Below are positions 1 through 64,000 of a DNA stretch of 64,000 bases, one piece after another. How positions within the stretch are numbered: position 1 is the first letter of the stretch; each line of letters starts with the position of its first letter. The translations under genes were made by a program, and so were the position numbers. Under the pieces are notes generated by a model. That model was given only the letters and a program-made list of their open reading frames with translations, was not told the origin of the DNA and ran no database searches. This stretch comes from Larus michahellis (Eukaryota; Chordata; Aves; Charadriiformes; Laridae): assembly GCF_964199755.1 (NCBI RefSeq), contig NC_133896.1, forward strand, positions 176,131,092 to 176,195,091. Reading direction: 5' to 3'.

Positions 1-1306
1 TCAGGGCTACTGAATGGGACAAATACCACAGCCGTGAGACGACTCTGGGGACACAGAACTTCGTACGCCATAGTAAGGCCGTACACTGCTGAGACACCAT
101 CGTTTTTTTCCCTGTAGACTACTTCTCCAAGCTTGTTGCGTACTTCACCATGTCTGCTTTTATTTTGTTTGGTTCAGGAGAGGAGAAAGGAAAAAAAAAA
201 AAAGAGGAGTATGACTGGAAAAAGAACATACAGCAAACACTTATGCCAGCCACACACTTAAGATCTGTTTCTAAATTGCACATCTTCAATTTTTAATTTC
301 CCCTCCCACTGTGCACTGCAAGAAGGTAACAGGCATGTTAAAAAACATCAAAATACATTTCTGAGTGTCTCACACTGACAGGCTTTTCTTCCTGATTTTG
401 ACTACCCTGAGACCCACCCTTGCAACTACTGAACTTGCTGGAAAACCCCATGGACGACTCGTGACTGCAAGATCGGCTCCTTCAGGCATCACCTGATAGA
501 AATTGAACGGCTAGGAATTACACAAGGGGCTTTCAAAACTTCAGGCACGCATTAGACAGAGAGCAGTTAAACTATAACACCTCCCTTTACAAACAGCAAG
601 CCCACACAAAATACACACGCCAGCATAGCCGTTCGCCTGAAGAGGCTCATTTCTCTCCTGAAGAGGCTCGTTTCCTCAACATAACCAAAGCTACTTGCTT
701 CAGCAGAATGCGGTAACAGGCACCCCTCTGCCTTCCCCAAACAGCACCGGGCCTCCTTCTGCAGCTAAGGCAGCAAACGGAATTTTATGCCCTTTCAACG
801 AAAAGTCTGAAGTAAACTTCAATCTAAAAAATAAGGTAAGTTGTAACCTGACTTCCTCATCGCAACTTTTTTTTCCTTTTTTTTTTTTTGCTAGAACAGG
901 AATTAAAAGGAACATCTTCAGAGCATGGGCGGTTATTCCCGGGGGCAGCAATCCCTCCCACTGCTGACAGAGAGAGCGCAGCTCTAGGCCAGGGACGGCG
1001 CACTCGTTCCCTTGTGGGCTTAAATACACCGAATACAGCATAAATGTCAAATAACTCCCTTGATTAAAAAGAGGAAGCCATTCATGACCTTTTTAGTCTA
1101 AAAAAAATGACACAAACATACAAAACAAACAGAAAGCTGACGAACCCTGAAGGAGGAGGAGGAGGAGGAGGAGGAGGAGGTGGTGGTGGTGGTGGTGGTG
1201 GTGGAGGTCTCTCAGGCGCAGGCCGCCGGAGCCAAGCAGCCCCGAGGACGCTCCTCTCCCCCGGCTCCGTCCCGCCGGGACCCCCCCCCACTCCCGCCTC
1301 ACTCAC
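1..1306 (-). other. CLN5: 5' part of CLN5 intron 1 (partial)
   Basis: On the minus strand this stretch follows the donor of the CLN5 first exon (exon ends ...TACAG, intron begins GTGAGT at 1306-1301). I found no segment resembling CLN5 exon 2, whose product should continue with the conserved FDFRPKPDPYC-type region, so the next exon lies beyond base 1. The stretch holds T-rich runs near 870-890 and a G-rich triplet tract at 1151-1204. The short reading frames here are not convincing genes. Confidence 0.7.
1151..1204 (+). repeat. (AGG)n followed by (TGG)n triplet microsatellite
   Basis: About ten AGG units (1151-1180) run directly into about eight TGG units (1181-1204). The tract lies roughly 100 bp inside intron 1 of CLN5. 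It produces runs of Gly, Arg, Val or His in the shadow reading frames, which are not genes. The plus strand is G-rich and could form two-tetrad quadruplexes. Confidence 0.95.
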
Positions 1307-1600
1307 CTGTAAGGCACCGGCCACCGCCGCTGCGGCGAACGGAGCCCCCCGGAGAAACGTGGCCCCCAAACCACCGCCGCCGCCGCCAGCAGCAGGAGCA
1401 GCCCGTAGTGGCGGGCGGCACCCATGGCGACGGGGCTGCGAGCCGGGCCTGGGTGCTGCGGGCGGGCGGGCGGGCGGGGAAAGTGGCGGGGCTGAGGGAG
1501 GCCGGGCCGAAAGGAGGCCGCGCCCGCCCACAGGGCCCCGGCCGGCCGGAGAGGGGTGAGGCGGGGAGGGCGGCACCGTGCCACACGCAGAGGCCTGGCC
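1160..1600. promoter_or_regulatory. CLN5: CpG island / promoter of CLN5
   Basis: A GC- and CpG-dense block surrounds the CLN5 first exon, in contrast to the AT-richer DNA on both sides. It contains a G-quadruplex-type run, (GGGC)4GGGG, at about 1460-1479 on the plus strand, some 35 bp upstream of the CLN5 start codon. I see no clear TATA box. This fits a housekeeping CpG-island promoter for a lysosomal gene. The transcription start cannot be placed from sequence alone. Confidence 0.7.
1307..1425 (-). CDS. CLN5: CLN5, first coding exon (partial gene)
   Basis: CLN5 is a lysosomal glycoprotein mutated in a neuronal ceroid lipofuscinosis; its reported activity is as a BMP synthase or depalmitoylase in the lysosome. 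The exon encodes MGAARHYG, a hydrophobic stretch LLLLLAAAAVVWG (signal peptide or anchor), then RSPQRRWPVPY. The last part matches the human RRHWPVPYK motif just before the mature domain. The exon ends TAC AG followed by the donor GTGAGT, leaving two bases of a split codon. I chose the ATG at 1425-1423 because of its strong Kozak context (GTCGCCATGG) and because the hydrophobic stretch follows directly. The frame stays open upstream to another ATG at 1629 (68 extra codons), which recalls the alternative upstream starts of human CLN5. The identity also rests on synteny with ACOD1 and KCTD12. The remaining exons are outside the window. Confidence 0.8.
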
Positions 1601-4600
1601 AAAGCCAGGCTTGTTTTCCTAAGGAACACCGGCCGTGTGTGGACTCATCCCTTAAAAACATCACCGGACTGAACCATCATTTCAGTTTTCTGGAGACCCA
1701 GACACAACCGTGTGCTCCTGTAATTCAGCTGAATTTTAACGGCCTGGTGTGTCGTTTTTTTTGAGCGTTGCTTTGGACCCAATTTAAAACAAGACATCAA
1801 ATGTCCATCCTTACGACCAGAACCCACCGAGAGGGATGGCCTCTGTCTGGGTCCGGACCTGGGAGGATGAGGTGAGGCCTCGCCAAATGGCTGAAAGGCT
1901 TTTGCTGTGATAAACGGTGTAAGCCCTGAGCCTCTTCTGGTTGCCCACAAGTCTTGTCTGAAGCCTTCCAGGGCTTCAAGCTAAGTTCGTATACCCGTCA
2001 CCCATTTCAGAATGCTCATTCAGGTCGTAACAACTTACATCATAGGGATTATACAGCAATTTATTCTCTCATTTTTACAATAGTGAGAACTGGTTTTAAG
2101 GTGAGCTCTGGCTAAAACAAACGGCAAGAACAGGTTTGCCAGCAGCATTCCTGCGATAAACGCAGCTTTTTCCAGCTCTGCAGAGTTCAAAACCATCTAC
2201 ACTGGCATCAGAGTTTGGATTAACTTTGGTAGTTGGCATCCGCAGGGGGCAGCGCTGGTGCGTGCTGCTCACTGGGTAAATAATAACTCTGCTGGGGACT
2301 TCTGACGGTCAGGGGCCAGAGAAACATGCCTGCTCACCGCATATAAGCCCCTGAAGAACAATCAGTTCTCCAGTCAGCACTCTGCTAAGCTATATCCAAA
2401 GAAAATGGGAGGTGGAAATCCCTGCATCCTGCACAAAAATGCAGGATAAGCTGCTGAATATCGGTTTCAGTAATGCTGGGACCACTAAACATGTTCAGAA
2501 AACCGTAAAATGGCACAGCTAATAAAATCTTTAATTTCAGCTACGTTTCTGTATCTCAGAACTTCATTGCTGCCTGATTCTATACGGCTGTTCAGCATTA
2601 TACATTACTTTCATGCATGTATACATAACCTATACATACCCATATTTTCATATTTCATTTTAATCTTATGCATGTTATTTGTGTCTGCTTTAAAGTAAAG
2701 CTTTGCTTTTGTTCTTTATAAAATAAAGTGTGCTATTTACTCATATGCATTTCCTAGCATTTCCTAGTACAAGATGCCAGCTCTTTCATCTGTTCAAAAA
2801 GTTATGTGTTTGTGTGGAATAGAACCATAATTCCTAGTTTTAGAGATTTAGAAATAAGGGAAGCATAATTTATCCCTTCTATGAAACCGGGATGTAGGGA
2901 AGTGAAATGACATAATGAAGTTGCCGTGACTGCTCGTTAGCCAAACTAGAAATACAGTATGAACTAGGTCTTAGTCCTGGCTCAGCATATGTCTGCAGTT
3001 TGGACTATTAAGTCTCCATTCAGGCACTGCTGTTGTTGCTGAAGCTGTTGTGTCAAATGACTAAGATGGCAAAGCTATTCTTTTTTTTTTTTCCACTTTA
3101 GTAGCATTTTTATATCTCGCTTCATTGCAACCCATAGGAAACTTTTGTAGCACAGTACTCTGTTTTTTCTTCTCGTAAGACCTAAGTCATGTCATGAACC
3201 ATATTTTAGCATAGAAAATAAATGACTAATAAATTTATGAATAAATATATTTGAGCTAAAAAGCTCACGTCAGCAATTTCTGAGTCAGCAGCTGTCTTGT
3301 TTATTGTCCAGAAACATGTCAATGTGCCATTTATAAACCCACAGAGCTGATCTGCATCTTTGTCCACTAGCCGGCTTAGAGGAAAGACAGACTGGCTACA
3401 AAGATCAGCTTCTGGAGGTGACAGGATTCCTAAATTTTTCTCATTTCCCGGATAATTTTCTTTTGATTAGTGAAAACTGAACATTTTTCTGAAATGATGA
3501 AGACGACTCAGTGAGTTCCCATTATAAAACAGTACCTTCTCTGTCTCTGCCCTTGAGAGCCACAGGATGGAAAGAACAGAGAGAAAAGGGAAAACAAAAC
3601 CTGCTGCTGCAGCCAAAAGTTGTGGTTTTGAACAGCTGGCGTAGTTTTGAAGATCCACACGAGTCACCACACTGTAATAGTCACAGCAAAGAGGCTGGGG
3701 AACCTGAAGTAACAGCTACTGTCTCAGGAAAATGGGCTTCTCTGGATGGTGCCTACACCCTCAGCTGCACATCTGCCAGCCTTTATATTGGGAATATGCC
3801 CATCAGTAAGAAAGTTACAATTACATATATACAGATCATAGTACACAAAACTACACAGCTGGCACTTTTACTGCTCACAGTTGGGGTTTTTTTATACTCA
3901 CACTGGCATGTGTTAGCTATTGAGTCAGCCGGATGCACTCTTGAGAAATACAAGCATTACCTGAAGTCATACTGAAGCCAGCCTGAAAGATAGGAGCTCA
4001 TCAGTCTGAAGTCCACCCTCCCCGCCGTTGAGGGGTGTGAAAGACATCTTGAGAAAAGGAGCCAGATACAGGACTCCTCTGCACCTCTACTCTGCTACGA
4101 AGCCCGAGATGCAAACTGAACTGTGCGCTGGGGTGGGAGAAAGCCACGTCTTTTTCTACAGGAAAGGAGAAGGGCTGGTCTTTGTGACTGCGTAAGGTAG
4201 GGCTAAGGGTCTCCCCCGAGGCCCTCCTCAACCCTGACAGCTAGGATGAGGGTACTGTGCTCAGGACAGACACGCAGTTCAGTGAGCATCTGGGACTGCA
4301 GGGAAGCCCCTACTTTGTCTACTATTTTAGGGAAATGATTTCTTTCCAAGCTGAAATTCCAGAGGGGCTTTGCTGAAGCTTGAGAGATAGGATGAGGGCT
4401 GGGATAAGGATGCAGATGGTGAACTGATGAGTCAACTGGATAGAGTCTGTGAAATGCAAAGAGCTATCCAAGTCAAATTTAAGCTAATCTGAGAATCTGT
4501 TGTTAGGCAACTAAGGCCCTTCAGAGCAGGATTTCCTCTAGAGAAAACATCTTTCTCAAATCCCAAGCAGTCGGGAAAGGGTTGAAGTCCAGGACAGAGC

Positions 4601-5330
4601 TGTAATCCAACGAGTTAAAGTCAGAAGGCCACAGTACATCAAGGCCTAGGACACACTCTCCCCTTCAGGTTGCGTAGCTGGTTGTTCAAGGTCTGATAAG
4701 AACCGTTGTGAAGAAAGCCAGAAACTGCTCTCCCAAACAGCTCTGCTGAGACACCTTGTCGGGGCTTCCCTGCTCCTTCCCTGGGGAGCTGCTTTTAAGC
4801 TGAGGCTCTTGCCTCTCACCTGAGCTACACAGTGGCAGCCATGCCTGGGTCCAAGCCCTGTACCCCACTGATGCAGACCCCGGCCCAATCATCAGTCTCC
4901 CGAGCTTGACCTTGGATCTGCCTCATCACCGTGGACTTTGCCTAGTGATCGGACTCTTGGTGGAATCTCACCACTGTCACCAGAGCTGCCCTGCTCACCT
5001 TGCTCGGGCAGGTGGGACTGGGCCAGGCTGGTGAGGCGCCTGCTTCCACTCACCCTGTTATCCTGCTTGGCTCCCTGCTCCTTGGGGAGCAGCCAGCCCT
5101 CACTGCGCCCTGGCACCCTAACTCCACAGAGCAGAGCAGTGAGTCCTCTTCCCCACTTCAAACGCATGTTTATCTAAAGTCAGACAACAACTTTGGTCAT
5201 TTATGCTAGGCTCTAGGGTTGTCAGGGAGCAGCAGGAGTAAGGCTGCTTTGCATGGGAGGATGAGCCAGGAGCAGAGGTGACCATGGCGCAGGCAAGGCC
5301 AGTGACCTCAATGACCATGGTGCAGTCCTG
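1601..5330. other. intergenic, CLN5 to repeat array
   Basis: I see no exon I can support here. The reading frames are short and lack family resemblance. The longest (3511-3975, plus, 154 codons) has ordinary intergenic composition and no recognisable domain. A CTCF-like motif lies at 2239-2252. The DNA is AT-rich from about 2500 to 3500 and becomes more GC-rich from about 4000. Confidence 0.6.
2239..2252 (+). promoter_or_regulatory. candidate CTCF site
   Basis: TCCGCAGGGGGCAG matches the CTCF core CCASYAGRKGGCRS at 12 of 14 positions, including the whole GCAGGGGGCAG centre. It lies about 0.8 kb upstream of the CLN5 start codon. This is a motif match only. Confidence 0.35.
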
Positions 5331-6095
5331 AAGTTTCTGAATGGAACAGGTATGTAGTAGTGGCTGGATTCACCAACAGTCCCAGACACAGCAAGGTAAG
5401 AGTCAAGCCCAGGACAACCTATAGTATGTGTCCAAGGTCCATCCAGGAGGCAGGATTGAAGATGAGGCTACCTGCAGTATAGGTTCACAATCTGTGAAGG
5501 AAGACCAGACCATATGTCAGGACAGCAGGAGACAGGACTGGACATGCACACCTACAGCGTAGCTCAGGAGATGTCTGGATGTCCAGGCCTAAGTTTACGT
5601 GGAGCCCATGGGTCAGTGGCCAGAGGGTGGGTGGAGGCCACAGCTGGGGCTGGCCAATGTAATTAAGGCCTATTAAGGCACTCAGGGTGCTAGTAGCAGT
5701 TTCTGCTTCCATCAAGGTGAGTCCTCACACCTTACAAAGATCTGGCTTCAGAGGTGTACTGCTTGTGAAATGCTTTTGTTTTTATTTGCTGTTGTGGGCT
5801 CAGGCCAGAGGAGAGTCACCAATTGCTGTTTCAGAGTGATGCAGAGACAGGGCAGCGACATGTCATGAGCTGGGATGAAAACATGGACCTAAGACAGACA
5901 CAGAGGGCCATGACAAGGTCACAGAGCCAGGGCAGGGACATTGCATGAGCAAGGTGGAGCTAGACCACGGCACAGAGCCAGGGCAGTTATGGAGCTGGCA
6001 CAAGGACAGGACAGGAGGGACCTGAGTGGGATGGGAACATCACAACCCAATCAAGTCAAAGATCCATCCAGGAAAAAGGGCTACCTATAATGCAA

Positions 6096-6337
6096 GAATC
6101 ATAGAATCACAGGGTTGGAAGGGACCTCTGGAGATCATCTAGTCCAACCCCCCTGCCAGAGCAGGGTCACCTAGAGCAGGTTGCACAGGAACGCGTCCAG
6201 GCGGGTTTTGAATGTTTCCAGAGTTGGAGACTCCACCACCTCTCTGGGCAGCCTGTTCCAGTGCTCTGCCACCCTCAAAGGAAAGAAGTTCCTCCTCATG
6301 TTTAGGTGGAACTTCCTATGCTCGAGTCCAAGGTCCC
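6096..6337 (-). mobile_element. CR1 LINE fragment, 3' end
   Basis: The plus strand begins with AATCATAGAATCA and continues GGTTGGAAGGGACCTCTGG, the reverse complement of the avian CR1 3' terminus. The element is therefore in minus orientation with its 3' end at the left. It is 5'-truncated, with only the end of the reverse-transcriptase frame and the 3' tail remaining. Confidence 0.9.
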
Positions 6338-6778
6338 CTCAAGAGACAGGGCCAGAAACAAGACTGGAGATGAGGCTACTGACAATTCAGGTCCGGAGTC
6401 CATCCAGAAAGACTAGTCAGTAAGTCAGGACAGAAAGCAGCAGGGAATTCCAGCTCTGAAGGCACTCAGTTCCCTAGTTCTAATGTTAACCCTGGCCCTA
6501 ACACACAAGAGATTTTTGGAAATCCGCTCATATCTCCAAACATGCATTGAACTTAAACTCCATCCAGACAGCAGCCTCTTCCTAGCTCTCAGGCATGAGT
6601 AGGGCTCCAGGAGGATTCCAGCTCTGGAGACTCTCAGTTCCCCTATCCCCAAACCTAACCAACCTTTCTGCTCTCCTGCAGCTGAGCTCAGGGAGTCCCA
6701 TGCCAGTAAGCATGCTGAACTGCCACTCCACTCTTACCAAACGTGTTTTGTATGTCTCTGAATTGACATGGCTCCACT

Positions 6779-6825
6779 GGAATTTCCCTGTAGGGAATTC
6801 CAGTAGGACTCCCTGGAGTCCTACT
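6779..6825. repeat. two adjacent inverted repeats (back-to-back hairpins)
   Basis: The first hairpin has arms at 6779-6789 and 6792-6801, with one bulged base and a 2-nt gap. The second has perfect 11-nt arms AGTAGGACTCC (6802-6812) and GGAGTCCTACT (6815-6825) around a 2-nt gap. They are directly adjacent and lie in the degenerate repeat array. Confidence 0.85.
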
Positions 6826-7060
6826 CAGCCTGGAGAGTAAGGTGAGGGTTTGCTGCTAAACAGAGCTCTAACTCCACAATTGTTTTGAGCTGAGAGGGAT
6901 CTCCCAATGTACGGTTGTGGATTTGGCGGTCAGGTAATCAAGGCCTTTCTGAGCTGGAACTGCACTGCAGTCCTGCTCAATCCTGAGAGGCAGCGTATGG
7001 GCTATGGTGGAGGTAGAGCTGTTTGGGAGACACTCCCATTTTTCTACAAGATCCATCCTT

Positions 7061-7523
7061 TCATCCCTCTGTTCCAGTAAAAGAGTAGATTTTCATTATT
7101 AAGCCCAAGTTTCTTGTAAGAGAAGCAGCTGATGAAAAATGGAGGACTAAAGAGCTAAGAGACCTTGCTAAAATGAAGTACATCTGGCCTCCAGTGTGGC
7201 ATTTGTATACTCAGTTGTAAGGAGGAGACTAGGGATGAACTTCTGCTTTGGCTCAAGGAAGACCTTTCGTTCCCTAGGGCAATGCCTTAATGACTAAGCT
7301 GGGAGTAAGTACAAGAAGGTCGGTTTGGTTTTCCAAATAAACTCTTTGGGTTTCCTGGTAAAATGGAGCCACCCTCTAGAGCACAATACAAGGTCAAGGG
7401 AACCAACAGGGGCACATGGGTCTGATGAGTAAAAGCACTACTGAAACAAAGAGCATTGGGACCCAGCAGCATTGCTGGTCTCTACCCAAATTCCACTTTT
7501 TTTGGCTTTCAAAGCACTATCAC
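7061..7523. other. intergenic, nothing recognised
   Basis: There is no supported exon, RNA gene or repeat in this stretch. The reading frames are short and have no domain resemblance. Confidence 0.6.
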
Positions 7524-8235
7524 TGAATCACAGAATGGTAGGGGTTGAAAGGGACCTTTGGAGATCATCTTGTCCAACCCCCTGCGAAAGCAGCGTCACC
7601 TAGAGCAGGCTGGACAGGAAGGCATCCAGGCAGGTTTTGAGTACCCCCAGGGAAGGAGACTCCACAGCCTCCCTGGGCAGCCTGTTCCAGTGCTCTGGCA
7701 CCCTCAAAGTAAAGAAGTTTTTCCTCACGTTTAGATGGAATTTCCTGTGTTTCAGTTTGTGCCCGTTGTCCCTTGTCCTGTCGCTGGGCACCACTGGAAA
7801 GAGCCTGGCCCCATCCTCAACACCTGCCCTTTCGCTACTGATAAGCGCCAATGAGATCCCCTCTCAGTCTTCTCTTCTCCGGGCTAGAGAGCCGGGTCTC
7901 TCAGCCTTTCCTCGTAAGAGAGATGCTCCAGTCCCTTGTAGCCCTCCGATGGACTCTCTCCACCAGTTCCTTGTCTTCTTGAACTGGGGGGCCCAGAACT
8001 GGACACAGTACTCCAGATACAGCCTCACCAGGACAGAGCAGAGGGGGAGGATGACCTCCCTCAACCTGCTGGCCACAATCTCTGTAATACACCCCAGGAT
8101 GCCATTGGCTTTCTTGGCCACAAGGGCATATTGCTGCCTCATGGTCAACTTGTCTACCAGGACTCCCAGGTCCCTCTCTGCAGAGCTGCTCACCAATAGG
8201 TCAGCCCCTAACCTGTACCGGTGCAGTACAGTCAT
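7524..8235 (-). mobile_element. CR1 LINE fragment with broken reverse-transcriptase end
   Basis: The 3' end lies at the left (TGAATCACAGAATGG, then the GGGACCTTTGGAGATCATC block). Minus-strand frames at 7600-7851 and 7864-8235 translate to the C-terminal CR1 reverse-transcriptase region. Recognisable pieces are 'RLGADLLVSSSAERDLGVLVD', shortened here, and 'NWWRESIGGLQ', followed by '[17 protein letters not shown]'. The two pieces are in different frames, so the copy is dead. It is 5'-truncated; an A/C-rich simple stretch follows at 8262-8292. Confidence 0.9.
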
Positions 8236-8651
8236 TACCCCGTTATAGTCCTACGTGTAAAACAAAAAAAAACAAATCACACACACACACCACTGAGCCT
8301 TTGCAAGGTTGTACTGGAAGCAGAGCAACCTTCAAGCAAGCGACAGGCAGGCAGATGTCTAACACCACCACTGCAATGGTCATCGAGCAGCACCGTCTCT
8401 GTTACTGCTCTGCTGTGGTAAGCAGGCTGGAACAGGAATGAGACCTAAAATACAGCTGAGCCCGCTTAGCTTAAAGCTAAAGGAGCACCTAATTCCCCTC
8501 CCCCCCCGACTTCCCCCCCTACATTTTGTAGGCAGGAGGGAGAGCACCTGCTGATAAAACTGCCTGCCGTCCAGGTACAGCCCGAGCCCCCGGGCTGCTG
8601 GCTGGGAGGAGGGAGTGGGACCCCGGGCCGTACGCCCCGCCGACCCCTACG

Positions 8652-8747
8652 ATGCTGCAAGATGGAGGCCGAGGCGGAGCGCGGCGGCGCAGGCGCAGCA
8701 GGAGGAGGAGGGGGGGTGCTGTGAGGCCCGGTTTCGCGCCTGTTTGA
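8652..8747 (+). CDS. upstream ORF in the GATD3-like leader (putative)
   Basis: An ATG at 8652 opens a 31-codon frame rich in arginine (two runs of R in the middle), ending at TGA 8745-8747. It lies upstream of, and out of frame with, the main start at 8782. A second ATG at 8662 opens an overlapping 20-codon frame that ends at TGA 8722-8724. Whether either is in the mRNA depends on the start site. If transcription starts at the YY1-like motif, the 8652 ATG may be excluded. Confidence 0.25.
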   Translation: MLQDGGRGGARRRRRSRRRRGGAVRPGFAPV

Positions 8748-8781
8748 GCAGCCTCTGCGCGGGGCCTGAGGGGCGGCGGCC

Positions 8782-8889
8782 ATGGGCAAGCGGGTGGCCC
8801 TGGTTCTCGCCGGCTGCGGCGTCTTCGATGGCAGCGAGATTCACGAGGCCTCGGCGGCGCTGGTGCACCTCAGCCGCGGCGGCGCGGAG
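8782..8889 (+). CDS. GATD3-like exon 1
   Basis: This exon has 36 codons, ending ...SRGGAE, with donor GAG|GTAGGG. The phase is 0. It carries the first beta strand of the fold ([13 protein letters not shown]). Confidence 0.9.
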
Positions 8890-11800
8890 GTAGGGGAGCG
8901 GGCGGGCGGGCGGCGGGGCCCCGCTGCCCGGCACCCCCGCGGGGCCTGTGTGGAGCCGGGCGCGGGGGGAGGTATGTGTCCCCCGTCTCTTTGCGCCCCT
9001 CAGCAGCTGAGGGATCCCCGCCCAAAGCCAGTCCAGCCATAAGCCGTCTCTATCTTATCCCTCTCTTTCTGCTTTCGCCACCCTCCCCAAAGAGGTGAAC
9101 GTTCCTCCTGACAGGAGCAGCAGTCGCTCGCAGACGGCTGAACCCGGCAGCGAGGGGTGGCGGGAGGCCTTGCCCCCTTCCTCTGTCACAGAATGACAGA
9201 ATGGCAGGGGTTGGAAGGGACCTCTGGAGATCATCTAGTGCAACCCCCCTGCCAGAGCAGGGTCACCTAGAGCAGGTTGCACAGGAACGTGTCCAGGTGG
9301 GGTTTGAATGTCTCCAGAGATGGAGACTCCACCACCTCTCTGGGCAGCCTGTTCCAGTGCTCTGTCACCCTCGAAGGAAAGAAGTTTTTCCTCACGTTTA
9401 GGTGGAATTACCTGTGTTTCAGTTTGTGCCCGTTGCCCCTTGTTCTGTTGCTGGGCACCACTGAAAAGAGTCAGGCCCCATCCTTGACATCTGCCCTTTC
9501 AATATTGATGAGATCCCCTCTCAGTCTTCTCCAGGCTGAACAGAGCCACGTCTCAGCCTTTCCTCATAAGAGAGGTGCTCCAGTCCCTTGATCATCTTCA
9601 TCCCCGCAGCCTGCTGGAGGCCCGGTTACAATTCTTGATCCGCTTTCCTATCGCTTTTGCAGAAGTCGGGCGCTCGCCCTCGCTGAGGTTCTCCTGCTTG
9701 TTTTCTGCTAGCTGTTTCTGGGCTTTTTCAGTAAGTGAGGTTTCTCGGAGAAGCCTGGACCAGGATGTGGTGGTGTGCTTTGGTCCCTCTCTGTGGCTTC
9801 AGATGGTGGAAGAGGGTGACCTTCTGCTTGGTGTAGCCGCACTCAGGTGTCTGATGGTAACAATGACACCCCCATATTTAGCACGAAGTTGTCCTCTCCA
9901 AAATTAAGAGAAGCGGCAAGCATTGAGAAGTCTGTAAAGCAAGCATCAAAACAGATGTGTGAAAACAGCCCCTGCAGTACGCCTTTCACAGAACTTCGTA
10001 TTTTTGATGCAGCTTTCCCCTTTTGTGCCTAACCAAAATAGGTTCTTGGATGTTCTGGTTTTGCTTCCTGCTACCAGTCTTTTAGGAAAGCGAGTAACGC
10101 TAATGTCTGCACAGAAAGTGCTTGTAAAGTTTGCATCTTTATCTTTTAAACTTTTTGGTAAAATTTTAGCACTCTGATCCCATAACAGTTAAGAGCAGCC
10201 TTTCTGCAGACTCAGATGTGTGTCCAGTCGAGCCACTGGTATAAATTGTGGTGCTCTGTTTGTCCTGGAGGTTATCTGCAGAGGGAAGGCAGGCCCTGGC
10301 AAAACCAGTGAGCTTAGTGTTGGTGTAAGAATGCATTCCTGTCAAAAAGCTGCAGGAATAGGATGGGGAGGATGGCTGGGTTTACTCATCCTAATATGTC
10401 ACTTGTCACTTTAGATATTTAATACAATAGATCCATCCTGTGGAATCCACTTCCCTTGGATAAGAGACTTCAGGAACAAAAACTGTTTTGATTAAATTAT
10501 CTTTATTGTGACCACTATGTGTGAGTTCTGTTTACATTCACAAAATTGCTTCATCTCCATATTCTAGGTGAAGATATTTGCCCCCAATATTGAGCAAAGG
10601 GATGTAGTCAATCACCTAAAAGGAAGTCCATCAGAAGAGAAGAGAAATGTGTTAGTTGAAAGTGCCAGATTGGCAAGAGGAAACATTCAGGATTTGACCG
10701 AACTGAAAGCTGATGAATTTGATGCGGTCATTTTCCCTGGTAAGTGCTTTTAAAAGAAAAACTGTGTTGTTTTTTTTTCAATTGCAAATAACTGCTTTGC
10801 CTCTGCTACTTTTTTATTTTTAAATCTGCTCAGAGAATACATTATATTCTTGAATTTGAGAGGTGTGTGGGTTTTTTCCTTTTTTTACTTGTTTTCTTTT
10901 GAGGATGAGAAAATGCTTTAGCAAGCTCTCACGGGCTGACAAGTCATCTCAGTTTATTTATTAATTTATAGTTCATTAATTTTCAATATCAGAGTGTTCT
11001 TTTGGTGTTAGGTCATACATCGTGCCGTTCCTTCATTCTAAAGATTGTGAAAATTTTAGTACCTACTTGCGGACAAGAACACTGACCAGAGTAGAAAAGT
11101 AAGGCAAGAACTTGACATTACATGGCAATGCCTTATTTTTAGGGCCTCTGAAATTGTTGGCAGAATAGTAGGTTTCCAAGTAGATTATATTCCCTGTCAG
11201 ATGTGAGTACATTTTGTTTTAATTGTGTATCTAGTCTGCTGCTGATTAAATTACACTAAATATGTTTACGGATAATTTCTTATTTATAGACCACAAAACT
11301 GCCTTTCAGACGGAGGTAATTGTAATCACTGTAGAAATGAAGAAACCAAAGCCTCATGAGGAAATTATGACTTGCTGAAGATCCCTTTCCAGAATATTCA
11401 TAGCACTGTTAAATACTGCCTTCACGATTTTGCTTAAGCATTGATTTTGAAGTTGTTACACTGTGTTCTGTTGTAAGGCCAGCAGAGGGAGCGTATGTAA
11501 CGCAGAGAAACATATTTTCAGCGCTAAAGTTAGTGGGTGACATCAGGACTGATCACGGAGTGGAGGCTAGCAAATATTTTCCACTTTAATTTCATGCTAT
11601 TATAACCCAGGCTCAGGGGGGTTGCTGTAATAACTATTAGAGGGAAATAAACCTTATTAAGTTTGAAAATTAAAATCTTACCTCAGAGATTCCAGATAAC
11701 ACTCGAAGTGAGCAAAGAGTGGAAGGAAAAATATTAAAAATGATCAAAGCTTCTTGATGTTGTCCCTTGAAATACTTGTGGAAATTGTTGTTTGTTTGTT

Positions 11801-14368
11801 GCAGAAAAGTTGATGTTCTGCACATTCCATAAGGAATCAAATATAATGGATGGTTACACTTACTAATAACCTTCTTACTTGGATCATTCTGATGGTTATA
11901 AATCCATCAAATGAAGATGCTGTAAAACATAATCTACATGTGCAATTAAATGAAGATTAAGTGCAAGTAAAAGATTGTTGTAACTAATTTCTAGAACTCA
12001 AATTTGGCATTATTTTTAATAGGAAATTGTTTTATCACTGGTGGGTTATCATTGGTATGTCTCAGTATCATGTTATCATTGCCTTTTTACGTAATATCCG
12101 TTTTGGTTTTATTGTGTTACCCTTCTCTTCTTTTTTAAGTTGAAAATAATTCCGGGGGGAAAAAAGCTCTCCTGTAATTGCTTAAGTTTTGAAGTAAAAC
12201 TTGAGAGTGAATTACTGTAGAGGGTCAATTCACTGTTTGCATTACTCTCGTGAATTACACTTTTCTACTTTTAACTATCATTGGTCTTTCTTCTCATCCC
12301 TCTCTTGCTTATGGAGGGGTGCATATCAGATGGTGCAGCTTTTCTGGTGACTGGCAAATGAATGTGAGGTTTCCTATTTGTGTATTTGTTGCTCACTGAA
12401 GCTTTCTGGCCTATGTAACATGCGTGCTATAAAAAATGTGCAATTAAACTTTTAACAGTGTAAACCCATCATGTTTCATGTTCTGGAGGCTTTCAGTATA
12501 CTAACTTAACAGTCCTACATATGCCATGATTATGTTGTAAACAAAGGACAACTTTCTGGTATTGAATTTAATGGCTTTTAGCAGTGTCTTACATTTGAGC
12601 TTTTTGGTTTGGTTTTTTTCTTTAGGTGGTTTTGGTGTAGCAAAGAACCTGTGTTCCTGGGCTGTAGATGGCAAGAACTGTACTGTCAATGAGCATGTGA
12701 ACTCCACACTCCAAGCTTTCCACAGTGCTAAAAAGCCCATCGGTTTGTGCTGTATATCGCCAGTCCTGGCCGCTAAAGTGTTTCCTGGTTGTGAGGTCAC
12801 CGTCGGCCAAGATAAAAACGTAGATGGAAGGTAAGAAGGAAACGGGTGGAGGTAATTTACACGGGAATTAGGATTAGGAAATGGCCAGTCTTCTGTGAAA
12901 AAGTCTGAGGTCTGTGGTGCCAGTAAACCTTGGGTAACTTATTAGTGACGTTTTTCACGTATTTCAAATTTTTACTTGCATAATAATAGTAGGAGCAGAA
13001 CTCTCAGGGCAGGTGGACTGACAGTGTGAGATGAGGTGACTTGTTGCACACTACAACATTGGAACCATTTGTCCCTAAATTCAGAAATACTTTGGTCTGT
13101 GATATGTTCTATGATATCAATGTCCACAGATGCATTATGATTAATAGCCTGAAAATTCTAGGTAGCCTTATCTCTTGCCTAAGCCGTCAGTGTGAGCCAC
13201 TGAAGGTAACATAGGCTCCTGCAGTGGCTTTACTGTGCTTTGTGGATGCTATTGAGTCACTGGATGTAACATCTGTCAGTCCTAGAAAGTGACAGAACAA
13301 AGAGACTTTTACAGAATCTGACCTCTGCAAACACGCACAGTATTTTTTTTTCACATTACATTCATGGTAATTGAGTGATAGATTTTAGCTCACTTAATAA
13401 GTGGGAGACAGAACTTGCTTACCCAATGCGTTTGAAGGCTGTGATTCATGTTGCAAATGTGCAAATGAAGAACAGGCATCTGGCTAGCTGGTGTTCAAAA
13501 AATTTGGTACCCTGTGGTAATTTGAGTGGCTGTTTAAATTGCATCTGTGGGGTTTTGTCTGTTCAGAGATTTTGTTTTTTTTAATAAAGTTTTTGTGGCA
13601 GTAGTGGTTTGGGGCCAGTTTAGGGGAGGCAGATGAGAACAGGGCCTGACAGAAGTCAGTGCTGCTTCAAGGACTGTCAGCTCCCGATAAAACTTCTGAA
13701 TGGAATTTCGTATCAGCAGCAGTAGCAAGGGATTGCCTCCACTCCCCTCTTCCTGCCTTATCCTCGGGGAAAAAAAAAATAATCTCTGCAGAATCCCAGT
13801 GGAAAACGTTATATGGAGGTGTTAGGAAAGGTCTAATGTGACTGCAAATTCAGTTGGCATCTCCAACACTCTTAAAGATCAGTTATGGTTGCACTTGGTA
13901 TCATCTTGTGTACGTGTTGAAAGGTTGTTAAAAAGAGAATTGTATCTTCTGACGTATTGTGGCTCTACGTTTCAGGTGGTGTTTTCAAAGAAATCAGATC
14001 ACTTCTTGTGTCCATAGGGGATGGCAGAACCACAGGGGCAGTCTGTTTGACTCCCTTGTCATCATCTGCGAAAGAGTCACTTAAATATTATTGCAGTTCC
14101 CTCACTCGAGTTATGTTGGCAGGACTTTATGACTGTATCATCTCTTTATGTTAATTACAATCTTTTTATTTACAGATTTCCTGATGCTGAAACAGCATCT
14201 GCTATAGCAGAGCTTGGATGTAAGCACATTTGCAAGAATGTAAATGAATCCCACGTGGATAAAGCCAATAAAATAGTTACTACCTGTGCTTTCATGTGCA
14301 AGGCTCCTCTGCATGAGATTTTTGATGGAATTGGAACAATGGTACAGGAAGTCCTCAAACTTGCCTGA
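8782..14368 (+). CDS. GATD3/ES1-like glutamine amidotransferase-like protein, no mitochondrial presequence
   Basis: The complete gene is join(8782..8889, 10568..10739, 12626..12830, 14176..14368), 678 nt and 225 aa, with GT-AG introns in phases 0, 1 and 2. The protein follows mature human GATD3 (ES1, C21orf33) end to end: [20 protein letters not shown], then [37 protein letters not shown] and [16 protein letters not shown]. The family has a DJ-1/PfpI-like class I amidotransferase fold; GLCC (about residues 131-134) sits at the nucleophile elbow. The start at 8782 has a good Kozak context (GGCGGCCATGG), and an in-frame TGA at 8767-8769 rules out a contiguous N-terminal extension. The human protein has about 41 extra N-terminal residues for mitochondrial import. 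This product is therefore predicted to be cytosolic unless an upstream alternative exon exists. It is divergent enough from the human protein to be a paralogue. Its precise reaction is unknown. Confidence 0.9.
8890..10567 (+). other. GATD3-like intron 1
   Basis: The intron starts GTAGGG and ends TATTCTAG. It contains a GC-rich G-run near the donor and a minus-oriented CR1 copy at about 9185-9620. I see no further exon in it. Confidence 0.85.
9185..9620 (-). mobile_element. CR1 LINE fragment in GATD3-like intron 1
   Basis: The plus strand starts GTCACAGAATGACAGAATGG and continues GGGTTGGAAGGGACCTCTGG, the reverse complement of the CR1 3' end. It carries the usual 'CACCTCTCTGGGCAGCCTG' block and is antisense to the host gene. 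The 5' end is truncated near the 'GATCATCTTCATCCCCGCAG' segment. Confidence 0.9.
10568..10739 (+). CDS. GATD3-like exon 2
   Basis: The acceptor is TTCTAG|GTGAAG and the donor CCTG|GTAAGT. It encodes [17 protein letters not shown], continuing to ...DEFDAVIFP plus one base. It aligns with human VQIFAPDVPQMHVIDHTKG. Confidence 0.9.
10740..12625 (+). other. GATD3-like intron 2
   Basis: This is an AT-rich intron ending TTTTTTTCTTTAG. A CTCF-like motif lies at 11479-11492. I see no repeat or exon I can name. Confidence 0.8.
11479..11492 (+). promoter_or_regulatory. candidate CTCF site
   Basis: CCAGCAGAGGGAGC matches CCASYAGRKGGCRS at 13 of 14 positions. It lies in intron 2 of the GATD3-like gene. 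This is a motif match only. Confidence 0.4.
12626..12830 (+). CDS. GATD3-like exon 3
   Basis: The acceptor is CTTTAG|GTGGTT and the donor GAAG|GTAAGA. It encodes [18 protein letters not shown], continuing to the GLCC nucleophile-elbow region and [11 protein letters not shown]. It ends with two bases of an Arg codon. Confidence 0.9.
12831..14175 (+). other. GATD3-like intron 3
   Basis: The intron starts GTAAGA and ends TTTATTTACAG. It has T-rich patches near 13343 and 13565. No exon or nameable repeat was seen. Confidence 0.8.
14176..14368 (+). CDS. GATD3-like exon 4 (terminal)
   Basis: The acceptor is TTTACAG|ATTTCC. It encodes (R)[17 protein letters not shown], continuing to [16 protein letters not shown] and stop TGA at 14366-14368. 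Human GATD3 ends in GIGAMVRKVLELTGK, so the C-terminus is intact and only slightly shorter. Confidence 0.9.
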
Positions 14369-14437
14369 CTGGAAGCGTACAGACTTCTGCAAGGAAATCA
14401 AATTAGCTAAACATAAGCATTTAGCTTCGATTGTATT

Positions 14438-14443
14438 AATAAA
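14438..14443 (+). terminator. poly(A) signal of the GATD3-like gene
   Basis: AATAAA lies 70 bp after the stop codon and is followed by T- and GT-rich sequence (TTGGTTTGGTTGTTTGGG near 14473). This gives a very short 3' UTR. Confidence 0.7.
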
Positions 14444-16132
14444 ATAATGCAACTATTAAACTTCACAGTTCTTGGTTTGGTTGTTTGGGTTTTCTTAAAA
14501 ATCTGTAATCCATCAAATGGTTATTGCTAAGTTTATCCTATTTATTTCTCTTTAAAAATAGAAAGCATGTGTTGAAGGTTGTGGTGGTGGTTTTCCTCAT
14601 TTTTTTTTTTCTCATTAATCTGAATATATTCAGTCTTGATAAGATAATGTAGGAACCCTCCTTGTCCAGTGGGATTTTATCGCATCACTAGTGATTATCA
14701 GTAATTCACATTTGGTGTTATCCAGCTATAATTACAGATGAAATAGCTGTAAATGAGTCTGTAGACCTTCAGTACAGGTGAGTAATTCAATTCCACTTTC
14801 TAATCAGAAGGGAAAAAGAAAAGAATGTGGTTATTTGGGTTTGTTTTTTTTTCTTCCCTTGCAAGTCTTTAAGCGAGTATAACTAATGGACTTCTGAAAT
14901 TTTTGCAGAGCCCCCTGATAAACTGACTTTATAAACCAAGAGGCAGAGGCTTAAGTACAAATGAATACATTGTATGTGGAAAACATGCGAGTTTTGCTCT
15001 AATAAATGAAATAATTTGAGGTTTAGTTAGTAAAATGAATTAACTTTATTTTGTGATTTTTTTTTTTATACATATTTTAGTGCTCTCAGGAAGGTACATT
15101 TTATATATGTTAGAATATGTGCTTTAATCTTACAAACATGAGCAAAGGTCATCAGCCTCTGTTAGAAGCACAATCTGGCAAGGCTTTGTACTCCTGAAGG
15201 AACTAAAAATTCCCAGAATTCATTATCAAGGCAAGTTGATTGTCACTGTGGACACTTAATTGTCTTGGTGTAAGAAGTGGTCTGATGCTCGCAGGTGTCT
15301 CTGTCATGAGTGTACCATAGCCCATGCTTTGTAGTGCCTGAAATAATCTAAACGTGTCATCGCTAATTAGCGCTAATCGTGCCTTGTGGAGCAAGTGCTT
15401 TGTTACTGGAGTGGGAATACAGGAACAAACCCGTACCACCGGGCAGCCAAAAGATGGAAGTGGGAAATAGCACTTCTAGGAGGAGGAGTGTCGAGTTGTC
15501 CCTCTTGCTTTGCAGCTGGCATCATCGGGAAGGTCACCAACGTTTACCTTGTCAATGCAAGACCAGTCGTTACAGCGAAGCCGGACGCGTTGCAGACGAT
15601 ACCCAGTGCTACTACTCTGTATGTACGCTGCGTTTATTTTAGCACCAACGTCAAAGCTCTGACGTAGCAGGTGGCTTCTCCAAGGAGGCTTTAGAGCTAA
15701 ATCTACTGAAATAAATATATAAAGGCTGCTATCCTCTGTCCTTCTCGCAGTGATGTTTCTCACGGTGACTGCGTTTCCACACTCCTCCAGAACTTGGATT
15801 CCCTTTATGGAGTTATTTAAGAGAAGCAGAACAGACCTTTTTTTTGGCAGAAGAGCAGGGAAATGTTTGTGTGTTGCGCAAGCAGTGCTCTGCCTCTAGA
15901 GGTATAAAGATAATTGAAGTCGACTGTGCCAGCAGAGGATCTTCCGTTCAGCCTGACTGAGCTGCCCACGTAATCGCTAAATTATTTACTTAGGCAAAAA
16001 CCACAGTATTGGACTGAGCATGGCTCTTGTGTTACAGGAGTCCAATTTAAAAGTCCTTGAGTCACTAAATGGGAGTTTGTCCTGAATTTTGTGCTTGCTT
16101 TGTGAACAGTGTCTAGCTGTCGGTTGGAACAG
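14444..16132. other. convergent intergenic region between the GATD3-like gene and ACOD1
   Basis: The two genes face each other tail to tail. On the minus strand, TTTATT (AATAAA in sense) at 15633-15638, about 0.5 kb beyond the ACOD1 stop, is the nearest good poly(A) signal; another lies at 15045-15050. Part of this stretch is therefore ACOD1 3' UTR. The short plus-strand frames at 15379-15667 have no family resemblance. Confidence 0.6.
15633..15638 (-). terminator. ACOD1: candidate ACOD1 poly(A) signal
   Basis: TTTATT on the plus strand reads AATAAA on the gene strand, about 495 bp past the stop codon. An alternative lies at 15045-15050. Confidence 0.4.
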
Positions 16133-17087
16133 TCAAAGGAAGTGCAGCTTCTCCGAAAGCGCTCTCACTGACTGTCCTGATAAAAACTTAGTTAATACAG
16201 AACAGTCCTCCACTTTTTCCAGATTGTACACAGTGTCTATAATGCCTTCTGCAGCTTCTGCGGGCAGGACGCTGGAGGCGTTGGATTGAAACTTTTTCTC
16301 CAAGTCCTCCTTTTTCAGAGGTTTCCTCCAGTGTCCGTAGAATGTGTCGCAGCGGTCGCTGACCGTGTTGCCATCCTGAAGCGTGACGCTCACTTCGCAG
16401 TAAAGGCTCTCAAAGCTGGGCGTGTTGTCAGGAGGGTGCTCCAGCTGCGTTTTGCAGAGGAGCTCCCGTAAGGCTGGCCGGTGAACGTTCTCGCTGGTGA
16501 AGGACTGGACCAACATGCTGCCATCCAGCAAAGCAGAGCACGCAACAAACTGGAAGGAGTGTCGAGCTTCATGCTCTGAGGCAGGGCTGGGTCTGTTCAC
16601 GTATTTGACCTCTGGGACTTTGAGAATGACTTTCTCAATTTTATCAAGGGGGAGCAAGTTGCCACTGTTCTCCACAAGCTTCCTCCTAACAGAAGATGCT
16701 GCATCGGCCACCCAGTGCGTTCCAAGATGGGCAGGAAAGCGTTTGATGGCCACGTCTTGCTGGTCCAACAGCCAGGGGTAGGACTGCAAGGTTGGCAGAG
16801 TCTGTGGGTTGTAATCTGTATAAAAGGCACCTATCCCTGACTCCATGTCCAAGATCTGTTTGTTTCCTTGAAGGCCCTGGGATGCTAAGCATGCTGCTTC
16901 CAGTCCATGCTTGGCAGCGTTGCCAACATGGAGGGGCTTCGTTTGGGTTGCCGCGTTAGCCAGTGGGGCACCGGCATAGGAGGCAGCAATAGCCAAGGCG
17001 TTTTTACATTTTGGCTGGTCAAGAGCTAAGAGTTTAGCACAAGCTGCTGCACTCCCCATCGTACCAACCACAGTCGGGGGGTGAAAC
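16133..17087 (-). CDS. ACOD1: ACOD1 terminal coding exon (exon 5)
   Basis: The acceptor on the minus strand is TTTTCTCAG|GTTTCAC. It encodes (R)FHPPTVVGTMGSAAA through to the stop at 16133-16135. It carries His159, Lys207, Lys272, His277 and Tyr319, and the conserved DTFYGHWRKPL segment near the C-terminus. Confidence 0.95.
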
Positions 17088-20000
17088 CTGAGAAAACAAA
17101 ATCTCATCATTACTATATTTCAAAAAGTCACCTGAATATACGCTATATACACAAGCTCCAATTTCCTCTCACTGCCGCAGAAGACGGATCGTACCATAAA
17201 GAAACACACATTGAGAGTTCATGGGAGGTCCTAATGGAAAAAGTTGTTGCTTTTCCCTAGGAACAAGTTAAGCTGGAACAGTACCACTATAATAGGTCTT
17301 ATATATAGATCTTCCCCAGAAAGAAACTGAAACATTAGAACCACTCATAGTTCAAGCCATTCTGAACAGGATAATGGCAAAAGCGTTACAGTTTATAGTC
17401 ATCTATAAATTTACTGTAAATAATTTATAGCCGTCTATAAATTATACATATTGGGGGAGGCAAGTTTTGTTATTATGCACCAGTTTAGCAAAACAGGTGG
17501 AAGGGAGGCACAGAAAAGAGCAAGAAGACATCTAGTCCATCCCACACTTCAAGGCTTCCCCCTAAGCACACCTCGTCTTCTTGGGCTCCGCTCTGAGCCC
17601 AGCCCCGGTGGCTCCGTTCTGCTGAGAGCAAGCCACTGTTTAAAATGATCGTACGTACTCACGAGAGCCTCAGACCTGTGCCACAAAATGTTGCCCTTTT
17701 GCTGCTGTTTTTAATTAATAGGGAGAGCATCATGTCCTTTCTGTAACCTGATCAATGCTCTCAAAAATAAATCTGTTAGCTAAACTGTAAGGAATCACAT
17801 AAGCGTATTTATGTTTAAGGTGAACCTTTCCGAAATTTCCAGACAAACAACACAGAATATATGATTAACTGTGCCATTTGTATTTTAACTGGCATTTAAT
17901 TAAGTATATTAACACTGAGAGAAAACGCCTTCCACTCAACTTTCTACCTGAAGCATTTCTATGTACCTTTTGGGAATATTCCTGGCTTCGCTGGAGAAGC
18001 GCAGCAGCCGGCCTTGCACTTCGATTCCCACATTGAAAGCTAAGAGCAGATCGAGACCCGAGATTTTTTTCTCCTGAGGAAAGGCCTCCGCGAGTGCAAT
18101 CACGGCAGGGAGCACGGCCCCGGATGGGTGCGTGGCTGGATGCCACGTGTCGTCAAAATCCATCGAGTGCACCTAATGGAAAGAGAAGTCTAGTCATCAG
18201 AAATAAACTCTGACTTGGCAAGACTGGCTCAGTCAAATTAAACTACTATAACTGGTATAAAACAGGCCTGAAGAACTAGATTTTTCCTTAGAAGGCAAAA
18301 CTTCAAAAGCCTTTCTTTTAAACCTCTTTACTCCCAACATGGCTCCGTGAGAAGTGGCAATGCAATACAAATCTTGCCTCCAAAGAAGTATAAGTCTAAT
18401 TCAAGTTGCACCAGTCTAAAACCGGTATAACGATGATTCTTCTTTCCTACAATAGGCTTTTGTTGCTTTAGTTAGACTGGTGTAATTAAAGCAGCAGCTC
18501 TAGGTCCACCATGTGAATGGTGTATTTTCACTTACCCCAAAACAGTACATAAACACAGTGAAATTACTTCTCCAGTGCTGCAACTGATGCTGCCATTGGG
18601 GCTCGCACCATTAAAGCCATAGCAGTTGAATCCATGCCGCTAATTCAAAGTTCTATCAGAAAAACTTCTCTGGTGCAACAATCCACAGGCAACAGGCACA
18701 AGCCTCTAAATGCAGATCAGATTTTAGCCTGAATTTTCAGCACGTCGAAACCAAGGCGTGGTTTCGCAACCACCAAGTCTACGCAAGGAACCAGACTCCC
18801 TAGGGTTGCTGTAGTAGAAAGCTACAGTCTTAAAATTGGGATATGCTGCTTAGCCCTGGAGAGGATCCAGAGAGGTGCCTCCTCTTTACCATGCCCAGAC
18901 CCCTGACTGCTTGTCAGAACCTCTCCCCCCACCAAGTTTTGAGAACCCCCAATGACTTGAAAGCATCAGGGACAGCATTTTTAATAACATAATAATGCCT
19001 CAAAAGCTCAACTTCTGTGCCTAGTCGCCCATGTCTTACTTCAGAGCAAACTGGGAAGGTGCTCAGGTTTCCCAGCACTCAGGTCTTGCCCTGTGATACT
19101 AGGAATACGCACTTCTGAGGATTGCGTTTCTGAACAGACACAAGAAAACCCAGTCCCTGCCTTGAAAAACTGTGACACCAGCTGGGAAGATGCCCTGCAG
19201 TGCAGGTTAAGGACAGTTACGCCCAATACCCGGTAAGCTGCGTTCCTGCCGTCTTCAATAAGCGCTTAGAACTGACCTGTGACTGAGATGTAAACTGGAA
19301 TGATCGCCTTCATGCTAACAGCCAGATTTGAATGTCACGCCGGCTGCTGGGAGCTGAGAGGTACCAGATCTCATTTCCAAGGTAATTTTCTCTACATTGG
19401 AAATGAGGTGTCAAATTGGACCTCTGATCTTGTTGTCACTCTAATTTAGATAGGCTTAATATTACCATTTCCTTGGTTGGTCACCTCCTCTAGTTTTGCA
19501 TAATTGCCAAATTTGTCTACCCCACCTCTTGTGCATCTTTCGATTTCAAACGGTTTCCGCCTCAATCTGAATTTAGACATATGTCTGGGAGTCAGTTATT
19601 GCTTTAATGATGAAGTATGTGTCCAAAATATATAATGGGCTTTTGCAAACTGCGTAACTGAAGCTTGAATTGCCTTGTGATATTGTATCATAGGATCATA
19701 GAATGGTTAGAGTTGGAAAGGACCTTAAAGATCACCTACTCCCAACCCCTCTGCCATGGCCATGGACACTTTCCACTAGACCAGGTGGTGTGTACGTATA
19801 TGTGTGTCTGTCTGTATTTGTGTTTTTCTGTAACTATACTTTTCCAGTTGGCATGAAATTTGGATCCCGGTGAAATCAGTGAGAGCTAGAGTACTCAGTA
19901 GAGAGCTCTTTGTAATGCGGCTGTACCAAGGTTGTAACAAGCTGTAGAGTTCTGGCTTTTGAAAACAGCCCCAAATCCTACGTTAAAGGTAAGGGATGCT

Positions 20001-23000
20001 GTTGAGTTGGACCAGATATTTTTTACACCTTGAGCTCGGTCTCACTGGAAGGACATTGAAGCACATTAGGAGAACAGTCTAGGAAAGTTTTGTAGCAGGC
20101 TTCAAGCAGAAGAACAAAGTAAACTGAGATTTTAGGAGCATTCTGTTCTCTGTAGAGCAAGAATGGCATCAATTAGTGTGATTTAAGAGCAAATAAAAGA
20201 GCATCCCTTACAGCCACTCCGTTCACAAAAGCTGCATACAGAGGAGGCAGTCGGAAATCCAAGTGGCCCCAGATGGTACTGGATATATCCGAGCTGTAGA
20301 TCTGAAACAAATTGACATCAATTAATTCGAAGTCCTGAACCCAAGGATAAATGTGTGCCATCTCTCTGATCTAACGGAGATCAGGTCATACCCTCTCAGG
20401 ACCCAACTGTTCCTTTTCATGAGAAAAATATTGTTCTATCAGAAAGTATGAAAACAAACCTGGTTTCCTGCTGGCTTATGTCAAGGGCCCTTTCCCCCAG
20501 ACAGACCTCAGGGGTCAGACCAACACCATCCAGCTGGCCATTCAGTACATTCACACAGCCTCTGGCCATTGACGTCCCTTCTCACCACCCGTCGGCAGTT
20601 CCCTCAGGACTGTCATCATCTTGTTGGGGAACATCTTCAGTTAAAGGTTCTGGTTTTCTATGTTTTTGTAGGCCCTGGGTATATGATAAATGGCCTCCTG
20701 ATGCTGGTATCCCCATGCTGTAAAGGGCTCTGCTCTTTTCCTTTTGCTGTTCAGATCTTTTAGACAACTAAGAGATCTTTATGGAATTAAATAAAAGGGC
20801 ATAAACTACCAGGGTTTGGGAAGGGGGATCCCTGCGTGAAGACACTTATTGGCACACAGATCTCTGGAGCCTGAGTCCCACCAGCCAGGTCTGACTGACA
20901 AAACAGTGGGCTAAACTCCTCCTCACGGATGTGCTCCTGTGGTGGGGAGGCTTCTCCTCGGGGTCAAGTGCTCCTCTAGTTTAAGGAGAGCAAGACCGAA
21001 GAAGAAACACGACCAATGTAACTCAGGCAAGAACTGCGTTTTATAGAATGGAAATAACCCACTACTAATTCTCCATCCATTTAACAGTCCCTTATGTTTT
21101 GAAAGTCTGGTGGTAAGTGGTGTTTGTTTGTTTGTTGATGTTTTAAGTAAAAATCTCATAGGTGAAAGGAAGGAAAGGATTCTTCATTAACTGTGTTTGC
21201 AGAGGGGGATCTTAGCATACCGTCTGTTACGCAGACTTTAGCCCATCCAGAGTTAAAAGTAACTGGAGCGGTGAAGTTTCCCTGTATCCAGTGGGAAGAA
21301 CCCTTTCTCTCTCTTTCCACCCCCAAAAAGAGTTTCACCATGACAAGGTTTCCCCTTATAAACCAAATTTGCGCTTGCTTTTCTTAAAGCTGAACCGTAG
21401 GGTATGCTATGAATGCCTTGCACAGCCTACCTTGCTGTACTGTGTCACTTTGTGGCAGACCTCGGTGCTGGTACCCAGCAGCCCCACTCCAAGAGTATCC
21501 AGAATCATTCGCTTGCTTCTCTGAATGACTTGGTCGGTCAAGTGGTTTGCATTCAAACCGTGAATCACGTTGGCAAAATTTCCTGTAATTGTCTGAGAAG
21601 AAGAAATAAAAAAAAAAGAAGTAGATATTTCTCTTCGTTTAAATAAAACACTTTTTTTTTTCCTTTCTTCCTTTTTTTTTTTTCCGCTTTCAGTTTTGGG
21701 TTACCGCTTAGCATGCTGGCCATTTCTGTTGCCCTGCCCCTGCCCTTACATGAATTGCATCAGCAAAACTTCCTCTTTTTATTCCCAGAAACGCCACAGT
21801 GTTATTTATATTTTATTTATACACTCATCAGTGTGTTTGTCTGTTCTGTATTTCTGGTGCTTTCTCCCTGACTTGAGTCCTTGGGGGTAAGCGCTGCAGA
21901 TGATGTAACTTTGCAAGATATCTGTATGTCTATGTCTATACACACACACATATATATATATATATAAAAATAGAAGCAAAACCCATCTGGCTTTCCATAG
22001 CACCTTCTTATTGCTATTGAAATCAGTGGGAAAGCGGCATTTCAATCCAGTGCAGCCACTACGACACCAGGAAGCAAGATTTAATCTCCCTGAGTAGCAG
22101 AATTACTATCCCAAGTCTTGTTGAGCCTGGAGCTCAGTGAGAGGTGGGACTCGCCAACCCTACCCTGCACCCGCCGCCGCTGGCTCCCAGCTCCCATTGA
22201 ATTCAGGCTCAGCTGGAGTCCCAGCTTTTTTCTCCAAGACATGATCTCACCTCTTTGAAAAGCAGTGGCTCTGTGTTCCTGGCTCCTGCTGATCTGGAAA
22301 TTATATTTCTAATTATTTTTTTTTTTCCTTTTCCTATTGACCATCGACCTATTATGCAAACTCAGACTGCTTCTTGGCTGGAGCAGTTAGCTGCTGTTAA
22401 TATCTCTATCAGAAACTAATCTAGAACTTCCTTTCTCTGACCATTAGAAACTTCCTCCTGGAGAGGTAGGTATTATTTACAACCAATCTATACACATGCT
22501 TGCTGGTTTTTTATACTGGCATTACTGAATATCGCTCTTCTCTCCCTTTGGAAATTGTCTTCTTTCATTTGCCCTCGTCCTTCCCATTCCGCTACTCCCC
22601 TGCACGTATCCACACAGAGTGATGGTATTTCCTCTTGGCCTTCATTTTGCTAAAAGTTAAACAAACCAAATTGTGCTGCTCTCCCTTTTATAATACAGAC
22701 TCACCCCTACTACGCTAGCAGCTTTTCATTGTGTTGTTCACATCGGATTTCCCTTTTCTGGCAACAGAGACCAAAATTGTACCCAATATTTCAGATAAGT
22801 TCTCACTCAGCTTTGAACTAAAGCGTTAGGACTATCTTGAGGAGCACAAGTCATTTAAAGCCAGTGAACCACATATCCCATGGTGTGATGTACACCTACT
22901 GAAACGTACAGAGTGAGGATACAAAAGCTTAAACAGAAAAGTGCATCTTACGGCGGAAAGAAACAAGACAATACCTTTGCCCACATCTTGGAGGGATGGT

Positions 23001-23333
23001 GCGTGGTCCCAGAGAGATGCAGCAAAGGAGTGGCAGCCAGCGATACGGGGAAATCACTCTCTCACTATTTATGTGTGTATGTCTGGGGCGGGGGAAGAAA
23101 TATTAGGCCTTTTTTCTTGCTCATCTTGTCCTGCCCATTTCCTCCTCTGCTTGGAAATGTTCCTTTTTCTTCTCTTTCAACTTTCCTCTGACTAACTGTA
23201 CTATAAATTGCTGGGACACGTGCGATTGGACTTTGCCAGTCACGTCCACATGTCATGTAAATTGATGTACGTGATATTTTATTACTAGTTAGAAGCCAAT
23301 ATATTAATTTGAGTGTCTTACGTTTGGTAGCAT
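16133..23333 (-). CDS. ACOD1: cis-aconitate decarboxylase (ACOD1/IRG1)
   Basis: The gene is complement(join(16133..17087, 17967..18172, 20212..20301, 21431..21592, 23322..23333)), 1425 nt and 474 aa; human is 481. ACOD1 decarboxylates cis-aconitate to itaconate, an antimicrobial and anti-inflammatory metabolite, at mitochondria of activated macrophages. It belongs to the MmgE/PrpD family. Residues lining the human active site are present at the same numbers: Asp93, Thr97 and His103 in SMDFDDTWHPATHPSG, His159 in RFHPPTVVG, Lys207 in NAATQTKPLH, plus Lys272 and His277. Human Tyr318 is Tyr319 here because of one inserted residue. Introns are in phases 0, 0, 0 and 2. The C-terminus is shorter than human and ends SEKLHFL. 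The first coding exon is only four codons and is the least certain part; the rest is clear. No frameshift or missing catalytic residue was seen. Confidence 0.93.
17088..17966 (-). other. ACOD1: ACOD1 intron 4
   Basis: On the minus strand the intron runs from GTACAT to CTCAG. It contains a perfect ISRE-type core GAAACTGAAAC at 17323-17333 (plus strand). No coding segment was seen. Confidence 0.85.
17323..17333 (+). promoter_or_regulatory. ISRE-like motif in ACOD1 intron 4
   Basis: GAAACTGAAAC fits the interferon-stimulated response element core GAAANNGAAAC exactly. ACOD1 is interferon- and LPS-inducible in mammals, so an intronic IRF or STAT element would be plausible. It is a motif match only. 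Confidence 0.3.
17967..18172 (-). CDS. ACOD1: ACOD1 exon 4
   Basis: The acceptor is TCCATTAG|GTGCAC and the donor AAAAG|GTACAT. It encodes VHSMDFDDTWHPATHPSGAV, continuing to ...SEARNIPK plus two bases of Arg157. It contains Asp93, Thr97 and His103. Confidence 0.95.
18173..20211 (-). other. ACOD1: ACOD1 intron 3
   Basis: The donor is GCT|GTAAGG on the minus strand. The intron holds a short minus-oriented CR1 remnant at 19688-19795 and otherwise unremarkable DNA. Confidence 0.85.
19688..19795 (-). mobile_element. CR1 remnant in ACOD1 intron 3
   Basis: The plus strand reads ATCATAGGATCATAGAATGG, then GTTGGAAAGGACCTTAAAG and CCATGGCCATGGACACTTTCC, the reverse complement of a CR1 3' end. About 100 bp are preserved. 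Confidence 0.85.
20212..20301 (-). CDS. ACOD1: ACOD1 exon 3
   Basis: This is a 30-codon exon with acceptor TTTCAG|ATCTAC and donor GCT|GTAAGG. It encodes IYSSDISSTIWGHLDFRLPP then LYAAFVNGVA. It is near-identical to human residues 59-88. Confidence 0.95.
20302..21430 (-). other. ACOD1: ACOD1 intron 2
   Basis: The donor is AAG|GTAGGC. No additional exon or nameable repeat was seen; the plus-strand frames in this stretch are shadows. Confidence 0.8.
21431..21592 (-). CDS. ACOD1: ACOD1 exon 2
   Basis: This is a 54-codon exon with acceptor TTCTTCTCAG|ACAATT and donor AGCAAG|GTAGGC. It encodes TITGNFANVIHGLNANHLTD, continuing to IQRSKRMILDTLG and VTQYSK. It aligns to human residues 5-58 without gaps. 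Confidence 0.93.
21593..23321 (-). other. ACOD1: ACOD1 intron 1
   Basis: This is the intron between the proposed four-codon first exon and exon 2. It contains A/T homopolymer patches (21649-21681) and a (CA)n(TA)n microsatellite near 21937-21965. Confidence 0.55.
21937..21965. repeat. (CA)n(TA)n microsatellite
   Basis: A CA run changes into a TA run in ACOD1 intron 1. Confidence 0.85.
23322..23333 (-). CDS. ACOD1: ACOD1 first coding exon (proposed, MLPN)
   Basis: On the minus strand, ATG CTA CCA AAC is followed by the donor GTAAGAC in phase 0, as exon 2 requires. The joined N-terminus MLPN|TITGNFANVIHGL has the same length as human MMLK|SVTESFAKMIHGL. An in-frame TGA lies four codons upstream (TGA CCT CTT CTC TCC ATG), which supports this ATG as the start. 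The Kozak context is weak (T at -3). The short length means a chance match is possible. Confidence 0.6.
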
Positions 23334-24439
23334 GGAGAGAAGAGGTCATCAGGTGCATCAGGCTGACCTTGGAGAACCACAGTAGACCATAGAGAACTCT
23401 ACTGGTTGGAAGAGCAATCAGCCCAGTAGTAGACTACAGGATGGCAAAGGCTGTTTTAACCTGGTTTTGGTTTGTTTTGGTTTTTTCTCCTTTCACTATA
23501 TGTCTCCTCTATAATACATACAATTCATACATGGGTAGTGTGTGCCATAAGAATTTCAGACCATAAATTGGATTAAGGTAGCTCTTGTCATTTAATAGTA
23601 TTTTAACAGCATGAATCGTTACGTGAGGCCATCATTTCTACTAGAACATCTGCATCTCAGGCAAAGATGTCTTCTCTGAGGAAGGAGGCACTTCTCCCAC
23701 CACTGGTTTAGGGATTTCGCTTCTGTGGGAATCCCAGACAGCGAGTGAGAAATCTCTGCCCATCCCATCAGGAAGGGAGCAGACCCCAGAGAAGCATAAG
23801 TAGAGGCCACTGAATAATTCTGAAGTGAAAAAGTAACGTGTGTCTGAAGTATGGGAATCTCCTCAATTAGGGAACAAAGTATCAAGTCTTCTCAGAATTG
23901 TAGTCTTGCACTGCCCTGCTTAAGAGCTGCCTAAAACTTTAGGAACCTCAGCCCTTTACTCAGCCTAGCCTCAAATAATTTTGTGAAGCCCTATCTAACT
24001 CCTGAGTGCTTCCGGGTAGAGCCCAGCATGGGTTTATAGGTGAAGTGAAACATTGATTTGAGTGGCTCTACTACTGAAAGGTCCTGTTTCAGGCTACATC
24101 CTCTCACTGCTCCTGTCCCCTGGACACATAGTCCTCCTCCTCCTCACGCCAGCAATGATGCTGAGCAGACCCCTTTCTGAGCTGGTCCAGCCTGCCTCCA
24201 GAGCCAGCTCAGGGATTCTTAGCAGTCAGGCGAAACTGAGTTTCATTGCCTCAGAAATGCAAAATTAAATCTAGCAGCACAAGCAGAGGGAGAGAGAAGT
24301 AGTGCTAGCAGTGTTCTGCGAAATTTTGGGAGGACACAGGCAGGTAGAAAGAGATGGGAGGGGATCAGCTGCTCCCCAGTAAGCTCTAACCCAGGCATTT
24401 GCCTATTTTGCCTGTGCCTTGAGCCACCTGTGTGGACAT
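23334..24439. promoter_or_regulatory. upstream region of ACOD1 with kappaB-like and IRF-like motifs
   Basis: Two near-kappaB decamers, GGGATTTCGC (23711-23720) and GGGAATCCCA (23727-23736), each match GGGRNWYYCC at 9 of 10 positions. They lie about 380-400 bp upstream of the proposed start codon. An IRF/PU.1-type stretch AGTGAAAGGAGAAAA on the minus strand lies at about 23483-23497. I cannot place a TATA box or start site with confidence. Confidence 0.3.
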
Positions 24440-24639
24440 NNNNNNNNNNNNNNNNNNNNNNNNNNNNNNNNNNNNNNNNNNNNNNNNNNNNNNNNNNNNN
24501 NNNNNNNNNNNNNNNNNNNNNNNNNNNNNNNNNNNNNNNNNNNNNNNNNNNNNNNNNNNNNNNNNNNNNNNNNNNNNNNNNNNNNNNNNNNNNNNNNNNN
24601 NNNNNNNNNNNNNNNNNNNNNNNNNNNNNNNNNNNNNNN
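24440..24639. other. assembly gap (200 N)
   Basis: Exactly 200 N are present. The round length suggests a placeholder rather than a measured size. It lies about 1.1 kb upstream of the proposed ACOD1 start codon, and any reading frame across it is meaningless. Confidence 1.
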
Positions 24640-27600
24640 TTTTCCCCCCAAACACTTCGAAACACCTGCTACAGGAAAGAAGTGCAGAGGTCCAGCTGCC
24701 TTTACTCCCCTGTCGAGACCCCAAAGTGAACTGGAGCCAGAACTTGTGATGTTCCTCGCAACGTGATGTGCGGTCACATGCTGCTAGCTGATCTCAGATG
24801 CGCGGTCGCTTCCTTCTGTAACCTCGCTGGCAGGATGGATTGTCCCATGCATTGCAATAGCAGCGTCAGTACTATTTAAGGACTGAACTGAGGTATTATA
24901 AGAAAGTGACTTTTTTTTTTTTGTTTAAAAAAAAAAAAAATGAAGTGAAACTGTAAGTGTTCAAATTGTTTGGGAGACGAATTTCCAAAATGTGGTCTGC
25001 AGACTTCAGAGTCAGGTGTACGCTGTGAGGGAAAAGAAAGCAATATGATTATCACTGCAGGGGGAAGAGGCATCTACACAGGAGAACTCGTAGGGGTCTA
25101 AACAGAAGAACATTGAAAATCAGTGACTGAGAGTTTGGCACAAACTGTCCACCCTGACAAAGGGAATATGCTGCTTTCCTCTTCTTTGACACAATACGCA
25201 TGGCTCAGCAATTTGGGCAGACAATTTGCTAACTAGTGAGCGCGATGGAGAGACAAAATGTGTTCATCCAAATGCCATTTGCAACATCGTGCACAGCTCC
25301 AGTAATGAGCTGTGTTGATTAAAGAACAGGGCTTTAGAAAACCAGTGCCCCACAGAGTCTATTTTCTCCTGCTGACATCACATTTTTAAGCTGCCTTTTT
25401 TCTTTCTTTTGCCTCCAATTATTTTAGGCTAAACTCTGCCCACACCTGCAAGCTGTATGTTTGCCACTGAAAGCAGTTTTGCCCTTGGCATTATGCTCTT
25501 TTTGTTCTAAAGAAATGTAAAAAAAAATAAAATATGACAAACTATGGAGGCCAGGCTCCCTCTTCTCTAAGCCAGTTTTTAAGATGTAACTTTGTGCCTG
25601 GGCTGCGCTAAAATGAGAAAACGAAAACGGGAGGCAGGTGCCAATTCTCTCTGTTTATAGAGCCTCTGCTATCGCTGGGGGTCCAGAACCACCTTAGAAG
25701 TGCAGGACCTGCTCCTTTTCCTTCTACTGGGATATTTTAAGTACAAAAAAGAGGTGAGAATCTTAGCGAATGGTCTGGAATAGGTGGCTTGATCTAAATC
25801 CTCTTAACAGCCCGACAGCCGTAAATCCTGGGATCCTGTAATTCTGCACCACTACCATTATAGTCCCCTGTGCCTCTTTTTCCCCAAGCCTACCTTCCCC
25901 TGTTCATTCCAATGGCAGTTACTGAGCCAGCCAGCAATAATACACAGCAAAAGCAACTGCACCGTGAAACGTATAATTCTGGAAATTTCTAGCCTGTAGT
26001 AGTTCTCTTACTCACTGACTTGCACAACTAGCGACAATGGCAGTGCAATCTCTGAGAAGTTACACCACCCTTGTTTCCTTTTCTCAAAGTCCTCACAGCA
26101 TATCTTGGAAGTGCCAGGCCATATTCTGGTAAAGGTTGCTACAAGTCAATGCTCCAGGTCTACATTACACTGTCCTTCTTGCCTTCATAAATTAGCCATG
26201 CTATTCCTAAAGGCAAGTCCTCGCAGTCGATTTTAAACTTGTAACGTAGATGCTGGTTTGCTTACGCGAGCTGTAAGATAGAGGTACCAGACATGACTGG
26301 GACAGTCATGTGTTCAAGATAGTCAAGTGTTCAAGGCCAGGCTGGATGAGGCTTTGAGCAGCCTGGTCTAGTGGGAGGTGTCCCTGCCCATGGCAGGGGG
26401 GGTGGAACTAGGGGATCTTTAAGGTCCCTTCCAACCCAAACCATTCTATGATTCTATGATAATTGTGTAGGTTCTTGTTCAAGACAGATTGATCATTTCA
26501 GTATAGACATATTGTGAACAGGGCTCAAGATGCTCCACTAGCAGTAAAAACATGTTTGAAGCCAGAGAGTGTGTCGCTGAATGATCAGGTAAGCCCCTTC
26601 GACATCGTTTATGGAGTAGCACGAAGGGGCCTGAACTATAACAACGTGAGAAGACACCACAGTTCCATGAAATTCCTGTTCACCCCAGTGTAAATTTTAG
26701 GTGCCACCCAAACTATAGCCTTTACCTGTAATAGAAGTGCCAGCATTCAGATGCTGACAGCGCGAGGGGCTACACCATACTCAGCTGCCTTGGATTCACA
26801 GCTCAGAAGGAGGAGGCGTAGGAGAAGGTGACACAGCCAGCTCCAGACCCCTGTGAACCACACTTCTATACCCTGGGGTACCACCGCGTCTCCCTGGGAT
26901 GCCTCACAGCCACGTTCCCAAAGCTTTTCTTCATCCCTCTGTAGCTTTCCACCCTATTTTCTAAAGAAATAAGGTTACCTGGACTAGTAGCAGGTGGCTG
27001 TAGGGTTTCTATATGGCATGACCTCCAGTACGCAGGTGTAGGAGATCACGTAGGTTTTCTGTGCCTGCATAGACTTTGCCGTAACTTCTCCTTGTTGATG
27101 GTTTCGGCAGCGTGTAGCACACATCGCTTTTCTAATCAGAGGGCAGTCTTGATGCCTATATTAAGCAGTCAAAATGCAGCCAGATGTCATTACAGGACTT
27201 TTGCCCTTTGGGGAGATGCTGGAACTCGACTAGCATAAATTCAGGGTTTGATTAGCAGAAACCAACAAATTAGCGTGAGCGCATGTGAGGGATGTGGCAA
27301 TTTTAATTAAATTACCAGCAGAACTCTGGTGGTGCAAAGGAGGCGTTAGTTGCTGTGCTGGGTTCCTGCATCATACGCGGAAAGGTACCCAGCAAAGAGA
27401 CTCTCTTTATCGTTTCAGAGCGAGCCCAGATGTCAGGCTGCCACACGTCCCAGCCGGCCTGCAGTGGCGGTGCAGTAGGGAGATGCAGACATCAACATCT
27501 AGTATACGAAAAGCTTCACTGTTAATTAAGTGGTAAAAGAGCCTCTCTGCATCTAAGCTATTACTCGGGGATTTTGAGCCCCTAGGAAGTTATCCCAGGC

Positions 27601-30600
27601 AGCATTACAAACTTTTGTCTGCACTGGAAGGGCTAAAATAACACCTAAAGCATATGCAGCAAAACCGGAATGAATAATAAAACATTCTCCTTCAAACAGA
27701 AACAGGCTTTGGGTGAAAAATTCATCTAATTTTGTAGGAGTCCATCATTTACCCGTCAGCAGAAGCACTTGAGTGAGACAGGTACTGGGAGACGCTGCAT
27801 GAGTTGGCAGAGTTGTTCCTCCAGCTTTCACTGCAGATGCTCTCTCTCGTCCTCTCAGCTTGGTCCCTCCCAAACATAAACCCGCCCGGAAAGATTTAAA
27901 CAACAAACCATGTTGCGAAAGCCACAGGGTACGTGTTGCTAATGGGTTGCTCATTCTGCAAGGTTGTGACATGGGCTGATTTTTCCCCTTCTTAATTGCT
28001 GGGCTGCAACATCTGCTCAGACAACGTGCTCTCATTGAGGTGCCCGAGGCAGCTTGGGTATCCCATGAGCTACATGTGTGTCGCTGCCCTTTAGCATCTC
28101 TTTTGGGGCACTCCAGTAACTGGAAACAAGACTCTTTTCCCTCATCTGTGGTTGTATGTAGCTAGATCGCTCATTTTCCACCCCTATATATTTCAAAAGT
28201 GCCAAGAAATACCGCAAAACAGCCTGAAATTACACTTTAAATGCGGCGGTCTCTGATTTATGGTGCAATTATAAAACATGCCACGGTAGTTATTAGTCAT
28301 GAGATTGAGTATTACATGTTTCAGACTGTAAAACATACTGGGCAATTTCTAGCTGTGATTGTATATTCACTTCTAAAGAGAAAATGGGCGTAATTACACC
28401 AACATTGATAAAAGGGAGAAATAATGGCAAAAATGGAAGAAAGGTTAAATGTGAAGACAAGAGCTGTGAATACATAAAACACTTATATTATTACACTTTT
28501 CTAATTGAACATTTAAGCAGAAGCTAATGATTTGATTTAAATTGGTCCTTTTTTACATAAGTAGCATTTGAAGAATTTTGGTTTTTAGAATTTATAATGA
28601 CGCTATTTTTTCCCTCACATTACTCATCTTCAGCACAGTAGATTAAGAGAGATGCAGGAAGCATTAAAAATCAAGGAAAATAACTACTTTCACAAAATGA
28701 GAGGAACGATTTTGTAACCTTTGATGATCTGTGTTGACTTGTCAGCGTCAACAGAGTTTAAAACTATTGACATAAAAACGGTACCTACTGTCAGATGTAG
28801 TGGACAGTATTTTCTTTACCTTTTTCCCGTCACACAATGGTTGAAGGTGTCCCTCCTTACGTGGCTTTGGATGTTGCAGGAGCAATAGTTAGCTGTAAGG
28901 AGAAGAGTATGTTGTTTGAGATATGGCGTTTTCTATTAAAAAATATAAACCACCAACTCCCGGCTTGTCCTATGGACTTTGGTAATTGTTCTGCATGGCA
29001 CGATGCCAGCACTTTGGCCATCACTGCTGTGTGCTTTTGTGGCCCTCTGCAGCTTCTGCTGCCAAAGGAAGGGATCCCACAGCTTCCTGCTGTCTGGCCC
29101 AACTTCCCTTGGCCACAGGACTCTCCTCCACCTTCCAAGCCCAGCCCAGCCCTGCACTGTCCCTTTGCCTCCTGTGCTAACAAGGTCCAGGCATATTTCC
29201 CCACAGTCTTCTACTCCCTGCAAATTTGGGAAACCTATCCAGTCAAAATCAGTTAGGGAAGGTGGATGGTTCCTTGGGGAGGGTGAAGGAGGAGAGAAAG
29301 AAGAAGAAATGTGTCTGTGTGGGAATAAGACGTGCCCTGTCTCTTAAGGATGATGGAAGAGCACATTTTTGTGGGGCAGGGAAAGGAAAGACAGGGAAGA
29401 AAGGAAAAGAAGAGGAGGGAGAAAGAGACCCCAAGCCCTTATATGTTCCCACTTTCTAAGCTCCTCTGATTCCTCCCAGGTCTCCTCTTTCCAGCTCCCA
29501 GAAACGTGTTTTACAGCAACACTGAATTTTCCTTCTGCTGAGAAGCTGATGTCTGTACAGGGAGAGCTCCTGCTAACTTCTCCTGCCTCCCTCAGCAGCT
29601 GCAGGCTGAGACAAGAGAGACCCCTCTGCTTCACTAACCTCCATGAAGTAAAGGCTAACCGCTCCAATTTTTCAACATTTTCCAGTACACTGGGCTGCAG
29701 GGCAATGTATGCAGAGCTCTTTTGATGGAGGAGTAACCAGTTGGCACTGAAAGCCTCTGCACCTGACCCGAAATCGGTACCAAGTTCGTCTCCACTGTAA
29801 AGTCCACTGCCTCCACCACAGTCCACATGTGGCTTGCAGCCACTCTGTTGGTGCTGGCCATTGGCAAGCACTAACACAGGCCATGCTGGCTGCCCCACGT
29901 GTCTCCCCGAGCCGGGGTTATACGGCTTTTTGCCCTCGTTTTCCTTGCTGGCAGCATTTGGCTTGCCTCTTCCTGGTCCTCTGGGCAGTGGAGAGCAACC
30001 ACTCTTTACAGTGACAAGAGTGAGAAGCTGTTCCAGTAAAAACTTAAATTCTCAGTTGATGACATGACTTCAGGTGGTGATGGCTTTAAAAGAAAGAAAC
30101 AAATCCTTTAAGGGTCTAGATCACATGTTTAGAGAACAATATGAATATGAATCATGAGTGAATCCATACTGGGAAATATAAATCATTTATAAATAGCTAA
30201 AAGAATACAGCAAATCTTAACATCTTATTCCTATAGATTGCCACAAAATTAAACTTGCATGAAGCCATTAAGCCCAAAAGAGTTCAGATTACATGAAAGA
30301 CTGACTGACAATCTGCCCTGTGCCTACTCTCAATGTAGGTCAGTGTATACACATGGCAAAACTGAAGGAAACTGAAGGGAAATTATCTTCTCCACCCAGA
30401 GAAACTCTTGTCTGAGGTTCTGCTGGAATTTGGATGCTGTCTTAAGTTAAAATGAAACATGATGAGGTGGCCACATGAGCAGTTACCACATAGGGAAGGG
30501 TGTAGATTGGAATGACCTTCCTCAAATTGAAAAAGCAGGGCACAGGGTGACACACTTATGTTTATCCATCCGTCTTGTGAGCACAATTATTACGCAGCTA

Positions 30601-30700
30601 GGCAAAGTCAGGGCAATGGCACACACAAATTAGGCATGGAAACATAGGCAGAAGTCCACATAAACAACAACAAATCTTAACCTTTCCAATGGCTTGTTCA
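24640..30700. other. gene-poor region, first part of the ACOD1-KCTD12 interval
   Basis: I found no exon, tRNA or other RNA gene that I can support. Features seen are T12/A14 opposed homopolymers at 24911-24940, one plus-oriented CR1 end at 26318-26461, and a C/T-rich to A/G-rich stretch around 29240-29420. Reading frames near 28837-29900 reflect purine/pyrimidine-rich composition and show no family resemblance. Confidence 0.6.
26318..26461 (+). mobile_element. CR1 LINE fragment, 3' end
   Basis: The plus strand reads AAGGCCAGGCTGGATGAGGC, then GATCTTTAAGGTCCCTTCC and the terminus CATTCTATGATTCTATGAT. It is in plus orientation and heavily 5'-truncated. Confidence 0.9.
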
Positions 30701-30714
30701 CTCATAACTGAATC

Positions 30715-30926
30715 ATGTCAGGAAGAAGTTCTTTACAATGAGGGTGGTGAGACACTGGAACAGGTTGCCCAGAGGGGTGGTGGAGGCCCCATCCCTGGAG
30801 ACATTCAAGGCCAGGCTTGATGAGGCTCTGAGCAACCTGAACCAGTTGAAGATGTCCCTGCTTACTGCAGGGTTGGACTAGATGACCTTTAAAGGTCCCT
30901 TCCAACCCAACACATTCTATGATTTT
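30715..30926 (+). mobile_element. CR1 LINE fragment, 3' end
   Basis: It begins in the terminal reverse-transcriptase frame (AGGAAGAAGTTCTTTACAAT, then ACACTGGAACAGGTTGCCC). It ends GGTCCCTTCCAACCCAACAC then ATTCTATGATTTT. The orientation is plus. Confidence 0.9.
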
Positions 30927-30949
30927 AAAATTCCTTGGATACAGAAATG

Positions 30950-31090
30950 TGTTAAATGCACCATGTATGAAAAAGATACAGAAAAACTGGAAAGGATTCA
31001 GAGGAGCATAAGAACGATAATAGGCTTAGAAAGCATGGCCTGTGAAAGAGGTGTAAGGAGGTTTATTTATCCTAGAAAGAGAGAAGTTGT
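30950..31090 (+). mobile_element. older, internal CR1 reverse-transcriptase remnant
   Basis: A plus-strand frame reads EKDTEKLERIQRSIRTIIGL then ESM, followed by diverged sequence. This resembles the CR1 [21 protein letters not shown] segment. It lies just downstream of another CR1 3' end but is an internal piece, so it belongs to a separate, more diverged copy. Confidence 0.55.
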
Positions 31091-34000
31091 GCCATTTCAC
31101 ATCCCAGCTAAGCCAGTCCAACCACTGGTGCTTGTCTGATGCCCTCCCCAGGGCTTGATTCAATGAACTGTCAGCAGAAAACTAATTTTATTCAAGAACT
31201 GAAAGCTTCGCCACTTTATCCTCTGAACTGGCTCATCACAATCACACAAGGGCTGGCGGAACGGGGAAAACAGTAGGGTGGTTCATTTTGGCAGCAGCTA
31301 ACCTTCAGACTGGCTTACCTTTAATGTGAAAGTGCACCGTATGTGGGTACATGACACAGAAATACAATCTGTATATTTTAGGAAGAAGACGATGTTCAAC
31401 AATTTTTCTGTATCTGCTGAGAGAGAAGACAAAAAGAAATCTGACAAATATTTATCAAAGATTCTTCTTTTATGTGAAAAAAAACCCAAACCTTTATAAC
31501 AGGAAGGGTACTGGGCGCTGAAACGTTAAAATGCCCTACATAAGAATATTGTGGAATTTCCTTCACTGGAATCATTGCCAGTGTATTACGTTGATGTCTG
31601 CCAGGATTATTCCAAGGTTTCTTATCCTGCCTCAGTGCAGAGGTGAATTGGTGGACGATCTCTTGGGATTCCTTCCATCCCTCCCTTTTTCTGGCTTCAC
31701 GATTTACCGACTTCACCCATCCTGCCTGAATTAACTCTAACTAGACTCAACACTGCTTGGAAAAATGGCTTTAACATTAAAAGGGTCAGATTCTAATACT
31801 GTTATTTGACTAATGTGTTGTTGAAGACCAGAGGACCATCTGTGAACACGCTGTTCGCGGACACATTATCGGACACACCGTGTATGATCTGCTTTGTATT
31901 CTGGAAAACTTCCTAGATTGGCACAGCTGGTCTCTAAATATACCTTGAAAATGAGCTCATGAGAATAAGTCATGCTTCAGAGGTGATTCCCAGGCTTATG
32001 GTTCACACCACAAATGGGATTGCAACACTTGCAAGTTATTGCTCAAGCATGATAGAAATCCAGTTGCAAATACTGGAAGTAGGGTCACCAACTGGGAAAT
32101 GTATACACTGAGATATTCAATTTCATTACTATATGAGAAGGAAAGTACAAAAAACCAGCAAATTTTTATTGTAATACCAGTGATGTTCATATTCAAGCTG
32201 CAGAAGTGTGAAATTGGAGCTAAAAGGAAGCAGAAAGATATGCTGTATGCAGGACTTTTTTACTTTTTTTTTTTTTTTTGGAAAAACTTTTCCAGAAATG
32301 ACAGGCTGCAGAATCGATGAATCAGATTTGGAAAATACTGAAACATACTCAACCTTCTGTTTCTCCATAGTCAATAAGTGCCATTATTAATGATGTCCTC
32401 TAACGAAGCATTTTGTGGACAAACTAAACACCGCAGCTTTCCCATACGAAACTCTACTCCCTTTCCTGTAGGGAAGTTCTGGGAAAAGCCTTGTCAGAAG
32501 AATAGAACCAAAAAAAAAAAAATTTACAGGCATTTATTAGGAAAATATACGAACTACTTCTACTTTAATTAATAAAACTTTGTTATCTAAAGAACTAGAC
32601 AAAACAGTTCAAATGCAGCAAGTCTGTGAATTCATCCAGACTTTACAGGTGAAGGATCAAGCTAAGAGGCATGCTTTACTGAGTTTCTTTTCAAAGTCTT
32701 TGGAAGTTCCTGTCAAATGGAGAGGATCAATGATAATTTCAGGAGAGCGCGTAAGCCCTTCAAAGAAATCCGAGCGCAGAGCTTGCCGTGTAATCACACC
32801 CACCCTGCCGATGCTGCGCAGCCTCACGTGGGAACCACCACTGCGGGACACAGAGCTGCCATCCACGGTTTGAGGAGCGGGCAGCTTTCTTCTTCGGCAA
32901 GCCCCGCTACCTTTGAAGCTGGGATCTACTTGTTCTAGTGGGACTGATTAAAGCAGGAGAGGAAACTTCAAAAGACCTCGCTGCCTCTGTGAACTAACTA
33001 GTCAGCAGGCTGCACTGACAACCTCTTGTGACATGCACCACCGTTTATTTTTTAACTTGTTCCTCATTCTGCCCTTTAACATTAGCATCTTCTTTCCTTT
33101 TGTTTGTGAGAATGCTGAAGTTTGCAGACACATCATAAAATAATCTGTTCCTCTACCTTCGGCGGGAATCTCCCGTATTTCTCCCTGCTGGACTTCATGT
33201 GGTTTTTTGCTCCGAATTTTTGTTGTTGGTCACACATTTTTAAAGCCATCGTGATCCTGATTCAGCAGTGTGGTACACGGTTGTGACTGCCTGACTGATG
33301 AGAGGCGTATTTATATAATAGGGATAATTCAATAGGAAGGGCAGTAATAACTGACACATGGAATAGGAAAGAACAAAATGCGAACAAAATCCTGAAGAGG
33401 GGTCTGCAGTTCCTCCAGGGCTCTGGGTGTGTGTGCATTTAATTTAATTTCATTCACTTAACTAACTTAGCACTGATCTGTGCTGATGCTGTCTGCTTCC
33501 CCATTGCCCAAAGCAGCCCATCTACTTTAGGAGTCCAAAGCAGGATGATGTAAAAGTAGTCTCCCCTTTCTCAGTCCTGGCAGTGACCCTTGGGTCAACA
33601 TCCTCTGCTCGTCTCCTTCTCCCACTTCCATCTGCCCTGGTAGAAAGAATGACTTCCTCAGATGATTAACCCAAATGCCACTTCTCATCCAAGGCCCTTC
33701 TGAAAAATGCATTTCATAAGGCACCCTTACTTACAAGAATAAATTTTAAAATTAATCTCAGGGGGAACTTCCGAGTGTCTCCAGTTAGACAGGTATGTCT
33801 TTTCAGGATCTAATGTTAAAAGGCCAGGGATTTTCTTTGTTTTGGTGACACTGCATCAAATATATTGCCCATCAGGTAACTCAGATGTCTCAGTTGAGGA
33901 GTCCAAATTAAAGACAAAACCATATCCGTATTTATATAATAAATAAGCTGACAGAAATGCTTTGATGATTACGCAGGCATCTGGTTTTAGCATGTCTTGA

Positions 34001-34640
34001 AACTGTTGACCTCAGTGATTTGCATTTCATCCTTTCAAATAAAAATATTTTACTTTATTTATTCGCTCAGTTTATAGTTGTGCCTTTTGACTGACTGACT
34101 TCCCTGGAACTCCAGAGGCCCAATTCATCCTTTATGTGAGTCCTCTCGGGACAACAGAAGCCACACGGATGACATTTCTTGTTTTTATTGATTCTGCCTA
34201 TTTTTTTTTTTTTGTCATTCAAATTAAGGGCAAAAAAGGAGAAGGAAAAAAAGAAAGGATGACACCACTTGATGTACCTCATCACACTGATCACAAAGGC
34301 CTGGTCTTGTGGCTTACTCCCACCACGTGTTTGCAACAAACCATTGCTTTCCCACCAATATCCAAAATGCTGCCGTCACCCTGTCCCTGCTCCCCTCCTC
34401 CTCCAGTCCTGCCCCCACTCCTTGCAGGTAGCAGATGCCCTATTTGGCCTATCTGTACTGACAAACAGAAGAGTTTGAGGTGCTGGGCTCTGGTTTTGGT
34501 CCCCTGATTATCTACATTGCTTAATCTTCAATCTTGTGGCTTGGCTCTTTATTTGGACCACTTCAGCTAGCTCTATCTGCAAGCCAACCTGCTCCTGAGC
34601 CATTAGTAGATTGGACACAAGCCAGCCAGACTCACTTGAC
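31091..34640. other. gene-poor region
   Basis: No supported gene was found. A local cluster of about a dozen CpGs occurs at 32748-32905. The frames overlapping it (32580-32873 plus, 32657-32866 minus) have no recognisable domain. Homopolymer T runs occur near 32263 and 34201. Confidence 0.6.
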
Positions 34641-34650
34641 CTCAGAGCCA

Positions 34651-34668
34651 CGTTTACGATCGTAAACG
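34651..34668. repeat. 18-bp perfect palindrome with four CpGs
   Basis: CGTTTACGATCGTAAACG equals its own reverse complement. It contains opposed forkhead-like cores (GTTTAC/GTAAAC). Confidence 0.9.
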
Positions 34669-34896
34669 GAGTTTGCAGACCTGGAGAAGACAAAGGCACG
34701 GCCAGGCATCCCATCCACTGCCATCCTGACAGACTTCTAGTTACGCAGTAAAGCACTAGCCTTATCGCATTACTAGTGTTTGCTCCTGCCAACGACGCCA
34801 CTACTGTATTTACTGCTGAGAGAAGAGCTGAAATAGAAGTGATTGCTAATTAATCACGTGATTCCAGAACATTTTTTTACTTGCACAACAGTGGTA

Positions 34897-34899
<3 letters not shown>

Positions 34900-34929
<30 letters not shown>
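34900..34929 (+). repeat. long poly(T) tract
   Basis: An uninterrupted run of about 30 T in gene-poor DNA. I see no diagnostic retroposon body next to it. Confidence 0.85.
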
Positions 34930-34933
<4 letters not shown>

Positions 34934-35071
34934 ACCTCTAGGAGTAGACGGCAACTGTGCCTGCCAGCGAAGGCTGCCAATGGTAGCAGTAAAGATATAC
35001 AGTTCGTTCACTTTCAGGTAAAGAAATCTTGGGTTAAAAATAAAAATAATGAAAAGTCACTTGTACTTCTT

Positions 35072-35093
35072 GTGTGTATATATATATACACAC
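35072..35093. repeat. 22-bp perfect GT/TA/CA palindrome
   Basis: GTGTG on the left, an alternating TA core and CACAC on the right form a self-complementary alternating purine-pyrimidine tract. It is capable of cruciform or left-handed DNA. Confidence 0.9.
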
Positions 35094-35292
35094 CCCTATA
35101 CTCCTGGCTATGTACGCTGGAGCAAACGTTAGGTGCATGACTCGGAGGAATTTCACATGGAGCCTAGTTGGCGCCGCCCATAAGCAGAAGCACCTCTCTT
35201 TGAAGGAACCTGAACTGTGAGACATCCTTCATGAAATGGCTTCTTGGAGCTGTGCTACTGCAGTGCCTTAAAAACAGAGAGCAGAGCCAGCA

Positions 35293-35306
35293 CTGCCACC
35301 TGCTGC
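35293..35306 (-). promoter_or_regulatory. candidate CTCF site (minus orientation)
   Basis: CTGCCACCTGCTGC is the reverse complement of a CTCF core, matching at 13 of 14 positions. It lies in the ACOD1-KCTD12 interval and points toward the plus-oriented candidates at 2239 and 11479. This is a motif match only. Confidence 0.4.
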
Positions 35307-38300
35307 TCCCGGGGACAGGGCTCTCGCTCTCGCCAGGGGGACCACAGCTTGGGTGGTGAAAGTTGGTACTTACCGTAAAAATAAATTAAAAGAAAAGAAA
35401 ACCAAATAAACACAAAAAACTAATAGTTTTAAAAAAAAAATTACCCTAAAATTAAATACCAACTTTGCCCTTTACAAAGCTTCAGGAAAGAAAATAAGCC
35501 TTCGTTAATCTCCTGTCACAGTTTCTAAAAGAAAACAAGCCAACTTGCCACTTGCTTTGCAGCTTAGTCGCAGGCTTCGATGCTGTTATTTTCGGCTAGT
35601 TCAGTGTAGAGAGTTTTGTGAGGAATTTACTGAAAGTGTAGGGAACCAGCACCTCACCAGACTAAGGCTTTATATTAACAGTGCTGCCCTTAAAGAAAGG
35701 TATTATGGACAATAGACAGAATCATAGAAATAGGAGTAATAACAGAAAAAAAAATAACACAGGAGAAACCCAAAATCATATTAAAATGCATGACCTAAAA
35801 GTGATAGTGCATGTATTTGCATTTTTTTTTTTACATCACCTGTCCTGTACAGCTGAAATTATTAGCCTGGGTCTTCGAAGCTTTGTCCTTGATAAACACT
35901 ACCAGAAACGTTCCTAAAGAGTTACTATCTTAAGGTCGTAATAGAAATTATCACAACATTTGGAGTGCTAAAATGGTATATTATTGGCAGAAGCTAATAG
36001 CTGCTACTGGTATTGTAAAGCTTTGTAGGAATGGGGCACCGACGTTTGTAGCTCGCGAGAGGCGGTTCATCTCAATTAATTCAGGCACAACAGACCTGAC
36101 TAGTAAAGTCACTATAAAGTCAGCACTAAAGAAACTATACTGGGGTTTTAAGAGCTAGACCTGTGACCCTGGAGCTTTCAATGACACTTTAATAAGAATT
36201 TGATTAGAATGTGTGATCTAACTACTGAGTTGCGAAGGTTGCCAGAAACTGCCGAAGAGGTGGTGATTTTGTCATACAACGACACATATGTAAGTTTTGA
36301 AGGAAAGTCACTGCACTGTTTGGGAAATTAAATTACAGGTCTCCTCCTAGGAAATGCTTAGACGAAGTAAAGAAGCGTATATAGGAAGGCATGCGTACAG
36401 TGCATTCAGTCACACATGCTGGCTGAAATCCTGGCTCAAACCACACGGAACTTCGCCACCGAGTTGAGAGAGGCCAAAATTTCAACTTCTGTATTTACGT
36501 GTGGATTTCACCAGGAAAGATTTGCTTTCTGGCTTCTGGAGCATCACTTCTTCGTGCTGGATTCTAAAGAAAACTTCTTTTCACACTAAAAACAGGACTT
36601 GGCAGACTGTGTGGCATTACAACCTGCTCATACTTTGTCTTCCGATGCTTTGAATCAGGTTCATCCTTGCTTATCAAGTCAAGCTGCCTACTGCTTCACT
36701 ACCCAGGGTATATTAATGCTGCTTTATAAGCCCATCCTTTTGTCCCTATTAGAGTCCTTGCTTACAAATCGTTCAAATCCCTGCTCTACTATTTCTTTTA
36801 GTCATTTTTACTTATGCCGGGAAACTTTTTGGGGTGAAAAAAGCTGACTGGGACAACCACGTGCCAACATATTTCTTTCCTCCTTCAGTGCGGATTCAAA
36901 CAGGTTAGCTTCTAGCACTTGTGGTTTGAACAAGAGGGGAGCAAAAGGAGTATTTCCACAGCCAGACGTGATTATCAGCTGTGAGAAAGGGAATAACAGC
37001 CAGGTGCCTGGCATTTCCCGACTGAGGCATATTTGACTGGGTCCTCACTTGGATGCACCAGGCAAGGAGGTTTGCCCAGCCAAAGCGCTGTGACCATACT
37101 CAAGAGTCGTTTCTAAAGAAAATGACTCTGAATCTTAACACAAATTATGACATCGAATGTGATACTTCCAGAGTAGTTAAAACACATGACGCGCACACAC
37201 ACAAAAATAACAATAATAAAAAAATAATCAAGAAATTACCCGAATACAACAGGGTAGTAAGCTACTATGAAGTTCATACTTCAAGAGGATGGAAAGTAGA
37301 AGTTCAGAAAAAATTATATATGAAAAATACTATATATAAAAATAGTATTATATATTATAAAAATATATAAACAAACCCATTTGTTTATTCATGCAGTGTT
37401 AGAAGACAAAACATATCCAGACTTTGTGTGCATTTGCCAGTATATTGTCTCTCATTCTGACACAGCAGCTAGAAAGAGCACAAAACTACCTACTCTCTAA
37501 CTAGCTCGGGTGATGGATGTTTGTACTTTAGGGGTAGGGATTAATGAATTAAATTAGCTATCGTTTCCTGTGCAGCAATTTGCCAGAAGAAGTACGGATG
37601 AATGCACAACTTGCATAATAACAAGGCTTGAGGTACTCAAAGCTGAGGAAAATAAAATAGAATATTTTAGTTGGAATGATCTAATCCAAGATCTGGACAA
37701 ACAGCTCCAATTAACGTAAGTGGGAATTGTGTGGCTAAGACAGGTAATGAGCTTTGTGTCCTCAGCCAAGAACCTTTACAGTGTCATAGATTTTTTTATA
37801 GAACCTAGTATTTGTACTCCAGGTAAGCTGAATATTATAGAGAAGGGGAATTGTTTAAGTCTTACAAGAACACCCAAAATAAGATGCAGGGCTGGTGAAT
37901 GGAACAGACCAGGTGTTAGCTCAAGCTGGTGTGATCTGTAAGGTTTAAATGCTCAATAGTTTACTGACAATACCCAGCTGAGATTAGTAAACCGAACTTC
38001 ATTCTTCACAGAGAAAGCACAATATCAGCAAAAGAATTTTTGCTCAGTGGATGGAGAAAAAAAAAAAAAGGTTTTACGCAGAAGAATAAATTACATGAGG
38101 CAGAGAAAAACTAGTTGGGCGGTGGTTGTACAATCAGTTTTACAGAGTGTCATTCATTATAATATGTATAGATGAGATCAGCTTGAGGTTTTCCAACTGG
38201 TCATGTATTGCTGGAATGTACCCATCTCACTTCTGAAGACTTCCTGCGGGTCATATAATTACTAATACTAAACACAGTTACAAATATTTTTCCTTTGCAT

Positions 38301-38778
38301 AGCTACCAGAAGACCCTCTCCATTCCATTCATCTGCTCCTCTAGTCCATTTTACTCCTGAACCCTGTTCTGGACACATGACGCGTAGTTAATTTGGCACT
38401 GTTAATAATCTGGTCTCTTGTACCTGCAGAGATGCCAGCTTGTAGAGTTGTAGGTAAGCATCTCCTCTGGCTTCCCAACCATTTTTTTCCTACTACCCAG
38501 CAAAAAAGCCCAAAGAGGTGCACTGAATATGTTCCCTCTGGATGATGGAAAAAAGCACCAGCACAGTAAACGGAAGAAGGTAAAGTTTTCTTGGAGAAAG
38601 TAATCAGAACATGCCCCACTAGTACATCTCCTCTTGTCAAACAGCAGTGATCCAAACATCGACTTTTTCCACTAGAAATCAAGGGGACAGCAACACTAGC
38701 CTTGACCTGAGAACAGAGGCTGAGAGGTTAAGAGAGGTCACCTGAGTGTGTTACTGATGAGTATTTTACTGTTTGAAG

Positions 38779-39160
38779 TCATAGAATCATAGAATCTTCA
38801 TGGCTGGAAAGGACTTTTGAGATCATCGAGTCCAACCATACACACACACAAAGAACCAAAACCCAACCCAAACCAAAAAAAACCCCAACAACCTCCAATC
38901 TCTGCCCTTCAGAGTATGCCCTGAAGTGCCACATCTAGACATTTCTTAAATACCTCTAGGGATGGTGACTCAGCCACCTCCCTGGGCAGGCTGTTCCAGT
39001 GCCTGACCACTCTTCCAGTAAAGTAATTCTTCCTAATGTCTAATCTAAACCTCCCCTGCCGCAACTTCAGACCATTTCCTCTGGTCCTGTCATTATTCAC
39101 CTGGGAGAAGAGGCCAACACCCACCTCTCTCCAACCTCCTTTCAGGTAGTTGTAGAGGGC
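38779..39160 (-). mobile_element. CR1 LINE fragment with internal A/C-rich insert
   Basis: The 3' end is at the left (AGTCATAGAATCATAGAATC, then GGCTGGAAAGGACTTTTGAG). The minus-strand frame at 38909-39124 reads [20 protein letters not shown] then [18 protein letters not shown], the CR1 reverse-transcriptase C-terminus. A simple A/C-rich stretch at about 38841-38890 interrupts the usual 3' region. Confidence 0.9.
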
Positions 39161-42100
39161 ACTTGTAGAGTTGTAGTTGTAGAAGTCACTCCACTATCAA
39201 ACGGGTCTGAATAACCACATTTATTACCTATATACAGTATTAAAGACCTGGATACGTAGCTATTGTACTCCTCTAAAATACTGAAAATATGGCCTTGAGG
39301 GCTCATGAAATACAGAAATAATTGTTCTGTATTTATTTTGCTGTTCCTTAGCTATCTATTTCATTTCTTCCTTTCTCCACTTCCCCCTCAACAAGCCTTA
39401 TGCTTGGCAATTTTAATTTGTTCCTTTTTCAGACTGTCAGTCACAGAAAGCGTCTTGACTTACAAAGAGATCTTTTCTTATTCCAGAAGCCTTTTTTGTC
39501 ACTATGACTGCAGGCTTTACACTTATCTCCTGCCTCTCAGATAAGCTCCCCCTACACTAAGATCCATCCTACAATTTCAACCTATTTCTATGTGATTTAA
39601 CCCCTTGGGATGAATAGATTTTTTTTTTGCTTGTTTTATTTGAAAGGATTTTATTTAGGGGACTCAGTTCTGATACAATCTAGACTCGTGGCAGGTAGTT
39701 AAAAAATACAAACCAGCTTTCCATTTTCTGAGAAAGGCAGTTGGGCAAAAACCGTACATACACAACACACATGAAAATTAAAAGGTGAAAACAAACAAAT
39801 AATTTCCTTTGCACGGGCATAACTCTTTCCAGGCTAGAAAAACCTTGATGGCATATACTTCTGCCATTGTCTTGTTGCAGATAAAGGAAAGATAATTTCT
39901 GTGCTTAGTTCATAAGAAATTAATAAATAATCTGTTTTGTCAACAGCTTGCAGGTATACAAAGAGAGGAGAGCTTCTTAAAAATCTAATTCCTATATTTT
40001 TGAGGGCTTAAAGAGTCTGTAGGCTGCTGGAATTAAGTGGCTGTGATTTATCTGCAAATTCAGACATCTGCTTCATTGAAACTTCATTAAATCTAAACAC
40101 CTACACTCTTCATTCCGCATATTTCTTAAATATCCTGACAGTCTCTCAAACATTTATTCTGTTGATATGTTAGTTTTTAGTGATAATGTATTATTTATAT
40201 TTACATACATGACTGAAACCCCCAGATATTGTACACAGATGATATCTTGCAGGATATCCCTACAAAGCTGAGTGGTAATCCCTCTATGTAAACACTTGGC
40301 ACAGGAAAGCACATTCAGAATTTTCTAGACATGTTAATTAAATCCTACTTAGGCCCCTCCAACTAAAAAGCAAAATATACGCAGTGAACTTTTCTAAGGA
40401 GGAAGACAGCCTTATCAAACTCACCTCTAAATGAACTGCAGCAACTCTCAGCTTCTCTTCCCAGGTAAGAAGCAGCTGCTTTTCATTACTTTGGGCAGTA
40501 ACATCTCATTAGCATGGCACGTCAGGAAGCTGGGGAGCCATCAGCTACGCCTCATGAAGTTGATTTGAAGTTTCTTTGAGCTTGGCTCAGTCCTAGCAGA
40601 AAATCAGGTTGGGTTACGCAGTCGATAACGGGTAGGAGAAATTCTGGAAACACTGCTGAGGATGAGGGCTGAAGGAAATGTTCTGGCAAACTCAGCTTTG
40701 GCCCTAGCAGAGGCTGACTTCTGCTATTTCACTCCCTAGGCAGAGATTTTTAGCAGTTATGCAGCAAATAATTTCCCCCACCAAGTAAGTGAAAAGAAAT
40801 GTGTTCTCCATGATGCATTAGTCTATGTGGCAGGTCAGGGAGGGTATCAACGAAGAGGAATTCCAGCATCTCGTTCTGGCAAGGGTCGCACAGCTGAGAT
40901 ACGCTGCCTGCAGGACCTAAGAGTATCTAATTACAGCCTTCATGCACAGATGTCTCTGCTGGCATGAACCCTAGTTATAGCCACCAGTGACATGTACTTT
41001 GGCAAGGTCCTGACAGAAGGGGTGTTTTCCAGGATGCCTGGAGCAGCCAAGAGCTCGTGGAGCTGCACCCTCCACATAGGAGGGTCTGCACTTTGAGGCC
41101 AAAGAAGGAGAAACAAGTTTGAGTATCCTGTCAATAAAGGGTCTCTCTCTTTATGTGTACATAAATTGTTTTTCATCTTCCAGGTGGGAAGGTGAACGCC
41201 AAGTCCCTAATGAGACTTCATTAATTTCATTTTAATCTGCGTCGAGAGATGACTAAGTCAGAAATTTAACTGTGGAGCCCAGTAGAAAGCTGGAACCACC
41301 TCTACTGTATTCCAAGCATCCTTCAGGACTGACCCCCGGGGGGGGTGGAGATGAGCAAGCAGGGGACTGTGAAACACTACACAGGCGTTGTGAAGCCATT
41401 AATTCCTTCACAGTTTAATATCACTCATTAGTTTACATGGGCTGTGAAATGAGCAGGGTTTGACAGCAATACAGTCAGTTCTGCCATCGAGGATACGGGC
41501 TTAGGTCTCTGCAGAGAAAAAAAAAAACACTGGTGCAAACACGGTTTTCTTAGGTAGTCAAGAAAGGCAGCTACAGTAGTAAAAAATCAGTTGCCAACAT
41601 ATCTATAGTAGAGTGCCTGCTGTGGGCTTTCATCTGATGGCTTTCATCCCCTTCGTACTTTTACAGATGCTGCAAGCACCCCCGGTAAGGACTGTGATAT
41701 TTCTTCTATTAAACATAACAGGAATTTTAAATTGAGTTCAACAGGAAAAGACGCAAAGAGAACAAAGCAGAACATTCATTTTCTGAGTCTGTCAAAACGA
41801 AGGAATGACTGCATTTCATTTGTTTATTTTAATCTTCATTAAAGTGTTAACATTGGTTAAGCACAGCTTGCATTGGTACATAGTGGCAGAAAGGAAAAGC
41901 AAATGCATTAATTACTGTTCACTGACCACAGGTATGATTTTGAAAAGTGCTAGATTAGCGAATAGTATACCTCCAATAATCACAGCTAAAGCAAACACAT
42001 AAATCTGAAACAATCACCAATGTCATTATCATTAGCTATTTTACCTTTGAAGAATCACTCTGTTGAAAAGAATAATCGTATCAATACATTTTGAATTCCT

Positions 42101-43340
42101 TTGTTAAAGCATATTTTTGTGAGAACAGGGTATCAGCAAGACCTGTAAATTTTGAAAAAATAATTAAAAAGCATTTTCTCTTGGATAAGAGTTCCTGCCC
42201 AGCAATGATGCCACCCTTGTGATTAGCTTCTCAGAGGAACAGACTTAGGGACAATTCTTAACTTGCTCCTCTGTGAACCAATGCTCTTATCTTTTGATTG
42301 TAGCTCCCTCCAAAAAACATGCTTTTTCCCCACTAAAACCTATTTTAAAGCCTGACCCTTCAGGAAGGCAGGCTGATAAGAAGTGGGAGTAGAGGCTGGT
42401 TTTGATATCCTAATTAGCTAGATAATGAGTTGCATTTCCCCTATTAGGAGAAGCTCTTTTGCTGAATCCTCATACTGTCAAATTCTAAGAGACGGCGTAA
42501 GGCTGTCGATCCGCGTTGACGGATAATGTGGAAGATCGGTGTAGTTTCCACTCACGTTTGCAAACGTCTGGTTGTCTTCCTGTCGTTGCTGTGGTAGAAG
42601 CTGGGTCAGAATGTTATTTATTCACAGGTAGGAAAATTGCCAAGGGAAGATTTGAAGACGTGAATGAAAAGTTTCACGGAGATACGGGAGATTAATTTCG
42701 GAGAGCCAAGGCTCACAAAAAGAACCCTGATTTAAAACTGCTCCATAGGGGTTATGAGTAATTTAGCACAGGAGAAAATCCTCATGTGTTGTGCATGTAA
42801 AATACCGCACCACTACATATGACAAAATGACATAGCTTCTGCTTTTTTTCGTGTCAGACAGAGCTGTAACTTCATGATAATTAACCAAAGCAGGGAAATA
42901 GAAAATCAAGCATCACATTTTCCTAGATATCACCTGAAAAGAAGCAGCTGGGGGTACTTCCACATTTGGCATCAAGTGCATAGCCTCTTTTCTTGTGTCC
43001 TCCAGTTTCAGTGACGCTCATGTGTGGAAGGCATCCCCTTCAAATGCTTTTCTTTATCGAGGCAGAAATGTGCGTCCCCATGACATTGAGAGGATACCTT
43101 TTGTCTTCCAATTTTTGTAAAGGTGCTTGAAGGAAATGAATACCGCTCTGAACTTCACTAATTGCTCACTTGATTATGTTTCTCAGCCACACTCTGCAGC
43201 TCTGTATTGGCCAAGGACATGGAATACACAGCTAATGGCTCTCCTCCCCCTGCTCCCTCCCTCTCCCCCAGGCTCTGCAGAGCATTGCCCTCACAAAATT
43301 ATTCAGAGTAACGTCTGTATCACGCTGGCAGGAGGAAAGT
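39161..43340. other. gene-poor region
   Basis: No supported gene was found. The DNA is mostly AT-rich. A cluster of ten CpGs at 42493-42584 stands out. The short frames (for example 40940-41176 minus) have no family resemblance. Confidence 0.6.
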
Positions 43341-43344
43341 GCTT

Positions 43345-43400
43345 GAGCACTTGATGACCTCCTGAGGTCCCTTCCAACCTGAACTATTCCGTGATTCTTC
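43345..43400 (+). mobile_element. CR1 3'-end remnant
   Basis: CTTGATGACCTCCTGAGGTC, then CCTTCCAACCTGAACTATTC and GTGATTCTT match the last ~50 bp of CR1. The orientation is plus and it is very short. Confidence 0.75.
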
Positions 43401-46400
43401 CCTATCGTTCACGCTTGAACACGTGCATTTTCATAGCAGCTGGACTTCATAGAACATGCGGTTCCAGCTAAACATATTCAACCGTATACGCAAACACCCA
43501 GGCAAAACAATCTCTGTTAACAGATATTACGAGATATAACTTCACAGATAAAATTCATTACAATTGACGTGAAATATGTAAATCTACGATTTTGTGTATG
43601 TGTGTTGTCCAGCTATATACAGTACATGGGACTGAGTTTGCAGAGAAACAGCACTCTCTTTAGAAGGAGTTGAGTCCTTCTGTCTTTGGGTGGAATAATG
43701 CACAATTCAAGTTTCTGGCAACATTACTTGGTATCACTTGAGTATAACGCTGATCCCGATAATTTCACCCTGAGCAGTGATTCAGAAAAGGGAAAGGTTT
43801 CATCTAATAGCCATGCATTCACTGCCAAAGTCAAACTTACAGATCTGCACACATATTAGAGAGCATATAAGTCCCCAAAATGTGAAGAGTTCCCAACTCT
43901 CAGACAATAAACTCTGCTCTGTGACTAACCATACTCCTTTTCCTGCATCCTCTAAGCAAGATTGTGAAGCTGTTAACGAACATATTTGAGCCTCTAGTTC
44001 AGTTTAGATCACTAATTCCTTTTGTCGGTTTTATGCAGGAGTCTAAATATTTCACTGAATTCAGTATTAAACAAAAAACTCAATCATATCCAACGAGGCT
44101 TTTTCTAAGCAATATTATGCCGTTTCACACAACGTAGACTGAAAGAAGAAATAATAAATGCTAACCACCCCTTTTAGTTCAGAACAGGGATCAAATGCGT
44201 TCTTGCTCTGTAAAGCTTCTCAGGAAGAAGTTGAATATAGTAATACAACAGTTTACATCTACTTTTTGTGACCGAAAAGGTATAGTTTTCTCTTTATTAT
44301 GGATCTTGTGTCGTGTCTTAACTGCAATGTGGGTTTATTCCCACTAGGTGTTGCCCTTCCTCTACGGTTTGCGAAGGAATTCGTCCACGTTGACCGAACC
44401 TGGTCCGCTACGCGAAACATGAAACAGGGGCTTCGTCCCATCGTGATGGAAACATCTTTCCAAACATTGACACACCAAAAACTCCACGCTACCACCCCCC
44501 CCCAAAAAAAAAAAAGAAAAAAAACCCAAACCCAGTGTAAACATCTCAAAATGTTAAAAGAAACAAAGCTGTTGTAACCCATCGGATTAAGACGGCATGC
44601 ACCCAACATGCATCTAGTTGTGGTAGGCAGCTAATAGCAAACCCTGAAATATGACTGTCTTATCTGAAGGAGTGCTTTTCAGAAATGTCGTGGCACTGCA
44701 CAGCCAAGGAAATTCAACTACACATTTATTGTCATAAAGCCTAGCCTGTCCATTAGACCATATTTAATATTTAACGCCCTTTACAGGGTATGTGGGCCTA
44801 ATGAGGCATTCTGTGGCAGCCTTGAATGTTACGTGTACTAATATTTCACTGTCTCCCACACAAAATAAGAATGAAACACTGAGATTATGACTGTTACGCA
44901 ACCCTGTGACTGACACGTAAATAAAAATAGTTGATATGTTTACCCATTTTAATACCCACAGACGAAGTCCAGTTCTCCTCACTGGAGACAAATGTAGCCA
45001 AATGAAAAGCGATAGGAAATGGAGAAGAAACTAATGGAATATTTTGTGAAAAGAGGAAAAAAAAAATCTGTTAAAGAAGTTACAATAACCATAACCTTGC
45101 AGCCAGGCAAAGCATCCTCACCTGCACAAAGTAGCAGTGAGACGCCCATAGAAGAAAATTCTTCTGAAGAGCGGTGGCTTCAAACCAGATATTTCAGTGC
45201 TGGGCATGTTTTTAAGCCCAGAAAATGACAGCTATCTCCAAGACAAACACTGCAAGCTGGGTCTTTGCCCAGGACTGTTGAACAGGCTGTATGAACAGTA
45301 TCTTCCCAGGAGAAGGCTCCTCCTTCTCTTTTTGAAGGCGAGTCAGGGGTCAGCTTGCACATTGGCACATAGGATGCTGCAGTGGGACGGATCGGTTTGT
45401 GCCCCTAAAGAAAGACTTGGGACAGTGGCCCAAGATGCTTGTTACAGCTGTGAACCCCCCCATCTCCTATAACGTGCATGGCTTTGGGCATCATATGGTG
45501 CTGCACAGGAGCATGGTGGGTGCTTCTCATTTGGCCTCCCACCAGATGGTAGGCAAGTGGAGGTAAAGCTCTGGAGAGCCAATGTCTGAAGGAGCAGAGT
45601 AACTTACTCATCCGTGAAGCTTCTGAAAACATGGACTGAAAGATCCACTAAGCTCAGGTCTTACAAAGTCTGGTCTCAAATCTAACAAAACTCAAGGCAA
45701 GTAAAAAACTCAAGTCCAATGAATATGCTAGTGCTATTTTTGCTAACCCACCTTAATATTCACCTAGTGCCAGAGAAATTATGTTTAACTAACAGATGAA
45801 TTAAACATCCCATTTTTTTTTTTTTTTTTTTATATATAGGAGCATTTGTAAGGCTCACCTGCTGGTTGCTGCAAAATCTTCCACTGCAAATTCTGCTATG
45901 AATAAGTCCCCGCACGAGCATTATATGATCTCATCTTCTGGGTGCACAGTTTAATCACAGTGCTCTCGATAGAGAGCCCACACTAGGGAAGCGGAGTTTA
46001 AAATACAAATCTGTGGGAGGCTCTTGAGGTGGCTTCTTGCTAAGTATGGCCGGGAGCAGGGTGACGTGGGGGGGGGGTGATGCCACGTTAAGAGACTGAA
46101 AGGTAGAAGTAACTCCATGAAGCTGTCACGAGCAGAGCACAATGTGAAAATTTCATGTGCTTTTAGCCTGGTGAATTGACCCTAAAATAGTATGAGGGAA
46201 GAAAACAAAGATTCCCTGTGCGCTAGCAGATAAGTCACATTATTTTCCTTTTTTTTCTATAGCGACAAACTCAGACGTTTAAATGGGTAGCAAATCAACT
46301 TCATTCAGGCTTATTTTCTTTTTCCGTGATCTCCCAGAACTGTTTTCACCTCTCTCCTACTCCTCTCAAAAAAAAAGAAGAAAGAGAGAAACAAGCTGCT

Positions 46401-47150
46401 GGTTACAAAATCTCAGCAAAACATCAGATTAACCTACTTTACCATTTTGCTCCCACAAATTAAAATACTTGGTGACCAAAATCCTGGCAGCTGGCTTTCC
46501 CACATGGAAAAAGTAATGTTTCACATCTTTGCTATCCTCTTGTTCAAATTAAACTCATGTAACTTCCAAGTGCCCCAAGCTCACCCAATCGTTTTCCTTA
46601 GCCCACAACATCTCCCTTGCCAGCTCTCCCTTGACATATCGTGCTTCTTTATCTTCCCCTTTCAAAACTTCTGTTTCTCAACTCCTCCTCTTCTTCCTCT
46701 TCTTCCTTTTCTTCCTCTTCTTCTCTTGGGCAAACTTAGCTTGCTCTTGAGAACTAACTTGCCTTTCCTTCCTCCCCCATTTCTGAATTTCTGAAGGATT
46801 TCTTACCCCCTGCTTCTGCATCTTTCGACTTCTACTTCATGGACCAATGCATTAGGGAATTTGCAGCAAGGTAGCCCAGAGAGGGCTTCTTCCACCCCTA
46901 TGAAAGGAAGGCACTCATGGTTGCCTTCATACTCCTCAGATCTTCCTGTCCTTTCAGCTGTTGTCTCGAGGAAGAACGCACGCTTGAACTCCCAGAGGAG
47001 AGCAACCGAGCACACTGAGGCAGCATCTCTTTGCTGTTGCTCGCAGAGAGACACAGAAATGTAGACGAAATTCAAGCAAAAGCCTGAAACATAATTTAAA
47101 CGCTCACTGCCAACGCATGTTAAATAGGTGCTTATGTTTCACGCGCAGCC
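43401..47150. other. gene-poor region upstream of KCTD12
   Basis: No supported gene was found. A CpG-dense 80-bp patch lies at 44364-44442. A poly(T) tract occurs near 45814-45831 and a CTT-rich tract at 46681-46727. The small frame at 45019-45228 is not recognisable. Confidence 0.6.
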
Positions 47151-48024
47151 CGATGTACCTAATTAATCCAAATTAAATCTGAGCTGTAAGGGCACCCAAT
47201 TACGCTCATATCCACGCAGACACGAGGAGCCAAGCTCTCACGGCAAAGTGCCTTTTGACAGGCCGCTGGAGGGGACCCCAACAGCGCCGGGGTCCCCTCG
47301 CCCGCCAGGCACCGAGCCCCGACGGCGGGGTACCCGCAGCCCGGCCCTCCCGGTGCCACCGGACGGGGGATGGGGAAGTTTTCACGGGCTCCTTAAGGGC
47401 CTTAAAAACCCTTAGAAAAAAACACTAAAAGAGCCTAGTGAGTGTCTTCGCAAGCCCAGAAACGGGCAGGGGACCCGGGTGAGGCGAGTGCGGGCTCGCG
47501 TTTTGCCCTGGTGAAGGCGACAGGAGGGAGGGGGACACGGTTACCTCGCCGGGGCTCTGACTTGGCGAGGGTTTGGACGATCGTTGAAAGACCCGCCGGG
47601 GGGACGGCACGGCTCCTTTCGGCGGGGGGCAGCAGCGTCTCGCCGCTTTCCCCTCACCCCTCCTGCACCTCGGGACGAACGGAGGGGGTTTCTTGCCAGC
47701 CGAAAGACGTCTCGGAGAAGCCGGGGAGCGAGCTGAAGTGCCGGCGTTGGGGCGGGCGGGTCGGCCCCGCAGCCCCTCCAAGGTTTTACCCCCGCCCGGC
47801 CGCACAGCGCGGTGCCCGTCCTTCCCGGCGGGGAGGCCGGCGGGCGCCCACCGGGAGGGGAAGAGGGTCCCCGCCGCAGCCGGGGAAGGAGGACCGGGAC
47901 GGTGGTGGGGCTTAACGACGAGGGGGGACCCTGCGTCAGCGCAGGGCCGTCCCCTTCCCCTCCCCGTGCGCTCGGCTCTGCCTCCCGCCAGCCTCCCCCC
48001 GCCTCCCGCGAGGTGCGGCCGCGC

Positions 48025-48032
48025 TACATAAA
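48025..48032 (+). promoter_or_regulatory. KCTD12: TATA-like box of KCTD12
   Basis: TACATAAA stands alone in GC-rich DNA, about 250 bp upstream of the start codon. It is a plausible core promoter element. Confidence 0.4.
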
Positions 48033-48097
48033 CACGGCCCCGCCGCCGCTGCCGGGGCTTCTCCGCTCGCAGCCCGACGGAGGCGGCTGGCCGGTAG

Positions 48098-49297
<1,200 letters not shown>

Positions 49298-52200
49298 GCA
49301 TCCGCCCGGCACATGGCGTGGGGATGAGGTGGTGGCCCCTGCACGCCCTCGCACCTGTGGTCCCCTCCCGGCCCGGAGGAAGGAGGACGTGGAAGGGGGA
49401 CCATGTCCCCTTGCGCTCTCCTCACCCCGGTGTCTGCCTCCACGCACAAGGCGGGTCAGCCACCCAGCGCAGCCCCCACCCCTCCTGCACGTACCTCCTG
49501 ACGGTCCCGGGGACAGGAGGTCACCATGTCGTGCCTCGGCCGCCATGTCCCTGCTTGGCCGCCACCTCCCTGCTCAGCCACCGCATCCCGGCTCGCACCG
49601 TCATCCCCCCTCCCACGCCTCCCAGTAGCTGTTCCGGTAGCGAGGAAGGAGAGAGGTATCGGGAATAGACAAATACCTGCCTCAGAAAGGCTGTGTGTGT
49701 GCCCAGCCCCTGCCCCTCTCCACACACAGGAGCCAAGGGTTGGCCCTTTTCAGGGTGGGGTGTTTTAAAGACGGGGCATTTAGGGGCTGAGGAGCTTTTC
49801 AGTTGCTTTTCAGCAACTTCTGTTGAAGGTGGTGCGATGTCTTTTCTCATCCCCAAGCTCTTCCCCAAGATTCCGCCTTATTGGGTGGATCTGTAAGGGT
49901 CCATTTTATCCCCCCACCTGCTCAAAGCGATGCCTCTCAATGAAGGACTGTCCTGTGGAAGTGATGCCTGACAGCGAGGGGTTGTCACTCTGGCTCCTAC
50001 ATCATCTGTAGAGATGAGTAATTTTGCAGGAGGCGTGCGTGTGGCCCTTCATGACCGGTTGCATCCATCTCCCCTTCTCTGCTCCTTATCTCTCTGAATG
50101 CCCCTCTCCAAGCTGTTAAACTGGACCAGGGCCTGCACAGCAGGCACGTGAGGCTGATGTGAAAGGACAGGTTCGCTGGATAACCAACCACTCGAACTAT
50201 AAAGTGTCCTCAGAGACACGTGTCTATTCCCTTGAGAGGTAAAGCAACGATGCTTTGAAAAATTAAAGTGCTTGTGAATCGTAACTTTCATGGGTGTTGT
50301 GAAGTCCTTATAATTCTCTTGAATTTACTGTCTATAATATGCATAGAAATCTCAATGCATATTTCCTTAAACACCCTCAAAATGATGGGGGAGAGAAGAA
50401 GCCAGGCTTGCCAGAGTGAAGGTAGGGCCTGCTGCCTGGGAAGCTGAAATCATGTACATTGAATTAATGCGTTATAAGTGTAATCAAGAGGACCCTGCTT
50501 GTTACTTTAAGTTTTGTCATGTTAGTGTGGTAAAACTTGGAAGGCAACAGAATCGATGCCGAAACCACTTTTTTAAGAACCAATTCCTCGGTTTTCATGG
50601 CAGTACTACCAGAGCAGTGCCACTGCTGAGAGTTAGGTACCTCTTCCTAGGCAAGCTTAAGCGCTTCTTAGAAAGAATTAAGCCCAGTCCTTACAAAAAC
50701 AAGGACGATGCCAACTTTCTTAAGGGGAAATTACCCCTTTTAAGCTGTATTTGGTTCATGCTGTCTAACAGTCTTCTTTTTCCCAGAGGAGGTAGCCGTA
50801 GCTTGCTTTGGAACAGATGATCTGAGTAGCAGGTTTTACAATAGGGAAGCCTGAGCAGCTCTTTCTAATAAATTCGTGAAGATTGGGGTACAAAAGCACT
50901 TTCTTTTAAAACCTGAACTTGATTTAAAAACCTGTATTGTCCACTCAGACCTTCATGGAAAACTATCCTAAATGTATCCGAAGCGTTGCAGAATTTAGCG
51001 GTACGTATTAAAGGCTTGAAGTTACATCTTTAAAACTCTTGAATAATAAATTGTTCTAACTCCAAATTTAGGAATGCTACTAGCACTTGTATTCTAACCA
51101 AAGAATTTCACAGTAGGGTTTTATTTTTAAAACCTTAATTCCTTTGAAAACAGCTACAGCTACGTACGTATTGAGTTGAGTTTCAGTGCTCAGCCTCTAT
51201 GTTCACCACTTGGTCCTTCATTAAGTGCATGCACAGCCACGTAAAACTGAAAATAACTTGCATTGCCATGGTTTTTTTTTTAAATTTTTTTATATTAGCA
51301 AGATAGTTTGTCAATGTGATTAAATTGAAGATGCGCATATGAAGGCGCTGGGTATTGTCCAGTTGTAGATAGTTGTATAATGGAGTATTTTTAACAGGAG
51401 GGAAATGTATACCTGCCAAATTAGATGAGCAATAAGATAGAGTGAGAGGCCAATACACCCGACGACGGAATGAAACCTGTTTGTCCTATGCCTTACTCTG
51501 AGATGATTTCTTTGTGCTTAACTTATTTATACCACAAGTGAAAGGACATTGATCACAGCTACTAGGTCTTTACAGTGCCATTCTCAAGAATAATGACCGT
51601 CTTTTTCTAGTTTCTGTTAAGTAATTCCGAAGTATGTTTTTTAAGATTTTGTATAAAATCAGTTTTCAGTAAAGTGTTCAAATTCGCTCTAGATAGCTTT
51701 CTTTTTTTAAGGAGCTGGTAGCTTACTATATCCATCATAGGAGCTGTGAATAGGGGCAGTTTTAAATTGAACTTGTGATTTAGTGTATATATATATACAG
51801 TATATAAACATTTTACACGAATCATTTAGTTTTTTAACCATTTTAGTGCTATAGAATTTCATAATATATCTAGCTGAGCATTTACATGTTACGCTATGTA
51901 CATAATATGGTAATGTTTTACTGGTTTCCTATACCTGTTTCTATGGAAAAAATGAATATGAGTATCAGCTTGTAGAACTGCAATCGATTATGTACTTGCT
52001 TGAGTGTGAATCATAACTAAACTTCCAGGTGGCTGAATGCATCTCTAAAGCAAAGATTGCCTGTATTTTGATCAATGATTGCCTATCCATTTGCTGGCAG
52101 AAGACCCAGAAATTCTCAGAATTTTAAGTAAAAATGGGTGTAATAAAAACATAAACTAATGAGTTTTTAATCTTTGTGTTTGTGCTAAAAACTCTAAGTG

Positions 52201-52744
52201 TTGTTAGTATTAGGAAATGGGTCCCTTTGTGTACTGGTAACTCATTACATTTCGGCTTAAAATGATGGTGCCATAAACATAATAGTCATTTGATGGTTTG
52301 CCAGAGAAGATGATATTTTCCTTAAACATTACTCAGTAATTTAATTAAAATTTTTAAGAGGTAAAACGCCCAAGGCAACGTCACTGAGTTTTGCTGGTCC
52401 CTTCTACTGCGAGCTCGAAGGACGGATAAACACGATGACTCTGCTAACCTGTTGACGTGCAGAAAGACAAAAATCTAAAGGCATAATACCGGAGTCCTGT
52501 ATACATTTTGTAGCAGCTGTTGTTCACGGTTCATGTACTTAGGGATGAATGCAGTCGCATTTACGAGTGCTGTTTAAAATACAAAGGCAGTCTTTAATTA
52601 GAAGTTAAGGCATAGGTCTTTTCAGCGATGCATAACATGAAGGCTGACTTTGCAGATGTTCGATAGGATGTTTATATTTTTATACATGTAGATAACGAGC
52701 CGCTTATTCATTCTTATTTTCACATGTATAGCATTGAAAATAAA
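49298..52744 (+). other. KCTD12: probable KCTD12 3' UTR
   Basis: Human KCTD12 has a multi-kilobase 3' UTR as far as I recall. Candidate AATAAA signals occur at 50867-50872, 51045-51050, 52142-52147 and 52739-52744; the true end is not resolvable by eye. Two Pumilio-type UGUANAUA motifs lie at 51784-51791 and 51897-51904. The sequence changes from GC-rich to AT-rich after about 50.2 kb. No other gene was seen here. Confidence 0.5.
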
Positions 52745-55700
52745 GGTCCTCCTAGGAAAACGCATACCAAATTAAACTCTTGTTCTTTAAATATTAACTT
52801 GGTTGTGTGGTTTATGCTGTCCTTTTTACTCTTGGTAAAGATGTCGTTAGCTTTGCTCTCTCTTCCACGGTATCATATTCATAACTTCAGCAAAGGCTGC
52901 AACCTATTATGCAAAGCAGAAACATCGAGCAAAGAATATTGTGTCTATAGGGATCTCTAGTAACACCTGGGGCAAGATAAACAGAAATGTATAATGCTCA
53001 GACGGCATACTTTCCTTTTAAGTGTCACAGAGAATTTTTGTAATACTGGTCAGTTTAAATCAGTTGACAGGAAACCGTAGTGATTAAACAGCTTCATTTG
53101 AATAACACAGAATAATAGTCAAAATACAATGTTGATGTTTTTTGTGGAGCCAGAGGAGAATAATATTTGATATAGGATTCATTTAGTGAAAGAAACATTA
53201 AGACCTAAGGAAATTGATGATGCCAGAGAAATGCATTTAGAAATTCTGTTAAGGAACGGAGGGGTGATCTTGTCAGCTACCCTGTGATCGCTAGTGAACC
53301 TGATGCTTTATAACAAACTGTGGTCAGTTTCGTAGGAAATCACTAATGAATTCCTACTAAAATCCACTTGTGTGAAGTGCCTGTAACTTTCTTGGCTAGC
53401 ATGGTGATAATGCAAAGGAACCAGCTGAAGGAAGTTTAATCGACCGTTTTATTTGACGGCTTGGTAGTATTTGAGAGCTTTGTTATCACACAATAGTATA
53501 AGAAAGGAAGTTGTTCCATGAGCAACAAAACTTTGAGTCTGTCTTTCTGCAGGCTTAGGTCTCATGTCCTTTATTTTACCACTTCAATTACTCTGTTCGT
53601 CCCCATCCCTTTTATTTCACTTCTGCTAGGCAAAAGGCGGCACGTTCTTTGGCAGAGCCAGCTTCTGCTATGATGAAGGTTGTGGCTGAATTCTACCTTC
53701 CTCCCTCAGGGAACTACAGATTGTTTTCCCTTTTCCTTTCCCCAGCCAGCAGTATTCGTGGAATTTGTAAGAAAGAACATAACATCTGTGAGTTTTTTCG
53801 GTTCTTTCGATTGTGTTTGAAATTACCCCATCAGCTCAGAAGTTGTTAAAGGGGACAGATGTCCGTCCAAAAGGACAATGCAAGTGTGTGAGCCTTATTT
53901 CCTTAGGAAACAAGGCTAACAACAAATTACTGTAATTAATGCCTGGCACTGTCTACAGAAAACCTTTTGTCAAGGGAGGGCACAGTAGTCCGAGTGTACT
54001 AAAACCCTACAGACTGAGGAGGCAAGCCGTCACGCTTACTTTTGCAACACCGGCCACTCAGCCAAGCCAATGGGCTAGGACTAGAACGGCTTAAAAATAT
54101 TTCCAGCCTCTAAATTTCTGCAGCGTTTCCAAGTGCGGCTCAAACAGCTTTGAGCCTTGTTACAAACAGCCCTTCTTGGCTGCCTGTCATAAGCCCGTCT
54201 GTTGGTACCTTTGCTGGAGAAAACTTTGCTTGTGAATATGGAGCTTTTAGTTCTCCTTCTGCCCTTTTGGCTGGCAGAAATGGATCAAAATGTGCAGGAA
54301 AATATTTTCCAAAGGCTAGATTTGACTAAGTTTTTTTTTTTTTTCTTTTTTTTTTCTTTTTTTTTTAATTATAGGAAATCTTCAGCATAGTTGTTAGTGA
54401 AAACTTACTTAGTTGGAAATGCCTTATTTATTTAGAAAGTACTAGCATTTAGTTTTATGAAACTGAATGCTAATTTTGTTTTTCATTAAAATGAGCTGCA
54501 TGTGGTTTTCCCCTTGCAGCGAACTGTACTAGCTGTAAGGCTCTGCTGCTAAACAAAACTCTTAATGTTTGATTGCTGAAGTATTAATACCGCCGTTGCA
54601 AGTAGTCTGTTGGAAATACACAGCACAACTGCTGAGACAGTCAAAACCACCGTCGGTCAAATTATCGCATTTCTTCCCCGTTCCACTCTCCACTGTGTTC
54701 AAACTGGAATAAAATTAAGCTCTGTTGTACACATCTTGCTCTAAAAGTTGTTTAGCACATAAGGAATATATGAAATTTCCATCACAGCTGTTAGCGACAG
54801 TGTCAGGGTTTTGAAGTAGTTCTATTTCCTTACGAGGAAATAAGAGCTGGGAAAAAGAATCCTTGCACAAAGCGGGAGCAGCCTCCTGCAGTTTTGGGGA
54901 AATTCCTCGGTATCACAAGAAATTCACAATACTTTTCTGTCTAATCCAAATAATACATTCATACATTATCCCTATCTTGGACACACCACCCCCCCCAAAA
55001 AAAAAGAAAAACTGTGGTTTTTTTGTGTCCTTTGTTTGTTCTAGGTCTCATTTGGTATATCATCTGGATGAAAGAATTTTTTTTCTTCTCTTTCAAAAAA
55101 GCTCAGCCCTTAGCTGCTGGGAAATGGCAATGTTAACAGAACACCTTGCTTAGGGAGATGGACAGGCGTGGGTTAATATTTTACCATCCTTTTTTATTCA
55201 ACGTAATATGGAAGGGAAGGAAGTTCACACAGAAACGTGTAGGAATGAGCCAATGTGTCCTGTGATGTCAGTTTGCGGGTGGTGCCCAGCCCCCTGTAGC
55301 CTCTGACTTGGCTTTTGCAGCTTAACCATTTTCTCAGGCTAGAAGTTAAGTGTTAACTCACTGAAGTTCAGCTAGTGAGGGTGAGAGCAGCGTATCTAGA
55401 CTGTGATGAAAAATCAGCTCCATTGATAAAGAGCACTCGATCTATTATTTCCTTTTGTGATTTTGAGGTAAAGTCACAACCTCGGTCAGTTTACTGAGGA
55501 GCAGGCAGTGATGTAAAAAGAAGTAAAATGAAGGAAAAGCCGCTTCCTCCAGTCCTCTTCCCGCGCACATCATCTTTAGGAGGGAATGCAATGCTGGTAT
55601 GATGGGAATAACTTTTCTTTTTGTTTTCAGAGATAACTGCAATAAACCACAATGCTGCCGCCTCTGTTTTGACTGTTTTTCTGGTTGTGGCTGAACTTTA

Positions 55701-56246
55701 GGGTAACACCAACACTTAATATAAGGTTCCTTAGCAGAGCATATCATCATAACTCTGTAGACTTACATAGATTTGGATGTGGTTTGGTTTTGACTCAGAT
55801 TTTCCAAACAGCATGGTGACAAACTCTGCCTTCATAATACAGCAATGTCTGTGATTATTAGAAGCCTGAACTTAGAAGTTTTTTCCTTTAAAAGGGCAGA
55901 GACTGTTATAGGAATGTGAGTCTTTTTTTTTTTTTTCTTTTAGTAAAGGATCCCAATTATGGATTTTTTTTTTTCCCAAATCTGTGGTCTTGTACAAACA
56001 TTCCTAATTTTCTTCACCTTGGAAAATTCACTTCCGCATCTTCCCATGGCTGACAGCTCAAGGCATGGGTATTTCAGAAAGCTGCAAGGACCAGGAGGTC
56101 TTGCAATGACTCACAAGTGCTACAAGTGCTGCGAAATCCCATCCTGCTGAGGTCCCTCTTGCAGTCAGAACCAAGCTGGGTGGGCAGCTGGGTCCCAGGC
56201 CCCGGGATGACCTGCAGGTCCTCACCACAGCAGCCCCTTCTGCCTG
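52745..56246. other. gene-poor region downstream of KCTD12
   Basis: No supported gene was found; some of this may still be KCTD12 3' UTR. T-rich tracts lie at 54331-54366 and 55923-55940, and an AATAAA occurs near 54710. Confidence 0.5.
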
Positions 56247-56416
56247 CCTTCCTCCCTTCCTCCCTTCCTCCCTCCCTTCCTTCCTTCCTTCCTTCCTTCC
56301 TTCCTTCCTTCCTTCCTTCCTTCCTTCCTTCCTTCCTTCCTTCCTTCCTTCCTTCCTTCCTTCCTTCCTTCCTTCCTTCCTTCCTTCCTTCCTTCCTTCC
56401 TTCCTTCCTTCCTTCC
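56247..56416 (+). repeat. long (TTCC)n microsatellite
   Basis: The tract is pure for about 35 units (56277-56416), with an interrupted CCTCCCTTCCTT-type flank from 56247. It is a polypyrimidine/polypurine mirror repeat. The frames through it (poly KEGR or LPSF) are not genes. Confidence 0.98.
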
Positions 56417-59200
56417 CGGCAATGACCGAGGTGGCTCGGTAGTCCCTGAGCCGTCATGGTCCCGCTGCTGACGCCTTGCCTGAAGAAAAAGGGGCAGCAT
56501 TTGTATTCTGGTGCAGCTCCGTGCAGCCCAACAGCCACAAATTGGCACTTCTTCTCTGCTAAACTTCTGACCTACTTATTTCCAGGGTTTTGCTTTCACG
56601 GCCTGTACGTTATCTGCTGTCTCTGGGTATGGCTGGAACATGGGAAAGATTTAGCTGTTTACAGTAGGCTGCCTAGTAGCTTATCTGCTGCGGCGCTTAA
56701 AGGGATGATAAAGACAACTCAGCTAAAAACAGTTTTACAGTTCCTTGAAGTTTTGTGGTCTGAATAACCTGTGAAAAAGTGCTGTATAAACTATAATAAA
56801 TCTGGATAAAGGCACCTTTTCTTTTACAGGTGAGAATGAAGGTTTTATGAGTTTCGCCGGAGCACTAGCCTGTTTATCCACTTGAACTTGTTTGTATCAT
56901 GTTAAGGGCTGGAGAGCACTCAGTTGCAGATAAATGGGCTAAACAGTCATATTTCTTTAGAAAATGTGGGAGGACGAGTATATGTATACAAATCCACTAG
57001 AGTTTCTGTTTCTAAAAGAAAAGTTTATAGGTTGCCTGCAGATTATAAGATTGGATGTTTTTCAACGCATTATGTCCTAGGGTTTGAGGAGAGAAAGAAA
57101 TGTCCGGATCATCTAGTCTGCTGTTCTACATAGCGTAGACTGCAGGACTCCCCTGAATATGGTCTTTAAATCAGGCAGTGAAATCTCTTAAGCTGTCATC
57201 TATGGCCATCGTGGACAATACCGCTGGTGAAAAAGAAGACATCACAGTGCTCAATTAATTGTTCCGCTGTGAATGTCACCGGCTTTGGCCAGAAGGGTCT
57301 GTATTGTCATCTTCACCAACACCACGAGGCTGGAGAGAGGAAGGTATGTCAATGTGTAGGAAGGTATGTACGGAGGCGGTTCATTTGATCTAAATCTAGG
57401 GACGAATTGTCCTGTCTTTTCCTTGGGTTGCCAGCCACCTGTCCCCTGTAACCAGTTTTGTGCTGGCACTGCTTATGTGGCCATGGGGCTATGGGGTTCA
57501 GGGACCTGGTGCAGATGAAAACCTTAAACAGGCAAACAGAAAAAGGCAGGTTAGCCGTCAGCCAGAGCTGCTCCCTGAACTGGATCATGGCACAATAAAG
57601 TTACTAGTGCCAGGAGAAATGGTCTGATGGCTAAAGAGAGTGAGCTCCTGTGGTCTGTCAATATAAGGCATGTTTTTCAGTCCTTTAGACATCCCATGTC
57701 TCTTCTCTAAATCCTCTTCAATTTATCAACATCTTTTGAACTGCTGATTTCAGAGACTGCTCATTCCAGTAAGGGAATGCACAAATGCAAAGTAGAATTC
57801 CTCACTCCTGTCCTCTGTTTTTTCTGTTCATCTCTCCAAGGTTTGCATTGGCAGTCCCAGGGATGTAAGTGCCACTGGAGTTTACATTCAGTAACCTACC
57901 ACCACAAACACCTGTGCTCTGTCCTCCAAATGCTGTCTCAATTATCAGTCAAAATGCATGGCGGTGTATAAGGTGTTTTCTTATTAACATTATACCACAG
58001 TTCAGTTTCTAACAACTAAATAGCCTTAAACACCAAAGCAAAACTAATGTGAGAGGATCTATGTTCCATATATCAATGTTGATCAACACTACTGTGTCAC
58101 ATGACTGTTCGGCATCATTTCTTACTAGTTATTACATTGCATGGGTAGTTTTCACACTGGATAAATAGATGTCTGAGGATTGATGTCAGGTCGGCAGGCC
58201 TAAAGTTCCCAAATTACCCGATTTTTTTTTAACCACTGTCTTCAAATACAAACAGTTTATGTTTTTTCCAGTCCTTTGGAGCTTCCCCGGGGTTCTGAGA
58301 GTTTCCGAGAAGATTGCATTAGTAATTACACAGGCTTGTAAAGACACCGGATGTAAATTGGCCAGACCTGATTAAAAAAAATACTTGTTGCTCATCTTTT
58401 TTGGATTAGTCTCAGAAGGGAAGTTGTTCATTATTCTCAATAGACCTGCAGAGCAAAATATTTATGCTTGTCCTGAACTAAACAAACCTCCAACTTCTGT
58501 CTAGCAATGAATCAATACAATTTTTCATGCCGTTCCTAATAAAATTAAATAATTTAATTTTTAATCATGCTGACTAAGACTTTCTTTGTGTTCTTTTTCC
58601 TTAACTTATTGAATTTATACAATGCGATTAGTACAGCATTTGGAATTTATAGCTTTTGATTTATACAGGTTGTGATAGCCTTCTCTTTCCCTATTAGAGT
58701 TTATATCTATGACTTTTTAATAGCAGCTATCTGGATTGTGTTCTGGGATGTACTGGATAACTGTAGCTCCTATTGATCTCAATAAAAGGTACTGTCAATG
58801 CAGGATGCACATGACAATGTGCACAAAAACAACGTTCACTCTTTTACATTCAGGACTTTACATTTACATTTATTTGCTGAAACTGTAACCTGGGATTTAG
58901 AAATGCAAATAATATAGTATTTTTAAAGATTTCTTTATTGACAGGCAATCAGCAGGAATTTATACTTCATTCACTAGTGTTCAATATAACAAATAGTCAA
59001 CTCAGTCCTATAAGTCCATGTAAGCAGAGAGAAAACATGCAAAAATGTGGTAAAAAGCATGTGGCCAGTGAAGAGTGTCATCAGTGACAACTTCTCAGCT
59101 TGTGGAGGCTGCGTGCTTTGCCTACCCACCCCACAAACTCATGGTGTGTGGAGGCTGATACTGTCTGTATAAATAATAAACACTTAGCATTACAAGTCAT
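56417..59200. other. gene-poor region
   Basis: No supported exon or repeat family was recognised. The reading frames are all short. Confidence 0.6.
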
Positions 59201-59207
59201 AGGTTAT

Positions 59208-59277
59208 AGTAGCTTTTCTCTTACTTTGTGTTCTTCAGGCTGTAGTAGCTTTTCCCTTACTTTGTGTTCTTCAGGTT
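59208..59277. repeat. 36-bp tandem duplication
   Basis: AGTAGCTTTTCTCTTACTTT (59208) is repeated 36 bp later (59244) as AGTAGCTTTTCCCTTACTTT. Both continue GTGTTCTTCAGG, with one difference in the compared part. Confidence 0.9.
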
Positions 59278-62200
59278 ACTCCTCAAGAGAAGTAAAGCCG
59301 TATTGTAGCTTTAAACACAAAGCCTTAAACATGATTCTGGCTACAGTTCCCCCACTATAACCCATAGAGTTGTCCTCACCATTTTACCCTTGGTAGTCTC
59401 TTAAATAGCTCAATGTTCTTCCCACATTTTCATTTGCAAAATTAGATTACAGAAAATTAGAAGAAGAAATGGTGCTTTAAATTAGCATCCTTAGACAATG
59501 TGAGATTACTTTTAACCTTAATTTTTATAGCAGCAAATGGGAGTAAAAGAGTCAGTGGCTGAAATCAGCAAGTCGTTCCCTTTATGTGGAATAACAGAAT
59601 ACGTAGTTCTGAATAACTTGGTTTAAATCAAGCAAGAAAGTCTTCCTGAGGTCAGGGTGGCTCTCTTCTGTAATAGCAATTGCCCAACACCGAATGTTTT
59701 CCCCAAGATGAAGCATACATCACGCAGACATTTTACAAAACAGAACAAGGCAGAACACAGGACAATAATTTCAGAATTATAAAATGCTCCACCTCTCCCA
59801 CCCTTTTCCAAAGACACTGTGTCCTTATGAAACCCCTGTGTTTTCCTTCTGACACACCACCAGCTAGGAAACACATTTCACCATTCCCCTTTGCAGAGAT
59901 GCTCTCGTTCTAGGGCATTTTTCATCTTTCCCAAGGTGATGTATTGGCCTTTAGTTTTCCTTTCCAGCTATTATCTTCCTTAAAACTGGAGCTTTGCTTT
60001 TTCTAAATCTTCTGCAACAGCAGGCACCTGTGCACTTCTAAGAAGTCTGATGTTGCATTCCGTGATTTATGTACTGCGTTAACTCTTTTAGCTCGTACTT
60101 TTTCACCCCTTTTGTATGAAAAGGCCTCTGGCTGAGGCACACGGTTCTGACTGTGTATACACGTGGCATACCTAAATCTGTGGTATAGTTGTGGGAACAC
60201 AGGAATTGCCATAGCGCCTCAGTTAACTGCTTTGCCCAGTCATTTATCCTCTCTCCGATCATGACTGACAGCGGGTACATCAAAGGAAAACGTAAGCATC
60301 TCTGTAAAGCCCATGGACCATCTCAGAGTACTGTGCCGTAAACCCATTTTTAAGTATGTGGCAAAGCATTTCGCTTAGGCATTTAATAAGGAGTTGGATG
60401 CTGTTAAGTGTACTATGTAAAAGCATTATGCTTCCCTGATTTCCTTTCCCTAAGTAAAGGTCACTAGAAGAAATGCATTTTGAATGTTCTTCTGGTTCAC
60501 GTATGTGGAGAAACCTACACAGTACCGGTGTACCTACACTGTACCTACACTGTACCAGTGCATTCTAAATAGAATTGCACTCCTCTTTCTGCTCAGCTTC
60601 ATTTGGCTCGGGCTTTGCAAAAGAACTTGCACCTCTCCCATTATATCATGTTTTTCCCCTTGCAATAAAGAAGCGTTTGCTCTGTGATTTTTAGAGAATG
60701 TGTTTATTATTTTGATAAGAAAATGTTCTTTTCCATGGTTATTTTGTATGTAAAAGAAAGAGGTTTGTTGTTTTTTTTTTTTTTTAGTTTTGTGAAAGCC
60801 TTAGTCTTTTCGTCAGGATTTCTCCCCTTTATTGTTACTTTATGAATTTAATGGTTTTGATTGTTATATTTTTAAAAGATTTTTTAATCTTGTTGTCTGC
60901 TCTCAATCAAATTTCATGAATTTGATAGAGTGATCTTGAGGCTTTTACTGGTCCAGCTAAAAACTGCAGCCTACGTTGGCTTTATGGGACCAGGCAAATT
61001 CAAATGCACATGTACGTGCATTTACTTCGTTCCTCTTCTGTTAAAATTCTCTTTTTCACCGCTTTTTTTAGTTTCTTTTTCTGAAATTCTCTCCAGCTGT
61101 AAAGAGATTGATAGTTACACTAAGGGTTAGCTCTGGGTGGGGGTGGGCAGATTTTGGTGAATTGCATTGCTGAAAAATGCGTTTCACAGACAGCTTTAGG
61201 TACGTAAAAATAGAGAGATGAGTAAAACTGACAGCGCGTCCAATTGTTTTAGGTTAAATTAAAAGGCCAAGGGATATCAACTGCAGACCAGAGTTTCTTT
61301 TAGCTGCCTGTCTGGAATGGAGCAGAAAGCTTGTCTCAGATATGGGAGCTCAGAGTACAGCCTCTCTTTGCCTGACCTGGGCAGAAAATTGTGTGAGCCC
61401 TTGCAGGTGAGTGACCAGCCCAGGCTGCTAATGGGTGTCTGCAGTCCTACTCATCCACTTTAAAGGGCTGGAAGGACAAGTTCAGCTGCTTTTTTTTTGG
61501 TGAAAACTCTAACCAGGGTCACTGTACCTCTGTGCAGAGCGTGGGTTCCGCGTGATCACGAGATGCTTTCTAGCTCAACGCCAATGGGGGAAGTGTAGTG
61601 TTAGGGAACTGCCTAACAAATGGCCAAAGTGCCGGAGCTCATCATGCAACACAGTACAGCACTGGAACCAGTCCTGTATCACTGGAGAGAGAACCGGCGT
61701 GCATGTGCTCCTCTCTGCACGAGACGTGTTTCAGGAGGCACAACCTACTACAATGGCAAGAAGGTCTGAGTCACCGGAATGGATGGGGCAGGGGTAAGAA
61801 GGCCGAATGGACTTGCATAAGCAGCACCTAAAATCTATGATGATGTTGGCTTTGACAATGTGAGCATCCATTTCCCAGACAGTGCTCCTCTCTCAGCACG
61901 TGGGGAGAAAATACAGATTTCAAGCCAGAAGAAAGAGCAGTGAGTCATATTTACTAAGTATGTACGTATTTTTAGAAATAAAATCAGAATTGCACATTTC
62001 ATGAGCGCATACATAGGCATATATTTCTTACCATAATTCAGTCATCCCATTGTAACTGAGTATGACCACCGAGGGGGGCATCATGGTCACCTTGGGTGGT
62101 CCAGATCAAGCATTCCAGTTTGCTCCAACAGGTAGGAAATATCCATAGAGATGAGAGAACACGTTTCAACGCCCTTGCTGCCCCTGTTTTGCTGCCCCTT

Positions 62201-62397
62201 TCTGGACTAAGGACATGGGAACATTAGTTTTATTAAAACCCTTTGTTCACAGCATCCTGTACCTTTCCCCCCCTCCCCCTGAGGAAGAGGAGGAATCTTA
62301 CTCATCATTGCAGGCTGATAGGCAATACATTTAATTCATCAGCTACTTTTTAGATTAAGTAAATTTGAAGTGACTGTCCCCTTGTAACTTACCAGTT
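59278..62397. other. gene-poor region
   Basis: No supported gene was found. A short tandem of about 11 bp (TACCTACACTG-like) lies at 60530-60560 and a T-rich run at 60770-60786. Confidence 0.6.
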
Positions 62398-63310
62398 CAT
62401 AGAATCATAGAAAGTGTTGGGGGAACATAGAAGGGACCTTTAAAGGTCATCTAGTCCAACCCTCCTGCAGTAAGCAGGGACATCTTCAACTGGTTCAGGT
62501 TGCTCAGAGTCTCATCAAGCCTGGCCTTGAATGTCTCCAGGGATGGGGCCTCCACCACCTCTCTGGGCAACCTGTTCCAGTGTCTCACCACCCTCACCGT
62601 AAAGAACTTGTTCCTAATGTCTAATCTAAACCTACCCTGCTCTAGTTCAAAACCATTGTCCCTCGTCCTATCGCTACATACCTTTGCAAACAGCCCCTCC
62701 CCAGCTTTCCTGTAGGCCCCCTTCAGGTACTGGAAGGCTGCTATAAGGTCTCCCTGGAGCCTTCTCTTCTCCAGGCTGAACAACCCCAGCTCTCTCAGAC
62801 TGACTTCCTAGAAGTTCTCCAGCCCTCAGATCACCTTCATGGCCCTCCTCTGGACCCGCTCCAACAAGTCCATGTCCTTCTTGTGCTGAGGACTCCAGAG
62901 CTGGACACAGTACTCCAGGTGGGGTCTCATGAGAGCAGAGTAGAGGGGGAGAATGACCTCTGTCAACCTGCTGGCTACTCTTCTTCTGATGCAACCCAGG
63001 GTGCAATTGGCCTTCTGGGCTGCGAGTGCACACTGTTGGCTCATGTCCAACTTTTCATCCACCAGTACCCCCAAGTCCTCTTCAGCAGCGCTGCTCTCTA
63101 TCACATCATCCCCCAGCCTGTATTGACAATAAGGATTGCCTGGACCCAAGTGCAGGATCTTGTACTTGGCCTTGTTGAACTTCATGAGTTTTGCACGGGC
63201 TCACCACTCTAGCTTGTCCAGGTCCCTCTGGATGACACCCTATGCCTCTGGAGTGTTGACCGCACCACTCAGCTTGGTGTCATCTGCAAACTTGCAGTTC
63301 TTTTTACCTT
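62398..63310 (-). mobile_element. CR1 LINE fragment, longest copy in the window
   Basis: The 3' end is at the left (TTCATAGAATCATAGAAAG). Minus-strand frames carry the reverse-transcriptase C-terminal region. 62826-63185 includes [20 protein letters not shown], then [20 protein letters not shown] and [12 protein letters not shown]. 62451-62783 includes [20 protein letters not shown] then [18 protein letters not shown]. The frame changes between them, so this copy is broken. It is 5'-truncated near 63310. Confidence 0.92.
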
Positions 63311-64000
63311 TTATAGGTAATGGAAAAAAAAAAATCTCCTTTCCATAAATAGAAGCTCCCTGACAATCTCTAAATTATTCCCTTTCTAACAGAGCCTGTG
63401 GTACGGCAACACGGCCAAGAGATTAGGTGCTTTGGCCCTAACCAAAGAAGGAGGGTGAAGAAGGATGGAATAAAAGCACAGCAAGATAACAGAAATATTG
63501 ACAAGTGGCCTTCTGTGATATGCAAAAAAGTGGTGATTTTCTTTCCCAGATCAGAGGAAGCAGTAACATACTGGGTTCTTTCCTTGTCAAGACCTTTTCT
63601 TGAATGCAGACGTCTCCTCAGGTTTCCTATGAGGAAAAACAAAGCTCCTGGGACAAAGCAAAGGCAACCCTTGCATGACAAAAGGGAAGGGAAGACTCAT
63701 CTAAATATTGAGATTGGCTAGACATACATTTGACATAGGAAGAAATGCTAAGAACTGCAGACAGTCTGTGCAATGTATTCCAGCAAAGGCAAGGGGCGTT
63801 AGGCACATATCGGTCATTCCATCCTGTTTCGAACAAGGGACTCTGTCAGGACTCAGATTTGAGAGGGCTTTGTTTGCAGACAGCTGGGATGCCTGCTATC
63901 ATTTCCTAATGCCATTTAAATAATCCTTCATTTATTAAGTTTCCCAATAGATGTGAGACACCAGTGATACAGAAACAAGAAAGGGCCACAACTTTGTATT
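63311..64000. other. gene-poor end of window
   Basis: No supported gene or named repeat was found. Reading frames of about 100 codons on both strands near 63370-63720 overlap each other and lack family resemblance. Confidence 0.55.

What the first reader, a model, noticed from the sequence alone, without database searches (positions are those of the whole stretch)
8782..14368. GATD3/ES1-like gene between CLN5 and ACOD1 without a mitochondrial presequence
A complete four-exon gene encodes a protein matching mature human GATD3 along its whole length but starting directly at the core fold ([13 protein letters not shown]). An in-frame TGA at 8767-8769 excludes a contiguous longer N-terminus. In human, GATD3 is on chromosome 21 and carries a presequence of about 41 residues; it is not next to CLN5 or ACOD1. 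This suggests a second, cytosolic GATD3-type paralogue kept in this lineage, or a relocated gene that lost its targeting signal.
Basis: partly seen in the sequence, partly recalled or inferred. Interest (0 to 1): 0.75.

Follow-up and report, generated by a model that had tools for sequence, protein, structure and literature searches.

The report
Presequence-free GATD3 paralogue beside ACOD1
This bird gene is an intact, old vertebrate sister of the mitochondrial enzyme gene GATD3 that starts straight at the enzyme core; three such genes were found in this genome, and the two without a mitochondrial address both sit close to a copy of the immune gene ACOD1.

Summary
The gene is real: four GT-AG exons at the stated coordinates, 225 aa, in-frame TGA 15 nt upstream. 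It is not a relocated GATD3. The same genome keeps mitochondrial GATD3 ("M", 7 exons, presequence) 49.5 Mb away and a third gene ("S") on C13 with the same 4-exon plan as the window gene ("L"). Trees give three supported vertebrate clades, L and S sisters. L is listed from ray-finned fishes to birds, marsupials and platypus; no placental name is visible. So it is not bird-specific, and core start is its common state: one fish clade seems to have gained a presequence (43 of 45 rows) while keeping the internal Met. Unexpected: the two ACOD1-type genes found lie 1.8 kb from L and about 43 kb from S. Chicken "ES1", induced over 100-fold by Salmonella, is most likely S, not L. L is probably a cytosolic ElbB/GATD3-type carbonyl-repair enzyme, linked by descent and perhaps function to the itaconate locus. 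Activity, localisation and induction of L are untested.

The parts
8782..8889 (+). Exon 1 of the GATD3-like gene L (codes MGKRV...GGAE; catalytic Glu22)
   Evidence: GT donor, Kozak-like GCCATGG
10568..10739 (+). Exon 2
12626..12830 (+). Exon 3 (nucleophile elbow Cys135-Cys136)
14176..14368 (+). Exon 4 with stop codon
8767..8769 (+). In-frame TGA upstream of the start
8601..9000 (.). CpG-rich promoter and exon 1 region (GC 0.76-0.78, CpG o/e 0.78-0.98)
14438..14443 (+). AATAAA poly(A) signal 70 nt after the stop
   Evidence: read by eye
16649..16837 (+). Possible alternative terminal exon, antisense to ACOD1; the chicken model P0003 departs from L after DGIGTM, where this window has ATG|GTACAG, and continues in sequence matching this stretch; acceptor AG at 16647-16648 is present
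   Evidence: one database model only
1307..1425 (-). CLN5 exon 1, coding part (neighbour, head to head; exon 2 lies just outside the window)
   Evidence: CLN5 recognised from recalled sequence, no family search run on it
16133..17089 (-). ACOD1 (IRG1) terminal coding exon (neighbour, tail to tail)

Best explanation
L is an ancient vertebrate paralogue of GATD3, one of three types: M mitochondrial, L and S starting at the core. It makes a 225-residue ElbB/DJ-1-superfamily enzyme without a targeting sequence, so it should stay in the cytosol (inferred). There it most likely does what GATD3A does in the matrix: a Cys/Glu active site reverses early glyoxal/methylglyoxal adducts (inferred from family and residues). 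L and S descend from one core-start gene that already lay near an ACOD1-type gene; the block was duplicated early in vertebrate history (inferred from tree and linkage). The CpG-rich promoter suggests broad basal expression of L, with possible co-induction through the ACOD1 domain (inferred).
For: Gene structure. NCBIfam ElbB equivalog 272.9 bits against cut-off 180. ElbB crystal structures are the nearest by sequence (6.8e-54) and by fold (1vhq TM 0.90; model of the 96%-identical magpie goose protein P0001, pLDDT 87.9). Active-site Glu22, Cys135 and Cys136 are the same in all 34 L rows and all 35 M rows aligned. Human GATD3A is reported as a matrix deglycase with E62/C176 as predicted active site (PMC8935817, abstract and passages). 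Three loci found in the own genome; L and S share three intron positions and phases, none of them among M's six. Trees: L|M 100/100; L+S 98/92, L 99/96, S 99/97, M 100/99, all vertebrate rows against 20 bacterial rows 100/98. The two ACOD1-type genes found lie near L and near S. In mouse macrophages Irg1, Cln5 and Fbxl3 are co-regulated in one TAD (PMC6341744, passages).
Against: No localisation, activity or expression data for L were seen. Forty-four usable L models carry presequence-like extensions: 43 in one fish clade and one frog, so L is not core-only everywhere; one pheasant model (P0102) is also extended and one Muscovy duck model (P0017) is open upstream. Database names say 'mitochondrial', apparently by transfer. 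On C13 the ACOD1-type gene lies on the other side of S (head to head), about 43 kb away, with other ORFs between, so the pairing may be only a remnant of a duplicated block. No other vertebrate genome could be checked for the pairing. No KCTD12 or FBXL3 match was found in 98.5 kb around S. Deglycase activity of DJ-1 is called 'previously disputed' in PMC8935817 itself.
Confidence: 0.7

Rival explanations
1. L is itself an immune-induced effector co-regulated with ACOD1, with a specific role in the itaconate response rather than housekeeping carbonyl repair.
For: Both core-start genes lie near the two ACOD1-type genes found. The sister gene S is most likely the chicken ES1 induced up to 139-fold in caecum (PMC3663788, passages), and zebrafish si:ch211-153b23.5 is listed with irg1l in Shigella RNA-seq, as a hub of one co-expression module and in two toxicology data sets. 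Mouse TAD with Irg1, Cln5 and Fbxl3 co-regulated.
Against: The induced chicken ES1 fits S better than L: reverse primer S 22/22, L 19/22; forward primer S 18/21, L 17/21. L has a CpG-rich start region while S has TATAAA at -80. No data on L induction were seen.
Confidence: 0.22
2. The gene is the plain orthologue of mitochondrial GATD3, moved and stripped of its presequence.
For: About 65% identity over the whole core; databases call it GATD3, mitochondrial.
Against: M is intact in the same genome at C1:126659633-126665505 with presequence; L|M 100/100; no shared intron position.
Confidence: 0.01
3. L carries a hidden presequence through an unannotated upstream exon, so the product is mitochondrial after all.
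For: An AG at 8769-8770 could bypass the TGA; 43 fish models, the frog Ascaphus and a pheasant model carry N-terminal extensions.
Against: 56 of 120 listed L rows start at the core (45 have 16-60 residues before it, 2 others fewer or more, 17 lack the motif); the bird first exons seen replace exon 1 and so delete Glu22; poor acceptor tract; a Met at the core start is kept in all 44 usable extended L rows and in 0 of 97 usable M rows.
Confidence: 0.06

Closest known systems
Mitochondrial GATD3 / GATD3A / HES1 (M; human chr 21)
   Same: Same ElbB-type core, about 65% identical; Glu and Cys-Cys of the active site kept
   Different: M has a presequence, 7 exons including an AT-AC intron (own genome), another locus, and forms its own clade
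S gene: zebrafish-derived name si:ch211-153b23.5; most likely chicken LOC422305 (infection-induced ES1)
   Same: Sister clade, core start, 4 exons with identical intron positions and phases, near an ACOD1-type gene
   Different: Other chromosome (C13), 66% identical, TATA promoter, reported induction by Salmonella in chicken
Database entries for L: rows named Zgc:162944 (P0081, P0116); chicken 'GATD3A-like1' (P0003)
   Same: This gene's own orthologues
   Different: Automatic annotation, many labelled mitochondrial; no study of L was seen in the listings
Bacterial ElbB (E. coli 1oy1/1vhq)
   Same: Fold TM 0.90, 44% identity (P0001 model), core start
   Different: Single Cys at the elbow (M-C for C-C)
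DJ-1/PARK7
   Same: Superfamily fold; Cys/Glu active site as described in PMC8935817
   Different: About 16% identity, TM about 0.53; Pfam DJ-1_PfpI just under its cut-off

Membership tests
ElbB/GATD3/ES1 family | Score above NCBIfam NF008747 (ElbB) cut-off | tested here: met
   272.9 against 180 bits
ElbB/GATD3/ES1 family | ElbB fold | tested here: met
   Model of the 96%-identical P0001: TM 0.90 to 1vhq/1oy1
ElbB/GATD3/ES1 family | Active-site Glu and nucleophile Cys | tested here: met
   Glu22, Cys135, Cys136
ElbB/GATD3/ES1 family | Glutaminase/deglycase activity | not testable with these tools
   Needs recombinant protein
Mitochondrial GATD3 (M) | N-terminal presequence | tested here: not met
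   Starts at the core; in-frame TGA. A spliced upstream exon is not excluded
Mitochondrial GATD3 (M) | Placement in the M clade | tested here: not met
Mitochondrial GATD3 (M) | M exon structure | tested here: not met
   0 of L's 3 introns coincide with M's 6 in this genome
S (Salmonella-induced ES1) | Match to published ES1 primers (PMC5065701) and S clade | tested here: not met
DJ-1/PARK7 | Pfam DJ-1_PfpI above gathering score | tested here: inconclusive
   25.5 against 26.6 bits; a whole-genome search with this family found only a C20 gene that I read as PARK7
L clade (zgc:162944 / GATD3A-like1) | Monophyly with named L rows | tested here: met
   99/96, 95/96
L clade (zgc:162944 / GATD3A-like1) | Place next to CLN5/ACOD1 in other species | tested here: inconclusive
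   No other vertebrate DNA at hand; FBXL3 fusion models in Lagopus and Monodelphis, and the ACOD1-antisense end of chicken P0003, imply the neighbourhood

The most novel reading that the evidence does not exclude
ACOD1 and a presequence-free ElbB-type enzyme are an ancient vertebrate gene pair: both core-start copies stay near the two ACOD1-type genes because the enzyme serves the itaconate or inflammatory response (for instance clearing carbonyl or itaconate-derived damage in the cytosol), and placental mammals have lost both enzyme copies while keeping ACOD1.
Probability: 0.25. Interest if true: 0.8.

Novelty: new member of a known kind. Interest (0 to 1): 0.48.

Why it matters
Databases give rows of all three vertebrate types the name 'GATD3, mitochondrial', so studies can mix them up: the Salmonella-induced chicken 'ES1' is most likely S, not GATD3 and not L. 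If L and S are cytosolic, birds, reptiles, fishes and monotremes have an extra layer of ElbB-type carbonyl defence that placental mammals, the usual models, seem to lack. The paired closeness to ACOD1 is directly testable and would tie this enzyme family to itaconate immunometabolism. The fish clade that seems to have gained a presequence while keeping the internal start is a natural test of dual targeting.

Tried and rejected
Rejected: (a) that the window gene is the Salmonella-induced chicken ES1. This looked attractive because its neighbour ACOD1/IRG1 is induced in the same experiments, but PMC4256799 puts ES1 on chicken chromosome 4 (LOC422305), and the primers printed in PMC5065701 fit S better. 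Control: a shuffled forward primer reached 17/21 at best (mean 15.1, 200 shuffles) in the 98.5 kb around S, so L's 17/21 is no better than chance by score, and the weight lies on the reverse primer (S 22/22). The IRG1 primers fit the window's ACOD1 (18/20 and 19/20) better than the best places in the C13 stretch (16/20 and 15/20). (b) Relocated M. (c) Bird-specific copy. (d) Presequence loss: the common state in L is core start.

Led nowhere: Rfam, 0 matches at gathering score. An ACOD1-type gene was first sought in only 68.5 kb around S and not found; it lay just outside. A KCTD12 search for a wider duplicated block did not complete; locally, no KCTD12 or FBXL3 match lies in 98.5 kb around S. 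The first tree used one E. coli ElbB row as root and warned of a long branch; it was replaced.

Full report
OBSERVATION. The reading is exact. The gene has four exons (8782-8889, 10568-10739, 12626-12830, 14176-14368), GT-AG introns of phase 0, 1 and 2, 225 aa, and an in-frame TGA at 8767-8769. It is an ElbB-type protein: NCBIfam ElbB 272.9 bits against a cut-off of 180; E. coli ElbB is the closest solved structure by sequence (6.8e-54). A model of the 96%-identical magpie goose protein P0001 superposes on ElbB 1vhq at TM 0.90. P0001 was used because it is a database protein; the window's own spliced protein was not folded.

NEIGHBOURHOOD. The order is FBXL3(+), CLN5(-), L(+), ACOD1(-), KCTD12(+). 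FBXL3 exons and CLN5 exon 2 were found in 30 kb fetched upstream; CLN5 exon 1 is at 1307-1425 (CLN5 recognised from recalled sequence). The ACOD1 exon is MmgE/PrpD by Pfam, and KCTD12 has BTB and KCTD8/12/16 H1 domains. The L and ACOD1 coding ends are 1.8 kb apart, tail to tail.

NOT A BIRD ORPHAN. A protein search listed the 120 best of 7,826 relatives: birds, turtles, squamates, marsupials (Sminthopsis, Monodelphis), platypus, frogs, salamanders and ray-finned fishes, at 72-97% identity. No placental name is visible, but several names are cut off or absent and only 120 rows are shown, so placental loss is an inference. A second search with human GATD3 listed the M type. Both types are named from one species in Nipponia nippon (P0036 L, P0207 M), Hoplias (P0045, P0201) and Lampris (P0112, P0223); Pleurodeles has all three (P0049 L, P0235 M, P0284 S). 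Some tree labels are mine: P0015 is called Anolis because its contig length equals that of the Anolis row P0200; labels such as P34fish, Danio and mars233 stand for names cut off in the listing.

THREE GENES IN THIS GENOME. A six-frame search of the window's own assembly (1.4 Gb, 616 contigs) with L, at E up to 1, gave 14 exon matches in three places: L itself; C13:50098858-50102976, here S; and C1:126659633-126665505, here M, 49.5 Mb from L. M has seven exons and the presequence MLASRGPALCTALRRATPGGLASFHCSAGRRRPA. S has four exons and starts MGKRVAVVL. Pairwise identity: L-S 66%, L-M 65%, S-M 68%; so by raw identity S is not closer to L than to M, and the sister relation rests on the trees and on gene structure. 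L and S share all three intron positions and phases; none of the six M introns falls at those places. A gene that I read as PARK7 lies on C20.

TREES. With 41 rows, L and M are two sides of one branch, 100/100, each holding fishes and land vertebrates. A third search, with S as query, listed 120 rows, 116 of them new and four already listed as L: sharks and rays, coelacanth, lungfish, amphibians, reptiles, birds, platypus and ray-finned fishes; four rows named Si:ch211-153b23.5 are here, rows named Zgc:162944 are in the L list. Only 18 of the 116 were put in a tree. With 52 rows: S 95/98, L 95/96, M 100/99. With 20 of 80 fetched bacterial rows as outgroup, all vertebrate rows form one group (100/98) and L+S another (98/92). 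As S holds cartilaginous fishes, the L/S split should predate jawed vertebrates; no L from sharks was visible. No invertebrates were sampled. Rows per tree were chosen by hand for spread.

PRESEQUENCE HISTORY. Of 120 L rows, 56 start at the core, 45 have 16-60 residues before the core motif, 1 has 5-15, 1 has more than 60, and 17 lack the motif. Of 120 M rows none starts at the core (102 with 16-60, 3 longer, 15 without the motif). Of the 116 new rows of the S search 87 start at the core by the motif, 7 begin further upstream, and of 22 that the motif missed 17 start there by eye. The usable extended L rows (44) average 3.4 K+R and 0.23 D+E over about 31 residues, in the manner of M (5.2 and 0.10 over 40), but all 44 keep a Met at the core start, against 0 of 97 usable M rows. 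On a quick tree of 100 L rows (20 dropped for missing motif or length), 43 of 44 extended rows fall in one fish clade of 45 (SH-aLRT 88); the two exceptions there are an unnamed row (P0099) and Channa striata (P0073), whose sister Channa argus is extended, so the latter is probably a model error; the last extended row is the frog Ascaphus. The tree needs four changes of state in all. So the L presequence was most likely gained in that fish clade, by its species a percomorph group (taxonomy recalled), and the retained Met predicts dual targeting there. TargetP-type predictors were not available.

THE ACOD1 LINK. Searching the genome with the window's ACOD1 exon (E up to 0.01) gave two places: the window, and C13:50055076-50056011 (57% identity, E 1e-107), 42.8 kb from S (the match holds one TGA, at the C-terminal end of a 332-residue open frame). 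No match lay near M. Between the C13 ACOD1-type gene and S lie two ORFs with GPR1/FUN34/YaaH similarity, one above the Pfam cut-off (30.3 against 25) and one below (16.9). Two unrelated genes each landing that close to one of two ACOD1-type genes in 1.4 Gb is very unlikely by chance (of the order of 1e-4 for each gene, my estimate); a duplicated ancestral block explains it (inference). The order differs: tail to tail on C1, head to head on C13. In zebrafish, si:ch211-153b23.5 is listed with irg1l in a figure legend of Shigella RNA-seq (PMC6980646), as a hub with irg1l in one co-expression module (PMC11140123) and in two toxicology data sets (PMC8877790, PMC9228135; passages). No paper of the held library contains ACOD1, GATD3 and itaconate together.

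WHICH GENE IS 'ES1'? In chicken caecum infected with Salmonella Enteritidis ES1 rises up to 139-fold (PMC3663788, passages), and PMC4256799 assigns it to LOC422305 on chromosome 4 (passages). The primers of PMC5065701 (passages) fit S (reverse 22/22, forward 18/21) better than L (19/22, 17/21) or M (14/22, 15/21) (the species here is unnamed and need not be chicken). S has TATAAA at -80; L has a CpG-rich start region. So induction is reported for what is most likely S, not for L. The zebrafish cone protein ES1 (PMC4772128, passages) was not assigned to a clade here.

MECHANISM. Human GATD3A is reported as a matrix protein that hydrolyses glutamine and lowers glyoxal/methylglyoxal adducts; loss of it is associated with accumulated AGEs in mice (PMC8935817, abstract and passages). 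L keeps Glu22 (human E62) and both elbow cysteines (C176, C177) in all 34 L rows aligned. I infer a cytosolic enzyme of the same chemistry. Shown here: gene, family, clade, absence of a contiguous presequence, linkage. Inferred: cytosolic location, activity, co-regulation, block duplication, placental loss.

VERDICT.

Noticed in passing
C13:50055076-50102976 of the own genome (L108, L109, L106, L104, L103, L019): An ACOD1-type gene, two GPR1/FUN34/YaaH-like ORFs (50066507-50068075 +; 50091212-50093155 -, the latter under the Pfam cut-off) and S lie within 48 kb; the YaaH-like proteins could be carboxylate carriers of an itaconate cluster (speculation).
   Followed up: partly
C1:176106587-176109242 (FBXL3, in L004) to window exon 2 (10568): Gene models in Lagopus (P0042) and Monodelphis (P0090) fuse FBXL3 ...FMDLPK to L exon 2 VKIFAPN at the same junction, skipping antisense CLN5; GT follows MDLPK in this genome and L exon 2 starts in phase 0. 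A possible conserved read-through F-box/ElbB chimera.
   Followed up: partly
window 14330-16837: Chicken model P0003 ends L with sequence antisense to the ACOD1 terminal exon (89% identical to window 16649-16837); GT and AG are present at the matching places, so a natural antisense transcript to ACOD1 is possible.
   Followed up: partly
L020, intron 6 of M (C1:126664765-126665377): The intron begins ATATCCTTT and ends TTCCTTAACTCCCTTTCAC, i.e. a U12-type AT-AC intron (consensus recalled). Models that seem to miss it read KEVTISFPAHVD (P0204, P0208) or KEVIISFVDQ (P0121).
   Followed up: partly
window residues Cys135-Cys136 (human C176-C177): The single elbow Cys of E. coli ElbB aligns with the second Cys (human C177), while the published mutant is C176A, which kept some activity; the true nucleophile may be C177.
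   Followed up: no
chicken literature: PMC13266104 names a chicken gene GATD3AL2 as a hub in a caecal host-bacteria network (passage); by its number it may be S, as P0003 (L) is called GATD3A-like1. Not checked.
   Followed up: no
window about 7540-8230 and 9190-9600: Interspersed repeats that look like CR1 LINE tails flank exon 1 (recognised by eye, not searched).
   Followed up: no
window about 24400-24770: A run of N (200 N in the window; rough place from the ORF list).
   Followed up: no
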